The notes beneath the pieces are model-generated. The model was not told the origin of the DNA. It saw only the letters and a list, made by a program, of their open reading frames with translations, and did not search any database. Below are positions 1 through 48,341 of a stretch of DNA of 48,341 nt, one piece after another. Origin of the DNA: Methanobrevibacter sp. (GTDB lineage: Archaea; Methanobacteriota; Methanobacteria; Methanobacteriales; Methanobacteriaceae); NCBI GenBank assembly GCA_017473945.1, contig JAFUIW010000066.1, positions 1 through 48,341 on the forward strand, read 5' to 3'. The translations under genes and the position numbers were made by a program. How positions within the stretch are numbered: position 1 is the first letter of the stretch; each line of letters begins with the position of its first letter.

Positions 1-335
1 AAGATTCCCATTTCCCATCCGTTTGCTTTGTATGCTTCAGCAATTTCTGGCATTAGTTCGAATGCTTTTTCAACGATTTCTTCATTTTTGCTTAAATCTG
101 CTACACCGTAATATCTTAGGAAGTGTTCGCCATCCCATGCAGCAATTTCAACATTTGGATTTGCTTCCATTTGTTTGTATACTGCTTTGAAGGTTCCAAC
201 TCCAAAGTAAATTTTGTCACCGTCCAGTAAGTGGAATCCTAATGGTCTTACTTTTGGTTTGTCTCTGTCTACTGTGGATAAGTAGAACACTTCAGCTTTT
301 GTTAAAATTTCATTAACTTTTTCAATGTTTGACAT
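1..335 (-). CDS. Pyridoxamine 5'-phosphate oxidase-family flavin-binding protein (3' part missing)
   Basis: About 111 residues are visible before the gene runs off the left edge. The product begins MSNIEKVNEILTKAEVFYLS and continues with a TVDRDKPKVRPLGFHLLDGDKIYFG stretch, which is the split-barrel FMN-binding fold of PNPOx-like proteins. Members of this family in anaerobes are usually small FMN-dependent reductases or general stress flavoproteins, and the substrate cannot be told from sequence. The ATG at 335 follows an AGAGGT ribosome-binding site. It is transcribed away from modA, and its upstream region contains a directly repeated 11-mer (395-425) that may be its operator. Confidence 0.8.
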   Translation of the reverse strand, partial: MSNIEKVNEILTKAEVFYLSTVDRDKPKVRPLGFHLLDGDKIYFGVGTFKAVYKQMEANPNVEIAAWDGEHFLRYYGVADLSKNEEIVEKAFELMPEIAEAYKANGWEMGI

Positions 336-731
336 AATAATACCTCTAATTGATATTTAGTTGAACATAATAAATATATTTTTTAAATCATTTCATCGAT
401 ATGAACTCCGTTATATCGATATGAAAATATTTATATATCATTTGTTATAGATTTATAATTACTAATCATGATAATTAAATTATATGTTAAGATTGGTGAT
501 TGAATTTGTAAAAACATTGTTAAATTGAATATAATGCTGTGTGAATATTCAATTAACTGTTATTTTTTAATTACTCTAATATTATCATATAATTGTTGAA
601 TGTGAAAATGATTTAATTTGATACCATTCTGGGGTTGGTTTTGCTTTATGTATGCATCGTTATTACCATTTTTGCAAGAATTTGATTATCTGGTAGTGTT
701 TATTCCTATAAATTAATTCGAGGAGATAATT
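336..731. other. Divergent intergenic region between the flavoprotein gene and modA
   Basis: This 396-bp AT-rich stretch has no convincing gene. It holds the divergent promoters, a pair of 11-bp repeats at 395-425, and the modA ribosome-binding site (GAGGAGAT at 720-727). A 22-codon reading frame starting at 648 has no ribosome-binding site and was not called. The part from about 430 to 700 shows no structure that I can recognise. Confidence 0.6.
395..425. promoter_or_regulatory. Two direct repeats ATCGATATGAA, 20 bp apart
   Basis: The exact 11-mer ATCGATATGAA occurs at 395-405 and again at 415-425, so the copies lie on the same face of the helix, two turns apart. Read on the minus strand, the pair lies just downstream of a TATA-like ATATATAAAT element (about 428-440) and upstream of the flavoprotein ATG at 335. 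That places it where an archaeal repressor would block transcription start. The regulator is unknown. Confidence 0.5.
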
Positions 732-1568
732 ATGAAATCTATGAAAAAATTAATGCTGATTGCAATTTTAGCAGCAATAGTTATTGTTAGTGCAGGTACA
801 GTTTCCGCAGGTTGGTTTGACTTTTTAGGCGGTGACTCTAGTAGCACTGCTAATGCTAATTTAACTGGACAAGAAGTAAACTTGGCTGCTGCTGCTAGTT
901 TAAAAAACGCTTTTGATGAAAAATTAATTCCAATGTTTGAACAAAAATATCCTGGTGTAAAAGTAACACCTACCTATGCTTCAAGTGGGGATTTACAAAC
1001 TCAAATTGAAAATGGTTTGGCTGCTGATGTGTTCATGTCTGCTGCTAATAAGCAAATGAATAAATTAGCTGAAGAAGATTTAGTTGACAATAAAACTAAT
1101 CTCCAATTCTTAGAAAACAAAGTTGTTTTAATTGTTCCTGCTGATTCTAATTCCACTATCAAATCATTCGATGATTTGAAAAATGTAAGTGGTAACATTG
1201 CTATCGGTGATCCTGAATCCGTACCTGCAGGTCAATACGCTAAAGAAGTATTAAACAACACTGGAATCTGGAGTGATGTTGAATCTAAATTATCATTAGG
1301 TACTGATGTAACTGCAGTATTAAACCAAGTAGCACAAGGATCTGCTGAATGTGGTATTGTTTATGCTACAGACGCTAAATCCATGCCGGATAAAGTAAAA
1401 GTTGTTTGTGAAGCTCCGGACAGTGCTTTAAAAACTCCAGTTATTTACCCTGTAGCTGCTCTTAAAAATTCAACTGATTCTGAAGCTACTCAAGCATTCT
1501 TAAGTTTCTTACAAACTAAAGAAGCTAAAGACGTATTTGTTGAATACGGTTTTACTATACATGAATAG
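732..1568 (+). CDS. modA: Molybdate/tungstate ABC transporter, substrate-binding protein ModA
   Basis: The extracellular binding protein captures molybdate or tungstate oxyanions for the ModBC importer, supplying the metal of formylmethanofuran dehydrogenase and similar enzymes. Residues 1-26 form a signal peptide (KK, then a long Leu/Ile/Ala/Val core, then SAG). There is no lipobox cysteine. The mature part has the family motifs AAASLKNAFDE (near 53), YASSGDLQTQIENGLAADVF (near 82) and GDPESVPAGQYA. The 278-aa length is normal. The ATG at 732 follows a strong GAGGAGAT site. It is the first gene of modABC, and a terminator-like hairpin directly follows it, so more binding protein than transporter may be made. 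Confidence 0.95.
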   Translation: MKSMKKLMLIAILAAIVIVSAGTVSAGWFDFLGGDSSSTANANLTGQEVNLAAAASLKNAFDEKLIPMFEQKYPGVKVTPTYASSGDLQTQIENGLAADVFMSAANKQMNKLAEEDLVDNKTNLQFLENKVVLIVPADSNSTIKSFDDLKNVSGNIAIGDPESVPAGQYAKEVLNNTGIWSDVESKLSLGTDVTAVLNQVAQGSAECGIVYATDAKSMPDKVKVVCEAPDSALKTPVIYPVAALKNSTDSEATQAFLSFLQTKEAKDVFVEYGFTIHE

Positions 1569-1603
1569 ATTTTTCTATTCATGAATACTTTTTTTTATTT
1601 TTT
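1560..1603 (+). terminator. Hairpin plus T-tract between modA and modB
   Basis: CATGAATAGA at 1560-1569 pairs perfectly with TCTATTCATG at 1574-1583, leaving a TTTT loop. The modA stop codon lies within the 5' arm. A long T-rich tract follows (about 1588-1603). This looks like an intrinsic terminator or a 3'-end stabilising hairpin between modA and modBC. Confidence 0.6.
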
Positions 1604-1669
1604 TATGATTAAATTTTAATATGACATTGTTCATATGAATAGTATAAGATATTAATAGGAGATAATGAT

Positions 1670-2344
1670 ATGATGGATTGGTCCCCGGTTTTCATTTCAA
1701 TGAAGACAGCAAGCTTGTCAATTTTTATAACTTTTTTTGTTGGTTTAATTGTTGCTTGGGGATTAATTAAGATTAAAAATGATTCAATAAAGATTGTTCT
1801 TGATGGAATTTTCACACTTCCAATAGTCTTGCCCCCAACAGTAGTAGGGTTCTTTTTGTTATATATTTTTGGTGTTAGAGGACCAATTGGTAGTTTTTTC
1901 CTAGATTTTTTCAGTACAAAAATTGCTTTTTCATGGTCTGCAACTGTTATTGCTGCGGTGGTAATGTCTTTTCCTTTGATGTACCGTTCTGCAAGAGGTG
2001 CATTTGAACAGGTGGATTCAAACTTATTGGATGCTGGACGTACTTTAGGGATGTCTGAATGGAAAATTTTCTGGAAAATTTTATTTGCAAATGCACTGCC
2101 TGGTATTATAAGTGGTGGAATTCTTGCATTTGCCAGAGGTTTAGGCGAATTTGGTGCAACAGCAATGCTTGCAGGAAATATTGCAGGACAAACCAGGACT
2201 CTGCCTATGGCAGTTTATTCGGAAGTGGCTGCAGGTAATATGGGAAGCGCATTTGATTATGTAATTGTTATTGTTATCATATCGTTCATAGCTATTTTCA
2301 TCATGGACTTTATTACAATACGTAAAGAAAGGCAATGGAGATAA
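1670..2344 (+). CDS. modB: Molybdate/tungstate ABC transporter permease ModB
   Basis: This is the integral membrane channel subunit of the ModABC importer. The 224-aa protein has about five hydrophobic segments. It carries the EAA-loop that docks on the ATPase (VDSNLLDAGRTLGMSEWKIF, about residues 111-130), followed by the usual FARGLGEFGATAMLAGN segment of ModB/CysT permeases. The ATG at 1670 is 6 nt after AGGAGAT; a second ATG follows at once at 1673. It lies 101 bp after modA, beyond a hairpin, and its end overlaps a spurious upstream start of modC. Confidence 0.93.
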   Translation: MMDWSPVFISMKTASLSIFITFFVGLIVAWGLIKIKNDSIKIVLDGIFTLPIVLPPTVVGFFLLYIFGVRGPIGSFFLDFFSTKIAFSWSATVIAAVVMSFPLMYRSARGAFEQVDSNLLDAGRTLGMSEWKIFWKILFANALPGIISGGILAFARGLGEFGATAMLAGNIAGQTRTLPMAVYSEVAAGNMGSAFDYVIVIVIISFIAIFIMDFITIRKERQWR

Positions 2345-2364
2345 TTGCAGTCGGGAGAATTATT

Positions 2365-3399
2365 ATGAGTAAACTACTTAAAGTGGATATTCAAAAAAAG
2401 CTTAAAGAATTTGACTTGGATGTTAATTTTGAATTAAGAAAAGGTTGTCTGGGTATTCTAGGCCCTTCCGGTTGCGGTAAAAGTATGACATTAAAGTCCA
2501 TTGCTGGCATTGTTGATCCAGATGAGGGCATTGTAAGTTTCAATAACGGTGATGAAACAATCTATTTTGATTCTAGTAAAAAAACTAATTTAAAACCTCA
2601 AAAAAGAAACGTAGGCTATTTATTTCAAAATTATGCATTATTTCCAAATATGACTGTTGAGGAAAATGTTGCAGTGGGATTATCAAAAGATGATGATATG
2701 ACAATTGTCTCTGAAATGATTAAACGTTTTCATCTGAATGGATTGGAAAAAAGATATCCTCGTCAATTATCTGGTGGCCAGCAGCAAAGAGTAGCTTTGG
2801 CTCGTATCTTGGCCTATAGTCCGGATGTAATTTTATTTGATGAGCCGTTCAGTGCAATGGACACCTATTTGAAGGAACAGTTGCGTATTGAACTTGTTAA
2901 TCTACTAAATGATTTTGATGGATTGTCCATATTGGTTACTCATGATCGTGATGAAGCGTTTCAATTTTGTGATGCGCTTCTAGTATTGGATGAGGGTAAA
3001 ATCATTGCTAAAGGAAGTACACACGAATTATTTGAGAATCCAAAAAAGGTTCAGGTTGCAAGACTCACCGGTTGTAAAAATATCTCTAAAATAGAAATTG
3101 TCGATGAATATCATGTTAAAGCCCTAGATTGGGGAATTACGTTAGAAGTATCAGAAAAAATTTCCAGTAATATTACTCATATAGGAATAAGGGCTCATGA
3201 CTTTACTCCTGCTCAAAGTGATGAGGTAAACTCTTTTGACACTATAAATGCAACAAAATTGGAAATGCCTTTTGAATGGGAAATAACTTTGGCAAATGGC
3301 ATATGGTGGAAATTTGAAAAGCCGATTCGAGCTCACGACTTTGAAATCCCACAATTTTTAAAAGTAGACCCAAAAAACATAATTTTACTGGAAGATTAA
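2365..3399 (+). CDS. modC: Molybdate/tungstate ABC transporter ATPase ModC
   Basis: This cytoplasmic ATPase drives oxyanion import. With the start at 2365 the protein is 344 aa. Walker A is GPSGCGKS (33-40), the Q-loop lies in YLFQNYALFP (85-94), the signature is LSGGQQQR (135-142), Walker B is VILFDE (155-160), and the H-loop is VTHDRDEA. The C-terminal ~100 residues would be the TOBE/regulatory region, which is poorly conserved here. An ATG also exists at 2335 inside modB, but a GGGAGAA site stands just before the ATG at 2365 and family proteins start at this point (MSKLLKVDIQ), so I chose 2365. Confidence 0.93.
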   Translation: MSKLLKVDIQKKLKEFDLDVNFELRKGCLGILGPSGCGKSMTLKSIAGIVDPDEGIVSFNNGDETIYFDSSKKTNLKPQKRNVGYLFQNYALFPNMTVEENVAVGLSKDDDMTIVSEMIKRFHLNGLEKRYPRQLSGGQQQRVALARILAYSPDVILFDEPFSAMDTYLKEQLRIELVNLLNDFDGLSILVTHDRDEAFQFCDALLVLDEGKIIAKGSTHELFENPKKVQVARLTGCKNISKIEIVDEYHVKALDWGITLEVSEKISSNITHIGIRAHDFTPAQSDEVNSFDTINATKLEMPFEWEITLANGIWWKFEKPIRAHDFEIPQFLKVDPKNIILLED

Positions 3400-3410
3400 T
3401 TGAATTAATT

Positions 3411-3950
3411 TCAATATTTAAAGCAATCTTTTTGGTGGTTGTCGATGATTCCGATAGCCTCAAGATATGAATAGATGATTGTTGGGCCGACGAATTTCAT
3501 TCCTCTCTTTTTCAAATCTTTAGAAATCTTTTTTGACAAATCGGATTCAGTCAGATATTCTGCCTTTATTATTTTTCCATCAGTAAATCCCCAGATGTAT
3601 TCATCAAAGCTTCCAAACTCCTTTTGAATTTCAATAAATATCTGAGCATTGTTGATTGCAGCCGCAATTTTACCTTTATGGCGTATGATTCCAGCATTTT
3701 CTCTAAGCTCATTAACTTTAATATCCTCGTATTTGGCAACTTTTTCAACATCAAAGTTATCAAATGCCTCTTTGAAGTTTTCACGCTTTTTTAAGATAGT
3801 AATCCATGAAAGACCTGCCTGAAATGATTCCAACACTAAAAATTCGAACAGTTCTCTTTCATCATGTGTTGGAACTCCCCATTCTTCATCATGATATTTC
3901 ACGTAAATTTCTTCCACATCAGTTGCCCAATTGCATCGTTTATTATTCAT
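3411..3950 (-). CDS. tag: DNA-3-methyladenine glycosylase I (Tag)
   Basis: This base-excision repair enzyme removes 3-methyladenine from DNA. The sequence follows E. coli Tag closely: RCNWA, YHDEEWGVP, FQAGLSWITILKKRENF, NAGIIRHKGKI, and KRGMKFVGPTIIYSYLEAIG near the end. The four zinc-ligand positions of Tag are all present (Cys6, His20, His172, Cys176 with this start). An earlier GTG at 3974 is in frame, but a TATA box (3980-3989) sits directly before it, so transcription should begin near the ATG at 3950. The message is then nearly leaderless. It converges with modC, 11 bp apart. Confidence 0.9.
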   Translation of the reverse strand: MNNKRCNWATDVEEIYVKYHDEEWGVPTHDERELFEFLVLESFQAGLSWITILKKRENFKEAFDNFDVEKVAKYEDIKVNELRENAGIIRHKGKIAAAINNAQIFIEIQKEFGSFDEYIWGFTDGKIIKAEYLTESDLSKKISKDLKKRGMKFVGPTIIYSYLEAIGIIDNHQKDCFKY

Positions 3951-3979
3951 AGAAATAATTATTAGATGCTTCACTTAAA

Positions 3980-3989
3980 TATATTTATA
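3980..3989 (-). promoter_or_regulatory. TATA box of the tag gene
   Basis: On the minus strand the sequence CTATAAATATATTTAA occurs about 30 nt before the ATG at 3950. The spacing places the start of transcription only a few bases before the ATG and rules out the in-frame GTG at 3974. Confidence 0.55.
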
Positions 3990-4126
3990 GTTAAAACTTT
4001 TCAACTTTGATTATTTTTTTCAATTAAAATTGATTGAATGAAGATTTGGGCTAAAATCTTGTTTTTAGTTTAAAAATAATCATGTTAAAAACTCATTACA
4101 TGAAAAAAGAATTTTGAGGGAATTAT

Positions 4127-5269
4127 ATGGCTAATTTAGGATTTGGAATGATGAGACTTCCGATTTTGGAGGAAGACAACTTTAAAAGTATAGACTACGA
4201 ACAGGTCAATAGGATGGTAGATGCATTTATGGATGCTGGTTTCAATTATTTTGACACTGCATTCGTTTACCATGAAGGTATTGGTGAAGATGCATTCAAA
4301 AGATGCGTTGTGGACAGATATCCTCGTGAATCATTTAAAATAGCTACTAAACTGCCGTTGTTCGTCATCATTGAAGAGTCACAGCTTGAACCGATATTTG
4401 CCGAGCAGCTTAAAAATTGTGGTGTTGACTATTTTGACTATTATATGCTCCATAATGTAAGCGGATTTACAGAAACCGCATGGAAAAACGTTGATTTGTA
4501 CTCTTTTATCCAAAAGAAAAAGGAAGAAGGCTACATAAAACACATTGGAATATCAACTCACGGCAATGCGGAATTTTTAGAGGAAATATTATTTGAACAT
4601 CCTGAGCTCGAATTCGTATTGCTTCAGATAAACTATCTTGACTGGGATGATGAAGGAATTGAATCCAGAAAATGCTGGGAAGTTGCAAGAAAATACAATA
4701 AGCAAGTAATGGTTATGGAACCTTATAAAGGTGGATTTTTAGCTGATGTTCCTGAACAAGCGGAAAAATTGATGAAGGAACATGACTCTGATAAATCTGT
4801 TGTTTCATGGGCTATGAGATTTGTTGCAAATCTCGATGATATCTGTGTTGTACTAACTGGTGCAAGCAATCTGGAACAGCTTGAAGACAATATTCAGGAA
4901 TTTAAAAATGCAGATCCGTTAAGTGATGATGAATTGAAACTCCTTGAGGATGTTTCAGAAATAATTAACAGTAACATTACTGTTGACTGTACAAAATGCA
5001 GATATTGCGTTGATGCATGTCCTGAAGAAATTGACATTGCAAAGATTTTCGATTTGTATAATAAGGACAGGATGCTAGGTAAGGATGACTGGACACAGTT
5101 TGGTAATGCATATCTTAATTATTCAAGGCTTCCTGATGTTGGAATAGCTTCAGACTGTTCTGAATGTGAATCATGCATTGAGGAATGCCCTCAGCAAATC
5201 AACATTCCTGAAGTTCTAAAGGATGTTGCTAAAGTATTTGAAACTGAAGGTTATGGATTTACAAACTAA
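4127..5269 (+). CDS. Aldo/keto reductase with C-terminal 2[4Fe-4S] ferredoxin domain
   Basis: Residues 1 to about 270 form an aldo/keto reductase barrel (GFGMMRLP at the start, FDTAFVYHEG with the catalytic Asp/Tyr, YMLHNVS, GISTHG, VMEPYKGG). The C-terminal ~100 residues hold two iron-sulfur motifs, CxxCxxCxxxCP from Cys288 and again from Cys344, joined by a helical linker. This fusion is common in anaerobes and implies electron supply through Fe-S clusters as well as or instead of NADPH. The substrate is unknown. A GAGGGAATT site precedes the ATG. It appears to be a single-gene unit. Confidence 0.88.
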   Translation: MANLGFGMMRLPILEEDNFKSIDYEQVNRMVDAFMDAGFNYFDTAFVYHEGIGEDAFKRCVVDRYPRESFKIATKLPLFVIIEESQLEPIFAEQLKNCGVDYFDYYMLHNVSGFTETAWKNVDLYSFIQKKKEEGYIKHIGISTHGNAEFLEEILFEHPELEFVLLQINYLDWDDEGIESRKCWEVARKYNKQVMVMEPYKGGFLADVPEQAEKLMKEHDSDKSVVSWAMRFVANLDDICVVLTGASNLEQLEDNIQEFKNADPLSDDELKLLEDVSEIINSNITVDCTKCRYCVDACPEEIDIAKIFDLYNKDRMLGKDDWTQFGNAYLNYSRLPDVGIASDCSECESCIEECPQQINIPEVLKDVAKVFETEGYGFTN

Positions 5270-5362
5270 TCCATATTTTTATTATTTTTTTTCAAGTTCA
5301 ACCAAATTTTTAATAATAATTAAAAATATAAATATAAATAGTTATTTTATTGAGGATAAATT

Positions 5363-5713
5363 ATGATACCTGGTATGAATAAAAAACAAATGAAACAAAT
5401 GGAAAGACAAATGAAAAAAATGGGCATGAAAATGGAAGAATTGGAAGGTGCCCGTGAAGTCATAATCCGTTTTGATGAAAAAGAATTAGTTATTGATAAT
5501 CCTAGTGTAAGTTTAATGAATGTTATGGGTCAGGAAACCTACCAGATTGAAGGTCAAGCTCGTGAAGTGGAACTTGAATATGAAGTTGAAATTCCTGATG
5601 AAGATATTGAAATGGTGGCTAACAGCGCTAACGTTTCACAAGATGAAGCAAGAGCTGCCCTTGAAGAATGTAAAGGGGATTTAGCTGAAGCTATCATGAA
5701 GTTAAATCAATAG
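5363..5713 (+). CDS. nac: Nascent polypeptide-associated complex protein (NAC)
   Basis: This archaeal NAC is a ribosome-associated homodimeric chaperone that contacts emerging chains. The 116-aa protein has a Met/Lys-rich basic N-terminus (KKQMKQMERQMKKMGMK) that would touch the ribosome. A NAC domain follows (EVIIRFDEKELVIDNPSVSLMNVMGQETYQIEG), then a C-terminal UBA domain (VANSANVSQDEARAALEECKGDLAEAIMKL). A TATA-like run of AAATATAAATATAAATAG lies about 35 nt upstream. The phosphoesterase gene begins 5 bp after its stop, so they are likely cotranscribed. Confidence 0.93.
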   Translation: MIPGMNKKQMKQMERQMKKMGMKMEELEGAREVIIRFDEKELVIDNPSVSLMNVMGQETYQIEGQAREVELEYEVEIPDEDIEMVANSANVSQDEARAALEECKGDLAEAIMKLNQ

Positions 5714-5718
5714 ATAAA

Positions 5719-6462
5719 ATGACAGTTATTGCACACATATCTGATTTACACGTAAGCCGTGCCGATTTCGATGAAGAAGTGTTTATGCAGGCAGTGGCTG
5801 AGATAAATCAACTGCAGCCCGACATGATTATTTTGACTGGGGACATTACCAATAACGGTTATTATGTCGAGTTTGAACAGGCAACAAGATATCTGTCTCT
5901 TTTTGAAGCGCCATTATTTGCAATTCCCGGCAACCATGATTCACGTAATTTGGGATATCAGACATTTGAAGAACTGATAGGTGAAAGAAGCTGGAAATTA
6001 ACTTTAGGTGAAAAGTTTACAGTCATAGGTCTTGACAGCAGTTCCCCTGATGAAAGCAGAGGCCATATTGGAACTCCTCAGCACATGTGGCTTGAACATC
6101 AACTTGATGAATGTGTAATTCAGGAAAATTTCGCAATTGTTGCGCTGCATCATCATGTTATACCTATTCCTCAAACCGGAAGGGAACGCAACGTTTTATC
6201 TGATGCGGGCGATATACTGAAAACCTTAACAACCCATGAGGTGGATTTGGTATTGTCAGGGCATAAGCATGTTCCCAATATCTGGAAAATTAACAATACT
6301 GTTGTTGTTAATGCAGGTTCATTATGCTCCTGTAAATTAAGAGGAAAAAATAAAAATTCTTATAATGTTTATAACATTACTGATAGTGAAATTGAAATAT
6401 TTTTAAATACTGTCGGCGGTGAAAAATTATTGTTTGGAAAATATCCAAGAAATTCGTTATAA
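5719..6462 (+). CDS. Calcineurin-like metallophosphoesterase (CpdA/YfcE-type)
   Basis: The 247-aa cytoplasmic protein shows all metal-binding motifs of the family: SDLHV near residue 8, TGDIT near 41, GNHDSR near 75, LHHHV near 143, and SGHKHVPN near 175. Relatives hydrolyse cyclic nucleotides, phosphodiesters or phosphoproteins, and the substrate here cannot be assigned. It starts 5 bp after nac and lies ahead of the NYN RNase and palm-domain genes. A nucleotide second-messenger role is therefore possible but is only inference. Confidence 0.85.
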   Translation: MTVIAHISDLHVSRADFDEEVFMQAVAEINQLQPDMIILTGDITNNGYYVEFEQATRYLSLFEAPLFAIPGNHDSRNLGYQTFEELIGERSWKLTLGEKFTVIGLDSSSPDESRGHIGTPQHMWLEHQLDECVIQENFAIVALHHHVIPIPQTGRERNVLSDAGDILKTLTTHEVDLVLSGHKHVPNIWKINNTVVVNAGSLCSCKLRGKNKNSYNVYNITDSEIEIFLNTVGGEKLLFGKYPRNSL

Positions 6463-6532
6463 ATTAAAAATTTAAATATTAAAAAAATTAATATACTATA
6501 CTGAAATTAAATTGTATTAGTTAGGTGATATT

Positions 6533-7558
6533 ATGAAAGTTGTCGTTGATGCTTCTAATGTAGCTTATTATGTGAAAAATGAAAATGGTCAACCGCAAAT
6601 GGCTAATATTATTGCTGCTGTTAAAGCATTAGAAGAAGGTGAAGATGAATTTGTCATTATTGCAGATGCTTCACTTCGTCATGATATTGATGATAAACAA
6701 AAGTATTTGAAATTGTTGGAAAGTGAAAACGTTGAAGAAGTTCCAGCAGGAAACGACGCTGATCATTTTATTTTAGATATAGCTACCAATGAAAAAGCTA
6801 AAATATTATCTAATGATAAATTCAGAGATTATGCTGCTGAATTTAGAAATATTTCTTCATTTAGAATTCCATTTGTAATAGAAAATGGCAGATTGACATT
6901 TGGAAAACCGAATAAACCTAAAAAGGATAAGAATATTCTTCAACACATCTGTGAAGAGATTATCAAAGAATTGAACTTTAAAAAATGGGAAATTTATACA
7001 GGTAAAGAAGGATTGGAGATTTCTCCATTAAATATTGCAAAACAGGCCATTATTCGTATCGATAATGAGAATAATGCGGAATCAAAACTTGAAAACATAT
7101 TCTCAAAAATACCTATGTTTAACAAGATTGTAGAAATGGTTGATGATGTTGAAATTGCCGCTCCTTATGTTATTTTCGTATTGGTTCATCCTAAAGATTA
7201 TAAATTGGCTGTAAAAAATGCAGGTAACATTTCAGTAACAATTGCAGACAGGTTAGGTCTTGAGAAAAAACCTTTGATTGCAGTTCGTAATGATTTATTC
7301 ACAAAACCAGGTAACTTTGAACTGAATATACTGCTTGCAGATGAAGTGACTGAAAACGCACCGTATAATATTTTGGTTCGCGTTAGCGCACACGATGAAG
7401 TGTTCATTAAAAGAAATTCAAGAAACATTGCAAGTACCATAGCAGGCAGGCTTGGATCCTGGAAGTTCCCCTTCGTATCAGTCAAACCGGATATGCTTTT
7501 GGAAAAACCAGGTGATTTTGAAATAGTTCTCGAAAAAGGAGATGCGTTTGATGACTAG
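6533..7558 (+). CDS. NYN/Zc3h12a-like (PIN-fold) ribonuclease with a duplicated C-terminal module
   Basis: Residues 1-125 look like the Zc3h12a/Regnase NYN domain: VVVDASNVAYY near the start (first catalytic Asp), NDADHFILDIA (third Asp), and ILSNDKFRDYAAEF. Metal-dependent RNases of this fold cut single-stranded RNA. A middle section (about 130-205) is unassigned. Two tandem copies of a ~65-residue unit follow, aligned at YVIFVLVHPKD...IADRLGLEKKPLIAVRNDLFTKPGNFEL and YNILVRVSAHD...IAGRLGSWKFPFVSVKPDMLLEKPGDFEI. The stop overlaps the start of the next gene, so the two are translationally coupled. Confidence 0.7.
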   Translation: MKVVVDASNVAYYVKNENGQPQMANIIAAVKALEEGEDEFVIIADASLRHDIDDKQKYLKLLESENVEEVPAGNDADHFILDIATNEKAKILSNDKFRDYAAEFRNISSFRIPFVIENGRLTFGKPNKPKKDKNILQHICEEIIKELNFKKWEIYTGKEGLEISPLNIAKQAIIRIDNENNAESKLENIFSKIPMFNKIVEMVDDVEIAAPYVIFVLVHPKDYKLAVKNAGNISVTIADRLGLEKKPLIAVRNDLFTKPGNFELNILLADEVTENAPYNILVRVSAHDEVFIKRNSRNIASTIAGRLGSWKFPFVSVKPDMLLEKPGDFEIVLEKGDAFDD

Positions 7559-8753
7559 TTTTTTAACTAAGTCTTATATTAAGTTAACCACAAAACTCAA
7601 TCCGATTGCGGTTGGGACAAAATTTTTTCCAACCAATAATCTTGAAACTGAGTATGTGGAATTATTCAATTATACTCAAACAATATTATTTGAGTTAGAT
7701 AAGGCAGAAATCACTTCAGATTCCATTTTAGAAAATCTTATCAGAGATGTTGGTGCAGAAAATATTCCTAAGGATTATGATTTTTATGAATTGACTCCTG
7801 CGGAGAATAGGGTTGAGGAATATGCTTTAGTGAGTAATATCATCATGGGTAGTGACCGTTATTTTTACATAGAACTTAAGCAACCTTCTAATTTAATCAA
7901 TGTCTTTGTTAAAATTATCCAAAATGAAAAAGGAGAAATTGTGGAAAAAACAGCCACCGAACTTGTTGCAAGGATGTTAAGTAAAAACGATGCAATTCGT
8001 GTAGCTATTGAATTGATTGGTATCGGATTATCAGAAGGTATTGAAGTTGTATCTGCTGTAGGAATGACTGGCGCTGCTTCAATTGAAAGGGCAATTCATT
8101 ATACTCAAAATGTAGGAAGTTTCCCTGGAATTGCATTTACAAAACTTGGGGGAGAATATGCATTGGTATTTGATTCTCCATTTTTACTGCAGGAATCCCG
8201 TCCGGTTAACTTAGAAAATTATTTATTCATTGACTTAATTGATTCCACCAAATTCATTGATAAAAATGGTAGAAATCAGCTTGTTGACCTCATGACTGGA
8301 ATTAAAAATTTCATCGAAACAGAATGTGACGGTGAATTGGAAGGTTATCGAGAAGGAGGGGATGATTTCATTGCAAGATTCCCATCTAAAGATTTAGCTA
8401 TCCGTGCGGGTCTTGATGCAGCATGGTTTGCACTTGATAATGGTGCAAAGATAAGAGCTGGTGTTGGCAGAAGCAGACGTGAAGCTGGAGAGCGAGCGCA
8501 GCTTGTTGATAGTTTAGAATCAACATCTCCACTGTCATTGGTTGTTTTTGAATTGGCCAACGGATTATATGCTTACAATATTCCATCTGAATTTTCAAGA
8601 ACATTAATCAACCTAATCGAAAATGAAAAGGCTAAATTGATTGGTGTTTTTGCCTTTGTATTTATATTTGTTTATGTCATGTCCATTTTAGGATTGGGCA
8701 TGTTCGGATTTGTTGGAATTATATTGGCTTTAGTGTATGCATTTATTGCATGA
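7551..8753 (+). CDS. Membrane-anchored palm-domain protein (GTP cyclohydrolase III / nucleotide cyclase-like)
   Basis: The start at 7551 (rather than 7542) follows AAAGGAG and overlaps the previous stop, giving 400 aa. Residues 1 to about 220 are an unassigned N-terminal region. Residues about 225-330 resemble the palm fold of archaeal GTP cyclohydrolase III and class III cyclases: a first strand FIDLIDST with Asp228 and Asp231, a hairpin EGGDDF with Asp271-Asp272, and KIRAGVGRSRREAGERAQLVD. The last ~40 residues form two membrane helices. I infer metal and nucleotide binding; the product is unknown. It is coupled to the NYN RNase gene. Confidence 0.6.
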   Translation: MTSFLTKSYIKLTTKLNPIAVGTKFFPTNNLETEYVELFNYTQTILFELDKAEITSDSILENLIRDVGAENIPKDYDFYELTPAENRVEEYALVSNIIMGSDRYFYIELKQPSNLINVFVKIIQNEKGEIVEKTATELVARMLSKNDAIRVAIELIGIGLSEGIEVVSAVGMTGAASIERAIHYTQNVGSFPGIAFTKLGGEYALVFDSPFLLQESRPVNLENYLFIDLIDSTKFIDKNGRNQLVDLMTGIKNFIETECDGELEGYREGGDDFIARFPSKDLAIRAGLDAAWFALDNGAKIRAGVGRSRREAGERAQLVDSLESTSPLSLVVFELANGLYAYNIPSEFSRTLINLIENEKAKLIGVFAFVFIFVYVMSILGLGMFGFVGIILALVYAFIA

Positions 8754-8774
8754 TGAAATAAAAGAGAAAATATT

Positions 8775-9233
8775 ATGAGAAGGAAAAAAGACGATAAGCG
8801 AGTTTTAAGAAGAGGTAATGGTCGAGATACTAAAAAGAATCATCGTAGACCTGCACTCATTAAAAGAAACAATAATAATTCTCCAAATAGGAATACTTAT
8901 CGTAGCAGAAATGATAATTGGAATAGAAATAGAAACAGAAAACCTAAAAAACGTAGTCGTAAAACTGTATTTTTGATGATTCTTGTATTGGTTGCATTCA
9001 TTATCGGTGCTGGAATCGGGGTCATGATGAGTTTTGATCAGGAAAATAATGCTACTGAAAGTAATGAAACTCATGTGGAAAATGTTACAGTGGAAATGAC
9101 AACTCATCTAAACGAAACTGAAGAAGTCGTCTTTGATGAGTCAGATGCAGTTGATTTTAATGAAAACCGGTCTTCAGAAATATTGGGTGCTGAAAAAAAT
9201 CCGTATTACTATGACGACGGTTTGGGACATTAA
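8775..9233 (+). CDS. Small single-pass membrane protein with basic N-terminus and acidic C-terminus
   Basis: The 152-aa product is not recognised. Residues 1-65 are very rich in Arg, Lys and Asn (repeated NRNRNRKPKKRSRK), residues about 66-88 form one membrane helix (FLMILVLVAFIIGAGIGVMM), and the rest is acidic with several N-glycosylation-type NxT/NxS sequons, ending in YYYDDGLGH. The basic part should stay inside and could bind RNA, DNA or phospholipid, while the acidic part faces the wall. It lies 21 bp after the palm-domain gene and 17 bp before argJ, so all are probably one transcript. Confidence 0.7.
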   Translation: MRRKKDDKRVLRRGNGRDTKKNHRRPALIKRNNNNSPNRNTYRSRNDNWNRNRNRKPKKRSRKTVFLMILVLVAFIIGAGIGVMMSFDQENNATESNETHVENVTVEMTTHLNETEEVVFDESDAVDFNENRSSEILGAEKNPYYYDDGLGH

Positions 9234-9250
9234 TTAATTTCAGTGATATT

Positions 9251-10474
9251 ATGGATTTTATAAAAACTATAGGTGGTGGATTTTCGGTCATTGAAAATCT
9301 TAAGGTATCTGGTGCTCGTGAAGGTAAATATGGAGTAAGTATTATCCTCTGCCCTGACAGTAATGCTTCTGGGGTTTTTACTTCAAATAAAGTTACCGCA
9401 GCTCCTGTTAAATATACTAAAAATGTACTTAAGAATGGGAAAGTTTCAGCTGTTTTTGTAAACAGTGGTAATGCTAATTGTTTTACTGGTGATCAAGGGT
9501 TTAAAGACTGTGAAACTTTAGTTGAATTGGTTTCAAAAGATTTAAAAATACCTAAAGAGGAAATTGCAATTTCCTCAACTGGTGTTATAGGTCGTGAAAT
9601 GCCGATTGACATTATTTCTAAAGTTGCATATGAATCTCTTTCTAATTTGGGAAATAAACCTGAAAATTCTCTTGCAGCTGCAAAAGCTATCATGACTACT
9701 GACACTTTTCCAAAGGAATGTGCAGTTGAAGTAACATTAACAACTGGTGAAGTAGTTAAAATTGCAGGAATTACCAAAGGAAGTGGTATGATTGCTCCAA
9801 ATATGGGTACAATGTTGTCATTCATTGTAACTGATGCTGTAATTCCTTCAGAAGAAATTAACGCTGCATTGAAACAGGCTGCTGACATTAGTTTCAATAT
9901 GATTGTCGTTGATGGTGATGAAAGTACAAATGATACTTGTCTTTTAATGGCAAATGGTGCATCCGGTGTGGAAGTCGTTAAGGATGGTAATGTTGATTCT
10001 AATTTCCAGGAAGCATTAAATTACCTTTGCATAGAATTGGCTAAAAAAATGGCCCGTGATGGTGAAGGAGCTACCAAGTTCATCGAAGCCAATGTTTGCG
10101 GTGCTAAAGATTTAAACGATGCCAGACTTGCAGCAAAATCTATTATTTCATCAAGTCTTTTCAAATCTGCAGTATTTGGTGGAGATCCTAACTGGGGAAG
10201 AATCGTATCTGCAATAGGATATTCTGGTTGTGATTTAAATCCTGATATTGTAACTATTGCAATTGCTGATGACGCTGATGAAGTGGACCTTGTTAAAAAT
10301 GGCGAAATCTTGGCATTTGAAGACACTCCTTATCTTGAAAGAGCAGAAAAAATCATGCAATCAAAAAATGTAATTGTTAACATAGATATGGATTTAGGTG
10401 ATGGTGAAGCAACTGCATGGGGTTGTGATTTAACTTATGATTATGTTAAAATTAATGCAGAATACACCACTTAA
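9251..10474 (+). CDS. argJ: Bifunctional ornithine acetyltransferase / N-acetylglutamate synthase ArgJ
   Basis: ArgJ moves the acetyl group from N-acetylornithine to glutamate in the arginine cycle and may also use acetyl-CoA. The 407-aa proenzyme normally cuts itself before a Thr that becomes the nucleophile. Here that site is KGSGMIAPNMGTML, with Thr187 preceded by Gly rather than the usual Ala. Other family motifs are VNSGNANCFTG, VDGDESTNDT, KMARDGEGATKF and GGDPNWGRI. ArgB, the next enzyme, is encoded about 10 kb away at 20924. Confidence 0.93.
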   Translation: MDFIKTIGGGFSVIENLKVSGAREGKYGVSIILCPDSNASGVFTSNKVTAAPVKYTKNVLKNGKVSAVFVNSGNANCFTGDQGFKDCETLVELVSKDLKIPKEEIAISSTGVIGREMPIDIISKVAYESLSNLGNKPENSLAAAKAIMTTDTFPKECAVEVTLTTGEVVKIAGITKGSGMIAPNMGTMLSFIVTDAVIPSEEINAALKQAADISFNMIVVDGDESTNDTCLLMANGASGVEVVKDGNVDSNFQEALNYLCIELAKKMARDGEGATKFIEANVCGAKDLNDARLAAKSIISSSLFKSAVFGGDPNWGRIVSAIGYSGCDLNPDIVTIAIADDADEVDLVKNGEILAFEDTPYLERAEKIMQSKNVIVNIDMDLGDGEATAWGCDLTYDYVKINAEYTT

Positions 10475-10563
10475 AGAAAACCTTTAAATACTTTTAAAAC
10501 ATATATTTTTTTGTTATACAATAATTCTAATTTTGTAATGATTAAATATAAGGAGGGGAAAAT

Positions 10564-10668
10564 ATGGCAAAAGTTAAAGGAACTAACAGAAGAACCAGAC
10601 AAAAAAGAAGTTATACTAAACCTGGTAGTAAAAGAGGAAGAGGAGTTAAACAAACTTGGAAAAAATAA
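10564..10668 (+). CDS. 34-residue Arg/Lys-rich protein
   Basis: A very short reading frame encodes MAKVKGTNRRTRQKRSYT and ends in KRGRGVKQTWKK. About 40 percent of residues are Arg or Lys. An excellent AAGGAGGGG ribosome-binding site stands just before the ATG, and a TTTAAATA promoter-like box lies at about 10483-10491. The stop is followed by a T-rich tract that could end transcription. The composition suggests an RNA-binding or ribosome-associated peptide, but I do not recognise the family. The overlapping longer frame from 10511 has no ribosome-binding site and is a shadow. Confidence 0.75.
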   Translation: MAKVKGTNRRTRQKRSYTKPGSKRGRGVKQTWKK

Positions 10669-10780
10669 TCCTCTTATAACTTTTTTTTATTATTTTTAAT
10701 TGTTTTACCGATATTAACCTAACCTCATTTTGACAATAATTATATACTATTTTTGATAGACTATTATCTAGGTGAATTTT

Positions 10781-11371
10781 ATGAATGGTCACAGAGCACA
10801 CGGATTTTCAAGTGCAATGTTTTTGGATTCTGATGAAATCCTAGGTGAATTAAATCTTAAGGGCAACGAGGTTTTCATGGATGCTGGCTGCGGTGACGGT
10901 CACAATGCCATAAAGGTAGTAGAAGAATATCTTCCGGAAGGCACAGTATATGCTGTTGATATTTATGATGCATCAATTGAGGACATGGAAACCTATAAAA
11001 AGGAAAACAAAGTTGAAAACCTCATTAACATTGAAGCTGACATAACTGAAGGAATCCCTGGTGTTGATGATGAATCAATTGATGTTGTTTTGATGGTTAA
11101 CGTATTCCATGGATTTAAGGCATCAAGAAAGGTGGATGAAGCAATCTCTGAATTTGCAAGAATAATCAAGCAGGATGGTAAAATAGCCATTATGGATTAT
11201 AAGGCATGGGATGTTCCAAAAGGCCCTCCGACACCTGTGAGAAGTTCTCCTGATGAATTGGAAGAATTCTTTGCAAAACACGGTCTTAAAAAGATTTACT
11301 TAAATGAAGACATCGGTGAGGACATTCCTGAAGGCAAATCTCATTATTTAATCATGTTTCAAAAGGAATAA
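10781..11371 (+). CDS. Class I SAM-dependent methyltransferase (copy 1)
   Basis: The 196-aa protein has SAM motif I (VFMDAGCGDGHNA), an acidic residue after strand 2 (YAVDIYDAS), and motif IV-like DVVLMVNVFHGF. This matches the UbiE/ArsM-like Methyltransf_11/25 families; the substrate is unknown. The ATG at 10781 follows CTAGGTGA; a GTG at 10772 lies inside that ribosome-binding site and is not the start. It is about 60 percent identical by eye to the next gene, so the two are a tandem duplication. Confidence 0.82.
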   Translation: MNGHRAHGFSSAMFLDSDEILGELNLKGNEVFMDAGCGDGHNAIKVVEEYLPEGTVYAVDIYDASIEDMETYKKENKVENLINIEADITEGIPGVDDESIDVVLMVNVFHGFKASRKVDEAISEFARIIKQDGKIAIMDYKAWDVPKGPPTPVRSSPDELEEFFAKHGLKKIYLNEDIGEDIPEGKSHYLIMFQKE

Positions 11372-11473
11372 CTAAGTTATTCTTATTTTTTTTCTATTTT
11401 TCAACTATTTTTTTTTAAAAATCATTAAATACTATTTTTTAAAGATTAATATTAAAGACTATATGGTGAGACA

Positions 11474-12061
11474 ATGGAACATAAGCATCATGCAAAATCA
11501 AGCATAAATTTCCTGAATTCCGATGAAATTCTTGAAAAATTAGATCTTAATGGTGATGAGGTTTTCATGGATGCCGGTTGCGGTGATGGTCACATTGCAA
11601 TCAAGGCACTCAAAGATTATCTTCCTGATGGAATGGCCTATGCGGTAGATAACTATGATATTTCAATCAATGAGCTGGAAGAGTATAAACAGGAGAATGG
11701 TCTTGAAAATTTAATTAATATTCTCGCAGACATTACACAAGACATTCCTCAAATCGAAGATGATGCAATTGACATGATTTTCATGCTTAATGTGGTTCAT
11801 GGATTTAAGGCTGCCGGAAATATGGATGATGTTATTGAAAAATTATTGCGAATACTTAAAACTGACGGCAAAATTGCAATTGTTGAGTTCAGGCCCATTG
11901 AGTGGACATTTGGACCTCCATTGGAAATAAAATATGCTCCGGATGAGCTGGAAGAAATATTTAATAATCATGGATTTAAAAAAGTTTACTTAAATGAAGA
12001 TTTGGGTCAGGAAGGTCTTGAAGAAAAGTCCCACTATTTAATAATATTTGAAAAGGAGTAG
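11474..12061 (+). CDS. Class I SAM-dependent methyltransferase (copy 2), joined to tarIJ
   Basis: The 195-aa paralogue of the preceding gene keeps the same blocks (VFMDAGCGDGHIA, YAVDNYDIS, HGFKAAG, KSHYLIIFEKE). Its N-terminus is different and shorter (MEHKHHAKSSINFL). It starts after a GGTGAG site. Only 5 bp separate its stop from the tarI ATG, whose ribosome-binding site (AAAAGGAG) lies in its last codons, so it is part of the CDP-ribitol operon. A wall-polymer or sugar methylation role is a reasonable guess, with no direct support. Confidence 0.82.
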   Translation: MEHKHHAKSSINFLNSDEILEKLDLNGDEVFMDAGCGDGHIAIKALKDYLPDGMAYAVDNYDISINELEEYKQENGLENLINILADITQDIPQIEDDAIDMIFMLNVVHGFKAAGNMDDVIEKLLRILKTDGKIAIVEFRPIEWTFGPPLEIKYAPDELEEIFNNHGFKKVYLNEDLGQEGLEEKSHYLIIFEKE

Positions 12062-12066
12062 AATAA

Positions 12067-12777
12067 ATGATTTTTGCAGCTATTTTAGCAGGTGGAATCG
12101 GTTCCAGAATGGGCGGAACGGACACTCCCAAACAATTTTTGGATTTGGGGGATAAGCCTGTAATCATTCATACCATAGAAAAGTTTGTAATCAACAATAA
12201 AATTGATAAGATAATTGTTTTAACACCTCAAAACTTCATAAATCATACTAATCACTTAATCAATGAATATATTGGTGAAACTGAGAATATTGTAGTTATT
12301 GAAGGTGGAGAAACCAGAAATGATACTTTAATCAACAGTATCAATTATATTGATGAGCATTTTGGAATTGATGATGATTCAATTATCATCACTCACGATT
12401 CTGTGCGTCCTTTTGTAACCCATAGGATTATTGAAGATAATATTGAGGCTGCAAAAAGATATGGTGCGTGCGATACTGTCGTACCGGCCACAGACACCAT
12501 TGTGGAAAGTATCAATGCAAGGACCATTGAAAGCATCCCTGTGAGGGATTATTATTACCAAGGCCAAACTCCACAGAGCTTCAATATAAAGAAACTTTTC
12601 AATTTAATCAATGGTTTAACAGAAGCTGAAAGTAATATTCTAACAGATGCCTGTAAGATTTTCATACTTAAAGATGAGGATGTATATCTGGTTGAGGGTG
12701 AAGTGACAAATATTAAAATTACATACCCTTATGACTTGAAATTAGCAAATACCATACTTGAGGATAGAAATGATTAA
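12067..12777 (+). CDS. tarI: D-ribitol-5-phosphate cytidylyltransferase (TarI)
   Basis: The enzyme couples CTP and ribitol-5-phosphate to CDP-ribitol. The 236-aa protein has the nucleotidyltransferase start FAAILAGGIGSRMGG and the PKQFLDLGDKPVIIHTIEKF block. THDSVRPFVTHRIIEDNIEAA, ATDTIVES and YYQGQTPQSFNIKKL follow. These match streptococcal and staphylococcal TarI more closely than IspD. Archaea make isoprenoids from mevalonate and do not need IspD, and tarJ follows directly with an 8-bp overlap, so TarI is the better name. It is probably acquired from Gram-positive bacteria. Confidence 0.88.
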   Translation: MIFAAILAGGIGSRMGGTDTPKQFLDLGDKPVIIHTIEKFVINNKIDKIIVLTPQNFINHTNHLINEYIGETENIVVIEGGETRNDTLINSINYIDEHFGIDDDSIIITHDSVRPFVTHRIIEDNIEAAKRYGACDTVVPATDTIVESINARTIESIPVRDYYYQGQTPQSFNIKKLFNLINGLTEAESNILTDACKIFILKDEDVYLVEGEVTNIKITYPYDLKLANTILEDRND

Positions 12778-13786
12778 TATTGTCTATAGGTTAAAATCTC
12801 CGAAATTCTTTGAAGAGTCCATTGATGAAATAGAGTTGGATGGAGTAGTAGTAAGACCAACCTATTTATCCATTTGTCAAGCGGATCAGAGATACTATCA
12901 GGGCTCAAGACCTGCTGAGATATTGGACAAGAAATTGCCGATGGCTTTGATTCATGAAGGAATCGGCGAAGTTGTTTTTGACAGCCAAGGTAATTTCAAA
13001 TCTGGAGACAATGTGGTGATGATTCCGAACACTCCTTTTGGAGATGATGTGTGTAGGGCTAACTATTCATATAAATCCAAATTCAGGGGAAGTGGATTTG
13101 ATGGGTTCACTTCCGATTTGATAAAATTGGAATCTGATAGGGTTGTAAAGCTTCCGGAAGATTTCAATAACTATGTTTCAGCATTTATTGAACTGATCAG
13201 TGTTGCTTATCAGGGAATTTCAAAATTTAATGAAATAGCTATCACTCCTAAAAACAGTTTAGGCGTTTGGGGGGATGGAAATCTCGGATATATTACAGCT
13301 TTGCTTTTAAAGGAAATGTATCCTGATTCTAAAGTCATCGTATTTGGAAAACATCAGGATAACCTCAACTTATTTTCCTTTGCCGATGAAACCTACAGGA
13401 TACATGATGTTCCTGATGATTTAACCATTGATCAGGGATTTGAATGTGTGGGATCAAGTGCTTCACAATCAGCTATTGACCAGATTATCGATTTAATCAA
13501 TCCACAAGGAACCATAAACCTGTTTGGTGTAAGTGAGTATCCGCTTCCAATCAATACACGAATGATTCTGGAAAAGGGATTGACTGTTCAGGGAAATAGT
13601 AGGTCCGAAAGGGAAGATTTTGTTGGTGTTGTTAAACTCCTAACAAAAAATCCTCAGCTTTTCGAATACCTTGAAAAGTTAATCACAAACGTTTGTGAAA
13701 TAAACTCGTTAAATGATTTGAAAGAAGCATTTGACAGAGATTCCATTTCAAAATTTGGCAAAACAATTTTAAAATGGAATAAATAG
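12770..13786 (+). CDS. tarJ: Ribulose-5-phosphate reductase / ribitol-5-phosphate dehydrogenase (TarJ)
   Basis: TarJ reduces ribulose-5-phosphate to ribitol-5-phosphate with NADPH, feeding TarI. The 338-aa medium-chain dehydrogenase begins near VVRPTYLSICQADQRYYQG, with the metal-ligand Cys of the family, then MALIHEGIGEV. A Rossmann segment follows (SLGVWGDGNLGYITALLL), and later GFECVGSSASQSAIDQII and GTINLFGVSEYPLPINTR. The fit to bacterial TarJ is close along its length. The ATG at 12770 overlaps tarI by 8 bp and follows TTGAGGA; an in-frame TTG at 12758 is less likely. No ribitol polymerase gene lies in the window. Confidence 0.87.
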   Translation: MINIVYRLKSPKFFEESIDEIELDGVVVRPTYLSICQADQRYYQGSRPAEILDKKLPMALIHEGIGEVVFDSQGNFKSGDNVVMIPNTPFGDDVCRANYSYKSKFRGSGFDGFTSDLIKLESDRVVKLPEDFNNYVSAFIELISVAYQGISKFNEIAITPKNSLGVWGDGNLGYITALLLKEMYPDSKVIVFGKHQDNLNLFSFADETYRIHDVPDDLTIDQGFECVGSSASQSAIDQIIDLINPQGTINLFGVSEYPLPINTRMILEKGLTVQGNSRSEREDFVGVVKLLTKNPQLFEYLEKLITNVCEINSLNDLKEAFDRDSISKFGKTILKWNK

Positions 13787-14314
13787 TTAATAATGATATC
13801 TATTAATTATTTTTAAGTATTCCAATCGATAATAATTCCGTTTACTTTTTTCACACATTACTGGAAGCTGACGAAGATTATACCAATCTGTTTCATCCAA
13901 TAATTCCTTTTTTCTAATTTTATCTTTTATACCCTCCAATATGATTTCGCAGGAATCAACTTGTGAACATGCAAGCTTGATGGTAAAATCCGATTCAGAT
14001 GGGATTTCTTCTTCTTTGACATATACGTTTATTTCTTTAGGACAAATAATGTAAATTGAAACTTTCTTGCCGTATTTTTCGTATAAGTGTTCTGCAAGTT
14101 CAATGTATTTCACGAGTTCATATTCGGTAAAATCTTCAATTTGGAATTCCAAATCAATTATCTCTCCATTTGAAGTGATGAAAAAATCTCCGTCATGATG
14201 AATTTCATCATCAATGTCCAATTCTTCCGCTGTAACTGATGCAACTATTTTTCTTTCATCATCGAATGTTTCATTAATAATTTTTTTTCTGATATCAAAG
14301 TCTTTTTTATTCAT
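13787..14314 (-). CDS. Rpn/PD-(D/E)XK nuclease-like protein, short form
   Basis: The 175-aa protein is not firmly recognised. DFFITSNGEIIDLEFQIEDFTEYE has an Asp54/Glu56/Gln58 arrangement like the D-x-E-x-Q core of Rpn-type (transposase_31/PD-(D/E)XK) nucleases. KKVSIYIICPKEI would be the following strand. It is shorter than full Rpn proteins. A GAGGTTAT site precedes the ATG at 14314. It stops at the base after the tarJ stop, convergent with it. Confidence 0.5.
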   Translation of the reverse strand: MNKKDFDIRKKIINETFDDERKIVASVTAEELDIDDEIHHDGDFFITSNGEIIDLEFQIEDFTEYELVKYIELAEHLYEKYGKKVSIYIICPKEINVYVKEEEIPSESDFTIKLACSQVDSCEIILEGIKDKIRKKELLDETDWYNLRQLPVMCEKSKRNYYRLEYLKIINRYHY

Positions 14315-14511
14315 ATAATAACCTCAAATTTTTAATTTGTGTTGGTTATTTTTATTTTAATCATTAATAAATTAGTAAGTTTTAAATCTAAACAATTTTA
14401 AGGCTTTAAATAAATTTTAAGAAGCACCTACAATAGTTTTATTTTATCTAATTTTCATGATATGAATAATTTTTAATAAGATTAATGAAATAATTCTTAG
14501 TAGGTGATAGT

Positions 14512-14838
14512 GTGGATTATGAAAAAATCATCAGCGAAAAATTTCCAAAGTGTAATGTAGAAGTAATTAAACCGGATTTCTTTGAACTGGAAATGTTGGC
14601 AGAATATATTGCTGATGATATAGTGGTTTATAACCCTCATTCTGTTATGGTTTACAGGCATTTAATCCGATTTTTGGTAAATGTGGGTGAAAAAGGTAAA
14701 ATTTATTATCTGGATGGTTTTTCTGATGATGATTTAAAAGTAATCCATGCAGGGCTTTTGAAATCAACATGGAAAATGGATACCAAAATAAATCTGTTCA
14801 AAAATGCAGATCCTGATAAAGATATTTTGGGATTATAA
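14512..14838 (+). CDS. Hypothetical protein, 108 aa
   Basis: Not recognised. The start is a GTG at 14512, supported by a TAGGTGATA site 5 nt upstream. The protein is soluble, with an N-terminal MDYEKIISEKFPKCNVEVIK and a centre VVYNPHSVMVYRHLIRFLVNVG; there are no obvious motifs. Its last 6 bases (TTATAA) are also the end of the convergent zinc protein gene on the other strand. Confidence 0.65.
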   Translation: MDYEKIISEKFPKCNVEVIKPDFFELEMLAEYIADDIVVYNPHSVMVYRHLIRFLVNVGEKGKIYYLDGFSDDDLKVIHAGLLKSTWKMDTKINLFKNADPDKDILGL

Positions 14839-14997
14839 TTGGAAAAATTCGTCACAGTATTCGCAAAAATAGTTAAATTCACTTTCACAGCAGTTTCCAA
14901 GTATTACTTCACCATTCAGTGATTCAATGGCCATTTCGTCTGTTGTGTCATGAAATACTTTTTTTAGTTGCCTTTGGCACTTTGGACATCTTTTCAT
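14833..14997 (-). CDS. 54-residue zinc-ribbon-like protein
   Basis: This small gene encodes MKRCPKCQRQLKKVFHDTTD and ends in CEYCDEFFQL. It has CxxC near the N-terminus (Cys4, Cys7), a CC pair (36-37) and CxxC near the end (Cys45, Cys48), a zinc-ribbon layout. A TATA-like TTATATAAATTAAAG lies on the minus strand 5-20 nt before the ATG at 14997, and another AT-rich box is further up. Its stop shares the palindrome TTATAA with the stop of the convergent gene at 14838. Function unknown. Confidence 0.6.
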   Translation of the reverse strand: MKRCPKCQRQLKKVFHDTTDEMAIESLNGEVILGNCCESEFNYFCEYCDEFFQL

Positions 14998-15049
14998 ATC
15001 TTTAATTTATATAACATATGACCTTTAAATATAATTGTAGGTGTAAATT

Positions 15050-15307
15050 ATGATGATTAATGTCGGTGCGGAATTTGGTACGCATTTGGAATCTAGCGAT
15101 ATTGCAGTGGAATTGATAGAAATTTTGGATAAATTGCCTGCAGATGAATTTATTATTGATTTTAAGGATGTAATGTTCGTTACAATGAACTATGCACAAG
15201 CTTACTACAACGCTAAAAATGAATCTTCAAAAAAGATTTCCGAAATCAACATTTCTGATGAGATTAGCGTTGTAATGGGTGCTGCTGATGAGGCATGCAA
15301 TCCTTAA
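15050..15307 (+). CDS. STAS-like domain protein (DUF4325-like)
   Basis: The 85-aa protein has a pattern like the STAS/DUF4325 fold: VELIEILDKLPADEFIIDFKDVMFVTMNYAQAYY, then a final strand ISVVMG. Relatives often sit beside histidine kinase-like ATPases, which are absent here. A TAGGTG site lies 6-11 nt before the ATG; a second ATG at 15053 is also possible. It is divergent from the 54-aa zinc protein and shares its short promoter region. Confidence 0.5.
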   Translation: MMINVGAEFGTHLESSDIAVELIEILDKLPADEFIIDFKDVMFVTMNYAQAYYNAKNESSKKISEINISDEISVVMGAADEACNP

Positions 15308-15580
15308 TTTTATTTTTTAGATTTAACTAGTTTTTATTGACTCTTTTTTTAATCATCAAATTTTTTGGGATGTATGAGAGGTTAGGCTATATTTTACACA
15401 TCTAATTCTTTTTTTAACAAAATGTTGTCTGGTCCTGTAAAATTGTTTTTAGTTCGTAAAATTGTTATTATTTAAAACTGACTATTTTAAATACTTTATT
15501 GATAATATAAATCTATAATTATTTTGAGTTTAAAAAATAATCTTTTTTAACTTTTCAATTATCACTAAGGAGATTGGCGA

Positions 15581-16870
15581 ATGAAAGAAAAATTTTGCGA
15601 AAAATATTTTGAAAATAATGTAAAACCTAAACATCTCAGAAATTTTGAAGCTAAAACACCACAGGGAAATTTAATTAGTGGATATATCTGCAGAAAAGCA
15701 AACAGGTATTTGGGATCTCTTGTCATAACTCATATCGCGGAAAAAAGTGGAAAATGTTATGATACAGAACAGTTTGTACAGTCATTTCCAAAAATTCATT
15801 ATTGGGATGATAGGCACAGGCTAAAAGAAAATGAAGAAAGTATTATTTATCACTGTCAGGAAAAGCTTGACGGAACTTGCTTGATAATTTACAGTTTAAA
15901 TGATGAATTTGGAGATTTGCTCGAAATAGTTCCAAAAACCAGGGGTCAGGCTGTAGCTGATGAACGTATTCTTGATATGTATAATTTAATTGACAAAAAG
16001 GCTATTGTGGAGTTTTTTGAAGGTAATTTCCATTCAGAGGACACATTAATGTTTGAATTGTATGGAATATTGAATAGGCATGGAATAGCTCATATGGACA
16101 CATACATTGATATTCGTTTAATTGGGGCTTTTATTGATAGTACATTTCTAAATTATATTTCCCTTAAATGTTATTCTGATTTGGAAAATTTCCAAACTCC
16201 AGACTCAATTTTCACCATTGAAAAATACCCCTTTGAAAATTCATTTTTAATAAGGTGGTGTCCAAATAACCATAAACTTCAGAACTATCAAGTCACCTGT
16301 GATGATACATTTCCAACATTGTATGATGCAATTCAAAAAGTTAAAGAGTTGTTAAAGCAAATCAATGAAAATTACTTCAAGCAGAATGGAAGACGAGTTA
16401 TTGAAGGTGTTGTCATTAACGGAGAACATTTTTGCAATGGTCAAATGTATCTGAAGATAAAACCTGTGGATATTGAAGCTGAAGCCAGAGAGCCTGATTA
16501 TGTTCCGAGAAGATTCATTCTAAAAGAGGTTCAGAAATATTTCGATGAATTCGGATCTAAAGTTCCTGAGCTTTATGAGGCTGATGAAACTCATTATGTA
16601 AAATACGTTAAGCAACAATTGTCAGAGGAGTTTAGCTTTGAACAGATTGAAGATCCACGAACAAACCGGAGGATTAGAAATGTTTTCATGGATGTTTGGG
16701 ATTCTACAATTCCTCCAAAAAGCCTTCAAAACATCGCTGAAGAATTAGTTAGACAAAATCCTGAAAAAAATATTTCCGAGTTGATGAAGATATTTGCCAA
16801 AACATATCCAAGCAAAAAAAGACAGTCACGTCATGTTTTCAATGTTCTCTCAAAACTCCTTGAAAGGTGA
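15581..16870 (+). CDS. RNA ligase family protein (nucleotidyltransferase)
   Basis: The 429-aa protein carries the covalent nucleotidyltransferase motifs: motif I EKLDGTC with the AMP-accepting Lys95, a motif III-like LMFELYG (near 163), motif IV EGVVINGE (near 273) and motif V MYLKIKP (near 289). It resembles T4-type RNA ligases/2'-5'-like ligases rather than DNA ligase, because no OB-fold or BRCT is evident. The C-terminal ~120 residues are helical and basic and are not recognised. An AAGGAGATTGG site precedes the ATG. Role in RNA repair or editing is inferred only from family. Confidence 0.72.
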   Translation: MKEKFCEKYFENNVKPKHLRNFEAKTPQGNLISGYICRKANRYLGSLVITHIAEKSGKCYDTEQFVQSFPKIHYWDDRHRLKENEESIIYHCQEKLDGTCLIIYSLNDEFGDLLEIVPKTRGQAVADERILDMYNLIDKKAIVEFFEGNFHSEDTLMFELYGILNRHGIAHMDTYIDIRLIGAFIDSTFLNYISLKCYSDLENFQTPDSIFTIEKYPFENSFLIRWCPNNHKLQNYQVTCDDTFPTLYDAIQKVKELLKQINENYFKQNGRRVIEGVVINGEHFCNGQMYLKIKPVDIEAEAREPDYVPRRFILKEVQKYFDEFGSKVPELYEADETHYVKYVKQQLSEEFSFEQIEDPRTNRRIRNVFMDVWDSTIPPKSLQNIAEELVRQNPEKNISELMKIFAKTYPSKKRQSRHVFNVLSKLLER

Positions 16871-16878
16871 TGTTGATT

Positions 16879-17028
16879 ATGGATGTAATTGATATCATTA
16901 ACATAATATTATGCATTGTTTTGGCAATTTTAATTTATAGAAATCGAAAATGGAAATATCAGCCATTTGTAATTGTGTTGTTTGTCATAATTGTCATTTC
17001 AACCTTCTTGACTGTAATTTTCACTTAA
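16879..17028 (+). CDS. 49-residue two-helix membrane protein
   Basis: A short reading frame starts 8 nt after AAAGGTGA at the end of the RNA ligase gene. It encodes two hydrophobic segments (IIDIINIILCIVLAILIY-like and FVIVLFVIIVISTFLTVIF) joined by RNRKWKYQP. The topology is a small hairpin in the membrane. It is probably cotranscribed with the ligase gene. No family is recognised. Confidence 0.6.
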   Translation: MDVIDIINIILCIVLAILIYRNRKWKYQPFVIVLFVIIVISTFLTVIFT

Positions 17029-17060
17029 GGTTAAATATATTAAATTCCATAAAATGTGAT

Positions 17061-18176
17061 ATGGAAATTACAAAAAAACCTGTAGAATTAATCGAATTGT
17101 TCTATGATTTGATATTTGTATATGCAATATCTCAATTGACAGGTCTCATTAATGAACCGATAGGGGGAATAATCCCTCCTTATAATCTTTTTGCATATTT
17201 AATCACTTGTTTTGTAATCCTGCAGGCTTGGCTTTATTTCACCAATTATGTGAATCGTTATGGCAGGTGGAGGTGGTATGAGTATGTATTTGTCTGCATT
17301 AACATGATTGCAGTAATATACATGGCAAATACTATTTCACTTGATTGGAATGCGATGTATTTCACATTCGACATATCGATGCTGATAATTCTTTTGACTG
17401 TTGAAGCGATGTATGCTGTTCATGCATACAAGGAAAAATCATTGAAAGGAGCTGCGGGCAATTCAATTACAATTTTATCAATAGTTTGTGTAATCTATGT
17501 TATTGCAATTCTATGTTCTTTCTTTGGTTTGCATCAATATGTATTAGTTTTAAACGTTTTAGCAGTGTTGACTGGAGCATTCCTGCCATTTTTCATAAGG
17601 GGTAATTTCAATAAGAATATAATTAATTTCCCTCACTTGGTTGAAAGATTTGAACTTCTGACTATCATCACTTTTGGTGAAGCGATTGTTGGCCTGACAC
17701 ATTTCTTTGATGTGGCAAATTTCAATTTCATTCCAATTCTTGTGTTTTTCATAGTTTTAACAATGTTCGGGGCATATGTGATTCAGATTCACAGGTTGAT
17801 GGAACATATGAGAGTCGAGCGTGCATTGAGATTGATGTTCAGCCATTATTTCATTATCATAAGCATTAACCTTGTCACTGTTGCTTTTGAATTGATTCAT
17901 TCAGGTGAAGTAAACCATTACTTCGTAAGTGCTTTAATGATATTTTCATTGATCGTTTTCTATGTTTCAATAATGGCAAATCGAGAGTATTATAGGCAAA
18001 ATATTAAATTAAATAAAAATGATATATTAAAAATGATAATAGTTTTCGTGGTAGGAATAGCTATTATTTCAATATTTATTTCAAATTTATACGCTTTCCT
18101 AATTGGAAGTTTATGTATAACATTCGGCAATTTCTTAGTATTGCTGAAGAAATATAAAGGGTGTTTAAGTGAGTGA
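17061..18176 (+). CDS. Low temperature requirement protein A (LtrA) family membrane protein
   Basis: The 371-aa protein starts MEITKKPVELIELFYDLIFV, the hallmark N-terminus of LtrA proteins (VELFFDLVFV-type), and has about ten membrane segments. LITFGEAIVGL-like (ELLTIITFGEAIVGL) is the second family motif. The biochemical role of LtrA is unknown. An upstream in-frame ATG at 16950 would put an unrelated Cys-rich N-terminus before this motif and overlap the 49-aa gene, so I chose 17061. Its stop overlaps the next start by 8 bp. Confidence 0.78.
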   Translation: MEITKKPVELIELFYDLIFVYAISQLTGLINEPIGGIIPPYNLFAYLITCFVILQAWLYFTNYVNRYGRWRWYEYVFVCINMIAVIYMANTISLDWNAMYFTFDISMLIILLTVEAMYAVHAYKEKSLKGAAGNSITILSIVCVIYVIAILCSFFGLHQYVLVLNVLAVLTGAFLPFFIRGNFNKNIINFPHLVERFELLTIITFGEAIVGLTHFFDVANFNFIPILVFFIVLTMFGAYVIQIHRLMEHMRVERALRLMFSHYFIIISINLVTVAFELIHSGEVNHYFVSALMIFSLIVFYVSIMANREYYRQNIKLNKNDILKMIIVFVVGIAIISIFISNLYAFLIGSLCITFGNFLVLLKKYKGCLSE

Positions 18177-19098
18177 ACAAAAATTAGAAGTGTTTAATGT
18201 TTTAAATTTTTTAAACAATGGTTATGCACTTGAAGATATTTTAAATGAAGGAAATTTTGGAACTTTTGAATCCGGTGAGGATTGTGTTAATTATTTAGTT
18301 AGTGAAGGATATCTTGAAGGAGATAGTCCTGTTTCCAAAATCAGAGAGAAATTAACCGCTGATGAAATTTCCAAAAAACATACTGTGGCTGAGTTAAAAG
18401 AAATATTGAAAGAACACGGTTTAAAAGTGTCCGGTAAAAAGCATGAGTTGGTAGAAAGAGCTTTGCCGGTATTGTCTCAAAAAATATCTGAAAGTTTAGA
18501 TGCATTTGACGAACGCACAACCGGAGAGTTACATTTAACTGATAAAGCACAAGAGTTTTTAGAAGAAAACGATTGGATAGACTTATACATGTTTGCTCTT
18601 GTTGCATTCAGATTTGAAGATTACGAAACATATGTTGCAGGATCATCTGCAGGTAAAATTGAAACTGCATTAAATTTCTGTGATGAAATTCTATCAAGAG
18701 CATTGGTTGGCAATCAATTTCTGGTATTTATAGATGCTTTATCTGCAAAGGCACATGTCTACGCATATGATGGAGATTATGACTCATTCCTTGACTATGA
18801 CTTGCAACGCTATATCTTAGGATTGAATCCAATTGTTATGGATCCTCAAACATATGCAACTTATGATGTAATCAATGAAGCCAATATTGTCAATTTGAGA
18901 AACGTATTGGAAAAATTGGAAATGGGCAGCTTAAAGAAAAGATTTGATAAAATCTGGGCTAAATCCCATATTAAACATACTACTGTACCTAAAAAAGTCG
19001 CTTATAAAGTATTGTTAAAGGCTATTGATGGTGCAGACCTCGAAGAGCTTAACTTCGATTTAAAAGAAAAATACTTTAACAAAAAATTTGGAATTTAG
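18169..19098 (+). CDS. SAP-domain protein
   Basis: The 309-aa protein starts at a GTG (18169) supported by AAAGGGTG and overlaps the LtrA stop. Residues 72-100 (HTVAELKEILKEHGLKVSGK) form a SAP motif, a helix-turn-helix fold that binds nucleic acid in eukaryotes and is seen in many archaeal and bacterial proteins. The remaining ~200 residues are helical and unassigned. No membrane segments are seen. The DUF998 gene follows 3 bp later. Confidence 0.65.
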   Translation: MSEQKLEVFNVLNFLNNGYALEDILNEGNFGTFESGEDCVNYLVSEGYLEGDSPVSKIREKLTADEISKKHTVAELKEILKEHGLKVSGKKHELVERALPVLSQKISESLDAFDERTTGELHLTDKAQEFLEENDWIDLYMFALVAFRFEDYETYVAGSSAGKIETALNFCDEILSRALVGNQFLVFIDALSAKAHVYAYDGDYDSFLDYDLQRYILGLNPIVMDPQTYATYDVINEANIVNLRNVLEKLEMGSLKKRFDKIWAKSHIKHTTVPKKVAYKVLLKAIDGADLEELNFDLKEKYFNKKFGI

Positions 19099-19101
19099 AT
19101 T

Positions 19102-19701
19102 ATGAAGCGTAAAGTTGCTGGAATCGTATTTATATTCGGCAGTTTGTATTATATTCTGGCTGAAGCTGTTTCCGCAACTTATTTCAATGCTTCTCTTTTT
19201 GATACTTATATTTTGCATACTATTTCTGAACTTGGAATTCCTAATGGAAATTCTCCGTTATTCTGGTTAATGAATTCTGCTTTTATATTAATCGGTTTGA
19301 CATTGATATTTGGGGATTTTTATAAATTTAAATGTTATATAATTAAAAATAAAATTATTTTTTACATATTGACATTAATAACAGGTTTTGGAGTTATTAT
19401 TGTTGGTTTGATTCATGGTGGCAATCCACTAACATCAGGTTATCATACATTGGGTGCGGTGATGGCAATACTTGGTGGTAATGTTCTGCTTGTTTTAATT
19501 TCAAGATCAATGGATAATTTCGGAGGATATCAAAAATCCACTTTGATTCTTGGAGTTATAGGTTTGATTGCTTTTTGGGTAATGTTCTTTAATATGGGCA
19601 GTATTTATATGCCTGTTTTTGAAAGGCTTTCAGTTTACACTTTGATACTGTGGAGTTTTCTCACTGGAGTTTATCTTTTCAGAAATCAAAAAAATGATTA
19701 A
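19102..19701 (+). CDS. DUF998 family membrane protein
   Basis: The 199-aa protein has six hydrophobic segments. It shows the DUF998 pattern of an N-terminal helix, then a TISELGIPNGNSPLFWLMNSAFILIG segment, then LIHGGNPLTSGYHTLGAVMAILGGN. Function is unknown for this family. It directly follows the SAP-domain gene and is likely in the same operon. Confidence 0.72.
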   Translation: MKRKVAGIVFIFGSLYYILAEAVSATYFNASLFDTYILHTISELGIPNGNSPLFWLMNSAFILIGLTLIFGDFYKFKCYIIKNKIIFYILTLITGFGVIIVGLIHGGNPLTSGYHTLGAVMAILGGNVLLVLISRSMDNFGGYQKSTLILGVIGLIAFWVMFFNMGSIYMPVFERLSVYTLILWSFLTGVYLFRNQKND

Positions 19702-19860
19702 TTATTTTAATAGTTTTTATTTAAACTATTTATTTGGTTAGTAGTTATTTTAATTTACTTAATTTTATTTCAATAAAGTTACTTTTCTGTCACTGTCATC
19801 TACATTCAAGTATAAAGATTTATATACTTCTTATATTAACTAACTATTAAGGTGATATTT

Positions 19861-20109
19861 ATGGCAAATTTAGATAAAACTATAGAAGAAGAAATTTTGG
19901 CAATTGTCGAAAAATACCAAAAAGAAAATACCAAACTTTTAAACTACCTTATCACTGATGATGAGATTACATTTTTCTCACCAATCGCTAACGGTAGTCA
20001 GATAACTGCAGAAGACTTGCAAAAAGTTGCAGATATTTTAAAAGGATCATTTGAAGGAATGGAAATTGTTAATCAAGAGTACAGATTCAAATTCAAATGT
20101 GGATTATAG
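19861..20109 (+). CDS. Hypothetical protein, 82 aa
   Basis: Not recognised. The ATG at 19861 follows AAGGTGAT at 19850-19857; a GTG at 19852 is inside that site. The protein is acidic and mixed alpha/beta, with EEEILAIVEKYQKENTKLLN and a terminal EMEIVNQEYRFKFKCGL-like stretch. A TATATACTTCTTATATT run near 19822 may be its promoter. Confidence 0.65.
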   Translation: MANLDKTIEEEILAIVEKYQKENTKLLNYLITDDEITFFSPIANGSQITAEDLQKVADILKGSFEGMEIVNQEYRFKFKCGL

Positions 20110-20123
20110 GGGTTTTTCAACCT

Positions 20124-20804
20124 CTACTTGTTTTTTTTTAGATATTCCTGTGTGAGCTTGCACTCGCTCATGCATTTTGTACAGCCAAGGCCTGCCTTAT
20201 ATTGGTCAATTATGTATTCTGCACATACCTCAATGTCAATTATGTCTGAACGGTTAAGTCGGTCATTCCATTTTTGTGGGTTTATTGCATCAACCGGACA
20301 TGCATCCTGACAGTTTGTGCAGTCATCACACTCTGAATCGGTGATTGGAACTCCAAATTCCAAAGGCATGTCAGTTAATATTCCTCCAAGTGCAACTGCT
20401 GAACCGTATTCCGGTGTAACAAAAAGTGCTGAGCGTCCAATCCATCCCAGCCCAGATTTTGTAGCTAGGGTTTTGTAGGGAAGAATGCTTAATAGTTTTT
20501 CCATATCGCATTCGTTTCTCTTCATTGTAAGTGCAAATGCATTGTATCCAAGATTTTTGATATATCTTTCGCCTTTGTGTGAAATTTTAGTCAGCTCACC
20601 AATCTGTCTGTGAAACAGTTTCCAATAACTTGTATAATCTTCATCATAAAGATAATCCATAGCTTCTTTAGGCAATTTCAAAACAAGGCTTATTCCATTT
20701 GGAAGGTCAATAAATTCACTTGCAAGACCATTGACATCAGCAAATCCAACTTTGCTTGCACCCAAACTTATCAAGTAATCTTTAAGTTCATTCATCTCAG
20801 ACAT
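20124..20804 (-). CDS. QueG-like 4Fe-4S double-cluster protein
   Basis: The 226-aa protein has the epoxyqueuosine reductase-like start (LGASKVGFADV) and TKSGLGWIGRSALFVTPEYGSAVALGGILTD. Two cysteine clusters follow, CDDCTNCQDACPVDAI and CTKCMSECK, as in the double 4Fe-4S domain. It is much shorter than bacterial QueG (about 380 aa) and lacks its HEAT-like C-terminus, so an electron-transfer or reductase role is safer than calling it QueG. No ribosome-binding site is visible; a TATA-like box at about 20827-20836 lies 27 bp before the ATG, so the message is probably leaderless. Confidence 0.75.
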   Translation of the reverse strand: MSEMNELKDYLISLGASKVGFADVNGLASEFIDLPNGISLVLKLPKEAMDYLYDEDYTSYWKLFHRQIGELTKISHKGERYIKNLGYNAFALTMKRNECDMEKLLSILPYKTLATKSGLGWIGRSALFVTPEYGSAVALGGILTDMPLEFGVPITDSECDDCTNCQDACPVDAINPQKWNDRLNRSDIIDIEVCAEYIIDQYKAGLGCTKCMSECKLTQEYLKKNK

Positions 20805-20923
20805 AATAACAGTTATATTTTTTGAACATATAAATTATTTTGAAAACTATTTTTAACATTATGTGTTTAGTTCAACTTTAACACTTATAAATAAGTAAAT
20901 GTAATATAAAATGTAGTGATAAA

Positions 20924-21787
20924 ATGAAAGATATTGATGTTTTAATTGAAGCTTTGCCATATATCAAAGAGTTTTATGGTAAAAAAATTTTAATCAAATA
21001 TGGTGGACATGCAATGATTGATGATGAAGCAAAGTCATCCACTGCACGTGACACAGTATTGCTTAAATATGTTGGAATGAAACCTCTCATTGTACATGGT
21101 GGAGGTCCGGAGATTTCAAGATCTATGGAAAAACTCGGAAAAGAATCAAAATTCATCAAAGGTTTAAGGGTAACTGATAAGGAAACTATGGAAATCATTG
21201 AAATGGTTCTTGCAGGTAAAATTTCCACTGATATTGTATCTGAATTGATTACTCATGATGGTGATGCAATAAGTTTGTCCGGGAAAGATTCCAGCTTAAT
21301 TTATGCTCATAAAAAAGAAACAAGAACAATCGATGGTGAAGTAATTGATTTAGGTCTTGTAGGGGAAGTAGACCAAATTAATACTGAGTTACTTAACATG
21401 TTTGTAGATAATGATATTATTCCAGTAATATCTCCAATTGGTATTGCAAATGATGGAACAAGTTTAAACCTTAATGCAGATACTGCTGCAGGTGAAATTG
21501 CAAGTGCTATGGATGTTGAAAAATTAATTGTTTTGACTGATGTTCCGGGTGTTTTAAGAGACCCTTCAGATCCAGATTCATTAATCAAGAAAATAAGAAT
21601 ATCTGAAGTTCCGGAGTTAATGGAAGAAGGTATTATCACAGGAGGTATGATTCCAAAAATTGAAACCTGTGTAAACGCAATTGAAAAAGGTGTAAAATCC
21701 TGCCATATCATTGACGGACGTAAAAAACACTCATTGCTTTTAGAAATCTTTACCAATTATGGTATTGGAACAATGATTTATGAATAG
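20924..21787 (+). CDS. argB: Acetylglutamate kinase ArgB
   Basis: ArgB phosphorylates N-acetylglutamate in arginine synthesis. The 287-aa protein has [12 protein letters not shown] (phosphate-binding loop), [30 protein letters not shown] (substrate loop), [13 protein letters not shown], and [18 protein letters not shown], all typical. The TATA-like CTTATAAATAAG at about 20885 precedes the ATG. The gene stands alone, about 10 kb from argJ. Confidence 0.94.
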
Positions 21788-21820
21788 CTTCTTTTGATTC
21801 TATCTTTTTTAACTTTTTTT

Positions 21821-22225
21821 TTAATCATTTAATGTAGTTATGAATAATGGAACTTTATCTTCTCTTTTTTCAAATCCGCAATACTCGTAGAATCTTGATT
21901 CCATCATCATTGTAATCACAGCTAGTCTCTGGTAATCTGTGTAGTGTTGTTTAACCTTTTCAACCAGATTTTTCCCGATTCCCTTTAGTTGATACTCCGG
22001 TTTTACAAGCAGGTAGTTGATGTAGGCATTCATGATGCCATCATCCATGGCCGAAATCAATCCGACCAGTTCATCGCCGTCCCATGCGGAGTAGACGCAA
22101 TTGAAGTTTCTCATTGCAATAACCAGTTTGTCAGGATATTCTCCTGAAGACCATTTCACTGATAAAAACAGTTCTTTAAGTTGTCTTTTTGAAAAGTTAT
22201 GGGTGTTTTTGTAAATTATTTCCAT
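21821..22225 (-). CDS. GNAT-family N-acetyltransferase
   Basis: The 134-aa protein has the acetyl-CoA-binding motif A (VKPEYQLKGIGKNLVEKV) and a C-terminal FYEYCGFEKRE block typical of GNATs. The acceptor is unknown. It begins 4 bp after the acyl-CoA ligase gene ends, so it is the last gene of a three-gene operon. Confidence 0.82.
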   Translation of the reverse strand: MEIIYKNTHNFSKRQLKELFLSVKWSSGEYPDKLVIAMRNFNCVYSAWDGDELVGLISAMDDGIMNAYINYLLVKPEYQLKGIGKNLVEKVKQHYTDYQRLAVITMMMESRFYEYCGFEKREDKVPLFITTLND

Positions 22226-22229
22226 GGTA

Positions 22230-23699
22230 TCATTCTTTAAACATTTGTCGCAGTTCCCTTCTAAGCAGTTTCCAGCCGTTCACCCTTGGAAGTTCATCAA
22301 GTGCAAATATCTTTTTCGGAACCTTGTATCTTGACAGGTTTTCACGTGCATATTCGATTAGTCCTTCATCATCAATTTTGTCATTCCATACAACTGCTGC
22401 AACAGGAATTTCACCTCTGTGACAGTCATTGATACTGAAAAGGGCTATTTCCTTAACTGCAGGATATTTTATCAGAACTTCTTCCACTTCTGTAGGGTAG
22501 ATTTTCCATCCGCTCATTACAATCATGTCTTTTTTTCTGTCTGTAATGAATAAACGGTTGTCCTCATCAAGATATCCGACGTCTCCTGTTAAAAACCATC
22601 CGTCATCTAAAAATGAGGATTTGGTTTTTTCCTCATTTCCCCAATATCCCTTTGCAACTGCGGGGCCTCTGAGGGCTATTTCTCCTTGCTGATATTGTGG
22701 AAGGATTATTGATGCATCATTCTCATCTACGATTTTGACTTCTGAAAAACATACTGGATGGCCGACACTTTCAAATCTGTCCGCTTCCCAGTAATCTTCA
22801 GGCCTAATTACGGTACCTGTTCCAATAACGATGGTTTCTGATAATCCATAAGCATTGATGATTGGTATTTGATAGGTTTGGTGGAAATCTTTCCATATTT
22901 TTTTATGGAGTGGTCCTCCCCCGGAAACGATTTCACGGACTGTTTTTAAGTGTTTTCTAGCATCCATTGTAGTTAAAGAATGTATTACTGGGGGCATTCC
23001 GGTTAAAACGGTTACTTTTTCTTCTTCACATAACTTCAAGTATTCGTCCAGGTTGAACTGCTCCATTAAAATATAGTATGCAGCGGCTCTTAGGGCGGAT
23101 ATTGACCATGAAAGTCCAACATGTGCCATTGGATATATTCCCAAATAAACGTCATCCTGTTTTAGGGTTAGCACATCACATTCGTTGTGAATTGCAGTAA
23201 AATAGTTGCCATGTGTGAGCATTGCACCTTTAGGTTTTCCTGTGGTTCCGGAGGTATATTGAAGTTGGCACAAGTCATCCCAATCGGTATTTTCCGCAGG
23301 TAAAATTTCACAATCTTTAAAGCTGTTAATGTTTTTTGGAACATATGTTTTAATGTCAATAATGTCCTTTGATTTTTCATTTGTAATCATTAATTCCGCT
23401 TGTGAGTCGCTTACAATGTATTCAAGTTCGCTGGCGGTCATCACGTTGTTTGTCGGAATTGCAATTGCACCTATTCTCCATATTGCAAAAAGTGAAAACA
23501 GGTATTCTTCTGAATTTTTCAAATAAATTAATACTCTGTCTCCTTTGCTTATTCTCAATTCTTTCAGTTCACGTCCGATTTCAGAAACTATTGACAATAT
23601 TTCTCGGGAATTATATTTATTGCCTGTTGTTGGATTGTATAATACGTCTTTATCCAGACGTTTTGAATTTGCATCTAAAAAAGTGGTAATGTTTAACAT
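22230..23699 (-). CDS. AMP-forming acyl-CoA synthetase / adenylate-forming ligase
   Basis: The 489-aa enzyme shows class I adenylate-forming motifs: the P-loop LQYTSGTTGKPKGAM, NAYGLSETIV, GDVGYLDEDNRLFITDRKKDMIV, and the catalytic-lysine tail NGWKLLRREL. It would activate a carboxylic acid as acyl-AMP and pass it to CoA or another thiol. Its ATG directly follows the stop of the dehydrogenase gene, with AAGGAG inside the latter. The substrate is not evident; the neighbour suggests a branched or dicarboxylic acid, which is inference. Confidence 0.82.
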   Translation of the reverse strand: MLNITTFLDANSKRLDKDVLYNPTTGNKYNSREILSIVSEIGRELKELRISKGDRVLIYLKNSEEYLFSLFAIWRIGAIAIPTNNVMTASELEYIVSDSQAELMITNEKSKDIIDIKTYVPKNINSFKDCEILPAENTDWDDLCQLQYTSGTTGKPKGAMLTHGNYFTAIHNECDVLTLKQDDVYLGIYPMAHVGLSWSISALRAAAYYILMEQFNLDEYLKLCEEEKVTVLTGMPPVIHSLTTMDARKHLKTVREIVSGGGPLHKKIWKDFHQTYQIPIINAYGLSETIVIGTGTVIRPEDYWEADRFESVGHPVCFSEVKIVDENDASIILPQYQQGEIALRGPAVAKGYWGNEEKTKSSFLDDGWFLTGDVGYLDEDNRLFITDRKKDMIVMSGWKIYPTEVEEVLIKYPAVKEIALFSINDCHRGEIPVAAVVWNDKIDDEGLIEYARENLSRYKVPKKIFALDELPRVNGWKLLRRELRQMFKE

Positions 23700-24689
23700 T
23701 TAAATTAACTCCTTGACAATAGCTTTTGTGATGTCGATTGTGCTTGCGTTTCCTCCAAGGTCTGGAGTTCTTATTTTGCATTCTGCAATGACTTTTTCAA
23801 CGGCATTTTTGATGTCGTTTGCGGTTTCCCATTCTCCGAGATAATCAAGCATCATTGAAGCGGACAATATCATGGAACATGGATTTGCAATGTGTTTGCC
23901 TGCAATGTCGGGTGCTGATCCGTGAACAGGCTCGAACAGTCCGTTGTGATCCCCGATGTTTCCGGATGGTGCGAGTCCAAGTCCTCCGACAAGGCCTGCA
24001 CTTTCATCAGACAGAATATCTCCGAACAGATTGCTTGAAACAATAACATTGAAATTTTGGGGCTGTGTTACTAGATACATTGCCATTGCATCCACATAGT
24101 AATCTTCAGTTTTAATGTGAGGATATTGTTTGGCAATGTTGTAAAAGCTTTCCTTGAAAACGCCGTCTGTCTTTTTCAGGACATTGCTCTTGTGAACGCA
24201 TGTTACCTTGCTTTGAGCTCTTTTTTCGCATAGGTTGAATGCGACTTTTGAGATTCTCTCTGAAGCTTTTCTTGTGATGACTCTTTCAGCTATCATTTTT
24301 TCATCGTCACCATATTCTATTTGTGAATAAAGTCCTTCAGTGTTTTCACGGACAATTACAAAGTCAATGTCATCACGCAAACACTTAACGCCTTTGTATG
24401 ATTTGATTGGTCTGATGTTGGCATATACGTTCAATGCTTTTCTCAGGTTTATTATTGGACTGGGTTGTCCGGGAGTGGATGTTGATGCGCCAAACAGAAC
24501 TGCATCACTTTTTTCAGCTATTTTTATTGTTTCTTCAGGTAATGTCACTCCATTTTTGTTAAAACAGTCAAAACCAGCTTCACCATATTCAAAACTAAAT
24601 TTCAAATCTAATTTGTCAAGTAAGTATTCGCAAGCGTTCATTACTTCTTGACCTATTCCGTCTCCAGCTATAATTGCAATATTATACAT
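23700..24689 (-). CDS. Isopropylmalate/isohomocitrate dehydrogenase family (LeuB/AksF type)
   Basis: The 329-aa protein has the beta-decarboxylating dehydrogenase motifs: IAIIAGDGIGQEV at the start, FVIVRENTEGLYSQIEYG, KSNVLKKTDGVFKESF, VDAMAMYLV, NLFGDILSDESAGLVGGLGLAPSGNIG and FEPVHGSAPDIAGK. It could act in leucine synthesis (LeuB) or in 2-oxosuberate synthesis for coenzyme B (AksF); sequence alone does not settle this. The ATG at 24689 follows AAGGTAAAAT; a 35-residue upstream extension in the same frame covers the promoter region and is rejected. Confidence 0.85.
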   Translation of the reverse strand: MYNIAIIAGDGIGQEVMNACEYLLDKLDLKFSFEYGEAGFDCFNKNGVTLPEETIKIAEKSDAVLFGASTSTPGQPSPIINLRKALNVYANIRPIKSYKGVKCLRDDIDFVIVRENTEGLYSQIEYGDDEKMIAERVITRKASERISKVAFNLCEKRAQSKVTCVHKSNVLKKTDGVFKESFYNIAKQYPHIKTEDYYVDAMAMYLVTQPQNFNVIVSSNLFGDILSDESAGLVGGLGLAPSGNIGDHNGLFEPVHGSAPDIAGKHIANPCSMILSASMMLDYLGEWETANDIKNAVEKVIAECKIRTPDLGGNASTIDITKAIVKELI

Positions 24690-24712
24690 TATTTTACCTT
24701 GAATACAATTTT

Positions 24713-24773
24713 TTCGTATACTATTAATATTTGTCTTATTGTATATAATTTTTAAAATTTGTTCGTATACTAT
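24713..24773. promoter_or_regulatory. Two TTCGTATACTAT repeats in the dehydrogenase operon promoter
   Basis: The exact 12-mer TTCGTATACTAT occurs at 24713-24724 and 24762-24773, 49 bp apart. The distal copy extends to TTCGTATACTATCGAA, which has TTCG/CGAA ends like an imperfect palindrome. Between the two copies, on the minus strand, lies a TATA-like AAAATTATATAC (about 24741-24754). Flanking a promoter on both sides is a common layout for cooperative repression. The regulator is unknown. Confidence 0.55.
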
Positions 24774-24862
24774 CGAAATATTTTTATATCTCAATTACTA
24801 TAATAATAAGTAATTACATAAATAAGGTTAGTTTTCCTTATTGAATTTTGTGAGGGATTGAA

Positions 24863-25327
24863 ATGGAAAGAAGTATTGACGAATTAATTGAATTATTAAA
24901 TGATAAAGATGACTTTGTTGTAGAAGATGCAGTCGGAGAATTAGAATTGAGGGCTGATGAAGCACTTGATCCGTTAATTGATGCATTGTCAAATAGAAAA
25001 AAACAAATTAGATTAAATGCAGCAACTTTACTTGGTGCAATTAATGACCCAAAAGCTATTCCTGCATTAATCGAAACTTTAAAAGACAATAACAAATTGG
25101 TAAGAAGAGAAGCTTCCACTGCATTATCCCGTATGGGTGAACCTGCTGTTGAACCTTTAATTGAAACATTGGATGATGAAGATTGGAGAGTAAGGGGAGC
25201 AGCTGCTTGGGCTCTTGGTAACTTAGGTGATGAAAGAGCTATTCCTGCACTTGAAAAATTGCTTGACGATGAAAGCGGTTTTGTAAAATCAGGTGCACAA
25301 AGCGCAATAGCATCCATTAAGAAATAA
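24863..25327 (+). CDS. HEAT-repeat protein
   Basis: The 154-aa protein is made of about five short HEAT repeats (PBS-lyase type), visible as DALSNRKKQIRLNAATLLGAI, ALIETLKDNNKLVRREASTAL, PLIETLDDEDWRVRGAAAWALG and ALEKLLDDESGFVKSGAQSAI. Such proteins are scaffolds for protein-protein contact, and the partner cannot be inferred. A GAGGGATTG site precedes the ATG. It seems to be a single-gene unit. Confidence 0.85.
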   Translation: MERSIDELIELLNDKDDFVVEDAVGELELRADEALDPLIDALSNRKKQIRLNAATLLGAINDPKAIPALIETLKDNNKLVRREASTALSRMGEPAVEPLIETLDDEDWRVRGAAAWALGNLGDERAIPALEKLLDDESGFVKSGAQSAIASIKK

Positions 25328-25362
25328 TTTCATTTCTTATTTTTCTTTTTTTATAGTTTTTT

Positions 25363-25827
25363 CTAATTCAACTCAAAATATTTTTTTGATATGTCTCTTA
25401 GCATAATTTTTAATTTTTCCTGTTCATCTGAAGTATAATCCTTAAAAATTTCATTTTCAATTTCTGTGATTGCTCTGCTAAATTCTTCAGTGGCGTTTCT
25501 TCCTTTAGGAGTAATCTTTACAATGTTTTTACTTTTATTTTCTGGATTCGGATTAATTTCAACAAAGCCCTTTTCTTCAAGTCTTTTCAATGCCTTTGTG
25601 ACGCTTCCTCCGCGAATATTCAAGAGCTGTGAAATATAGGATTGTGGCAGGGATTCCTCTGTGTTAATGACAACTAAGAAGTTTGCTTGATTTATTGTCA
25701 AATCCAATTCTTTTAATTTTCTGTTTAAGCTAACAATGCAAATATCATTCAGTTTCATTATTAAAAATTCAAATGGAGTTTCTAGCAAGTCTTTGTCTGT
25801 TAAATCTGATATGTTTCTGAATTTCAT
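25363..25827 (-). CDS. MarR-family transcriptional regulator
   Basis: The 154-aa protein has the MarR winged helix: LTINQANFLVVINTEESLPQSYISQLLNIRGGSVTKALKRLEEKGFVEINPNPENKSK, then a C-terminal dimerisation helix. MarR proteins are dimers that bind palindromes near their own promoter and often control neighbouring transport genes. A 20-bp near-perfect palindrome at 25836-25855 lies just before its ATG. The divergent gene is a broken YczE-like membrane protein, the probable former target. Confidence 0.88.
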   Translation of the reverse strand: MKFRNISDLTDKDLLETPFEFLIMKLNDICIVSLNRKLKELDLTINQANFLVVINTEESLPQSYISQLLNIRGGSVTKALKRLEEKGFVEINPNPENKSKNIVKITPKGRNATEEFSRAITEIENEIFKDYTSDEQEKLKIMLRDISKKYFELN

Positions 25828-25835
25828 TATAATTT

Positions 25836-25855
25836 AATATTTCCTAGGAAACATT
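25836..25855. promoter_or_regulatory. Palindrome with TTTCCTAGGAAA core between marR and the YczE-like gene
   Basis: The 12-bp core TTTCCTAGGAAA (25840-25851) is a perfect palindrome, and the symmetry extends to 20 bp with a single mismatched pair. It lies 9 bp before the MarR start and 30 bp before the divergent gene's ATG. This is the expected place for an autoregulatory MarR operator covering both promoters; a TATA-like ATATTTAAATG overlaps it. Confidence 0.6.
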
Positions 25856-25884
25856 TAAATATTTCTAAATTTAGAGTACTTTTC

Positions 25885-26534
25885 ATGAATGTTAATGTGA
25901 AAAAGTTTAATAGATATATTATATATTTAATTTCATTATTCATTATTTAATTGGGTGCATCTCTGTCAATCAAGGCAAATCTTGGAACTTCACCTCTGAT
26001 TTGCATTCCGTATGTCACCAGTTTGATATCAAATTTAAGTGTGGGAACAACTAGTTTTTTATTTACAATTTTACTAATTGCAATACAGGTTATTCTTTAG
26101 GAAAAGATTTTGAAAAAAGACAATACCTGCAAATTATCACTGGACTTGTATTTTCAGTATTCGTTGATTTCACATTAATGTTGATTAATTTCATAAATCC
26201 TGCAAGTTATGTGTCTCAAGTGGTATTGCTTATTATTAGTTGTGTAGTGATGGCTTTTGGCGTATTGCTTGAGGTTAAAACAGAAGTTGTATATATTTCA
26301 GGAGATGGGTTTATCGTAGCTATTGCAAAAGTGTTGAAACAAGAATTTGGAAAAGTCAAACCCTATTGTGATGTTTCATTTGTCATAATAGCTGCAATAT
26401 TGTCACTTGTATTTTTGGGCTATTTGGCAGGAGTTCGTGAAGGGACTGTAATCTCAGCAATAATTATTGGTCCGATAGTCAGGATTTTTAAAAAATATTT
26501 AGGGGATTATGTTGATTCAATCACTGAAAAATAA
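25885..26534 (+). pseudogene. Broken YczE/YitT-like membrane protein
   Basis: Reading from the ATG at 25885 gives a membrane protein interrupted by TAA at 25948-25950 (between LISLFII and LGASLSIKANLGTSP). The frame then runs on through ICIPYVTSLISNLSVGTTS to a TAG at 26098. There a one-base shift in a T run (about 26095-26097) restores the frame as GKDFEKRQYLQIITGLVFSVFVDFTLML and continues to 26534. Rejoined, it is about 215 aa with five or six helices and the KANLGTSP signature of the YczE family. The two lesions make a sequencing error for both unlikely. The C-terminal part from 26178 could still be expressed. Confidence 0.75.
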
Positions 26535-26900
26535 GCTGTTTTTATAATCCTCAAAAATCTCTTTTTTTACATTATCATTTAATTTGCTGCATTCTAATTC
26601 GTTTAATGAATAAACGCTCAATTCAAATAAAATCTTATTTGTTTTTAATCCCTTTTCAAGCAGGACATATGATGTTTTGTTTCTGGTCTTTTCAGCAGCA
26701 GTTTCTTTTTTAATCAACTTAACGTCTTCCATATATTTCAAGGTTTGGGACAATACATGATTGCTTAATGTAGGGTTTGACTCTTGAAATTCTGTAAAAT
26801 GTTTTTTTCCTCTAAACATGTCCATTAAAATACATAAAACCCATTTTCTGTTAAAAAAATCAAGAGAATCGCTTACTGGGCATATATCTTCAGAATTCAT
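26517..26900 (-). CDS. HxlR-family transcriptional regulator
   Basis: The 127-aa protein shows the HxlR winged helix: ICPVSDSLDFFNRKWVLCILMDMFRGKKHFTEFQESNPTLSNHVLSQTLKYMEDVKLIKKE. Cys8 in ICPV is the residue that senses thiol stress in some members. An in-frame GTG at 26918 would add 6 residues; the ATG at 26900 fits family length. The 3' end overlaps the end of the YczE-like pseudogene by 18 bp on the opposite strand. Confidence 0.85.
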   Translation of the reverse strand: MNSEDICPVSDSLDFFNRKWVLCILMDMFRGKKHFTEFQESNPTLSNHVLSQTLKYMEDVKLIKKETAAEKTRNKTSYVLLEKGLKTNKILFELSVYSLNELECSKLNDNVKKEIFEDYKNSLFFSD

Positions 26901-26989
26901 AATACTACTTTGTTTCACTAACTATAAATCCATTAAGTAATTCTAAAATTACAGATTCTTTTTAAAGATATATTTTAAATCTAATACTC

Positions 26990-27376
26990 ATGAGATCTGA
27001 AATTAGTGAATATGAAGCTGTCGAAAAGGCAGCAGAAAAATTCGTAAAAAGTGTAGCTGAAGGAAACAGTAAATATGCAAGAGAACTTTTCGTTGATGAA
27101 GCAGTGTTATTCGGATACTTGGATGGTGATTTGGAGCATGGTTCAATTGAACAGTTCTATGATAATGTGGACAGTGTTGCTGCAGGTGATGAATTTAAAG
27201 GAAGAATTGACGTATTGCTTTTGGAAGAAACATTAGCGGTAGTACGTGTTCTTGAAGAAGGTTGGGGAGGAAGAATAGATTTTACTGATGTTTTGCTTAT
27301 GTTAAAAATGGATGGTGTATGGAAAGCGGTTGCAAAAGCATACAATCAGAATTCCGAAACAATCCAAAAAGAGTAA
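26990..27376 (+). CDS. NTF2/SnoaL-like (lumazine-binding-like) protein
   Basis: The 128-aa soluble protein has the NTF2-like cone pattern: helix AVEKAAEKFVKSVAEGNSKYARELFVDEAVLFGYLDG, then VLLLEETLAVVRVLEEGWGGRIDFTDVLLMLKMDGVWKAVAKAY. In this family the cavity binds small molecules or acts as an isomerase, and the role here is unknown. No ribosome-binding site is seen; the TATA-like AAAGATATATTTTAAAT ends about 14 nt before the ATG, so the message is probably leaderless. Confidence 0.7.
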   Translation: MRSEISEYEAVEKAAEKFVKSVAEGNSKYARELFVDEAVLFGYLDGDLEHGSIEQFYDNVDSVAAGDEFKGRIDVLLLEETLAVVRVLEEGWGGRIDFTDVLLMLKMDGVWKAVAKAYNQNSETIQKE

Positions 27377-27409
27377 GTTGGGGAATTATCATTCCCTAAT
27401 TTCAACTTA
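27374..27409 (+). terminator. Hairpin at the end of the NTF2-like gene
   Basis: GGGAAT (27381-27386) pairs with ATTCCC (27391-27396) around a TATC loop, and TAAGTTG (27374-27380) pairs with CAACTTA (27403-27409) below an internal bulge. There is no strong T-tract directly after it. It may protect the 3' end or serve both converging genes. Confidence 0.4.
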
Positions 27410-27424
27410 TTCGGCCAATTATGA

Positions 27425-28018
27425 TTAAGTAAATTGTCTATGTTCTACAATCAAGTCTGCATTGATTTCCATAATTTTTTTACATATAACTTCTCTTAAT
27501 TTTGCCATGTTCTCGTCTGAATTTGAGAAAACATAAATGTGTTCATCTTTAATTTCTTTATTATTAATTGGTTTACCTTCTAATGGTCTGAATGTAGGCA
27601 TGTATCCTTTACAGTATCCAAATTCAGTTTTAAGATATTTCAATTCATCAATTTTTTTATAAGTTCCTTTCGGTATTTCGGTTAGGTTGTCAAATTTGAT
27701 ATCCACTGAGCCAACAAATTGAACATATTCAATAAATTCTCGTGTATCCTCATTTACAAGACAATAATCACAATTCATCTGATTTAATTCTTCAATAAGA
27801 TTATTTAAATTTTCTTCCAATCCTTTTTCATCTTCAGCTTCTATATTGAAATAAGTTAGGTCTTGCACAATATTTCCCATATCAATGGGATATGTGTTAA
27901 AAAGCACATTTGATGAAGCTTGTCTGATTGTGTTGGCATGTTTTAATATGATTTGGTTGAATTGTGATATTTTTTCGGTATCCATGATAATGAGGGAAAA
28001 TTTATTCTTGATTGTCAT
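27425..28018 (-). CDS. Hypothetical protein, 197 aa
   Basis: Not recognised. The product is a soluble mixed alpha/beta protein with CDYCLVNEDTREFIEYVQFVGSVDIKFDN in the middle and LKYLKTEFGYCKGYMPTFRPLEGKP after it. The ATG at 28018 has an AT-rich box (TATTTAATAAAAATAAAC) about 25 nt upstream and no ribosome-binding site, which fits a leaderless message. An internal ATG at 27985 (MDTEKIS) is an alternative start. Confidence 0.6.
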   Translation of the reverse strand: MTIKNKFSLIIMDTEKISQFNQIILKHANTIRQASSNVLFNTYPIDMGNIVQDLTYFNIEAEDEKGLEENLNNLIEELNQMNCDYCLVNEDTREFIEYVQFVGSVDIKFDNLTEIPKGTYKKIDELKYLKTEFGYCKGYMPTFRPLEGKPINNKEIKDEHIYVFSNSDENMAKLREVICKKIMEINADLIVEHRQFT

Positions 28019-28101
28019 GATAATTAGTTTATTTTTATTAAATAAAAATTTTTTTTAAATGTTTTTTCATAGGGTATATAAAAATCCATTAAATTTACAT
28101 A

Positions 28102-28115
28102 TTACCTTGAGGTAA
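28102..28115. promoter_or_regulatory. Inverted repeat TTACCT-TG-AGGTAA upstream of hxlR
   Basis: Two perfect 6-bp arms (TTACCT and AGGTAA) flank a 2-bp centre. The site lies about 65 bp before the HxlR ATG and directly upstream of an AT-rich CTATTTATTTAA box. The position suits a regulator that acts at the upstream promoter element, possibly the HxlR protein itself. Confidence 0.45.
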
Positions 28116-28178
28116 GTAGCAACTATTTATTTAATGTTTTAAAAAGTTAGAAATAATATAAATTTTTAAGTGAATCTT

Positions 28179-28532
28179 ATGAGTGTTAATAAAAAACCAA
28201 CAATGGATGAATTGAACTTTCTTTTTCGAAAAAAATGGACATTATGTATTTTAACTGATCTTCATTTGGGAAGTAAGCATTTTCAGGATTTCAACAAAAA
28301 TTTGCCGGATATCTCAACAAAAGTCCTTCATCAAACATTAACTGAACTTGAGGATGTGGGTTTGATAAGCAAAAAAATCATTAAAGAAAAACCAAAGCTA
28401 ACAGAATATTCACTCACAGAAAAGGGGAAACAATCCAAAACACTCATTAATGAATATTACGGTTATATTGCTAGAATTTCTTCAGATTCTTCTCAAGAGG
28501 AAGAAATTCTTAAAAGAATAGAACAATTATGA
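28179..28532 (+). CDS. HxlR-family transcriptional regulator
   Basis: The 117-aa protein has FLFRKKWTLCILTDLHLGSKHFQDFNKNLPDISTKVLHQTLTELEDVGLISKK, the family's winged helix. Unlike the HxlR at 26517 it lacks the N-terminal CP motif. The ATG at 28179 follows AAGTGA; an in-frame GTG at 28170 lies inside that site. The radical SAM pseudogene starts 9 bp after its stop, so the pair was one operon. Confidence 0.85.
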   Translation: MSVNKKPTMDELNFLFRKKWTLCILTDLHLGSKHFQDFNKNLPDISTKVLHQTLTELEDVGLISKKIIKEKPKLTEYSLTEKGKQSKTLINEYYGYIARISSDSSQEEEILKRIEQL

Positions 28533-28541
28533 GGTTATCAA

Positions 28542-29382
28542 ATGCATTATACTGGAACAGTTTATAGAAATCCTTATGAACCACCTTCTCCTCTGCTTGA
28601 AATTACTCAGGGGTGCAGTCACAACAGATGTAAATTTTGCAATATGTATGCTGGAGTAAAATTTCAACATTCTCCAATGGAATGGATTGAGGAAGATTTG
28701 CAAGAGATTGCTACATTTTATCCAGGATGTAAATGATTGCAATTATTAAGTGCAGACCCTTTTGTTTTAAGTTTTGAGAAATTAAATGACATCTGTGACT
28801 TGATTCATAAATATTTGCCGAAAATTGAAATAATGACAATGGCAGCACGGGTGGATAACATTGCCGATAAAAGTGTTGAGGAGTTGAAAATCCTTAAGAA
28901 AAAAGGCATTGTTGAGGTAAATATCGGTGCTGAAAGCGGTGATGATGAAACACTTAAAAGTGTCAATAAAGGTTATACCGGCCACGATATACTGGAACAA
29001 TGTGCTAAATTGGATGAAGTGGGAATTGAATACTGGTTGACTTTTTTAAATGGTGTCGGTGGTGCTGATTATACAAAAAATCATGCAATTAACTCTGCTA
29101 AAATATTCAGTGAAGCCAATCCTACAGTTGTTGGAACTGGGGGGTTGGTGTTGTTTGAAGGAACAGCTGCTGGCATTATATAAAAAAGGCAAGTTCCATC
29201 CATTATCTGAAGAAGGATTGATGGAAGAGCTGAAATTATTCCTAGAAAATCTAGACCATGACGGCAGATTTATCACACATCATACCTTTTCAATGGATTT
29301 GAATAATGGAAGTTTCAATGATAATAAAGAAAGAATTTTAAAAGATTTGCAATACGGCATTGATAACTTTGATATGGAATAG
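28542..29382 (+). pseudogene. Broken radical SAM protein
   Basis: The N-terminal part has PLLEITQGCSHNRCKFCNMY, the CxxxxCxxC-type cluster site expected near CxxxCxxC, followed by ATFYPGCK and then an in-frame TGA at 28734-28736. The frame continues unbroken as LQLLSADPFVLSFEKLNDIC, IEIMTMAARVDNIADKS, VNIGAESGDDETLKSVNKGYT and so on. Around 29165-29172 (FEGTA) a +1 shift is needed to rejoin LYKKGKFHPLSEEGLMEELKLFLENLD up to 29382. Intact relatives are about 280 aa. TGA as selenocysteine is unlikely, since this lineage is not known to use it and no cysteine is expected here. Confidence 0.78.
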
Positions 29383-29517
29383 ATTAACCAAAATAAGAAA
29401 TGCAAAGAGAAGTTTATAATGGATATTGTCGATGTTTTGGTTGCAGGAAGTTTGGGGGATGTTAGAAATCAGCCAAACAAGTTTGTGGAAGCTTTTGAAA
29501 TAGGCAAAAAATTTTAA
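29383..29517 (+). pseudogene. Remnant of a flavodoxin/NADPH-dependent FMN reductase C-terminus
   Basis: After the radical SAM stop, the same frame runs for 44 codons as an unbroken stretch. The part from 29419 reads MDIVDVLVAGSLGDVRNQPN and ends FVEAFEIGKKF. This resembles the C-terminal end of flavodoxin-fold NAD(P)H-dependent oxidoreductases, where a late strand is followed by a final EAYELGK helix. An intact member of the same family begins 62 bp later. I read it as a truncated copy; a short independent gene cannot be excluded. Confidence 0.4.
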
Positions 29518-29579
29518 TGATTGTTGGTAAGTGCAACATTTATATAATTCTCATTAAATAATTTAAAGTGGTGATAAAA

Positions 29580-30113
29580 GTGAGAATAGTTGTATTGAAA
29601 GGCAGTCCAAACAAAAATGGGTCAACAAATTTGCTTGTGGAAAATTTTGTCAAAGGTGCAAATGATGCAGGACATACAGTTGATGAAATAGATGCAGCCC
29701 ATGCAGATATTTCCCCATGTATCGGTTGCATACATTGCGGATATGAGGGGGACTGTGTTTTACATGATGATATGGATATTTTCAGACAAACAATTCTTAA
29801 AGCAGACATGCTCGTTTTTGCAACTCCACTGTATTATTATGGAATGAGTGCGCAGCTAAAAATATTGATTGACAGATTTTGCTCTAAAAACTTTCCAATC
29901 CAGCAAAAGCACTTCAAATCTGTACTTTTAACTGTAGCGTATAACTCTGATGATTGGACTTTTGACGCTTTGGAATCACACTATGATACATTGATAAGAT
30001 ATCTTAATTTGGAAGATGAGGGAAGAATTTTAGGATATGGTTGCGGAACTCCCTCAATGACTAAATTTTCAGATTATCCTAAAAAAGCATATCAATTGGG
30101 TAATGGATTATAG
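29580..30113 (+). CDS. NADPH-dependent FMN reductase / flavodoxin-family oxidoreductase
   Basis: The protein has the flavodoxin-fold phosphate loop LKGSPNKNGSTNLLVENFVKGA and a CIGCIHCGYEGDCVLHDDM cysteine motif, then ATPLYYYGMSAQLKILIDRF. This is the iron-sulfur flavoprotein-like subgroup common in methanogens. The GTG at 29580 follows GGTGAT, giving 177 aa; GTGs at 29568 and 29571 lie in the ribosome-binding site. It lies downstream of the radical SAM pseudogene and the flavodoxin-like remnant. Confidence 0.83.
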   Translation: MRIVVLKGSPNKNGSTNLLVENFVKGANDAGHTVDEIDAAHADISPCIGCIHCGYEGDCVLHDDMDIFRQTILKADMLVFATPLYYYGMSAQLKILIDRFCSKNFPIQQKHFKSVLLTVAYNSDDWTFDALESHYDTLIRYLNLEDEGRILGYGCGTPSMTKFSDYPKKAYQLGNGL

Positions 30114-30178
30114 AAATATATTAAATATAACTAATCTTAATATAATAATATATTGAGTAAAATTTTAGGAGTAATACA

Positions 30179-30622
30179 ATGTTTAAAAAAATTCTCATTA
30201 TATTATTCATATGTTTAATGTCCATGACTATAGTTGCAGCTATAGATGTGGCTAATGTTGATGTTCCTGCAGGTTTTGATGATTTAGGGGGTGGTGTTTT
30301 TATATCCCAATCATTTGGAAAGCCTGATCAATTTTTGACAATAGTTCCATTTGATGATTATTATAAGGCTGATTATTTAATTAACGATTCTTCAGATGGT
30401 TATTTCATATTTCCTTATAAAAATAATACATTTAATTATATAGAAAAAAGTGTAAATGAACAAGGAACTTTTGAAATAATCGAATTTGAAGGAGGAAAAT
30501 ACATCATTGATTTTTCAGATGAGTCAATTAATGATAAAAATGATTTTTCAGGCACTTATAAATGGTTAGTTGAATTCAACAAATTAAATAATGTAACTGC
30601 AGTTAATGTAACTGCAGATTAA
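30179..30622 (+). CDS. Secreted hypothetical protein
   Basis: The 147-aa protein begins with a clear signal peptide (MFKKILIILFICLMSMTIVAA, then charged residues). The mature part is acidic, rich in Asp, Asn and Phe, and contains VDVPAGFDDLGGGVFISQSFGKPDQFLTIV and potential NxT/NxS sites near the end. An AGGAG site precedes the ATG. No family is recognised. Confidence 0.7.
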   Translation: MFKKILIILFICLMSMTIVAAIDVANVDVPAGFDDLGGGVFISQSFGKPDQFLTIVPFDDYYKADYLINDSSDGYFIFPYKNNTFNYIEKSVNEQGTFEIIEFEGGKYIIDFSDESINDKNDFSGTYKWLVEFNKLNNVTAVNVTAD

Positions 30623-30627
30623 TTTTT

Positions 30628-31272
30628 TTACTTTAGGATTATTGCACTATCAATCATTTCGATTAATATTTTATTTATTGGATTTTTTAAGGATAGTGGA
30701 TGTTCTTTAGGATATTTTGTACTTAATGGAAGTATCATGAAGCTGGACATGCATCTGTCAGTTGATCTGAGTGCAAAGTAAGTCTTGTACTCTCCGTCAA
30801 TTATGTTTGTCATTATTCCAATGTCTTCTGTTGGCTGATGTCCTGCAATTCCTTCCTCTGCATAAACCTTGAATTTTTTAATGCTGTCAGCAGAAATCAA
30901 TCCATATTCCACCAGATATTCGTATTCATCATCATCAAGGTCATAATCATCATATTCTATTATTTCGTCGCAGTTTTCATCCGGTAGAATTATATTTGAA
31001 TTGCAATAAGCAAGGGAAATGTAAATGCCGTCATGGTCCAATGCTTTTGATATGATATCAAAATAAAGGTTATCAAGAGGTTGTGATTTATATCTGTCTC
31101 CTAAAATTTCAGGAACGGTATGTGTGGAACCTCCCTCTTCAATAACTGTGCAGTAAAAATGTTCTTCACCAAGATAACCTGCAGTTGCTGCTTTTTCGAT
31201 GGTTTGTTTTATGTCGATATCTGAATTTTCCAGTTTTTCAGCTATTTTCAAAGCTTCTTCATCACTTATCAT
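30628..31272 (-). CDS. Hypothetical acidic protein, 214 aa
   Basis: Not recognised. The product is strongly acidic, with an EIIEYDDYDLDDDEYEYLVEYGL segment in the middle. TEDIGIMTNIIDGEYKTYFALRSTDRCMSSFMILPLS follows. No signal peptide or membrane segment is seen. It starts 4 bp after the stop of the phosphatase-domain membrane protein gene and is the last gene of a minus-strand operon that begins with the DUF2115 gene. Confidence 0.65.
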   Translation of the reverse strand: MISDEEALKIAEKLENSDIDIKQTIEKAATAGYLGEEHFYCTVIEEGGSTHTVPEILGDRYKSQPLDNLYFDIISKALDHDGIYISLAYCNSNIILPDENCDEIIEYDDYDLDDDEYEYLVEYGLISADSIKKFKVYAEEGIAGHQPTEDIGIMTNIIDGEYKTYFALRSTDRCMSSFMILPLSTKYPKEHPLSLKNPINKILIEMIDSAIILK

Positions 31273-31276
31273 AGTA

Positions 31277-33253
31277 TCACATTTCTTTTAATTTTTGGGA
31301 ATTTTCTTTTAGAATTTTGTATATGCTTTCCGCTCCGATAATTTCTTCATCAGGCAGATTCCAGCTTGAAGGATATAAAATGAATGGTTTGGATTGGCTT
31401 CCTCCCGCTCCACCATGGCTTCCTACCAACTCTTCAAAAGCACAGACCTCATCGGTCTCACTATCATAAAAACTGTTGACTAGAATGTCTGGGGTATGCT
31501 TAAATGAGCTATTTCTTTTGATATGTCTTGCAATATTGTCTCCAAAGCCTTCAAGAGGATTTTCACCTTCAATTTCTCCGCTGTCAAGATAATAAATTCC
31601 ATCTTTACCGATAGTTAAGTCTCCTTTTTCGGAAGACTTCACAACTATAAATCCGATGTACTTGTTTTTAATTATTCCAGGTATCAATTCTGGGAATAAC
31701 TCATTTAACTCTTCATATGTAAGTCTATGGTTCCATTGAGTCAAATAAATCATTGCAAGATTTCCTGAAGCAAGTACGATTACTTCTGAATCGTTCAGTT
31801 CATTTTTTTCATCTTCTTTTGACCTATTTTTTATTTTGTCAATCTGTTCGGAAAATGGGATGAATGTTTCACCATAATGGTCTTCATTTGAAGACATTTT
31901 AGCAAACATTGTCATGTCTTGAGGTAACAATGACTTAATGAACTCTTCAAAGGACTCACCATATCTCTGTTTAAATGTTGCTCCATTTGTTTGCCCATGG
32001 TCTGACTGTATTACAAATTGGTATTCTCTTGGAGTGTATTTTGTTGCTTTAACAAGTCTTCTTATTTGCTTGTCCATTCCTTTAAGGGCATACCATGAGT
32101 CATCATCACGAACCCCGGAGTGGTGAGCTATTTCATCGTAGCCTAAATATGTGGAGTATGCAATATCAATGTCTCCGACCATCATGTCCCCGATTAGTGT
32201 TGATGTGTTGATTTCTCTCATAAACACATTTGTTCCGGCTCTTACGGCAATGTATGTTATTCCTCTTTTTATTCTTGGTTGCATATTCAGTAACTTATGT
32301 TTTATTTGGGAGTAAATTTCAAGTATCATTTCAGCTAGGAATAATGAGACAATACGTGCAAAATTACTTGGATTTGAAAATACTGAATACCATGCATTGT
32401 TGTATAATTTTTTCAGGTTTAAAATTTTACTCAATGTAAAAATCACATTGTCAGTGTCTCCTGAAAACAGATTTGATCTGCTTGCACCATTTTCAACCAG
32501 CAGTCCGTTGCCATCAGATATTCTTTCTTCCAGTTCCTTGACTTTTACTGGACCTGAACACTGCATCATTTGATTTCCGTTTTCTTTTTCTATCCATCTG
32601 AATGCAGTAATATTTTCATTGTTCCCATGCAGGATTCCTGCCTGGCTAGCACCTGTTTGGGATGATAAATCCGTTTCCCATGGTTTAAGAGTGTGTGTTT
32701 TTGTATCAATCATTGATTTTACACTAGGCATTAAACCTTTATCAATGGCTTCACATAAAACGTCGTAAGCAAGTCCGTCAATTTCAATGACGATTAATCC
32801 AGGATAGTTTTTTACATCTCCTTTTCTTTTCTTTTCAGCGTCTCTGAAAACTGACCTGTAATATGAACCATCATCTTCAATGGTGGCTAATGTTGACAGT
32901 ATGGTTGTTACGATTGCCATTGAAAGAGGTACAAGAATTATGCCCCATCCGTTAATGTTTATTCCAAATAATGGTCCGAATAGTTCAAGCAAAATTCCAT
33001 TCAAAACAAGAGATCCCACACCAAATGTAAAAACCAAAAATGGCATGAAAACTCTTGTTAAGATTGGCCATAAAATCGCATTGATTATTGCAATAAATAT
33101 CACGAAAAAGAATATGTCATCAAAGTAGTTTACTTCGACGCCCATGCCGAAAAAGCTGATTATGTATATACCTAAGACATTTCCGATTAATATTATCAAA
33201 CTTCTTTTCAGCGTTACTCTTGGAGGTTTTTCAAATTCATGAATATATTCCAT
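31277..33253 (-). CDS. Membrane protein: phage-holin-like N-terminus fused to an alkaline-phosphatase-superfamily domain
   Basis: The 658-aa protein has four membrane helices in residues about 10-125, similar to the phage holin family 4 (PF04020) domain. A large domain of the alkaline phosphatase/type I phosphodiesterase superfamily follows: LIVIEIDGLAYDVLCEAIDKGLMPSVKSM (first metal site), LSSQTGASQAGILHGNN, YSTYLGYDEIAHHSGV, and FVIQSDHGQTNG. LVGSHGGAGGSQSKPF lies near the end. It may cleave a phosphoester in a wall or membrane lipid. It is the third gene of a four-gene operon. Confidence 0.78.
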   Translation of the reverse strand: MEYIHEFEKPPRVTLKRSLIILIGNVLGIYIISFFGMGVEVNYFDDIFFFVIFIAIINAILWPILTRVFMPFLVFTFGVGSLVLNGILLELFGPLFGININGWGIILVPLSMAIVTTILSTLATIEDDGSYYRSVFRDAEKKRKGDVKNYPGLIVIEIDGLAYDVLCEAIDKGLMPSVKSMIDTKTHTLKPWETDLSSQTGASQAGILHGNNENITAFRWIEKENGNQMMQCSGPVKVKELEERISDGNGLLVENGASRSNLFSGDTDNVIFTLSKILNLKKLYNNAWYSVFSNPSNFARIVSLFLAEMILEIYSQIKHKLLNMQPRIKRGITYIAVRAGTNVFMREINTSTLIGDMMVGDIDIAYSTYLGYDEIAHHSGVRDDDSWYALKGMDKQIRRLVKATKYTPREYQFVIQSDHGQTNGATFKQRYGESFEEFIKSLLPQDMTMFAKMSSNEDHYGETFIPFSEQIDKIKNRSKEDEKNELNDSEVIVLASGNLAMIYLTQWNHRLTYEELNELFPELIPGIIKNKYIGFIVVKSSEKGDLTIGKDGIYYLDSGEIEGENPLEGFGDNIARHIKRNSSFKHTPDILVNSFYDSETDEVCAFEELVGSHGGAGGSQSKPFILYPSSWNLPDEEIIGAESIYKILKENSQKLKEM

Positions 33254-33257
33254 ATCA

Positions 33258-33787
33258 TCACTTTTTCAGGCATTTCTGTATTGATTCAATGTCATTGGCT
33301 ATTTTGAAAAGTTCTTCCTGTTTGTATAAGAATCCCTTTTCTCCCATCTCATCAATCATTTCAAACATTTTGTTGAAAAATCCATCAATGTTAAAAACTA
33401 TAATATCCTTGTTGTGCTGTTTTAATTTTTTAAGTGTAATGATTTCAAAAAATTCGTCGAGAGTTCCGATTCCTCCTGGAGCTATGATAAATGCATCTGA
33501 ATTTTCAACGAATTTATTCTTTCTCTCATCCATTGAGTCCACATAAATAAATTCACTGCATTTTTCACATAAAGGTTCAAATCCTCCAATCCATTCTGGT
33601 GCAATTCCGATGGATTTTCCATCATTGTCATGAACTCCCCTTGCACATGCTCCCATCATTCCGGTATCTCCGCCGCCAAAAACAAGGGTGTGACCATTTT
33701 CAGCTATAGCGCAACCTAGATTATATGCTTCATTAGTGTATTTTCATCTATTTTCCTGCTTCCTGATCCGTAAAGGCATATTCTCAT
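33258..33787 (-). pseudogene. LOG-family (lysine decarboxylase-like) protein, frameshifted
   Basis: The intact C-terminal frame includes HTLVFGGGDTGMMGACARGV, a GGG-T/G-GMMG nucleotide loop, and FIIAPGGIGTLDEFFE, the PGG(I/T)GT motif of LOG phosphoribohydrolases. The N-terminus starts at the ATG at 33787 (MRICLYGSGSRKIDEN), supported by AGAGTGAT. The frame then breaks near 33741-33744 in a run of four A (minus strand). One extra base there would join it to YTNEAYNLGCAIAENG. Either a real loss-of-function lesion or a single-base error in a homopolymer is possible. The gene is in the DUF2115 operon. Confidence 0.75.
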
Positions 33788-33796
33788 AAAATCACT

Positions 33797-34351
33797 CTAA
33801 ATATATGGGGTTTGTTCTGCAAGACATAAATGGCAAATTGCATCGTCATTGTCTTTCTGATTATCTTTAACTGGGCATAAAAATGTTCCATTTCTCTCTT
33901 CCACTTTTAAACTTCCTGGAAACTCGCTTCCAACTGGATGAATTGGCTCTTCCAATATGAATGTGGTGTAAAGTGATGTAATCACATAAATCAAAGGGAA
34001 TTTATCATCATCGGATTGGGATATTCTTTCTTTTTCAAATGTTCTTTTAAGCAGTGGAAATGACTCGTTAAAGGATGTCTTGTCGATTAAGCTGTCTTTG
34101 TCATAGCTGTCATTTCCCAGAACTTCCTTCATGCGTAAGATAAAATACTTTATATATATTTCCAGGTATTTTTCACGGTACTGGGATTGAACATACTCTC
34201 CATCCTTTCTTATATATGCTGAAGCCATCATTAAATCATGCACAGATATGATAGCAGCATATTTTTTAAGAATCCCCATCAAATCCTTTTTGGTAATTTT
34301 TTCTTGTGTGGATATTCCTTTAAGTTCGACCAGTATGTCTTTAGGTTTCAT
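33797..34351 (-). CDS. DUF2115 (UPF0305) family protein
   Basis: The 184-aa protein fits this methanogen family. It has SVHDLMMASAYIRK in the N-terminal half. The cysteine-rich tail has EPIHPVGSEFPGSLKVEERNGTFLCPVKDNQKDNDDAICHLCLAEQ, whose CPVK/CHLC cysteines could bind zinc or iron. The function is unknown. It is the first gene of a minus-strand operon; no ribosome-binding site is visible, so it is probably leaderless. Confidence 0.78.
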   Translation of the reverse strand: MKPKDILVELKGISTQEKITKKDLMGILKKYAAIISVHDLMMASAYIRKDGEYVQSQYREKYLEIYIKYFILRMKEVLGNDSYDKDSLIDKTSFNESFPLLKRTFEKERISQSDDDKFPLIYVITSLYTTFILEEPIHPVGSEFPGSLKVEERNGTFLCPVKDNQKDNDDAICHLCLAEQTPYI

Positions 34352-34425
34352 GATTTTATTTTTAAGTTCAATAGATAAATACTTTTAATATTCATGAAAA
34401 TCTAACAAATTAATGGGGAGTAACT

Positions 34426-35070
34426 ATGGAAGATGAATTTATTGAAATTTCTAAAGAAGACATTGAAAATGTAGAAAATGCTTTAAAAGTCAATGCAGAC
34501 TATAAACTAAACAATACTAAATTTAACACCAATACTTTTGAAAAAGGTCAGGATATTACTATAACTCAATATGTTGCCAACGTGGAAAATGAATTGGTTT
34601 TCAAAACCAAAAAGGAAAACGGCAAATATTACATTTCAAAATCCTTTGAGTTATTCATTGATAATATTATTGGCGGAAATGTTTCAAGGGATGTCTTCCA
34701 GTCTGTTTATCAATATTTCCATGAGGTAATTGCAGATGATGAAAGTGATTTTGCTGAAGAAAAAGAAGAACTGATTAATTTTTTAGTTTTGACTGAAGAA
34801 TATGATGAAGAGCAACTCAATAAAGATTTAGACCCTGTTAAAATCCGCCAGGATTATCAAAAAGATTATGATAGAATATATGGTGATGAGTCATTAAACC
34901 GTGTTCAAAAGAGTTTGGCTCTTAAGGAGTTGCTGCACATGTCAATATGTCAGGTTGTTAATGATATTGATTTGTTTTTCACAAGACCTTATGATTTGAC
35001 TCCCGAAGAAAATGCGGAAAAAAACAGGCAGGAAGCAAGAGCATTGGAAAATGAAATGCAGTTAACCTAA
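34426..35070 (+). CDS. Hypothetical protein, 214 aa
   Basis: Not recognised. The protein is acidic and soluble, with Glu/Asp/Asn-rich helices and a central YISKSFELFIDNIIGGNVSRDVF segment. The C-terminal ~100 residues look mostly helical (LNRVQKSLALKELLHMSICQVVNDIDLFFTRPYD). A GGGGAGTAA site precedes the ATG. It is divergent from the DUF2115 operon. Confidence 0.65.
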   Translation: MEDEFIEISKEDIENVENALKVNADYKLNNTKFNTNTFEKGQDITITQYVANVENELVFKTKKENGKYYISKSFELFIDNIIGGNVSRDVFQSVYQYFHEVIADDESDFAEEKEELINFLVLTEEYDEEQLNKDLDPVKIRQDYQKDYDRIYGDESLNRVQKSLALKELLHMSICQVVNDIDLFFTRPYDLTPEENAEKNRQEARALENEMQLT

Positions 35071-35128
35071 ATGTTTAAGTAATATTAAATTATTAAATAT
35101 TATTAATTGAATTTATTTAACTGATTAT

Positions 35129-35596
35129 ATGATTACCATTACTAAAAACGAACAGGTTGTTTTGGACCAGATTAAGATTTTCAACATAGAATATCCCGAT
35201 GGGGTTCCTGTAAGTGTTTTAAGGAATGAACTGGGATTTCATGAATATGATTTGGTTGAAATTCTTGAGGAATTGTCTGCTAAGGATTTAGTTTTATTTA
35301 AAGACAATAAGGCTAGTTTGTCTGAACATGAAAAAGAAATCAACACTGTTAACTCCAAGAAGGATTTGGAAGAATTAGAATTAAACATGAAAGAAAAGGA
35401 ATCATATAAGTTAATTCAGGAATTGGTTGACGACAAAAATCTCATTTCCAAATATACTTTGGAAGGCCATTTGTTATATGGGGAATTAAAACTCACTAAT
35501 TTTAGAATGTATCATATTATTCTATCCCTTCAGAATAAAGGTCTTTTAAAATCCATCACTAAAGATGATGGGGAATATTATCTCCTCGTTGAATAA
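35129..35596 (+). CDS. Hypothetical protein with probable tandem winged-helix folds
   Basis: The 155-aa protein begins with TKNEQVVLDQIKIFNIEYPDGVPVSVLRNELGFHEYDLVEILEELSAKDLVLFKDN, a likely winged helix with recognition helix and wing. The second half (KLIQELVDDKNLISKYTLEGHLLYGELKLTNFRMYHIILSLQNKGLLKSI) may be another. This suggests a DNA- or RNA-binding protein. No family name can be given with confidence. Confidence 0.55.
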   Translation: MITITKNEQVVLDQIKIFNIEYPDGVPVSVLRNELGFHEYDLVEILEELSAKDLVLFKDNKASLSEHEKEINTVNSKKDLEELELNMKEKESYKLIQELVDDKNLISKYTLEGHLLYGELKLTNFRMYHIILSLQNKGLLKSITKDDGEYYLLVE

Positions 35597-35716
35597 TATT
35601 TTTTCCATTTATTTTAATACAATAGTAATATTTTTTTTTAATTTAATCATAATATTTATATATCTTTAAAATACATAATTATATCTAATAATATAACTAT
35701 TTTGATGTGTTTTTGT

Positions 35717-36169
35717 ATGATGAGAATAAGTATGTCATTACCGAAAAAATTATTAGCCGATTTTGATGAAGTATTGAAAGAGAGAGGATACCAATCACGT
35801 TCAAAAGGTATTCGTGATGCTCTTCAGGATTACATTGTAAGATACCAATGGATGAATTCTATGGAAGGTCAAAGAATTGGTATTGTAACAATCATCTACG
35901 ATCATCATTATACTGGTGTTATGGAAAACTTAGCAGAAATTCAACACAGTTTCAGAAATGAAATAAACACAAGCATGCACATTCACATGACTGATAAATA
36001 TTGTATGGAAATTGTAGTTGTTAATGGGGATATTGCAGAAATTCGTGATTTGACTGAAAGAATCATGAGACTTAAAGGTGTTGAACACGTAAAACTTACA
36101 AGTACCGCTAACGGTGAAGAATTTAGTGAACCGGGTCACTCACATGACCACACACACCACCATCATTAA
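35717..36169 (+). CDS. nikR: Nickel-responsive regulator NikR
   Basis: NikR represses nickel uptake and related genes when bound to nickel. The ribbon-helix-helix domain is MRISMSLPKKLLADFDEVLKERGYQSRSKGIRDAL. With the start at 35717 the four high-affinity nickel ligands of E. coli NikR are all present one residue later: His77, His88, His90 and Cys96. A His-rich tail (HSHDHTHHHH) follows. Upstream TTG/ATG codons at 35702 and 35705 are in frame but lie outside the usual family start. A hydrogenase maturation protease is encoded nearby. Confidence 0.9.
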   Translation: MMRISMSLPKKLLADFDEVLKERGYQSRSKGIRDALQDYIVRYQWMNSMEGQRIGIVTIIYDHHYTGVMENLAEIQHSFRNEINTSMHIHMTDKYCMEIVVVNGDIAEIRDLTERIMRLKGVEHVKLTSTANGEEFSEPGHSHDHTHHHH

Positions 36170-36194
36170 ATTCTTTTTTTTATTATTTTTTTTC

Positions 36195-36962
36195 ATGAAA
36201 TTTAAAACCACCCCATATCATTTTGATTTAATAAAGGATAATGAAAGGTTATCTGCTTTCTTTCAAGCCATTAATGAATATGATGGACTTTGTGAATTGG
36301 CTTATGACTTGGGGTGCGGCAGCGGAATATTGTCCTATTTTTTAAGCTCCAAATTCAGTAAAATCATTGCCATTGAAGTGGATTCAAGTGCATCTAAATG
36401 TGCAATGGAAAATTTGGCCAGTCTTAAAAACATTAATGTTGTCAACGAGGATGTTTTAGAATATGAATTTGATAAAAAAGCAGATTTAATACTTTGCGAA
36501 ATGATGGATACTGCACTGATTGATGAGGAACAGGTTCCAGTTTTGAATCATGCCAAGAAATTCCTAAAGCCCACAGGTAAAATCATCCCTCAAGGAGTAA
36601 TCAATGCTGCTGAATTGGTCAATATGGAAAGGGAATACATTCACTGGGATGAAAATGCTAAATATGATGTTTATTCTGACATGGTAATATATTCCGAATT
36701 TGATTTTTTGGATGATGTTGATGTGTGTTTTGAAGCAAACTTGTCATTTAAGGCAAAAAAAGATGGAATTGTAAATGGGATTAAAATCACCACATTCACC
36801 AAGCTCACTGATGATATTATTTGCGGCCCAACTCCAATGTTAAATCCGCCGTTGTTAATTCCCTTTGATGCAAAATCCCTAAAAAGTAATGAATATATAA
36901 CTGTAAATCTAAAGTATATTATGGGAAATGGGATTGAAAGTATTGAATCAAAGGTAATTTAA
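36195..36962 (+). CDS. SAM-dependent methyltransferase (PRMT/L11 methyltransferase-like)
   Basis: The 255-aa protein has SAM motif I (YDLGCGSGILSYFLSS), an acidic ribose-binding residue (IAIEVDSSA), and EDVLEYEFDKKADLILCEMMDTALIDEEQVPVLNHA. This 'double-E'-like loop recalls protein arginine methyltransferases. The target is unknown. The ATG at 36195 begins MKFKTTPYHF; an earlier in-frame ATG at 36114 would run through the end of nikR and a T-rich terminator-like run, so I rejected it. The hydrogenase protease gene follows 10 bp later. Confidence 0.72.
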   Translation: MKFKTTPYHFDLIKDNERLSAFFQAINEYDGLCELAYDLGCGSGILSYFLSSKFSKIIAIEVDSSASKCAMENLASLKNINVVNEDVLEYEFDKKADLILCEMMDTALIDEEQVPVLNHAKKFLKPTGKIIPQGVINAAELVNMEREYIHWDENAKYDVYSDMVIYSEFDFLDDVDVCFEANLSFKAKKDGIVNGIKITTFTKLTDDIICGPTPMLNPPLLIPFDAKSLKSNEYITVNLKYIMGNGIESIESKVI

Positions 36963-36972
36963 AGGTGAAAAA

Positions 36973-37458
36973 ATGTCTTTTAAATCACAATTAAGCAATT
37001 TTTTAGAGGATTGTGAAAAATTAATTGTATTAGGTGTTGGAAACGAGCTTAAATGCGATGATGGTATCGGACCATATATAATTAAAAAATTAAAAGAAGA
37101 AAACATTGAAAATAAGAAAAAATTATTGTTCATTGATGCAAAAACAGTTCCAGAAAACTTCACAGGCAAAATCAGAAAGGAAAAACCAACCCATTTAATC
37201 ATTGTAGATGCATGCTTAATGGATGAGGAACCCGGAGCTATGAAAATAGTAAACAAGTATGATTTTGCGAATATAGGTATTTCAACTCATTCCATGTCAT
37301 TATCTTTTTTTGTAAGATATCTTGAAAAGGATACTGAATTTAGGATAATATTTGTTGGAATAGAACCTGAATCCATGGATTATGCAGATAAACCAACTCC
37401 AAAAGTTGAGGATGCTGCAAATGAATTTGTAACTATTTTAAAAGAGATAATATTATGA
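36973..37458 (+). CDS. Hydrogenase maturation protease (HycI/FrhD type)
   Basis: The protease trims the C-terminus of the large [NiFe] hydrogenase subunit after nickel insertion. The 161-aa protein has GVGNELKCDDGIGPYI near residue 22 and IVDACLMDEEPG. STHSMSLSF follows. These carry the two Asp and the His that bind the nickel in this family. It sits near nikR, consistent with nickel enzyme assembly. Its stop overlaps the ATG of the next gene by 4 bp. Confidence 0.88.
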   Translation: MSFKSQLSNFLEDCEKLIVLGVGNELKCDDGIGPYIIKKLKEENIENKKKLLFIDAKTVPENFTGKIRKEKPTHLIIVDACLMDEEPGAMKIVNKYDFANIGISTHSMSLSFFVRYLEKDTEFRIIFVGIEPESMDYADKPTPKVEDAANEFVTILKEIIL

Positions 37459-38549
37459 AAATTTTATTTATTGGTTCAAGATTATATGATGATATTGATT
37501 GGTATGTACGAAAAAAAGGCATCGAAAGTGTCCTCACGGAATCTAATGAGGAAGCTATTAATTTAGATTTGTCGGATCAGGTATTCATTGTTCCAAGAGG
37601 AATGGATGGTCCTAAACAAGTTGCATTAATGCAAAATGTCGATGCTATTGTTCCGTTAATCGGGATTGACCCTCCATTAATAGATGTTGCACATATGAAA
37701 GAGGAAGTTGAAGAGGAATATAACATTCCTGTAATTGCCGCTAATGTTAGGGCTGTCGAGTTAACCTCGAATAAGATTAAAACTAAAGAGTTTTATCGAG
37801 AAATTGGTGTAGTAACTCCTGATTATCAGATATTGAATGGTCCTGATGAGCTTACTTTAGATTTGCCTGTTGTTTTAAAGCAGGGTGAAGGTCAGGGTGG
37901 AAAGGACATTAAGGTAGCAAGGACAATTGAAGATGTCAGAGAATATTTCAATGATTTTGACCAGGCGCTTTGTGAAAGGTTTATTGAAGGGTCTGAAATA
38001 TCTATTGAGGTGTTGGGTTTCAATGGGGAATATGTTGCACTGCCTCCGATTTATAAAGGTGAAACAACTTTGGAAGGTACTCATCCTTTAAACAAGGTCA
38101 AAACTGGACCTTGTATGGTTGATGGTCTTGACAATAATCTGGTTCAGCATACTGCCTATAATGTTGCCAAAAATTTGGGTTCTGATGGAATATTTGAAAT
38201 GGATTTCATGTATTCCAAAAAGGACAATCAATTATATGCTATTGAAGTTAATACAAGGCCAAACGGTACCAGATATTTGACTACAGCAACTTGCGGTGTC
38301 AATTCCCTATGTGAATTGGTCAATATGGCTATCGGTGAATTTTCATTGCCAAATATTTCAGATAAGTTGGAATATTATTATTCAACAGAAATTCCAGTTG
38401 GTGATTATGAAGGACCATCTCCTGAAGAGCCGGTCAAGTCTTTTGACGTCAATGACTTTGTTGTTCACGGTCCAAAAGGTTATCAAAGAGTCACTGCCAG
38501 GGCTAGTTCAAAAGAAAATCTTGAAAAATTAGTTGAAAAATTGATATAA
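37455..38549 (+). CDS. CarB-like ATP-grasp ligase of the pseudomurein gene block
   Basis: The 364-aa protein has an N-terminal Rossmann-like domain, then an ATP-grasp domain (NKIKTKEFYREIGVVTPDYQI, LPVVLKQGEGQGGKDIKVAR, CERFIEGSEISIEVLG, FEMDFMYSKKDNQLYAIEVNTRPNGTRYL). It resembles the ATP-binding half of CarB. Genes of this type neighbour mraY-like and mur-like genes in pseudomurein-forming methanogens. It probably makes an amide bond to an amino acid or precursor; the substrate is not proven. It is coupled by ATGA overlap to the upstream protease gene. Confidence 0.78.
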   Translation: MKILFIGSRLYDDIDWYVRKKGIESVLTESNEEAINLDLSDQVFIVPRGMDGPKQVALMQNVDAIVPLIGIDPPLIDVAHMKEEVEEEYNIPVIAANVRAVELTSNKIKTKEFYREIGVVTPDYQILNGPDELTLDLPVVLKQGEGQGGKDIKVARTIEDVREYFNDFDQALCERFIEGSEISIEVLGFNGEYVALPPIYKGETTLEGTHPLNKVKTGPCMVDGLDNNLVQHTAYNVAKNLGSDGIFEMDFMYSKKDNQLYAIEVNTRPNGTRYLTTATCGVNSLCELVNMAIGEFSLPNISDKLEYYYSTEIPVGDYEGPSPEEPVKSFDVNDFVVHGPKGYQRVTARASSKENLEKLVEKLI

Positions 38550-38626
38550 ATCTGTGTTATAAGTTATAATTATATAGTATTACCAATAGATATTTTAATA
38601 GTTTAAAAGATTTATTGTGTGGTAAG

Positions 38627-39700
38627 ATGACTAATACAGATTTGTTAATTCTTTTTTTAATAACATTATGTGCTACAATATTCTTTACATGGTATGTTAA
38701 AAGGATATTGCTCAAAGCAAGGATTGCTGATAATCCTATAGTAAGTGAACATAGACATAAGAGCGGTACTCCAACAATGGGTGGTATTGCATTCTTATTT
38801 ACTATTTCTTTGATAATTGCACTATATTATCAAAATACTCCAATCTTAATTGTCTCATATATAATGCTTGCAGGAGGAATTGTAGGTTTAGTGGATGATT
38901 TGATTGGTCTTAAAGTTAAAGAGGTTCAAAAAATCGTTGTAAACACTTCTGATGAAATAATTACTTTAGGCAGATTGGATGTTGAACCTGGAGAAGAGGT
39001 CCGTGTTGCTACTCCAAAAGCAAAGGCGGAAGTGGACGATTTACTTAACGATGGAAAAGTTGAAGTTATAGGTGAAGTTCCTATCAAGACGGAACCTGAA
39101 GAACTTGAAAAGATTATATGTCAAATTGTTTTAGGTATCTTTTTAGGATTAACTGGTGTTGTAACTACATTGGGTGGCTTTGAATTAGGTATTTTAGCAA
39201 TACCTGTTGTTGTTATCGGTGTTTTAGGTTCAATTAACTCAGTTAACCTGATTGATGGTATGGATGGCCTTGCTGCTGGAATTGTAGGTATCGCATCTCT
39301 TGCATGTTGTGTTTATGGTTATTTATTTGGACCTGCAACAATTATTCCTCCATTCCTGATATTGACTGCATTATGTGCAGGATTTTTAGTTTTCAACAAA
39401 TATCCCGCTTCAATATTTATGGGTGATACTGGATCATTTGTATTGGGTACAGGATACGCTGCAGCGGTTATGGTTTGCGATATTCCTTACTTTGGTGTTT
39501 TGGCATTGGGAGTTCCAATCATTTCAGTTGTTGTTAGCTTGCTCCACCGAGCACATATCATAAAATTGCCGGTGGAACCTCTACATCACACTTTAAATCA
39601 TTACGGAATGTCAGAAACAAAAATTGTATTCAGTTATTGGGGATGTACCGCATTATTATGTATAATAGGAATTTTAGCTAAAATGTATCTATTTAATTAG
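38627..39700 (+). CDS. MraY-like glycosyltransferase family 4 membrane protein (pseudomurein)
   Basis: MraY-type enzymes move a phospho-sugar from a UDP donor onto a polyprenyl phosphate; here it would start pseudomurein lipid intermediates. The protein (357 aa from the ATG at 38627) has multiple membrane helices and family motifs GTPTMGGIAF, VDDLIGLK, NSVNLIDGMDGLAAG, NKYPASIFMGDTGSFVLG and HRAHIIKLPVEPLHHTLNHYG. A ~90-residue soluble insert follows VDDLIGLK. The TTG at 38615 is a less likely start. Confidence 0.85.
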   Translation: MTNTDLLILFLITLCATIFFTWYVKRILLKARIADNPIVSEHRHKSGTPTMGGIAFLFTISLIIALYYQNTPILIVSYIMLAGGIVGLVDDLIGLKVKEVQKIVVNTSDEIITLGRLDVEPGEEVRVATPKAKAEVDDLLNDGKVEVIGEVPIKTEPEELEKIICQIVLGIFLGLTGVVTTLGGFELGILAIPVVVIGVLGSINSVNLIDGMDGLAAGIVGIASLACCVYGYLFGPATIIPPFLILTALCAGFLVFNKYPASIFMGDTGSFVLGTGYAAAVMVCDIPYFGVLALGVPIISVVVSLLHRAHIIKLPVEPLHHTLNHYGMSETKIVFSYWGCTALLCIIGILAKMYLFN

Positions 39701-39708
39701 GGGATATT

Positions 39709-41139
39709 ATGGAAATACAAGATTTGGCAGAGTCTGTTGGTGGAAAACTATATGGTAATGTTGATTTCTTTTCAATAGATGGATTTACAGGAAAATTCAC
39801 TTTTTTAAATGATGCACATACTGGAGATATTGTAATCAGACATTGGATAAATGCAAAAGGAATAGAGATGGCATTCAATAAAAATATTGCATGCCTAATA
39901 ACTCAAACTCCCAAGGATGGCGCAATCGAGGAAGCAGAAAAGCTTAACTTCCCGTTAATCGTGACTGATAAAATAGAATTGGCCAATGCATATGCCCTTT
40001 CACATACAATTGACAAATTTTCCCCAAATTCAACTAATATTGTAATTACAGGAACAAACGGAAAATCCACCACTTCACATTTAATTTATCATATATTGAA
40101 AACAGCAGGTTATCATGTACTTACAAATACCGACAGTGAATCTGAATTCAACACTTTAATCGACCCGATGGTATCAAAATTGATATCCGATGAGGTATTG
40201 GAAAATGGGGAACTCGATTATTTGGTTATAGAAGTGTCTGAAGTTCAGGGATGGTTAGGCAGTTTAATGGAAAATCATGCGGCACTGATGTGTGCGGCAG
40301 TAAATCCTAAAATTGGTGTCATAACCAATATTGCTATGGACCACATTGGCCTTGTAAATTCAATTGAGGATGTTTTTGAAGAAATTTCCACCGTTCCAAA
40401 GGCTATCGGTGATGGTGTGTGCATACTTAATCATGATGATGATTTGGTAATGAAACTGGATGCAGAAAATCCGTTTTATTTTTCAATGTCTGAAATCGAC
40501 AATCAGAATGCGGTTTTCTATAATGGCAGTGAAATTGTTCATGATAACAAAACCATTTTAAAAACTGAAGAACTGCCGTTCAGTGGTTATCATTTCATAC
40601 AAAACATATTGTCTGCCATTGGCGCGGCAATTTCATTAGGTTTGGACATTGAAATAATTGCTGAAGGAGTCAAATCTTATAAGGCATTAAATAGGCGTTT
40701 TGCTAAGCTAAATGATGCACCTTTGATATATGATGATTTTGCCCACAATCCCGATGGGATTAAAGCGACAATTTCAGAGACAAAAAAATTGCTCAAGGAC
40801 AATCAAAAATTATATGTTGTCTGTGCAATCCGGGGTTCAAGAGGTATTGAAATCAATCAGTTGAATGTTGAAGCCCTTGTCGAGTCTATGGATGATGACA
40901 TTGAACTGGTATTGTCTTCAAGCAATGATGTTGTCAATGATTTAAATTTTGTAACTCATGATGAACGGAATGTATTTTTCAACACATTAAATGAAAACAA
41001 TGTTGATTTTATTCATTATGACAATTTAAATGAATGTCTGATTGAAACTTATGGTAAAGTGGGTGAACATGATATTATATTATTGATTGGTGCTCAGGGG
41101 ATGGACCCTGCCGAGTCACTTTTGAAAGACATAATTTAA
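39709..41139 (+). CDS. Mur-ligase-like peptide ligase (pseudomurein)
   Basis: The 476-aa protein has the Mur ligase P-loop GTNGKST at residues 115-121, then a central domain with VSEVQGWLG, GVITNIAMDHIG and a C-terminal YDDFAHNPDGIKATISETKKLLKDN. It resembles the MurC/MurE/MurF class that adds amino acids to a wall precursor in an ATP-dependent way. In methanobacteria the same family builds the pseudomurein peptide. It follows the MraY-like gene by 8 bp, with GGGGATA before the ATG. Confidence 0.85.
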   Translation: MEIQDLAESVGGKLYGNVDFFSIDGFTGKFTFLNDAHTGDIVIRHWINAKGIEMAFNKNIACLITQTPKDGAIEEAEKLNFPLIVTDKIELANAYALSHTIDKFSPNSTNIVITGTNGKSTTSHLIYHILKTAGYHVLTNTDSESEFNTLIDPMVSKLISDEVLENGELDYLVIEVSEVQGWLGSLMENHAALMCAAVNPKIGVITNIAMDHIGLVNSIEDVFEEISTVPKAIGDGVCILNHDDDLVMKLDAENPFYFSMSEIDNQNAVFYNGSEIVHDNKTILKTEELPFSGYHFIQNILSAIGAAISLGLDIEIIAEGVKSYKALNRRFAKLNDAPLIYDDFAHNPDGIKATISETKKLLKDNQKLYVVCAIRGSRGIEINQLNVEALVESMDDDIELVLSSSNDVVNDLNFVTHDERNVFFNTLNENNVDFIHYDNLNECLIETYGKVGEHDIILLIGAQGMDPAESLLKDII

Positions 41140-41172
41140 ATATCATATTTAATTAATATAATAAATGTATGA

Positions 41173-41193
41173 ATTATTCTGTCATGGAATAAT
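41173..41193. promoter_or_regulatory. Inverted repeat ATTATTC...GAATAAT before the POTRA-like gene
   Basis: ATTATTC at 41173-41179 pairs with GAATAAT at 41187-41193 across a 7-nt loop. It lies 18 bp before the ATG at 41211, just ahead of the AGAGGATATA ribosome-binding region. It could be an operator or a 5' hairpin. Confidence 0.3.
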
Positions 41194-41210
41194 AGTAAGA
41201 GGATATAAAC

Positions 41211-41651
41211 ATGTTTATAAAGATTAGAAGAGACACATTGATTATTTTATTACTTGCGTTTATTTTAATTCTTTGTGGCCGTTTAATTACTTATGTGGCT
41301 TTTGCATCATCTAATGAGATTAATGATGGAATTCCAATTTCAGGAATCATTGTAAAAGGTAATGACATAGTTCCTGTTGATACCATTAGAGCAAATGTGA
41401 TGCAAGCTGGTTTTAGGGATGGAAGTGTAATTTATGGAGATGTTTTAAAAACTTCTAAAAGAGAGGTGTCTCTCCAGGATGCGCTGCAGACGGCTCAGGA
41501 ATTTGCAACGGAGTCGACAGTTCCAGGTACATCAGTGACTCCGATTACTGCTGCTGATGTTCAAGTTGATAAAAATACTGGTGTTGTAACAGTTACAGTC
41601 ATAGAAGACTTTTCTTCTGTAGAATTAGAAAATGATACGAGAAGTAGGTGA
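41211..41651 (+). CDS. Membrane-anchored protein with POTRA/FtsQ-like domain
   Basis: The 146-aa protein has one N-terminal membrane helix (residues about 9-32). An extracellular domain follows, beginning ISGIIVKGNDIVPVDTIRANVMQAGFRDGSVIYGDVLK. This follows the POTRA pattern: a strand, V-x-GN, a helix starting after P-x-x-x-I, then GF-x-x-GS-x-I. The second part (about 95-140) is a Thr/Val-rich strand-rich tail. It directly follows the pseudomurein genes, so an FtsQ/DivIB-like role at the wall is an idea, not a demonstrated function. The next gene follows 4 bp after its stop. Confidence 0.5.
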   Translation: MFIKIRRDTLIILLLAFILILCGRLITYVAFASSNEINDGIPISGIIVKGNDIVPVDTIRANVMQAGFRDGSVIYGDVLKTSKREVSLQDALQTAQEFATESTVPGTSVTPITAADVQVDKNTGVVTVTVIEDFSSVELENDTRSR

Positions 41652-41655
41652 TTAA

Positions 41656-42915
41656 GTGAATAAATTTAAGGTATCAATTGCTCTATTATTTATATTTTTC
41701 TTGACCATGAGTAGTGTTGCGGCTACTTGTAACATTATCGTCATTACTGATCCTACTGGCCAAGATCCGAATGGTGCTGCTGCAGGAAGTATGTCCTTTG
41801 CGGATAACATGTTCCAATCCACATTTCTGATGTCTAAAAACAATCAGTTTGCTGTACTCTCAGGGGGTACCGGTAGTTCCGATACAAGGTTGGATTCCAT
41901 TGTTGATGCTGTTGCAAACCTTGAAAACAATGTTTCCGCAGCGTCTGCTGCATCAATCGCATCAAGATATCAGGGAGCTCGTCTTCTTGTAGGTGGTCCG
42001 AATATGGGTGCTGCAATTGGTGGGTCTTATGATGCATATGTTATCACTGTTGAAGATGCAACAAATACAATTAAGGTAACTCCATATAACAGTGGTATAG
42101 CTACTTTACAGCCTGGTCAGAAAGGAGCTATTATTCACTTGAGAAATACTGATGGAAACCCAATGTATGGTACTGCAGATACAGTTAGAAAAGAAACCGC
42201 TATGAATATTGGAAAAATGATTCGTGATGGTTATCCAGCAACCACAATTTTATCAGAAGCTATGGGTGAAGTGGCTAATGATTCAGGTGAAAAATACGGT
42301 GGTGGTGGAGTAAATTTAGTTTCCGGAATTTCCACAGGGGACATGTTTACTCCTAAAGACATGAATGAATCCGGTTATCCTATGGATGAACAATATTCAA
42401 AGATATGTGATGACTGTGGTTGGAGTGTAGGATATCCTGCATCTGAAGGGTATGACAGATGTCCAGTATGTGATGGGGAATTAAGAGTTGTTTATGCATA
42501 TGAGGCTTTAGGTAATGCATTGACCGTCAGTCCGAATGCCGTTAGTGTTTCGGTTTATGGAAGTGACAAGCAAGGTTTGGCGGCAACCACAAAAGAAATT
42601 GTAGAGGCATCCGTTTCCAAATACGGTTATGATGCATCTGCTATTGCTGGTTCAATTAACAGGGCTATCAATAATGGTCTTTTGATGGGTGTTGATCATG
42701 TTGAACCTAAAGACATAAATGTAAAACAAGGATCTAAGGCTGTTGGTGTTTATTATAATGCTCTGCCTGGTGATAGGTCTTCTCCAGCTTGGGATTTACC
42801 GATTGACGGAAATATTTTAAATATTCTGGGCAGTATTCAAACGGCAGTGGGTATTATTCTGATACTGCTGGTTGTATTCAGAAGCAGACTGTTAAAATCT
42901 TTCCAGGAGAGGTAA
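41656..42915 (+). CDS. Exported zinc-ribbon protein with C-terminal membrane anchor
   Basis: The 419-aa protein has a GTG start supported by AGGTGAT and a signal peptide (residues 1-23, ALLFIFFLTMSSVAA). A large domain carries LLVGGPNMGAAIGGSYDAYV and GKMIRDGYPATTILSEAMGEVANDSG. A zinc-ribbon CDDCGW...DRCPVCDG (Cys251, 254, 269, 272) follows, then a C-terminal membrane helix (about 393-413). The family is conserved next to pseudomurein genes by my memory of other methanobacteria. Function is unknown; wall-related is inferred from location. Confidence 0.6.
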   Translation: MNKFKVSIALLFIFFLTMSSVAATCNIIVITDPTGQDPNGAAAGSMSFADNMFQSTFLMSKNNQFAVLSGGTGSSDTRLDSIVDAVANLENNVSAASAASIASRYQGARLLVGGPNMGAAIGGSYDAYVITVEDATNTIKVTPYNSGIATLQPGQKGAIIHLRNTDGNPMYGTADTVRKETAMNIGKMIRDGYPATTILSEAMGEVANDSGEKYGGGGVNLVSGISTGDMFTPKDMNESGYPMDEQYSKICDDCGWSVGYPASEGYDRCPVCDGELRVVYAYEALGNALTVSPNAVSVSVYGSDKQGLAATTKEIVEASVSKYGYDASAIAGSINRAINNGLLMGVDHVEPKDINVKQGSKAVGVYYNALPGDRSSPAWDLPIDGNILNILGSIQTAVGIILILLVVFRSRLLKSFQER

Positions 42916-42954
42916 CTTTACCTTTTTTTTTATTTTTTTTAAATAGTGATTATC

Positions 42955-43389
42955 ATGGCTTTAATTTTAGTTAGAGGAGAAAATAATTCAAAATTACTTA
43001 GTGCAATTGCAGACATGGAAAGGCATGGGAATTTAAATTTGGAAACAAAACCCAGAGTAATCGATGCAAAATTTGCTGATTCTTTAGTTGAAAGTATTTT
43101 AAATTCCACTCTCAGAACAAAATCAAATGTCGCAACTGCTTTTTTTGTAAAGGAAGATACTACTTTAAGCATCATGCAAATAAAAAAGATACATCCTCCC
43201 GCACATGTGGTCGTTGTCAGTGATGAATACAGTGGTTATGAGGACCTTGAGAATTTATTGGATGATGCAAAATTGTTTCCGGGCTATCATTCACACAAGG
43301 CTAAAAATGAGGGGATGATTGATTATAAAATTCAAGGAAACAACAAGCCTATAAAAAATGAGAAATTGAATAGCTATCTTAAAAAATAG
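42955..43389 (+). CDS. Hypothetical protein, 144 aa
   Basis: Not recognised beyond a conserved methanobacterial family, possibly DUF2120. The ATG at 42955 follows AGTGAT; an in-frame GTG at 42946 lies inside that site. It is a soluble alpha/beta protein with MALILVRGENNSKLLSAIAD and KIHPPAHVVVVSDEYSGYEDLENLLDDA. It converges with aMBF1, which ends at the next base. Confidence 0.6.
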   Translation: MALILVRGENNSKLLSAIADMERHGNLNLETKPRVIDAKFADSLVESILNSTLRTKSNVATAFFVKEDTTLSIMQIKKIHPPAHVVVVSDEYSGYEDLENLLDDAKLFPGYHSHKAKNEGMIDYKIQGNNKPIKNEKLNSYLKK

Positions 43390-43878
43390 CTATTTCCTTT
43401 TAATTTTCATTATGTTTCCGAGTGTACGTTCACCTGAGGAACTGTTGATGAACTGATTCAAATCTACATTATTCACTTCTTCGAGTAATGTAATATTCAA
43501 TGCCTTTTCTAATTTTTTAGTAAGTTTCACGTCAGGGGTCATTTTTCCGGTTTCAATTCGGGTTATGACTGAAACTCTTTCATTAATTTTTTTACCTAAC
43601 TGTTCTCTAGACCAGTTCTTAGATTCTCTTGCTTTTCTAACTTGAATGTCAAAATCTTCTATCAATTCTTCTGAAGGTTCATCTTTTCTAGGATAATTCC
43701 TTCTTGGTGCATTTTTTTGTTGCTTGTTTTTTTGTTGCACATATCTTGGTTTTGGAGGTGCTTTTTGGATTGTTCCGAGTTTGGAACATTCTTTACAAAC
43801 AACCATAACTGATCCTTCAATTTTTGCTCTTATTGGATTATGTTCTGGTACTGGTTTACCACATATTTCGCATTCCAT
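43390..43878 (-). CDS. Archaeal multiprotein bridging factor 1 (aMBF1)
   Basis: The 162-aa protein has an N-terminal zinc ribbon (Cys3, Cys6, Cys28, Cys31). A basic linker (RYVQQKNKQQKNAPRRNYPRKDE) leads to a Cro-type helix-turn-helix (ARESKNWSREQLGKKINERVSVITRIETGKMTPDVKLTKKLEKAL). This architecture is that of aMBF1, linked to translation or transcription bridging in archaea. The ATG at 43878 is divergent from PAN, and its AGGAACTGAT region serves as ribosome-binding site. Confidence 0.88.
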   Translation of the reverse strand: MECEICGKPVPEHNPIRAKIEGSVMVVCKECSKLGTIQKAPPKPRYVQQKNKQQKNAPRRNYPRKDEPSEELIEDFDIQVRKARESKNWSREQLGKKINERVSVITRIETGKMTPDVKLTKKLEKALNITLLEEVNNVDLNQFINSSSGERTLGNIMKIKRK

Positions 43879-44041
43879 ATTAATCAGTTCCTTTTGTTTT
43901 TCTAATTATATTATATAATGTTACTCATTAATATTTGTTAGTATGAGTTAAAATGAATACATTTAAATACTTTAAAATTACAAATTGTTATTAAAGTAAA
44001 ATGTATATGAAATTTATAATAACTAACTGGAGATGATTCAC

Positions 44042-45298
44042 ATGAATGATTTCGATGATTTGGAAAATTCTTCAAAAGAACAATTGATAGAAAAAGTTGA
44101 ATCTTTAAGAGAAGAAATAGATTCCCTAAGAGAAGAAAAATCCAAAGCCAAAAGTAACTTGATGTGGAAAGTTAGGAAATTAGAAAAGGATAAAGTCCTA
44201 ATAGAAAATGAAAAAATAAGATTAGAAAGAGAAACTAAATCCTTGCGTTCAGAGGTAGACAGATTCAGGTCTCCACCTTTAGTTTTGGCCACTATTACTG
44301 AAGTTTTAGATGATCACAGAATGACTGTAAAAAGTAGCACCGGACCTAGTTTCCTTGTAAATTACTCAAAATTCTTAGATGAAAAATTATTAGTGCCGGG
44401 TTCCAGAGTAGCACTAAATCAACAAACATTCGGTATTGTGGAAGTATTGCCATCAGAGAAAGATGCAAATGTTTCCGGAATGGAAATTGAAACAAAACCA
44501 GATATTACTTACGATAAAATCGGTGGTTTAGAGGAACAAATTGTTGAAGTTAAAGAAACTGTTGAATTGCCTTTAACCCATCCTGAATTATTTGAAAAAG
44601 TTGGTATTGAACCTCCTAAAGGTATACTGTTATATGGGCCTCCTGGAACAGGTAAAACTTTACTTGCAAAAGCTGTAGCAAATGAAACCAATGCAACTTT
44701 CATAAAGATTGTAGCATCTGAATTTGTTAAAAAATACATTGGTGAAGGTGCAAGACTTGTACGTGAAGTCTTCGAGCTTGCAAAAGAAAAGGCACCAGCC
44801 ATTATTTTCATAGATGAACTTGATGCCGTAGCTGCAAAAAGACTTAAAAGTTCCACAAGTGGTGACAGGGAAGTTCAAAGAACTTTAATGCAACTTTTAG
44901 CAGAACTTGATGGATTTGAATCAAGAGGGGATATCGGTATTATAGGAGCAACCAATAGGCCGGATATCTTGGATCCTGCATTACTGCGTCCCGGTCGTTT
45001 TGACAGATTTATAGAAGTTCCACTTCCTAACGATGAAGGAAGAAGAGAAATTCTTAAAATCCACACTAAAAACATGTCCTTTGATGAAGAGGCGGATGTC
45101 GATTTACTTGCCAGTTTAACTGACGGACTTTCAGGTGCTGATTTAAAGGCAGTATGTACTGAAGCAGGTATGTTCGCTATTCGTGAGGAACGTGATAAGA
45201 TTACTGTAGATGACTTCATGGATGCAATCGAAAAAGTCATGAGTAAAACTAGTGAAGAAGATTTATACAAAACCGAAGCCGGAGTAATGTTTGGATAA
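44042..45298 (+). CDS. pan: Proteasome-activating nucleotidase PAN
   Basis: PAN is the hexameric AAA+ unfoldase that feeds the archaeal 20S proteasome. From the ATG at 44042 (after GGAGATGA; an ATG at 44033 lies inside that site) it is 418 aa: an N-terminal coiled coil (about 10-75), an OB domain, then the AAA+ core. Walker A is GPPGTGKT (199-206), Walker B is IIFIDELDA, and GATNRPD and LRPGRFDR follow. The C-terminus is MFG, so the usual Hb-Tyr-x docking motif has Phe in place of Tyr. A C/D box sRNA lies directly downstream. Confidence 0.94.
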
Positions 45299-45306
45299 AT
45301 CTTTTG

Positions 45307-45377
45307 AAAAATAAGCCTATGATGAACCCTATGAGCTCTGATACGTGATGAATGATGGGCGAGCTGAGGCTTATTTT
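45307..45377 (+). ncRNA. C/D box sRNA (2'-O-methylation guide)
   Basis: The element has C box ATGATGA (45319-45325), D' box CTGA (45338-45341), C' box GTGATGA (45345-45351) and D box CTGA (45364-45367), all exact to the archaeal consensus. Both guide regions are 12 nt. The ends form a 10-bp perfect stem (45308-45317 with 45368-45377). The D guide (45352-45363) contains TGATGGGCG, which pairs over 9 nt (one G-U) with the universal 16S segment CGCCCGUCA; the fifth nucleotide upstream of the D box faces C1402 (E. coli numbering). The D' guide would pair with AGCUCAUAGGGU, not identified. The gene begins 8 nt after the PAN stop, so it is probably processed from the pan mRNA. Confidence 0.85.
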
Positions 45378-45431
45378 ATTAATCTTTTTTTTCTAAAACT
45401 TTATTTAAAAGTAAATTCTAATATTATAATT

Positions 45432-46451
45432 ATGTTATTTAATAAAAATGATGAAAGTGCCGGTGAAAGGGTTCTTTATAAAACAAAGCCTAACATGTTT
45501 TTAGGTTGTAAAAAAGCTATTTTTGGTGTTGTTTTATTGGTTATTGTTTTTATGATATCTCCGGGTATAATTCAGTTCATCGGGGAAATGCAAGTTTATT
45601 TGATTTCTCAAATCAGACTTCCTTTAACCAGATATGCTGCAATAGCATTTTTTGTAGTCATTCTTATTATAATACTTTATATAATTTGGCAACTTCTTAA
45701 ATGGTATTCCCTTGAATATACATTGACAGATTCAAGAATTATCATTAAATCCGGATTGTTATCCACTAAAAAGAATTACATGCCTTATACTACAATTCAG
45801 GATATCAACTCTTCTCAAAGCATTTTTGCCAGGTTGTTCAATGTAGGAACGGTTTCCGTTTTCAGCGCTTATGATAATAACTTGATGAAAATTGAAAATG
45901 TTTCCAATCCGTCAAAAGTTGAAGAGATAATTTTTTCAAACATGATGAATCATAGAAACGTTCCGGAATATCCTCAAAATTATGTTGAGAGGGGTGCGCC
46001 TAGACAGTTCCCTGAAAATAATTATCAAGAGGATTATTACGATGAGTTTGAACCGATTACTCCAATCAGTCATGAGAGAAGTTCATACTCCAGAAGGGAA
46101 TATGAATATTATCCTGAAGAGTTCAGCTATCCTGAGCATAATGTAAATAAATATGAGTATGAGCCTTATGAGGATGAGTTGGACTATAATGTGGATAGGG
46201 TCGTGAATAATTCCCGCGATAATATAAGATATGAAGGAGGGCCAAAGACATTTTCAAATGACACTCATTATAATGAAGCAAGGGACTATTATTCAAATGG
46301 TAGTGATGATTATTATCAGGAAAATGAACCTAATATTCAATATGATGAAAGTCCAGAAGATGATTATCATGGTGGGCCTGAACAAGTAGATGAAACAGAC
46401 GATTCTAGTGAAACTGTTATCAGAAGACATTTTGATAAATTCAAAAAATAA
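45432..46451 (+). CDS. PH-like domain (bPH2/DUF304) membrane protein with Tyr/Asn/Asp-rich tail
   Basis: The 339-aa protein has two membrane helices (roughly residues 25-48 and 60-88). A bacterial PH-like domain follows (YSLEYTLTDSRIIIKSGLLSTKKNYMPYTTIQDINSSQSIFARLFNVGTVSVFSAYD). Residues from about 175 to the end form a low-complexity tail of Tyr, Glu, Asn, Asp and Pro. The function is unknown for this family. The ATG at 45432 is chosen because the upstream in-frame ATG (45345) would run through the sRNA. The tail looks disordered and fast-evolving. Confidence 0.7.
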   Translation: MLFNKNDESAGERVLYKTKPNMFLGCKKAIFGVVLLVIVFMISPGIIQFIGEMQVYLISQIRLPLTRYAAIAFFVVILIIILYIIWQLLKWYSLEYTLTDSRIIIKSGLLSTKKNYMPYTTIQDINSSQSIFARLFNVGTVSVFSAYDNNLMKIENVSNPSKVEEIIFSNMMNHRNVPEYPQNYVERGAPRQFPENNYQEDYYDEFEPITPISHERSSYSRREYEYYPEEFSYPEHNVNKYEYEPYEDELDYNVDRVVNNSRDNIRYEGGPKTFSNDTHYNEARDYYSNGSDDYYQENEPNIQYDESPEDDYHGGPEQVDETDDSSETVIRRHFDKFKK

Positions 46452-46478
46452 TTTTTTTTCAATATTGGGTGAATTATA

Positions 46479-47516
46479 ATGGAATTATTATGCATACAAT
46501 CTCAGGAGCATCCGGAATTACCATTGGCAGAACTCAAAGCTGTTATGGAATGTGAAAATATTCATGCCGAAATAAATGTAATCTGTGAAGGTTTGGTTAT
46601 TCTAAGTGATATTCCTGAAGATGAAATTGATGATTACTATAATATTCTAACCAGAAGATTGGGATATACCCATGAGGTTCATGAACTTATAAAGAAATCA
46701 TCAGTTGAAAGTATAAGCAATGACATTTCATTAATTGACTGGCCGAAATATATAGATGAAAACTTTGCCGTAAGGGTTAAAAGATTTAATTCACATGTCG
46801 ATACAGTTGCAGCGGAGCGAAAAATCGGGTCACTGATACTTGACAACTGTGATGATGTCAAGGTAAAACTGAAAGAACCGAACTCCTTAATACGTGTCGT
46901 TGCATTTGAAGATATTCTATATATAGCTATTGAAAAAATTAAATTGAACAAAAAGCATTTTGTTGAATGTAAACCTCATAAAAGGCCTTTTTTCTATCCA
47001 GGATCCATGAGTCCAAAATTGGCAAGATGCATGGTGAATCTATCAAGGGTAAAAGCGGGCCAGCTGCTGCTTGATCCGTTTTGCGGAACTGGTGGAATAC
47101 TGATTGAAGCTGGACTGATAGGATGCAAGGTGCTGGGTTCTGATATTTACTGGAAAATGAAAAATGGGGCTGCAATTAACTTGGATTATTTTGGAATTAC
47201 AGATTATAGGACATTCAATATTGATGTTCGTGAACTTAAGATGTATGAAAAAGTATCTAGTGTAGTCACTGATCCTCCATATGGAATATCTACTTCTACT
47301 GGAGATATTGAAGGAAATGACATTTTTAAGGAATTTTTCATTTCTGCATATAATAATATGAGGGATGATGCATATCTGTGTATGGCAAGTCCACATTATG
47401 TTGACCTGAAGCCGATTGCTGATGAGGTTGGATTTGATATTGTTGAGCAATATGGAATTAAGATGCACAGAAGTTTGACAAGAATTATTTCCGTTATTAG
47501 AAAAAAGCAAGAATAA
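46479..47516 (+). CDS. tRNA (guanine10-N2)-dimethyltransferase (TrmG10/Trm11 type)
   Basis: The 345-aa protein has an N-terminal THUMP-type region (RVKRFNSHVDTVAAERKIGSLILDN-like). FYPGSMSPKLARCMVNLSRVKAGQLLLDPFCGTGGILIEAGLIGCKVLGSD then gives SAM motif I. VVTDPPYGIST places the catalytic DPPY at residues 265-268. This matches archaeal Trm11/TrmG10, which modifies G10 of tRNA. It could also be a related THUMP methyltransferase. A GGTGAATTATA region precedes the ATG. Confidence 0.82.
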   Translation: MELLCIQSQEHPELPLAELKAVMECENIHAEINVICEGLVILSDIPEDEIDDYYNILTRRLGYTHEVHELIKKSSVESISNDISLIDWPKYIDENFAVRVKRFNSHVDTVAAERKIGSLILDNCDDVKVKLKEPNSLIRVVAFEDILYIAIEKIKLNKKHFVECKPHKRPFFYPGSMSPKLARCMVNLSRVKAGQLLLDPFCGTGGILIEAGLIGCKVLGSDIYWKMKNGAAINLDYFGITDYRTFNIDVRELKMYEKVSSVVTDPPYGISTSTGDIEGNDIFKEFFISAYNNMRDDAYLCMASPHYVDLKPIADEVGFDIVEQYGIKMHRSLTRIISVIRKKQE

Positions 47517-48046
47517 TATAGTTACATTTATATACTAGTTATTTTTATTTGGGTCATATTTGAGATAAAAATTACTTATTTTTCTTCATTTAATAATTTG
47601 GATAATATACTTTTTTTATTTTGAGATTTTTCGATTTTAAAAATTTTTATTTCAATATTTAATTAAATTATTTTTTCTTCAAAAATAATTTATTTTTACA
47701 TGTTATATGACAAATAATGCATTTTAAAATTAATTTATCTTATAATAATATATTTTGCAATATTTTTTAATTGATTTTGTTACTAAAATTTGTCTGTCTA
47801 TTAGATGTGCTATATGTTTTTATGGCGTTGGTCTAAGTTTTATTGTATTAACAATTATGACTATGATGACTGCTTTTCCACATGTAGCTATACTTTAGTG
47901 AGTACTTGAGTTTTTTCAAGTATGATGTTGGTTTTGTAGATGTGGTGAATTAGTTACAAATTAATTTGTTTCAAATTTATTGTGTATACTCGTCTATATT
48001 TTTAGCGTACTTCATAATACTTATTATTATGTCTGTTATGTGTTCA
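47517..48046 (+). promoter_or_regulatory. rRNA operon leader and promoter region
   Basis: This 530-bp stretch is very AT-rich and has no convincing gene. TATA-like boxes are at about 47528-47536 (TTATATAC) and 47739-47755 (ATAATAATATATTTT), either of which could drive the rRNA operon. A short hairpin (TACTTGA...TCAAGTA, 47903-47922) and a 14-bp perfect palindrome (ACAAATTAATTTGT, 47956-47969) precede the 16S 5' end. They may be processing signals, but I could not identify a bulge-helix-bulge because its partner lies beyond the window. Confidence 0.45.

Positions 48047-48341
<295 letters not shown>

Follow-up and report, generated by a model that had tools for sequence, protein, structure and literature searches.

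A tandem-palm membrane protein family of pseudomurein archaea with an unexpected partner history and a possible role in nucleotide signalling

A 48,341-nucleotide stretch of Methanobrevibacter DNA (the window) encodes a member of a well-supported family of tandem-palm proteins with an unexpected partner history. Computation reveals two palms in series, of which one has an intact metal site, and a hairpin of membrane helices at the C-terminus; closely linked to the palm gene is a partner gene whose product contains a duplicated domain and, in most species, an RNA-cutting domain as well. We interpret the palm protein, at a probability of about 0.45, as a membrane-anchored enzyme of the class III cyclase/mCpol palm superfamily that synthesises a nucleotide signal; its two palms would form a head-to-tail pseudo-dimer, and the partner would pass the signal on. 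The signalling role itself is one that we infer. An earlier interpretation made from the DNA letters alone (the sequence-only reading) had proposed a circuit of synthase, effector RNase and hydrolase, and the main correction to it is that the invariant portion of the partner is its repeat domain, the RNase not being universal. Coordinates are collected in Table 1.

Table 1. Features of the palm gene, its partner and their upstream neighbours; positions are those of the window.
Feature	Position	Strand	Basis or remark
Nascent polypeptide-associated complex (NAC) gene	5363..5713	+	Upstream neighbour in 69/79 loci
CpdA/Icc/Rv0805-like metallophosphoesterase	5719..6462	+	PF00149; frequent, optional neighbour
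Partner gene, NYN RNase and C-terminal repeat domain, 341 aa	6533..7558	+	Overlaps palm gene by 8 nt
NYN/Zc3h12a (Regnase-type PIN) RNase domain, residues 1-130	6533..6922	+	PF11977; fold; acidic residues
Duplicated beta-alpha-alpha-beta-beta domain of partner, residues 209-338	7157..7546	+	Repeat against repeat profile; model
Tandem-palm membrane protein, 400 aa	7551..8753	+	Open reading frame; orthologues found
Small alpha/beta region, residues 17-82, unassigned	7599..7796	+	Secondary structure of model
N-terminal degenerate palm, residues 103-206	7857..8168	+	Profile match to C-terminal palm; strand/helix order; conservation
C-terminal palm, metal site intact, residues 223-343	8217..8579	+	Model, profile and structure searches
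FIDLIDST block	8226..8249	+	D228 and S232 invariant, D231 not (119 distinct sequences)
EGGDDF block	8352..8369	+	G269, G270, D271 and D272 invariant (119 distinct sequences)
Two C-terminal transmembrane helices, residues 360-399	8628..8747	+	Model helices; hydropathy

The reading frame of the palm gene is uninterrupted over its 400 codons, and its dN/dS relative to related sequences is approximately 0.02–0.06, indicating purifying selection. Together with matches in 147 of the 151 genomes of the phylum that were searched, these values establish it as a real gene. When searched as a single sequence, the palm protein gave no match to families in Pfam, NCBIfam or PADLOC or to sequences in the PDB. 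Two incomplete genomes carry a broken copy, one with a single internal TAA (G120) and one in two pieces (G160), and assembly error is possible in both.

To describe the architecture of the protein, we used an AlphaFold model built from a 51-sequence alignment (mean pLDDT 86.9, pTM 0.78). The N-terminal and C-terminal palms matched each other in profile-profile comparison (probability 97.5–97.7, P = 2.5e-12 to 5e-12), and in the model their strands and helices come in identical order. A palm fold had been proposed from three motif blocks, FIDLIDST (residues 226–233), EGGDDF (268–273) and IRAGVGRS (301–308); all three lie where they had been placed, and both the predicted structure and its structural matches confirm the fold. 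The N-terminal portion of ~220 residues, previously described as unknown throughout, proved to contain the degenerate N-terminal palm, leaving the region of residues 17–82 without an assignment; residues 1–97 showed no profile similarity to either palm. The two C-terminal helices that had been taken for a membrane anchor are recovered as hydrophobic helices at residues ~360–379 and 383–399, a segment with a mean hydropathy above 2 over most stretches of 19 residues.

Residue conservation was scored on 119 distinct homologous sequences, a set that includes Methanopyri at 25% identity. Within the C-terminal palm, D228, S232, G269, G270, D271, D272, K280, G304 and G306 are each present in 119/119, and the GGDD is followed by F, L, V or I. 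Of the two Asp pairs that had been expected to be conserved, the one in EGGDDF is therefore fully retained, while that in FIDLID is reduced to D228, since residue 231 is Asp in 97/119 and Asn, Gly or Glu in the remainder. The N-terminal palm has an invariant set of its own (R103, K145, G171, T173, A175, A176, E179, R180, K198, G200 and E202, all 119/119). In class III cyclases the partner palm supplies an Asn-Arg transition-state pair and base-specifying residues; in this respect, the sequence of the N-terminal palm shows the retention of E179-R180 and E202. The N-terminal palm lacks a GGDD, and the profile alignment sets T136 opposite D271. An intact and invariant metal site (D228, G269-G270-D271-D272 and K280) is found in the C-terminal palm only. 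Retention of metal residues in one palm and of non-metal residues in the other is the appearance that would be expected of a split-site pseudo-dimer. Foldseek two-domain alignments that ran across the two palms and the two halves of AC9 or GCH III gave an rmsd of 15–20 Å, indicating that the relative placement of the palms either differs from that of known tandem cyclases or is poorly modelled; because this placement cannot be superposed on the known enzymes, the shared active site is a putative one.

The best structural match of the second palm was the class III adenylyl cyclase Ma1120 (Z 13.9, 115 residues aligned, 2.4 Å), followed by the Panoptes mCpol 9pd0 (Z 13.1, 108/119 residues aligned, 2.4 Å), the GGEEF domain 6eib (Z 11.5) and GCH III 2qv6 (Z 11.3), where matches less than 1 Z apart were treated as tied. 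The mCpol alignment begins at residue 222 of the model and residue 0 of mCpol and would place D228 on the catalytic D6; mCpol catalysis uses D6 and D57. A profile search against the PDB ranked Rv1900c first (E = 5.5e-5) with class III cyclases in the next four rows too, and aligned D228 and D271 with the FTD and AGDGF of Rv1900c, suggesting that class III cyclases are the only credible PDB relatives by sequence profile. The palm protein does not match the class III cyclase family PF00211, nor was a match to that family found in 10 genomes including its own. Cas10 and mCpol gave no sequence match in the PDB profile search, a result that says nothing against kinship. Identity as a GGDEF diguanylate cyclase was rejected on the basis of the GGDD motif and the absence of a Pfam match (PF00990). 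Weak profile matches to arginine repressor, caspase and ribosomal families were taken as chance.

The identification of the partner as an NYN RNase was upheld by a score of 57.9 bits against PF11977 (cut-off 23) and by a structural match to ZC3H12C (Z 16.2). Its acidic residues are D6, D45, D77 and D95, and D6, D77 and D95 occur in nearly all Methanobacteria. The two repeats of the C-terminal domain match each other (probability 97.6, P = 2.8e-12), and the domain contains the invariant residues R252, N253, D254, R297, S301, T302 and R306. In structure searches with the whole partner, NYN matches filled the lists, and no receptor or ligand-binding fold for the repeat domain was among the matches listed. 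By eye the repeat domain resembles a tandem strand-helix-strand-strand (SHS2/GyrI-like) arrangement, which we regard as a lead and not a result.

Almost every locus of sufficient length shows the partner together with the palm gene. The overlap of the two genes recurs in most Methanobrevibacter, and the spacing ranges from −8 to +1 nt in most relatives, with 35 to several hundred nucleotides in a minority and 2.5 kb in one assembly. The gene pair occurs throughout the sampled genera of Methanobacteria, whereas in all five Methanopyri the partner consists of the repeat region alone, with the palm gene directly after it, and no NYN-family match was obtained anywhere in the five genomes. Because Methanopyri keep the repeat domain without the NYN domain, the conserved unit is the palm protein with the repeat domain and not with the RNase. 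The coupling of the palm gene to the NYN gene noted in the sequence-only reading stands, but the RNase is not an obligate partner: either the Methanobacteria lineage acquired it by fusion, or Methanopyri have lost it.

Both genes are confined to the same lineages. The palm gene was found in 20/20 sampled genera of the phylum and 5/5 Methanopyri but, with E values up to 1 admitted, in no genome of 33 other archaea. In a set of 35 archaeal genomes made up of these 33 and two Methanopyri, the partner profile matched the two Methanopyri only. The range of the pair is that of the pseudomurein archaea, Methanobacteria and Methanopyri. The palm gene belongs to the core genome, is present as a single copy and keeps a constant chromosomal setting alongside NAC and argJ. 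One contig filed as Candidatus Bipolaricaulota bacterium (L122) carries a 53%-identical palm protein and an NYN gene and is most likely misbinned Methanobacteriales.

The pair has been listed before. Lupo et al. 2025 (PMC11915815) tabulate, among genes specific to pseudomurein archaea, a cluster D composed of OG0001213 ('Zc3h12a-like ribonuclease NYN domain') and OG0001214 ('Nucleotide cyclase', with more than one predicted TM segment), which by description and shared clade is the palm/partner pair. In the sections of that article at hand, a single remark relates cluster D to nucleic acid metabolism or signal transduction, and they contain no analysis of tandem palms, active site, partner domains or the absence of NYN from Methanopyri. 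No functional study of the pair was found in the literature searched. As far as those sections go, the pair had been listed without being studied.

The phosphoesterase encoded upstream, which the sequence-only reading had cast as the hydrolase of the circuit, is present, matches PF00149 and resembles the cyclic-nucleotide phosphodiesterases CpdA, Icc and Rv0805, but scores 66 bits against the cAMP phosphodiesterase equivalog model, below the cut-off of 225. Of the 79 loci that are long enough, 63 have it next to the pair and 16 do not. In Methanopyri (44% identity), G068 and G165, a homologue is encoded away from the pair, while a real homologue is missing from two palm-bearing genomes of another genus, G134 (no match) and G136 (nothing better than E = 8.6e-4). 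These exceptions led us to reject an obligate three-gene circuit of synthase, RNase and phosphoesterase; the phosphoesterase may be a signal-removing enzyme, but not an obligatory one. In G082, the match to the homologue (L048:7336-8045) is split between two reading frames that join near 7890, indicating a frameshift or sequencing error. The NAC gene is probably mere operon context, and argJ is likewise context of the pair. Between the palm gene and argJ, the window encodes at 8775-9233 a small, rapidly evolving protein that has one hydrophobic segment and an N-terminus rich in Arg and Asn and that can be recognised in Methanobrevibacter loci only. Further downstream, two adjacent and clearly paralogous genes (10772-12061) encode methyltransferase-like proteins of 199 and 195 aa that match nothing in NCBIfam at 1e-10, and a D-ribitol-5-phosphate cytidylyltransferase gene (NF001183, 369 bits versus 166) overlaps a dehydrogenase gene (12067-13786), an arrangement that recalls TarI/TarJ, the bacterial pair for CDP-ribitol.

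A report of cAMP in Methanothermobacter thermautotrophicus (Leichtling 1986, cited in PMC8646023) gives the palm protein a possible product, and the archaeal cAMP synthase has been termed a 'yet unknown new class' (PMC8646023). The c-di-AMP cyclase DAC was absent from all eight Methanobacteria sampled; among the ten genomes, it was present only in two Methanopyri (G092 and G114). A CYTH protein was found in 10/10 genomes tested, and the Sulfolobus member of that family is a phosphohydrolase, not a cyclase (PMC8646023). Since known nucleotide-signal genes are scarce and cAMP has been reported, the palm protein is a concrete candidate for the missing cAMP synthase of Methanobacteria.

Several lines of evidence favor a nucleotide-signal synthase: the palm fold, metal residues conserved in 119/119, the tandem palm match at a P of about 1e-12, purifying selection, linkage to the partner, the matching phyletic range of the two genes, and the frequent presence of a CpdA/Icc-like phosphoesterase as a neighbour. 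The C-terminal palm would bind metal-NTP, and the N-terminal palm would complete the site, in the way that two-domain class III cyclases divide their active site between domains. Activity of the palm protein on NTPs is probable, and the product would be a cyclic mono- or oligonucleotide, with 3',5'-cAMP as the first candidate. The repeat domain of the partner may read this product, a step to which we assign somewhat less than even odds, or may read the enzyme itself by contact. In Methanobacteria, such reading would switch the RNA-cleaving activity of the NYN domain or localise it at the membrane; control of the RNase output by the palm product is a more tentative proposal again. Where present, the CpdA-type phosphoesterase may remove the signal, and the system would not depend on it. 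Against a synthase, palm folds also serve enzymes that are not cyclases (GCH III and polymerases), the CYTH protein is another possible source of cAMP, and the absence of the NYN domain from Methanopyri means that RNA cleavage is not a universal output.

The methanogens concerned belong to a group that dominates methane formation in the rumen and gut. If the partner reads the palm product, the pair would constitute a signal-controlled RNase circuit in methanogens; even without a signal, a clade-wide conserved membrane-bound RNase complex would be new biology.

The strongest rival to a synthase, although we consider it unlikely, is a nucleotide-sensing membrane scaffold, in which the palm protein would bind NTP and metal but make no signal, serving mainly to tether the partner and, in Methanobacteria, its NYN RNase. 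Membrane-bound RNA-decay machineries exist in bacteria, and such a scaffold would be consistent with the translational coupling and co-occurrence of the two genes, the C-terminal membrane hairpin, the degenerate N-terminal palm and the dispensable phosphoesterase. However, exact retention of D228, GGDD and K280 in every homologue, including Methanopyri at 25% identity, exceeds what is usual for a binding scaffold.

A metabolic palm enzyme outside signalling, whether GCH III-like or another nucleotide hydrolase, is improbable. The resemblance to GCH III on which the sequence-only reading had drawn is real in structure, as GCH III likewise looks like two palms with a GGDN in its second half (Z 11.3), and the single-copy core status of the palm gene amounts to housekeeping-like conservation. 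Nevertheless, the genome encodes its canonical GCH III separately, as a PF05165 gene on another contig, and the palm protein does not match PF05165 in a Pfam search. Comparison with the GCH III profile was not significant (best P = 0.007, probability 5.5, in a single short local stretch), and class III cyclases are nearer by sequence. Identity with GCH III was rejected on these grounds, and a membrane anchor and an RNase-bearing partner would be ill-suited to cofactor synthesis.

Still less probable is an oligonucleotide cyclase of the Cas10/mCpol type acting in antiviral defence, whose cyclic oligonucleotide would activate or restrain the RNase as effector. The GGDD, its occurrence only in the second of two tandem palms as in Cas10, the placement of mCpol among the best structural matches, and the RNase, a common output of such systems, would all agree with this idea. 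By contrast, a single-copy core gene in fixed context with NAC and argJ is unlike a patchy defence island. The conserved neighbours that were identified by family search (aldo/keto reductase, NAC, phosphoesterase, NYN and argJ) include no Cas gene, no CRISPR-like gene was seen among the neighbours examined, the palm protein has no PADLOC match, and no close relatives were found in plasmids or viral contigs. Least probable is regulation by the pair of wall or membrane processes in pseudomurein archaea, for although the phyletic range, the membrane anchor and recovery of the pair in a screen for pseudomurein-specific genes point that way, none of the conserved neighbours was recognisable as a known wall gene, a role in pseudomurein synthesis has no support beyond the phyletic range, and Lupo et al. 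(PMC11915815), in the sections at hand, judge cluster D probably not involved in that synthesis and cite recent trees in which Methanobacteria and Methanopyri are sisters, so that shared ancestry explains the range.

Comparison with known systems places the pair near several families. The partner shares its fold (Z 16) and acidic active-site residues with the Regnase/ZC3H12 and PRORP NYN-PIN RNases but differs in the fusion of the NYN domain to a duplicated beta-alpha-alpha-beta-beta domain without a family match. GCH III (PF05165) is also archaeal and has two palm-like halves per chain, with its GGDN in the second, but comprises ~250 aa and lacks the added C-terminal membrane hairpin. mCpol (Panoptes OptS) shares the GGDD-type hairpin and a D6/D57-like metal pair and aligns over nearly its whole length, and Cas10 shares two palms with GGDD in the second only; unlike both, the palm protein has a housekeeping distribution, a membrane anchor and no recognised defence neighbours. 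Class III cyclases (PF00211; Ma1120, Rv1900c and mammalian C1/C2) share the palm fold, the nearest sequence profile, a first metal Asp in an FxD(I/L)xxST block, a second in the hairpin, and a two-domain arrangement known from the mammalian enzymes. They differ in having GDxF where the palm protein has GGDD and a length of 160–190 residues, of which about 115–120 align, while the palm protein differs in placing the degenerate palm before the active one, in its C-terminal membrane hairpin and in its extra N-terminal region. The fullest form of the signalling proposal, which we hold to be doubtful, is an archaeal second messenger of its own kind, in which a tandem-palm membrane synthase restricted to methanogens with pseudomurein would make a cyclic nucleotide, possibly the cAMP already reported, for a new duplicated receptor domain that is joined in Methanobacteria to a Regnase-type RNase.

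Follow-up and report, generated by a model that had tools for sequence, protein, structure and literature searches.

A conserved two-guide box C/D sRNA downstream of pan in Methanobrevibacter, with predicted targets in elongator pre-tRNA-Met and rRNA

The window, a stretch of 48,341 nt from Methanobrevibacter sp., carries a short element with the boxes of a guide RNA just behind pan, the gene for the proteasome-activating nucleotidase. Two questions are raised by this locus: whether the element is a genuine small RNA (sRNA), and which nucleotides its two guides would direct to methylation.

An intact box C/D sRNA downstream of pan

The element contains RUGAUGA, CUGA, UGAUGA and CUGA in this order, guides within the 10–12 nt range and a terminal stem, as archaeal box C/D sRNAs do (Table 1). 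Between the pan stop at 45298 and the TGATGA of box C there are 21 nt. The earlier note had described a complete C/D sRNA behind this stop, with four boxes, two 12-nt guides and a 10-bp stem, and all of these parts were read in the sequence.

Table 1. Features of the sRNA locus (window coordinates)
Feature	Coordinates	Strand	Evidence or remark
pan, proteasome-activating nucleotidase	44033..45298	+	TIGR01242, 633 bits
Complete box C/D sRNA	45308..45377	+	sequence reading
Closing stem, 5' strand, 10 bp	45308..45317	+	sequence, fold
Box C, ATGATGA	45319..45325	+	RTGATGA in 114/114 loci
D' guide, ACCCTATGAGCT, 12 nt	45326..45337	+	pairs with exon-intron junction of elongator pre-tRNA-Met; predicted +5 at C34
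Box D', CTGA	45338..45341	+	114/114 loci
D'-C' loop, TACG	45342..45345	+	varies among relatives
Box C', TGATGA	45346..45351	+	114/114 loci
D guide, ATGATGGGCGAG, 12 nt	45352..45363	+	candidate targets 16S C1402 (9 bp) and 23S C2558 (10 bp), E. coli numbering
Box D, CTGA	45364..45367	+	114/114 loci
Closing stem, 3' strand	45368..45377	+	sequence; pairs with 45308–45317
T-run 3' of the sRNA	45385..45392	+	sequence; possible archaeal terminator

No four-box RNA was found in shuffled genomes, and the fold of the sRNA was more stable than that of its shuffled versions (z -2.96). A permissive Rfam search matched the C/D families sR1 (E 2.4e-8) and sR2 (E 9.7e-7) to the locus, both below their gathering scores; at gathering thresholds, the search of the window returned no C/D family. 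Together with a conservation that is limited to the boxes and guides, these results indicate that the element is not a product of chance, and they confirm, at the level of sequence, a real box C/D sRNA that is ordinary in kind. A T-run was located no more than 60 nt past box D in 105 of 114 relatives' loci. The scan of the locus for sigma-70 promoters and terminators returned nothing, which is uninformative where the host is an archaeon.

A mechanically called open reading frame (45345–46451) starts at a GTG at 45345, inside the sRNA, and automatic annotation could therefore hide the sRNA. The start of the bPH_2-domain protein is more likely the ATG at 45432 than this GTG. Further downstream (46479–48341) there is a TIGR01177 methyltransferase gene with a THUMP domain. 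It is flanked by the bPH_2 gene and by a 16S rRNA gene, of which only the 5' end is present because the contig end cuts the rest.

Conservation of boxes and guides

The end of pan together with the sRNA was used as a query against 67 genomes of the genus, yielding 65 pan 3' loci that extend into the sRNA, from 64 genomes; an additional, 65th genome matched via a pan paralogue only. This set was not preselected on guides. One locus is cut by a contig end; in the others, boxes and guides differed at most by single changes that leave the paired core intact, and variation was seen in the spacer that separates pan from the stem, in the outer stem and in the D'-C' loop. An alignment of the pan 3' region in relatives had been proposed in the earlier note as a check, and its boxes and guides proved to be kept.

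Beyond the genus, a pattern of C' box, guide and D box matched 139 of the 152 genomes of a phylum sample and 90 of its 91 high-quality genomes, and a reversed control pattern gave 0 matches in the same sample. In the sole high-quality genome without the pattern (G075), the elongator tRNA-Met junction described below was likewise not found, reflecting either loss or an assembly gap. Across 114 aligned rows (113 distinct loci), positions 2–11 of the D' guide and positions 3–11 of the D guide were invariant and positions 1 and 12 varied; guide ends, loop, stem and flanks drifted while boxes and guide cores stayed fixed. As the family-level homologues were located with the D guide, its invariance there is partly selected, and outside the genus only that of the D' guide is free of selection. 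Three relatives (L339, L340 and L347) had a changed first D' guide nucleotide (G or A), which fits an unpaired first guide position.

The C-terminus of pan was recognized 5' of the sRNA in 98 of the 114 loci, mostly 13–40 nt away, and in most of the others the upstream sequence was too short for a judgement. A position so close and so conserved would also suit an L7Ae-bound kink-turn in the pan 3' untranslated region that regulates pan and guides no methylation. We consider this extremely improbable, since a kink-turn alone needs no guides, yet neither guide changes whereas loop and stem drift, and one of the guides matches an anticodon-intron junction along its full length.

The D' guide and wobble C34 of elongator pre-tRNA-Met

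The earlier note had pointed the D' guide toward tRNA D arms and left its target open, suggesting a scan of tRNA and rRNA. That scan, covering the ARAGORN tRNAs of the closed genus genome G007, reference rRNA and readable Methanobacteria 23S rRNA, gave one outstanding match, which lies elsewhere: the guide pairs at 12 of 12 positions with GGCTCATAGGGT in the intron-containing tRNA-Met(CAT), with a G.U at position 1. The junction in this elongator pre-tRNA-Met reads GGCUCAUA / GGGU (exon / intron), and the +5 rule falls on the wobble nucleotide C34, opposite guide position 5. Because the intron begins after A37, guide positions 1–8 pair with the exon and positions 9–12 with the intron. For the D arm, the best score was 8/10 (tRNA-Ala) versus 10/10 for pre-tRNA-Met, and this candidate was rejected. 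No rRNA target scored above 8.5 in the reference rRNA or in the readable 23S sequences.

The same junction was present in the window's own genome (G000:C108:29561-29580) and, within two mismatches, in 137 of the 152 genomes; most of the listed matches were exact and a few of those with two mismatches were due to chance. In the genomes without it, the elongator gene either went undetected altogether or was truncated at a contig end, and no intronless elongator tRNA-Met was seen among the genomes checked. The calculated duplex of the D' guide was -21.3 kcal/mol with pre-tRNA-Met, compared with -10.7 for spliced elongator tRNA-Met, -10.8 for the initiator and -11.6 for tRNA-Ile2. These comparisons suggest that C34 of the intron-containing elongator pre-tRNA-Met is very probably the target of the D' guide.

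The guide site overlaps the splicing motif. Pre-tRNA-Met can form a canonical bulge-helix-bulge with a central CUCA/UGGG helix, which contains C34, and two 3-nt bulges, and the D' guide covers its entire 5' side. As the two share a strand, guide binding and splicing should compete, from which we infer that C34 would be methylated before splicing. The same overlap could be read as the work of a folding chaperone whose main task is to restrain the splicing motif or the folding of rRNA, methylation being secondary; roles of this type have been suggested for C/D sRNAs of archaea (PMC4644070). However, the +5 positions are exactly C34 and C1402, which are known 2'-O-methyl sites in other organisms (PMC2584109, PMC11542601), and a mainly chaperoning RNA seems quite improbable to us.

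The D guide between 16S C1402 and 23S C2558

The earlier note had assigned the D guide to C1402 in helix 44 of 16S rRNA, which stands as a good candidate by the +5 rule. A 16S model gave no match in the window's own genome, where rRNA operons are masked as N. Since Methanobacteria 16S was masked, E. coli and two haloarchaeal operons with the same helix 44 stretch served as stand-ins, and C1402 was the top match in E. coli 16S. The pairing is present but comprises only 9 bp (guide positions 3–11), one of them a U.G wobble (position 8), and there is a conserved A.C mismatch at position 2 in which A is opposite C1399. Overlooked at the time was a 23S site that pairs equally well: in TTCGCCCATTAA, guide positions 2–11 form 10/10 pairs, and +5 falls on C2558 (E. 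coli numbering), which lies in helix 92 (the A-loop stem), on its 3' strand. Three genomes from a sister genus within Methanobacteria, not from the window's genus, supplied this sequence; it was found in Methanofastidiosum too, and a search of viral contigs gave no 23S match.

Score statistics favour the 23S site: about 2% of shuffled operons attained its score, whereas 62% of shuffled rRNA operons attained that of the 16S match, which alone is not significant. The 23S site would also account for two conserved guide bases, the A at position 2 and the U at position 8. Its duplex energy is nevertheless no better, being nearly equal to that of the 16S duplex (-17.0 vs -17.4), and the invariant G at position 10 only wobbles with 23S, whereas it forms a Watson-Crick pair with 16S C1407. 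Comparative biology favours 16S. The methylated site listed for P. abyssi, yeast, human and plants is C1402, with E. coli Cm1402 aligned to yeast Cm1639, human Cm1703, Arabidopsis Cm1645 (guided by AtU43) and P. abyssi Cm1369 (PMC11542601); for seven other archaea, helix 44 methylation predictions are sparse and at other positions (PMC4644070). An all-species pattern scan returned many bacterial chance matches and at least 15 matches with archaeal titles. Among the 15 archaeal matches listed, the four-box pattern was recovered automatically in 13, by eye in one (archaeon P6-8), and was absent in one (Methanosarcinaceae). Among these listed matches, C/D RNAs with guides GAYGGGCGG occurred in Methanofastidiosia, Diapherotrites, Aenigmatarchaeota, DHVE2 and others, and such guide versions (GACGGGCGG) suit 16S better than this 23S sequence. 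In Methanofastidiosia and related archaea (L411–L426), the C1402-type guide was paired in every locus read with a D' guide ending CGACAGCGT; the partner guides of C1402-type RNAs in other archaea had no clear target in reference rRNA. We regard 16S C1402 as the leading candidate for the rRNA target, and a guide for 23S C2558 in its place as unlikely.

The D guide might also serve both sites, its core TGATGGGCGA being a compromise with one wobble to each. The nearly equal energies would agree with this, as would the retention of the same core in sR1 of Thermococcales and the absence from the 114 loci of a C at position 8 or an A at position 10, which would suit 16S only or 23S only, respectively. 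However, the D' guide is equally invariant without any compromise, so slow change may suffice, and the family-level search pattern itself set position 10 to G. A double target is possible in our judgement, with the weight of the evidence somewhat against it.

Whichever rRNA site is used, the earlier note's idea that two machineries reaching one nucleotide would be new does not hold: RNA-guided methylation of C1402 is already known in yeast, human, Arabidopsis and P. abyssi (PMC11542601), and its main argument for novelty fails with that.

C/D RNAs and protein machinery in Methanobacteria

In G007 (about 1.84 Mb unmasked), scanning with exact and loosened boxes gave two credible matches, namely this sRNA and a C/D RNA in the tRNA-Trp intron (G007:C1:1050098-1050248, minus strand, one box mismatch), which is presumably the expected kind of C34/U39 guide. 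Four further matches had two box mismatches, and shuffles gave none. With a three-box pattern, the window's own genome (exact boxes only) and G144 each yielded one match, this sRNA. Further three-box matches were obtained in G004, G008 and G119, and the fourth box was absent in every locus fetched, that is, in all but one G008 match. By contrast, the small, deep-branching genome G067 (1.24 Mb) gave 23 three-box matches, about 20 of them distinct; most of those fetched had four boxes, and several were clustered. G067 is, we infer, a hyperthermophilic Methanothermus, and G144 belongs to Methanothermobacter by the same inference. Within the reach of these scans, which miss RNAs with degenerate boxes, the sRNA is apparently the sole free-standing canonical C/D sRNA in six non-hyperthermophilic Methanobacteria genomes, versus about 20 in G067.

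The window's genome encodes fibrillarin (PF01269, 2.3e-86), and the adjoining 383-aa open reading frame looks Nop5-like by eye. The RsmI model TIGR00096 gave no match in this genome.

Proposed mechanism and significance

The best explanation, which we hold to be highly probable on the comparisons above, is a two-guide box C/D sRNA for pre-tRNA-Met C34 and 16S C1402, possibly also 23S C2558. The sRNA would be transcribed either from a promoter of its own or along with pan, as the 3' tail of that transcript, and would assemble with L7Ae, Nop5 and fibrillarin. The D' guide would pair across the 5' splice site of pre-tRNA-Met with +5 on C34, full pairing needing the first intron nucleotides. The resulting Cm34, placed before splicing, may help to restrict the Met tRNA to AUG. 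The D guide would direct methylation of 16S C1402, for which guides exist in eukaryotes and other archaea, and might do so at C2558 as well.

Methionine and tryptophan tRNAs are the two one-codon tRNAs. A wider and rather doubtful reading is that the C/D machinery of non-hyperthermophilic Methanobacteria has been reduced to this RNA and the tRNA-Trp intron. Fibrillarin would then be kept for the Met and Trp wobble cytidines and one rRNA guide, itself a compromise between C1402 and C2558, so that a single RNA would mark tRNA-Met and both ribosomal active centres.

What appears to be new is an rRNA guide and a pre-tRNA-Met guide on one RNA, unchanged across the class; the unusual features are apparently this pairing of guides and the lone survival of the RNA. 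If the predicted targets are right, the two guides travel together across a class, the retention of the tRNA-Met intron would be linked to a guide that requires it, and these archaea would offer a minimal natural system in which to ask why archaea retain fibrillarin.

Comparison with known systems

H. volcanii has a C/D RNA that guides Cm34 formation in pre-tRNA-Met (PMC6601510, citing Joardar 2011), and Pyrococcus sR49 is predicted as a pre-tRNA-Met C34 guide in PMC2584109, which reports 18 archaeal candidate sRNAs; a member of the Methanobacteria may be among those already predicted. In common with these two, the sRNA described here is a free-standing C/D RNA with a predicted Cm34 target in intron-containing elongator pre-tRNA-Met. 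Unlike them, its second guide is an rRNA guide and its gene lies behind pan, and the Rfam sR49 model scored only 13.1 bits on it. The best Rfam match is sR1 of Thermococcales (RF01152; 37.9 bits, below the gathering score of 45). As read in genomes from a group akin to Thermococci, sR1 has an identical guide core, but there it is the D' (first) guide, with a different partner guide.

Outside the archaea, AtU43, a U43-type snoRNA, guides methylation at the equivalent of C1402 (18S Cm1645; PMC11542601), but it is a eukaryotic RNA for which we know of no tRNA-Met guide. Bacterial RsmI also 2'-O-methylates C1402, but as a protein-only enzyme. Human SNORD97 and SCARNA97 are C/D RNAs that guide Cm34 of elongator tRNA-Met; in their case, pairing involves the tRNA's anticodon stem-loop (PMC6601510), whereas the D' guide described here pairs with the exon-intron junction.
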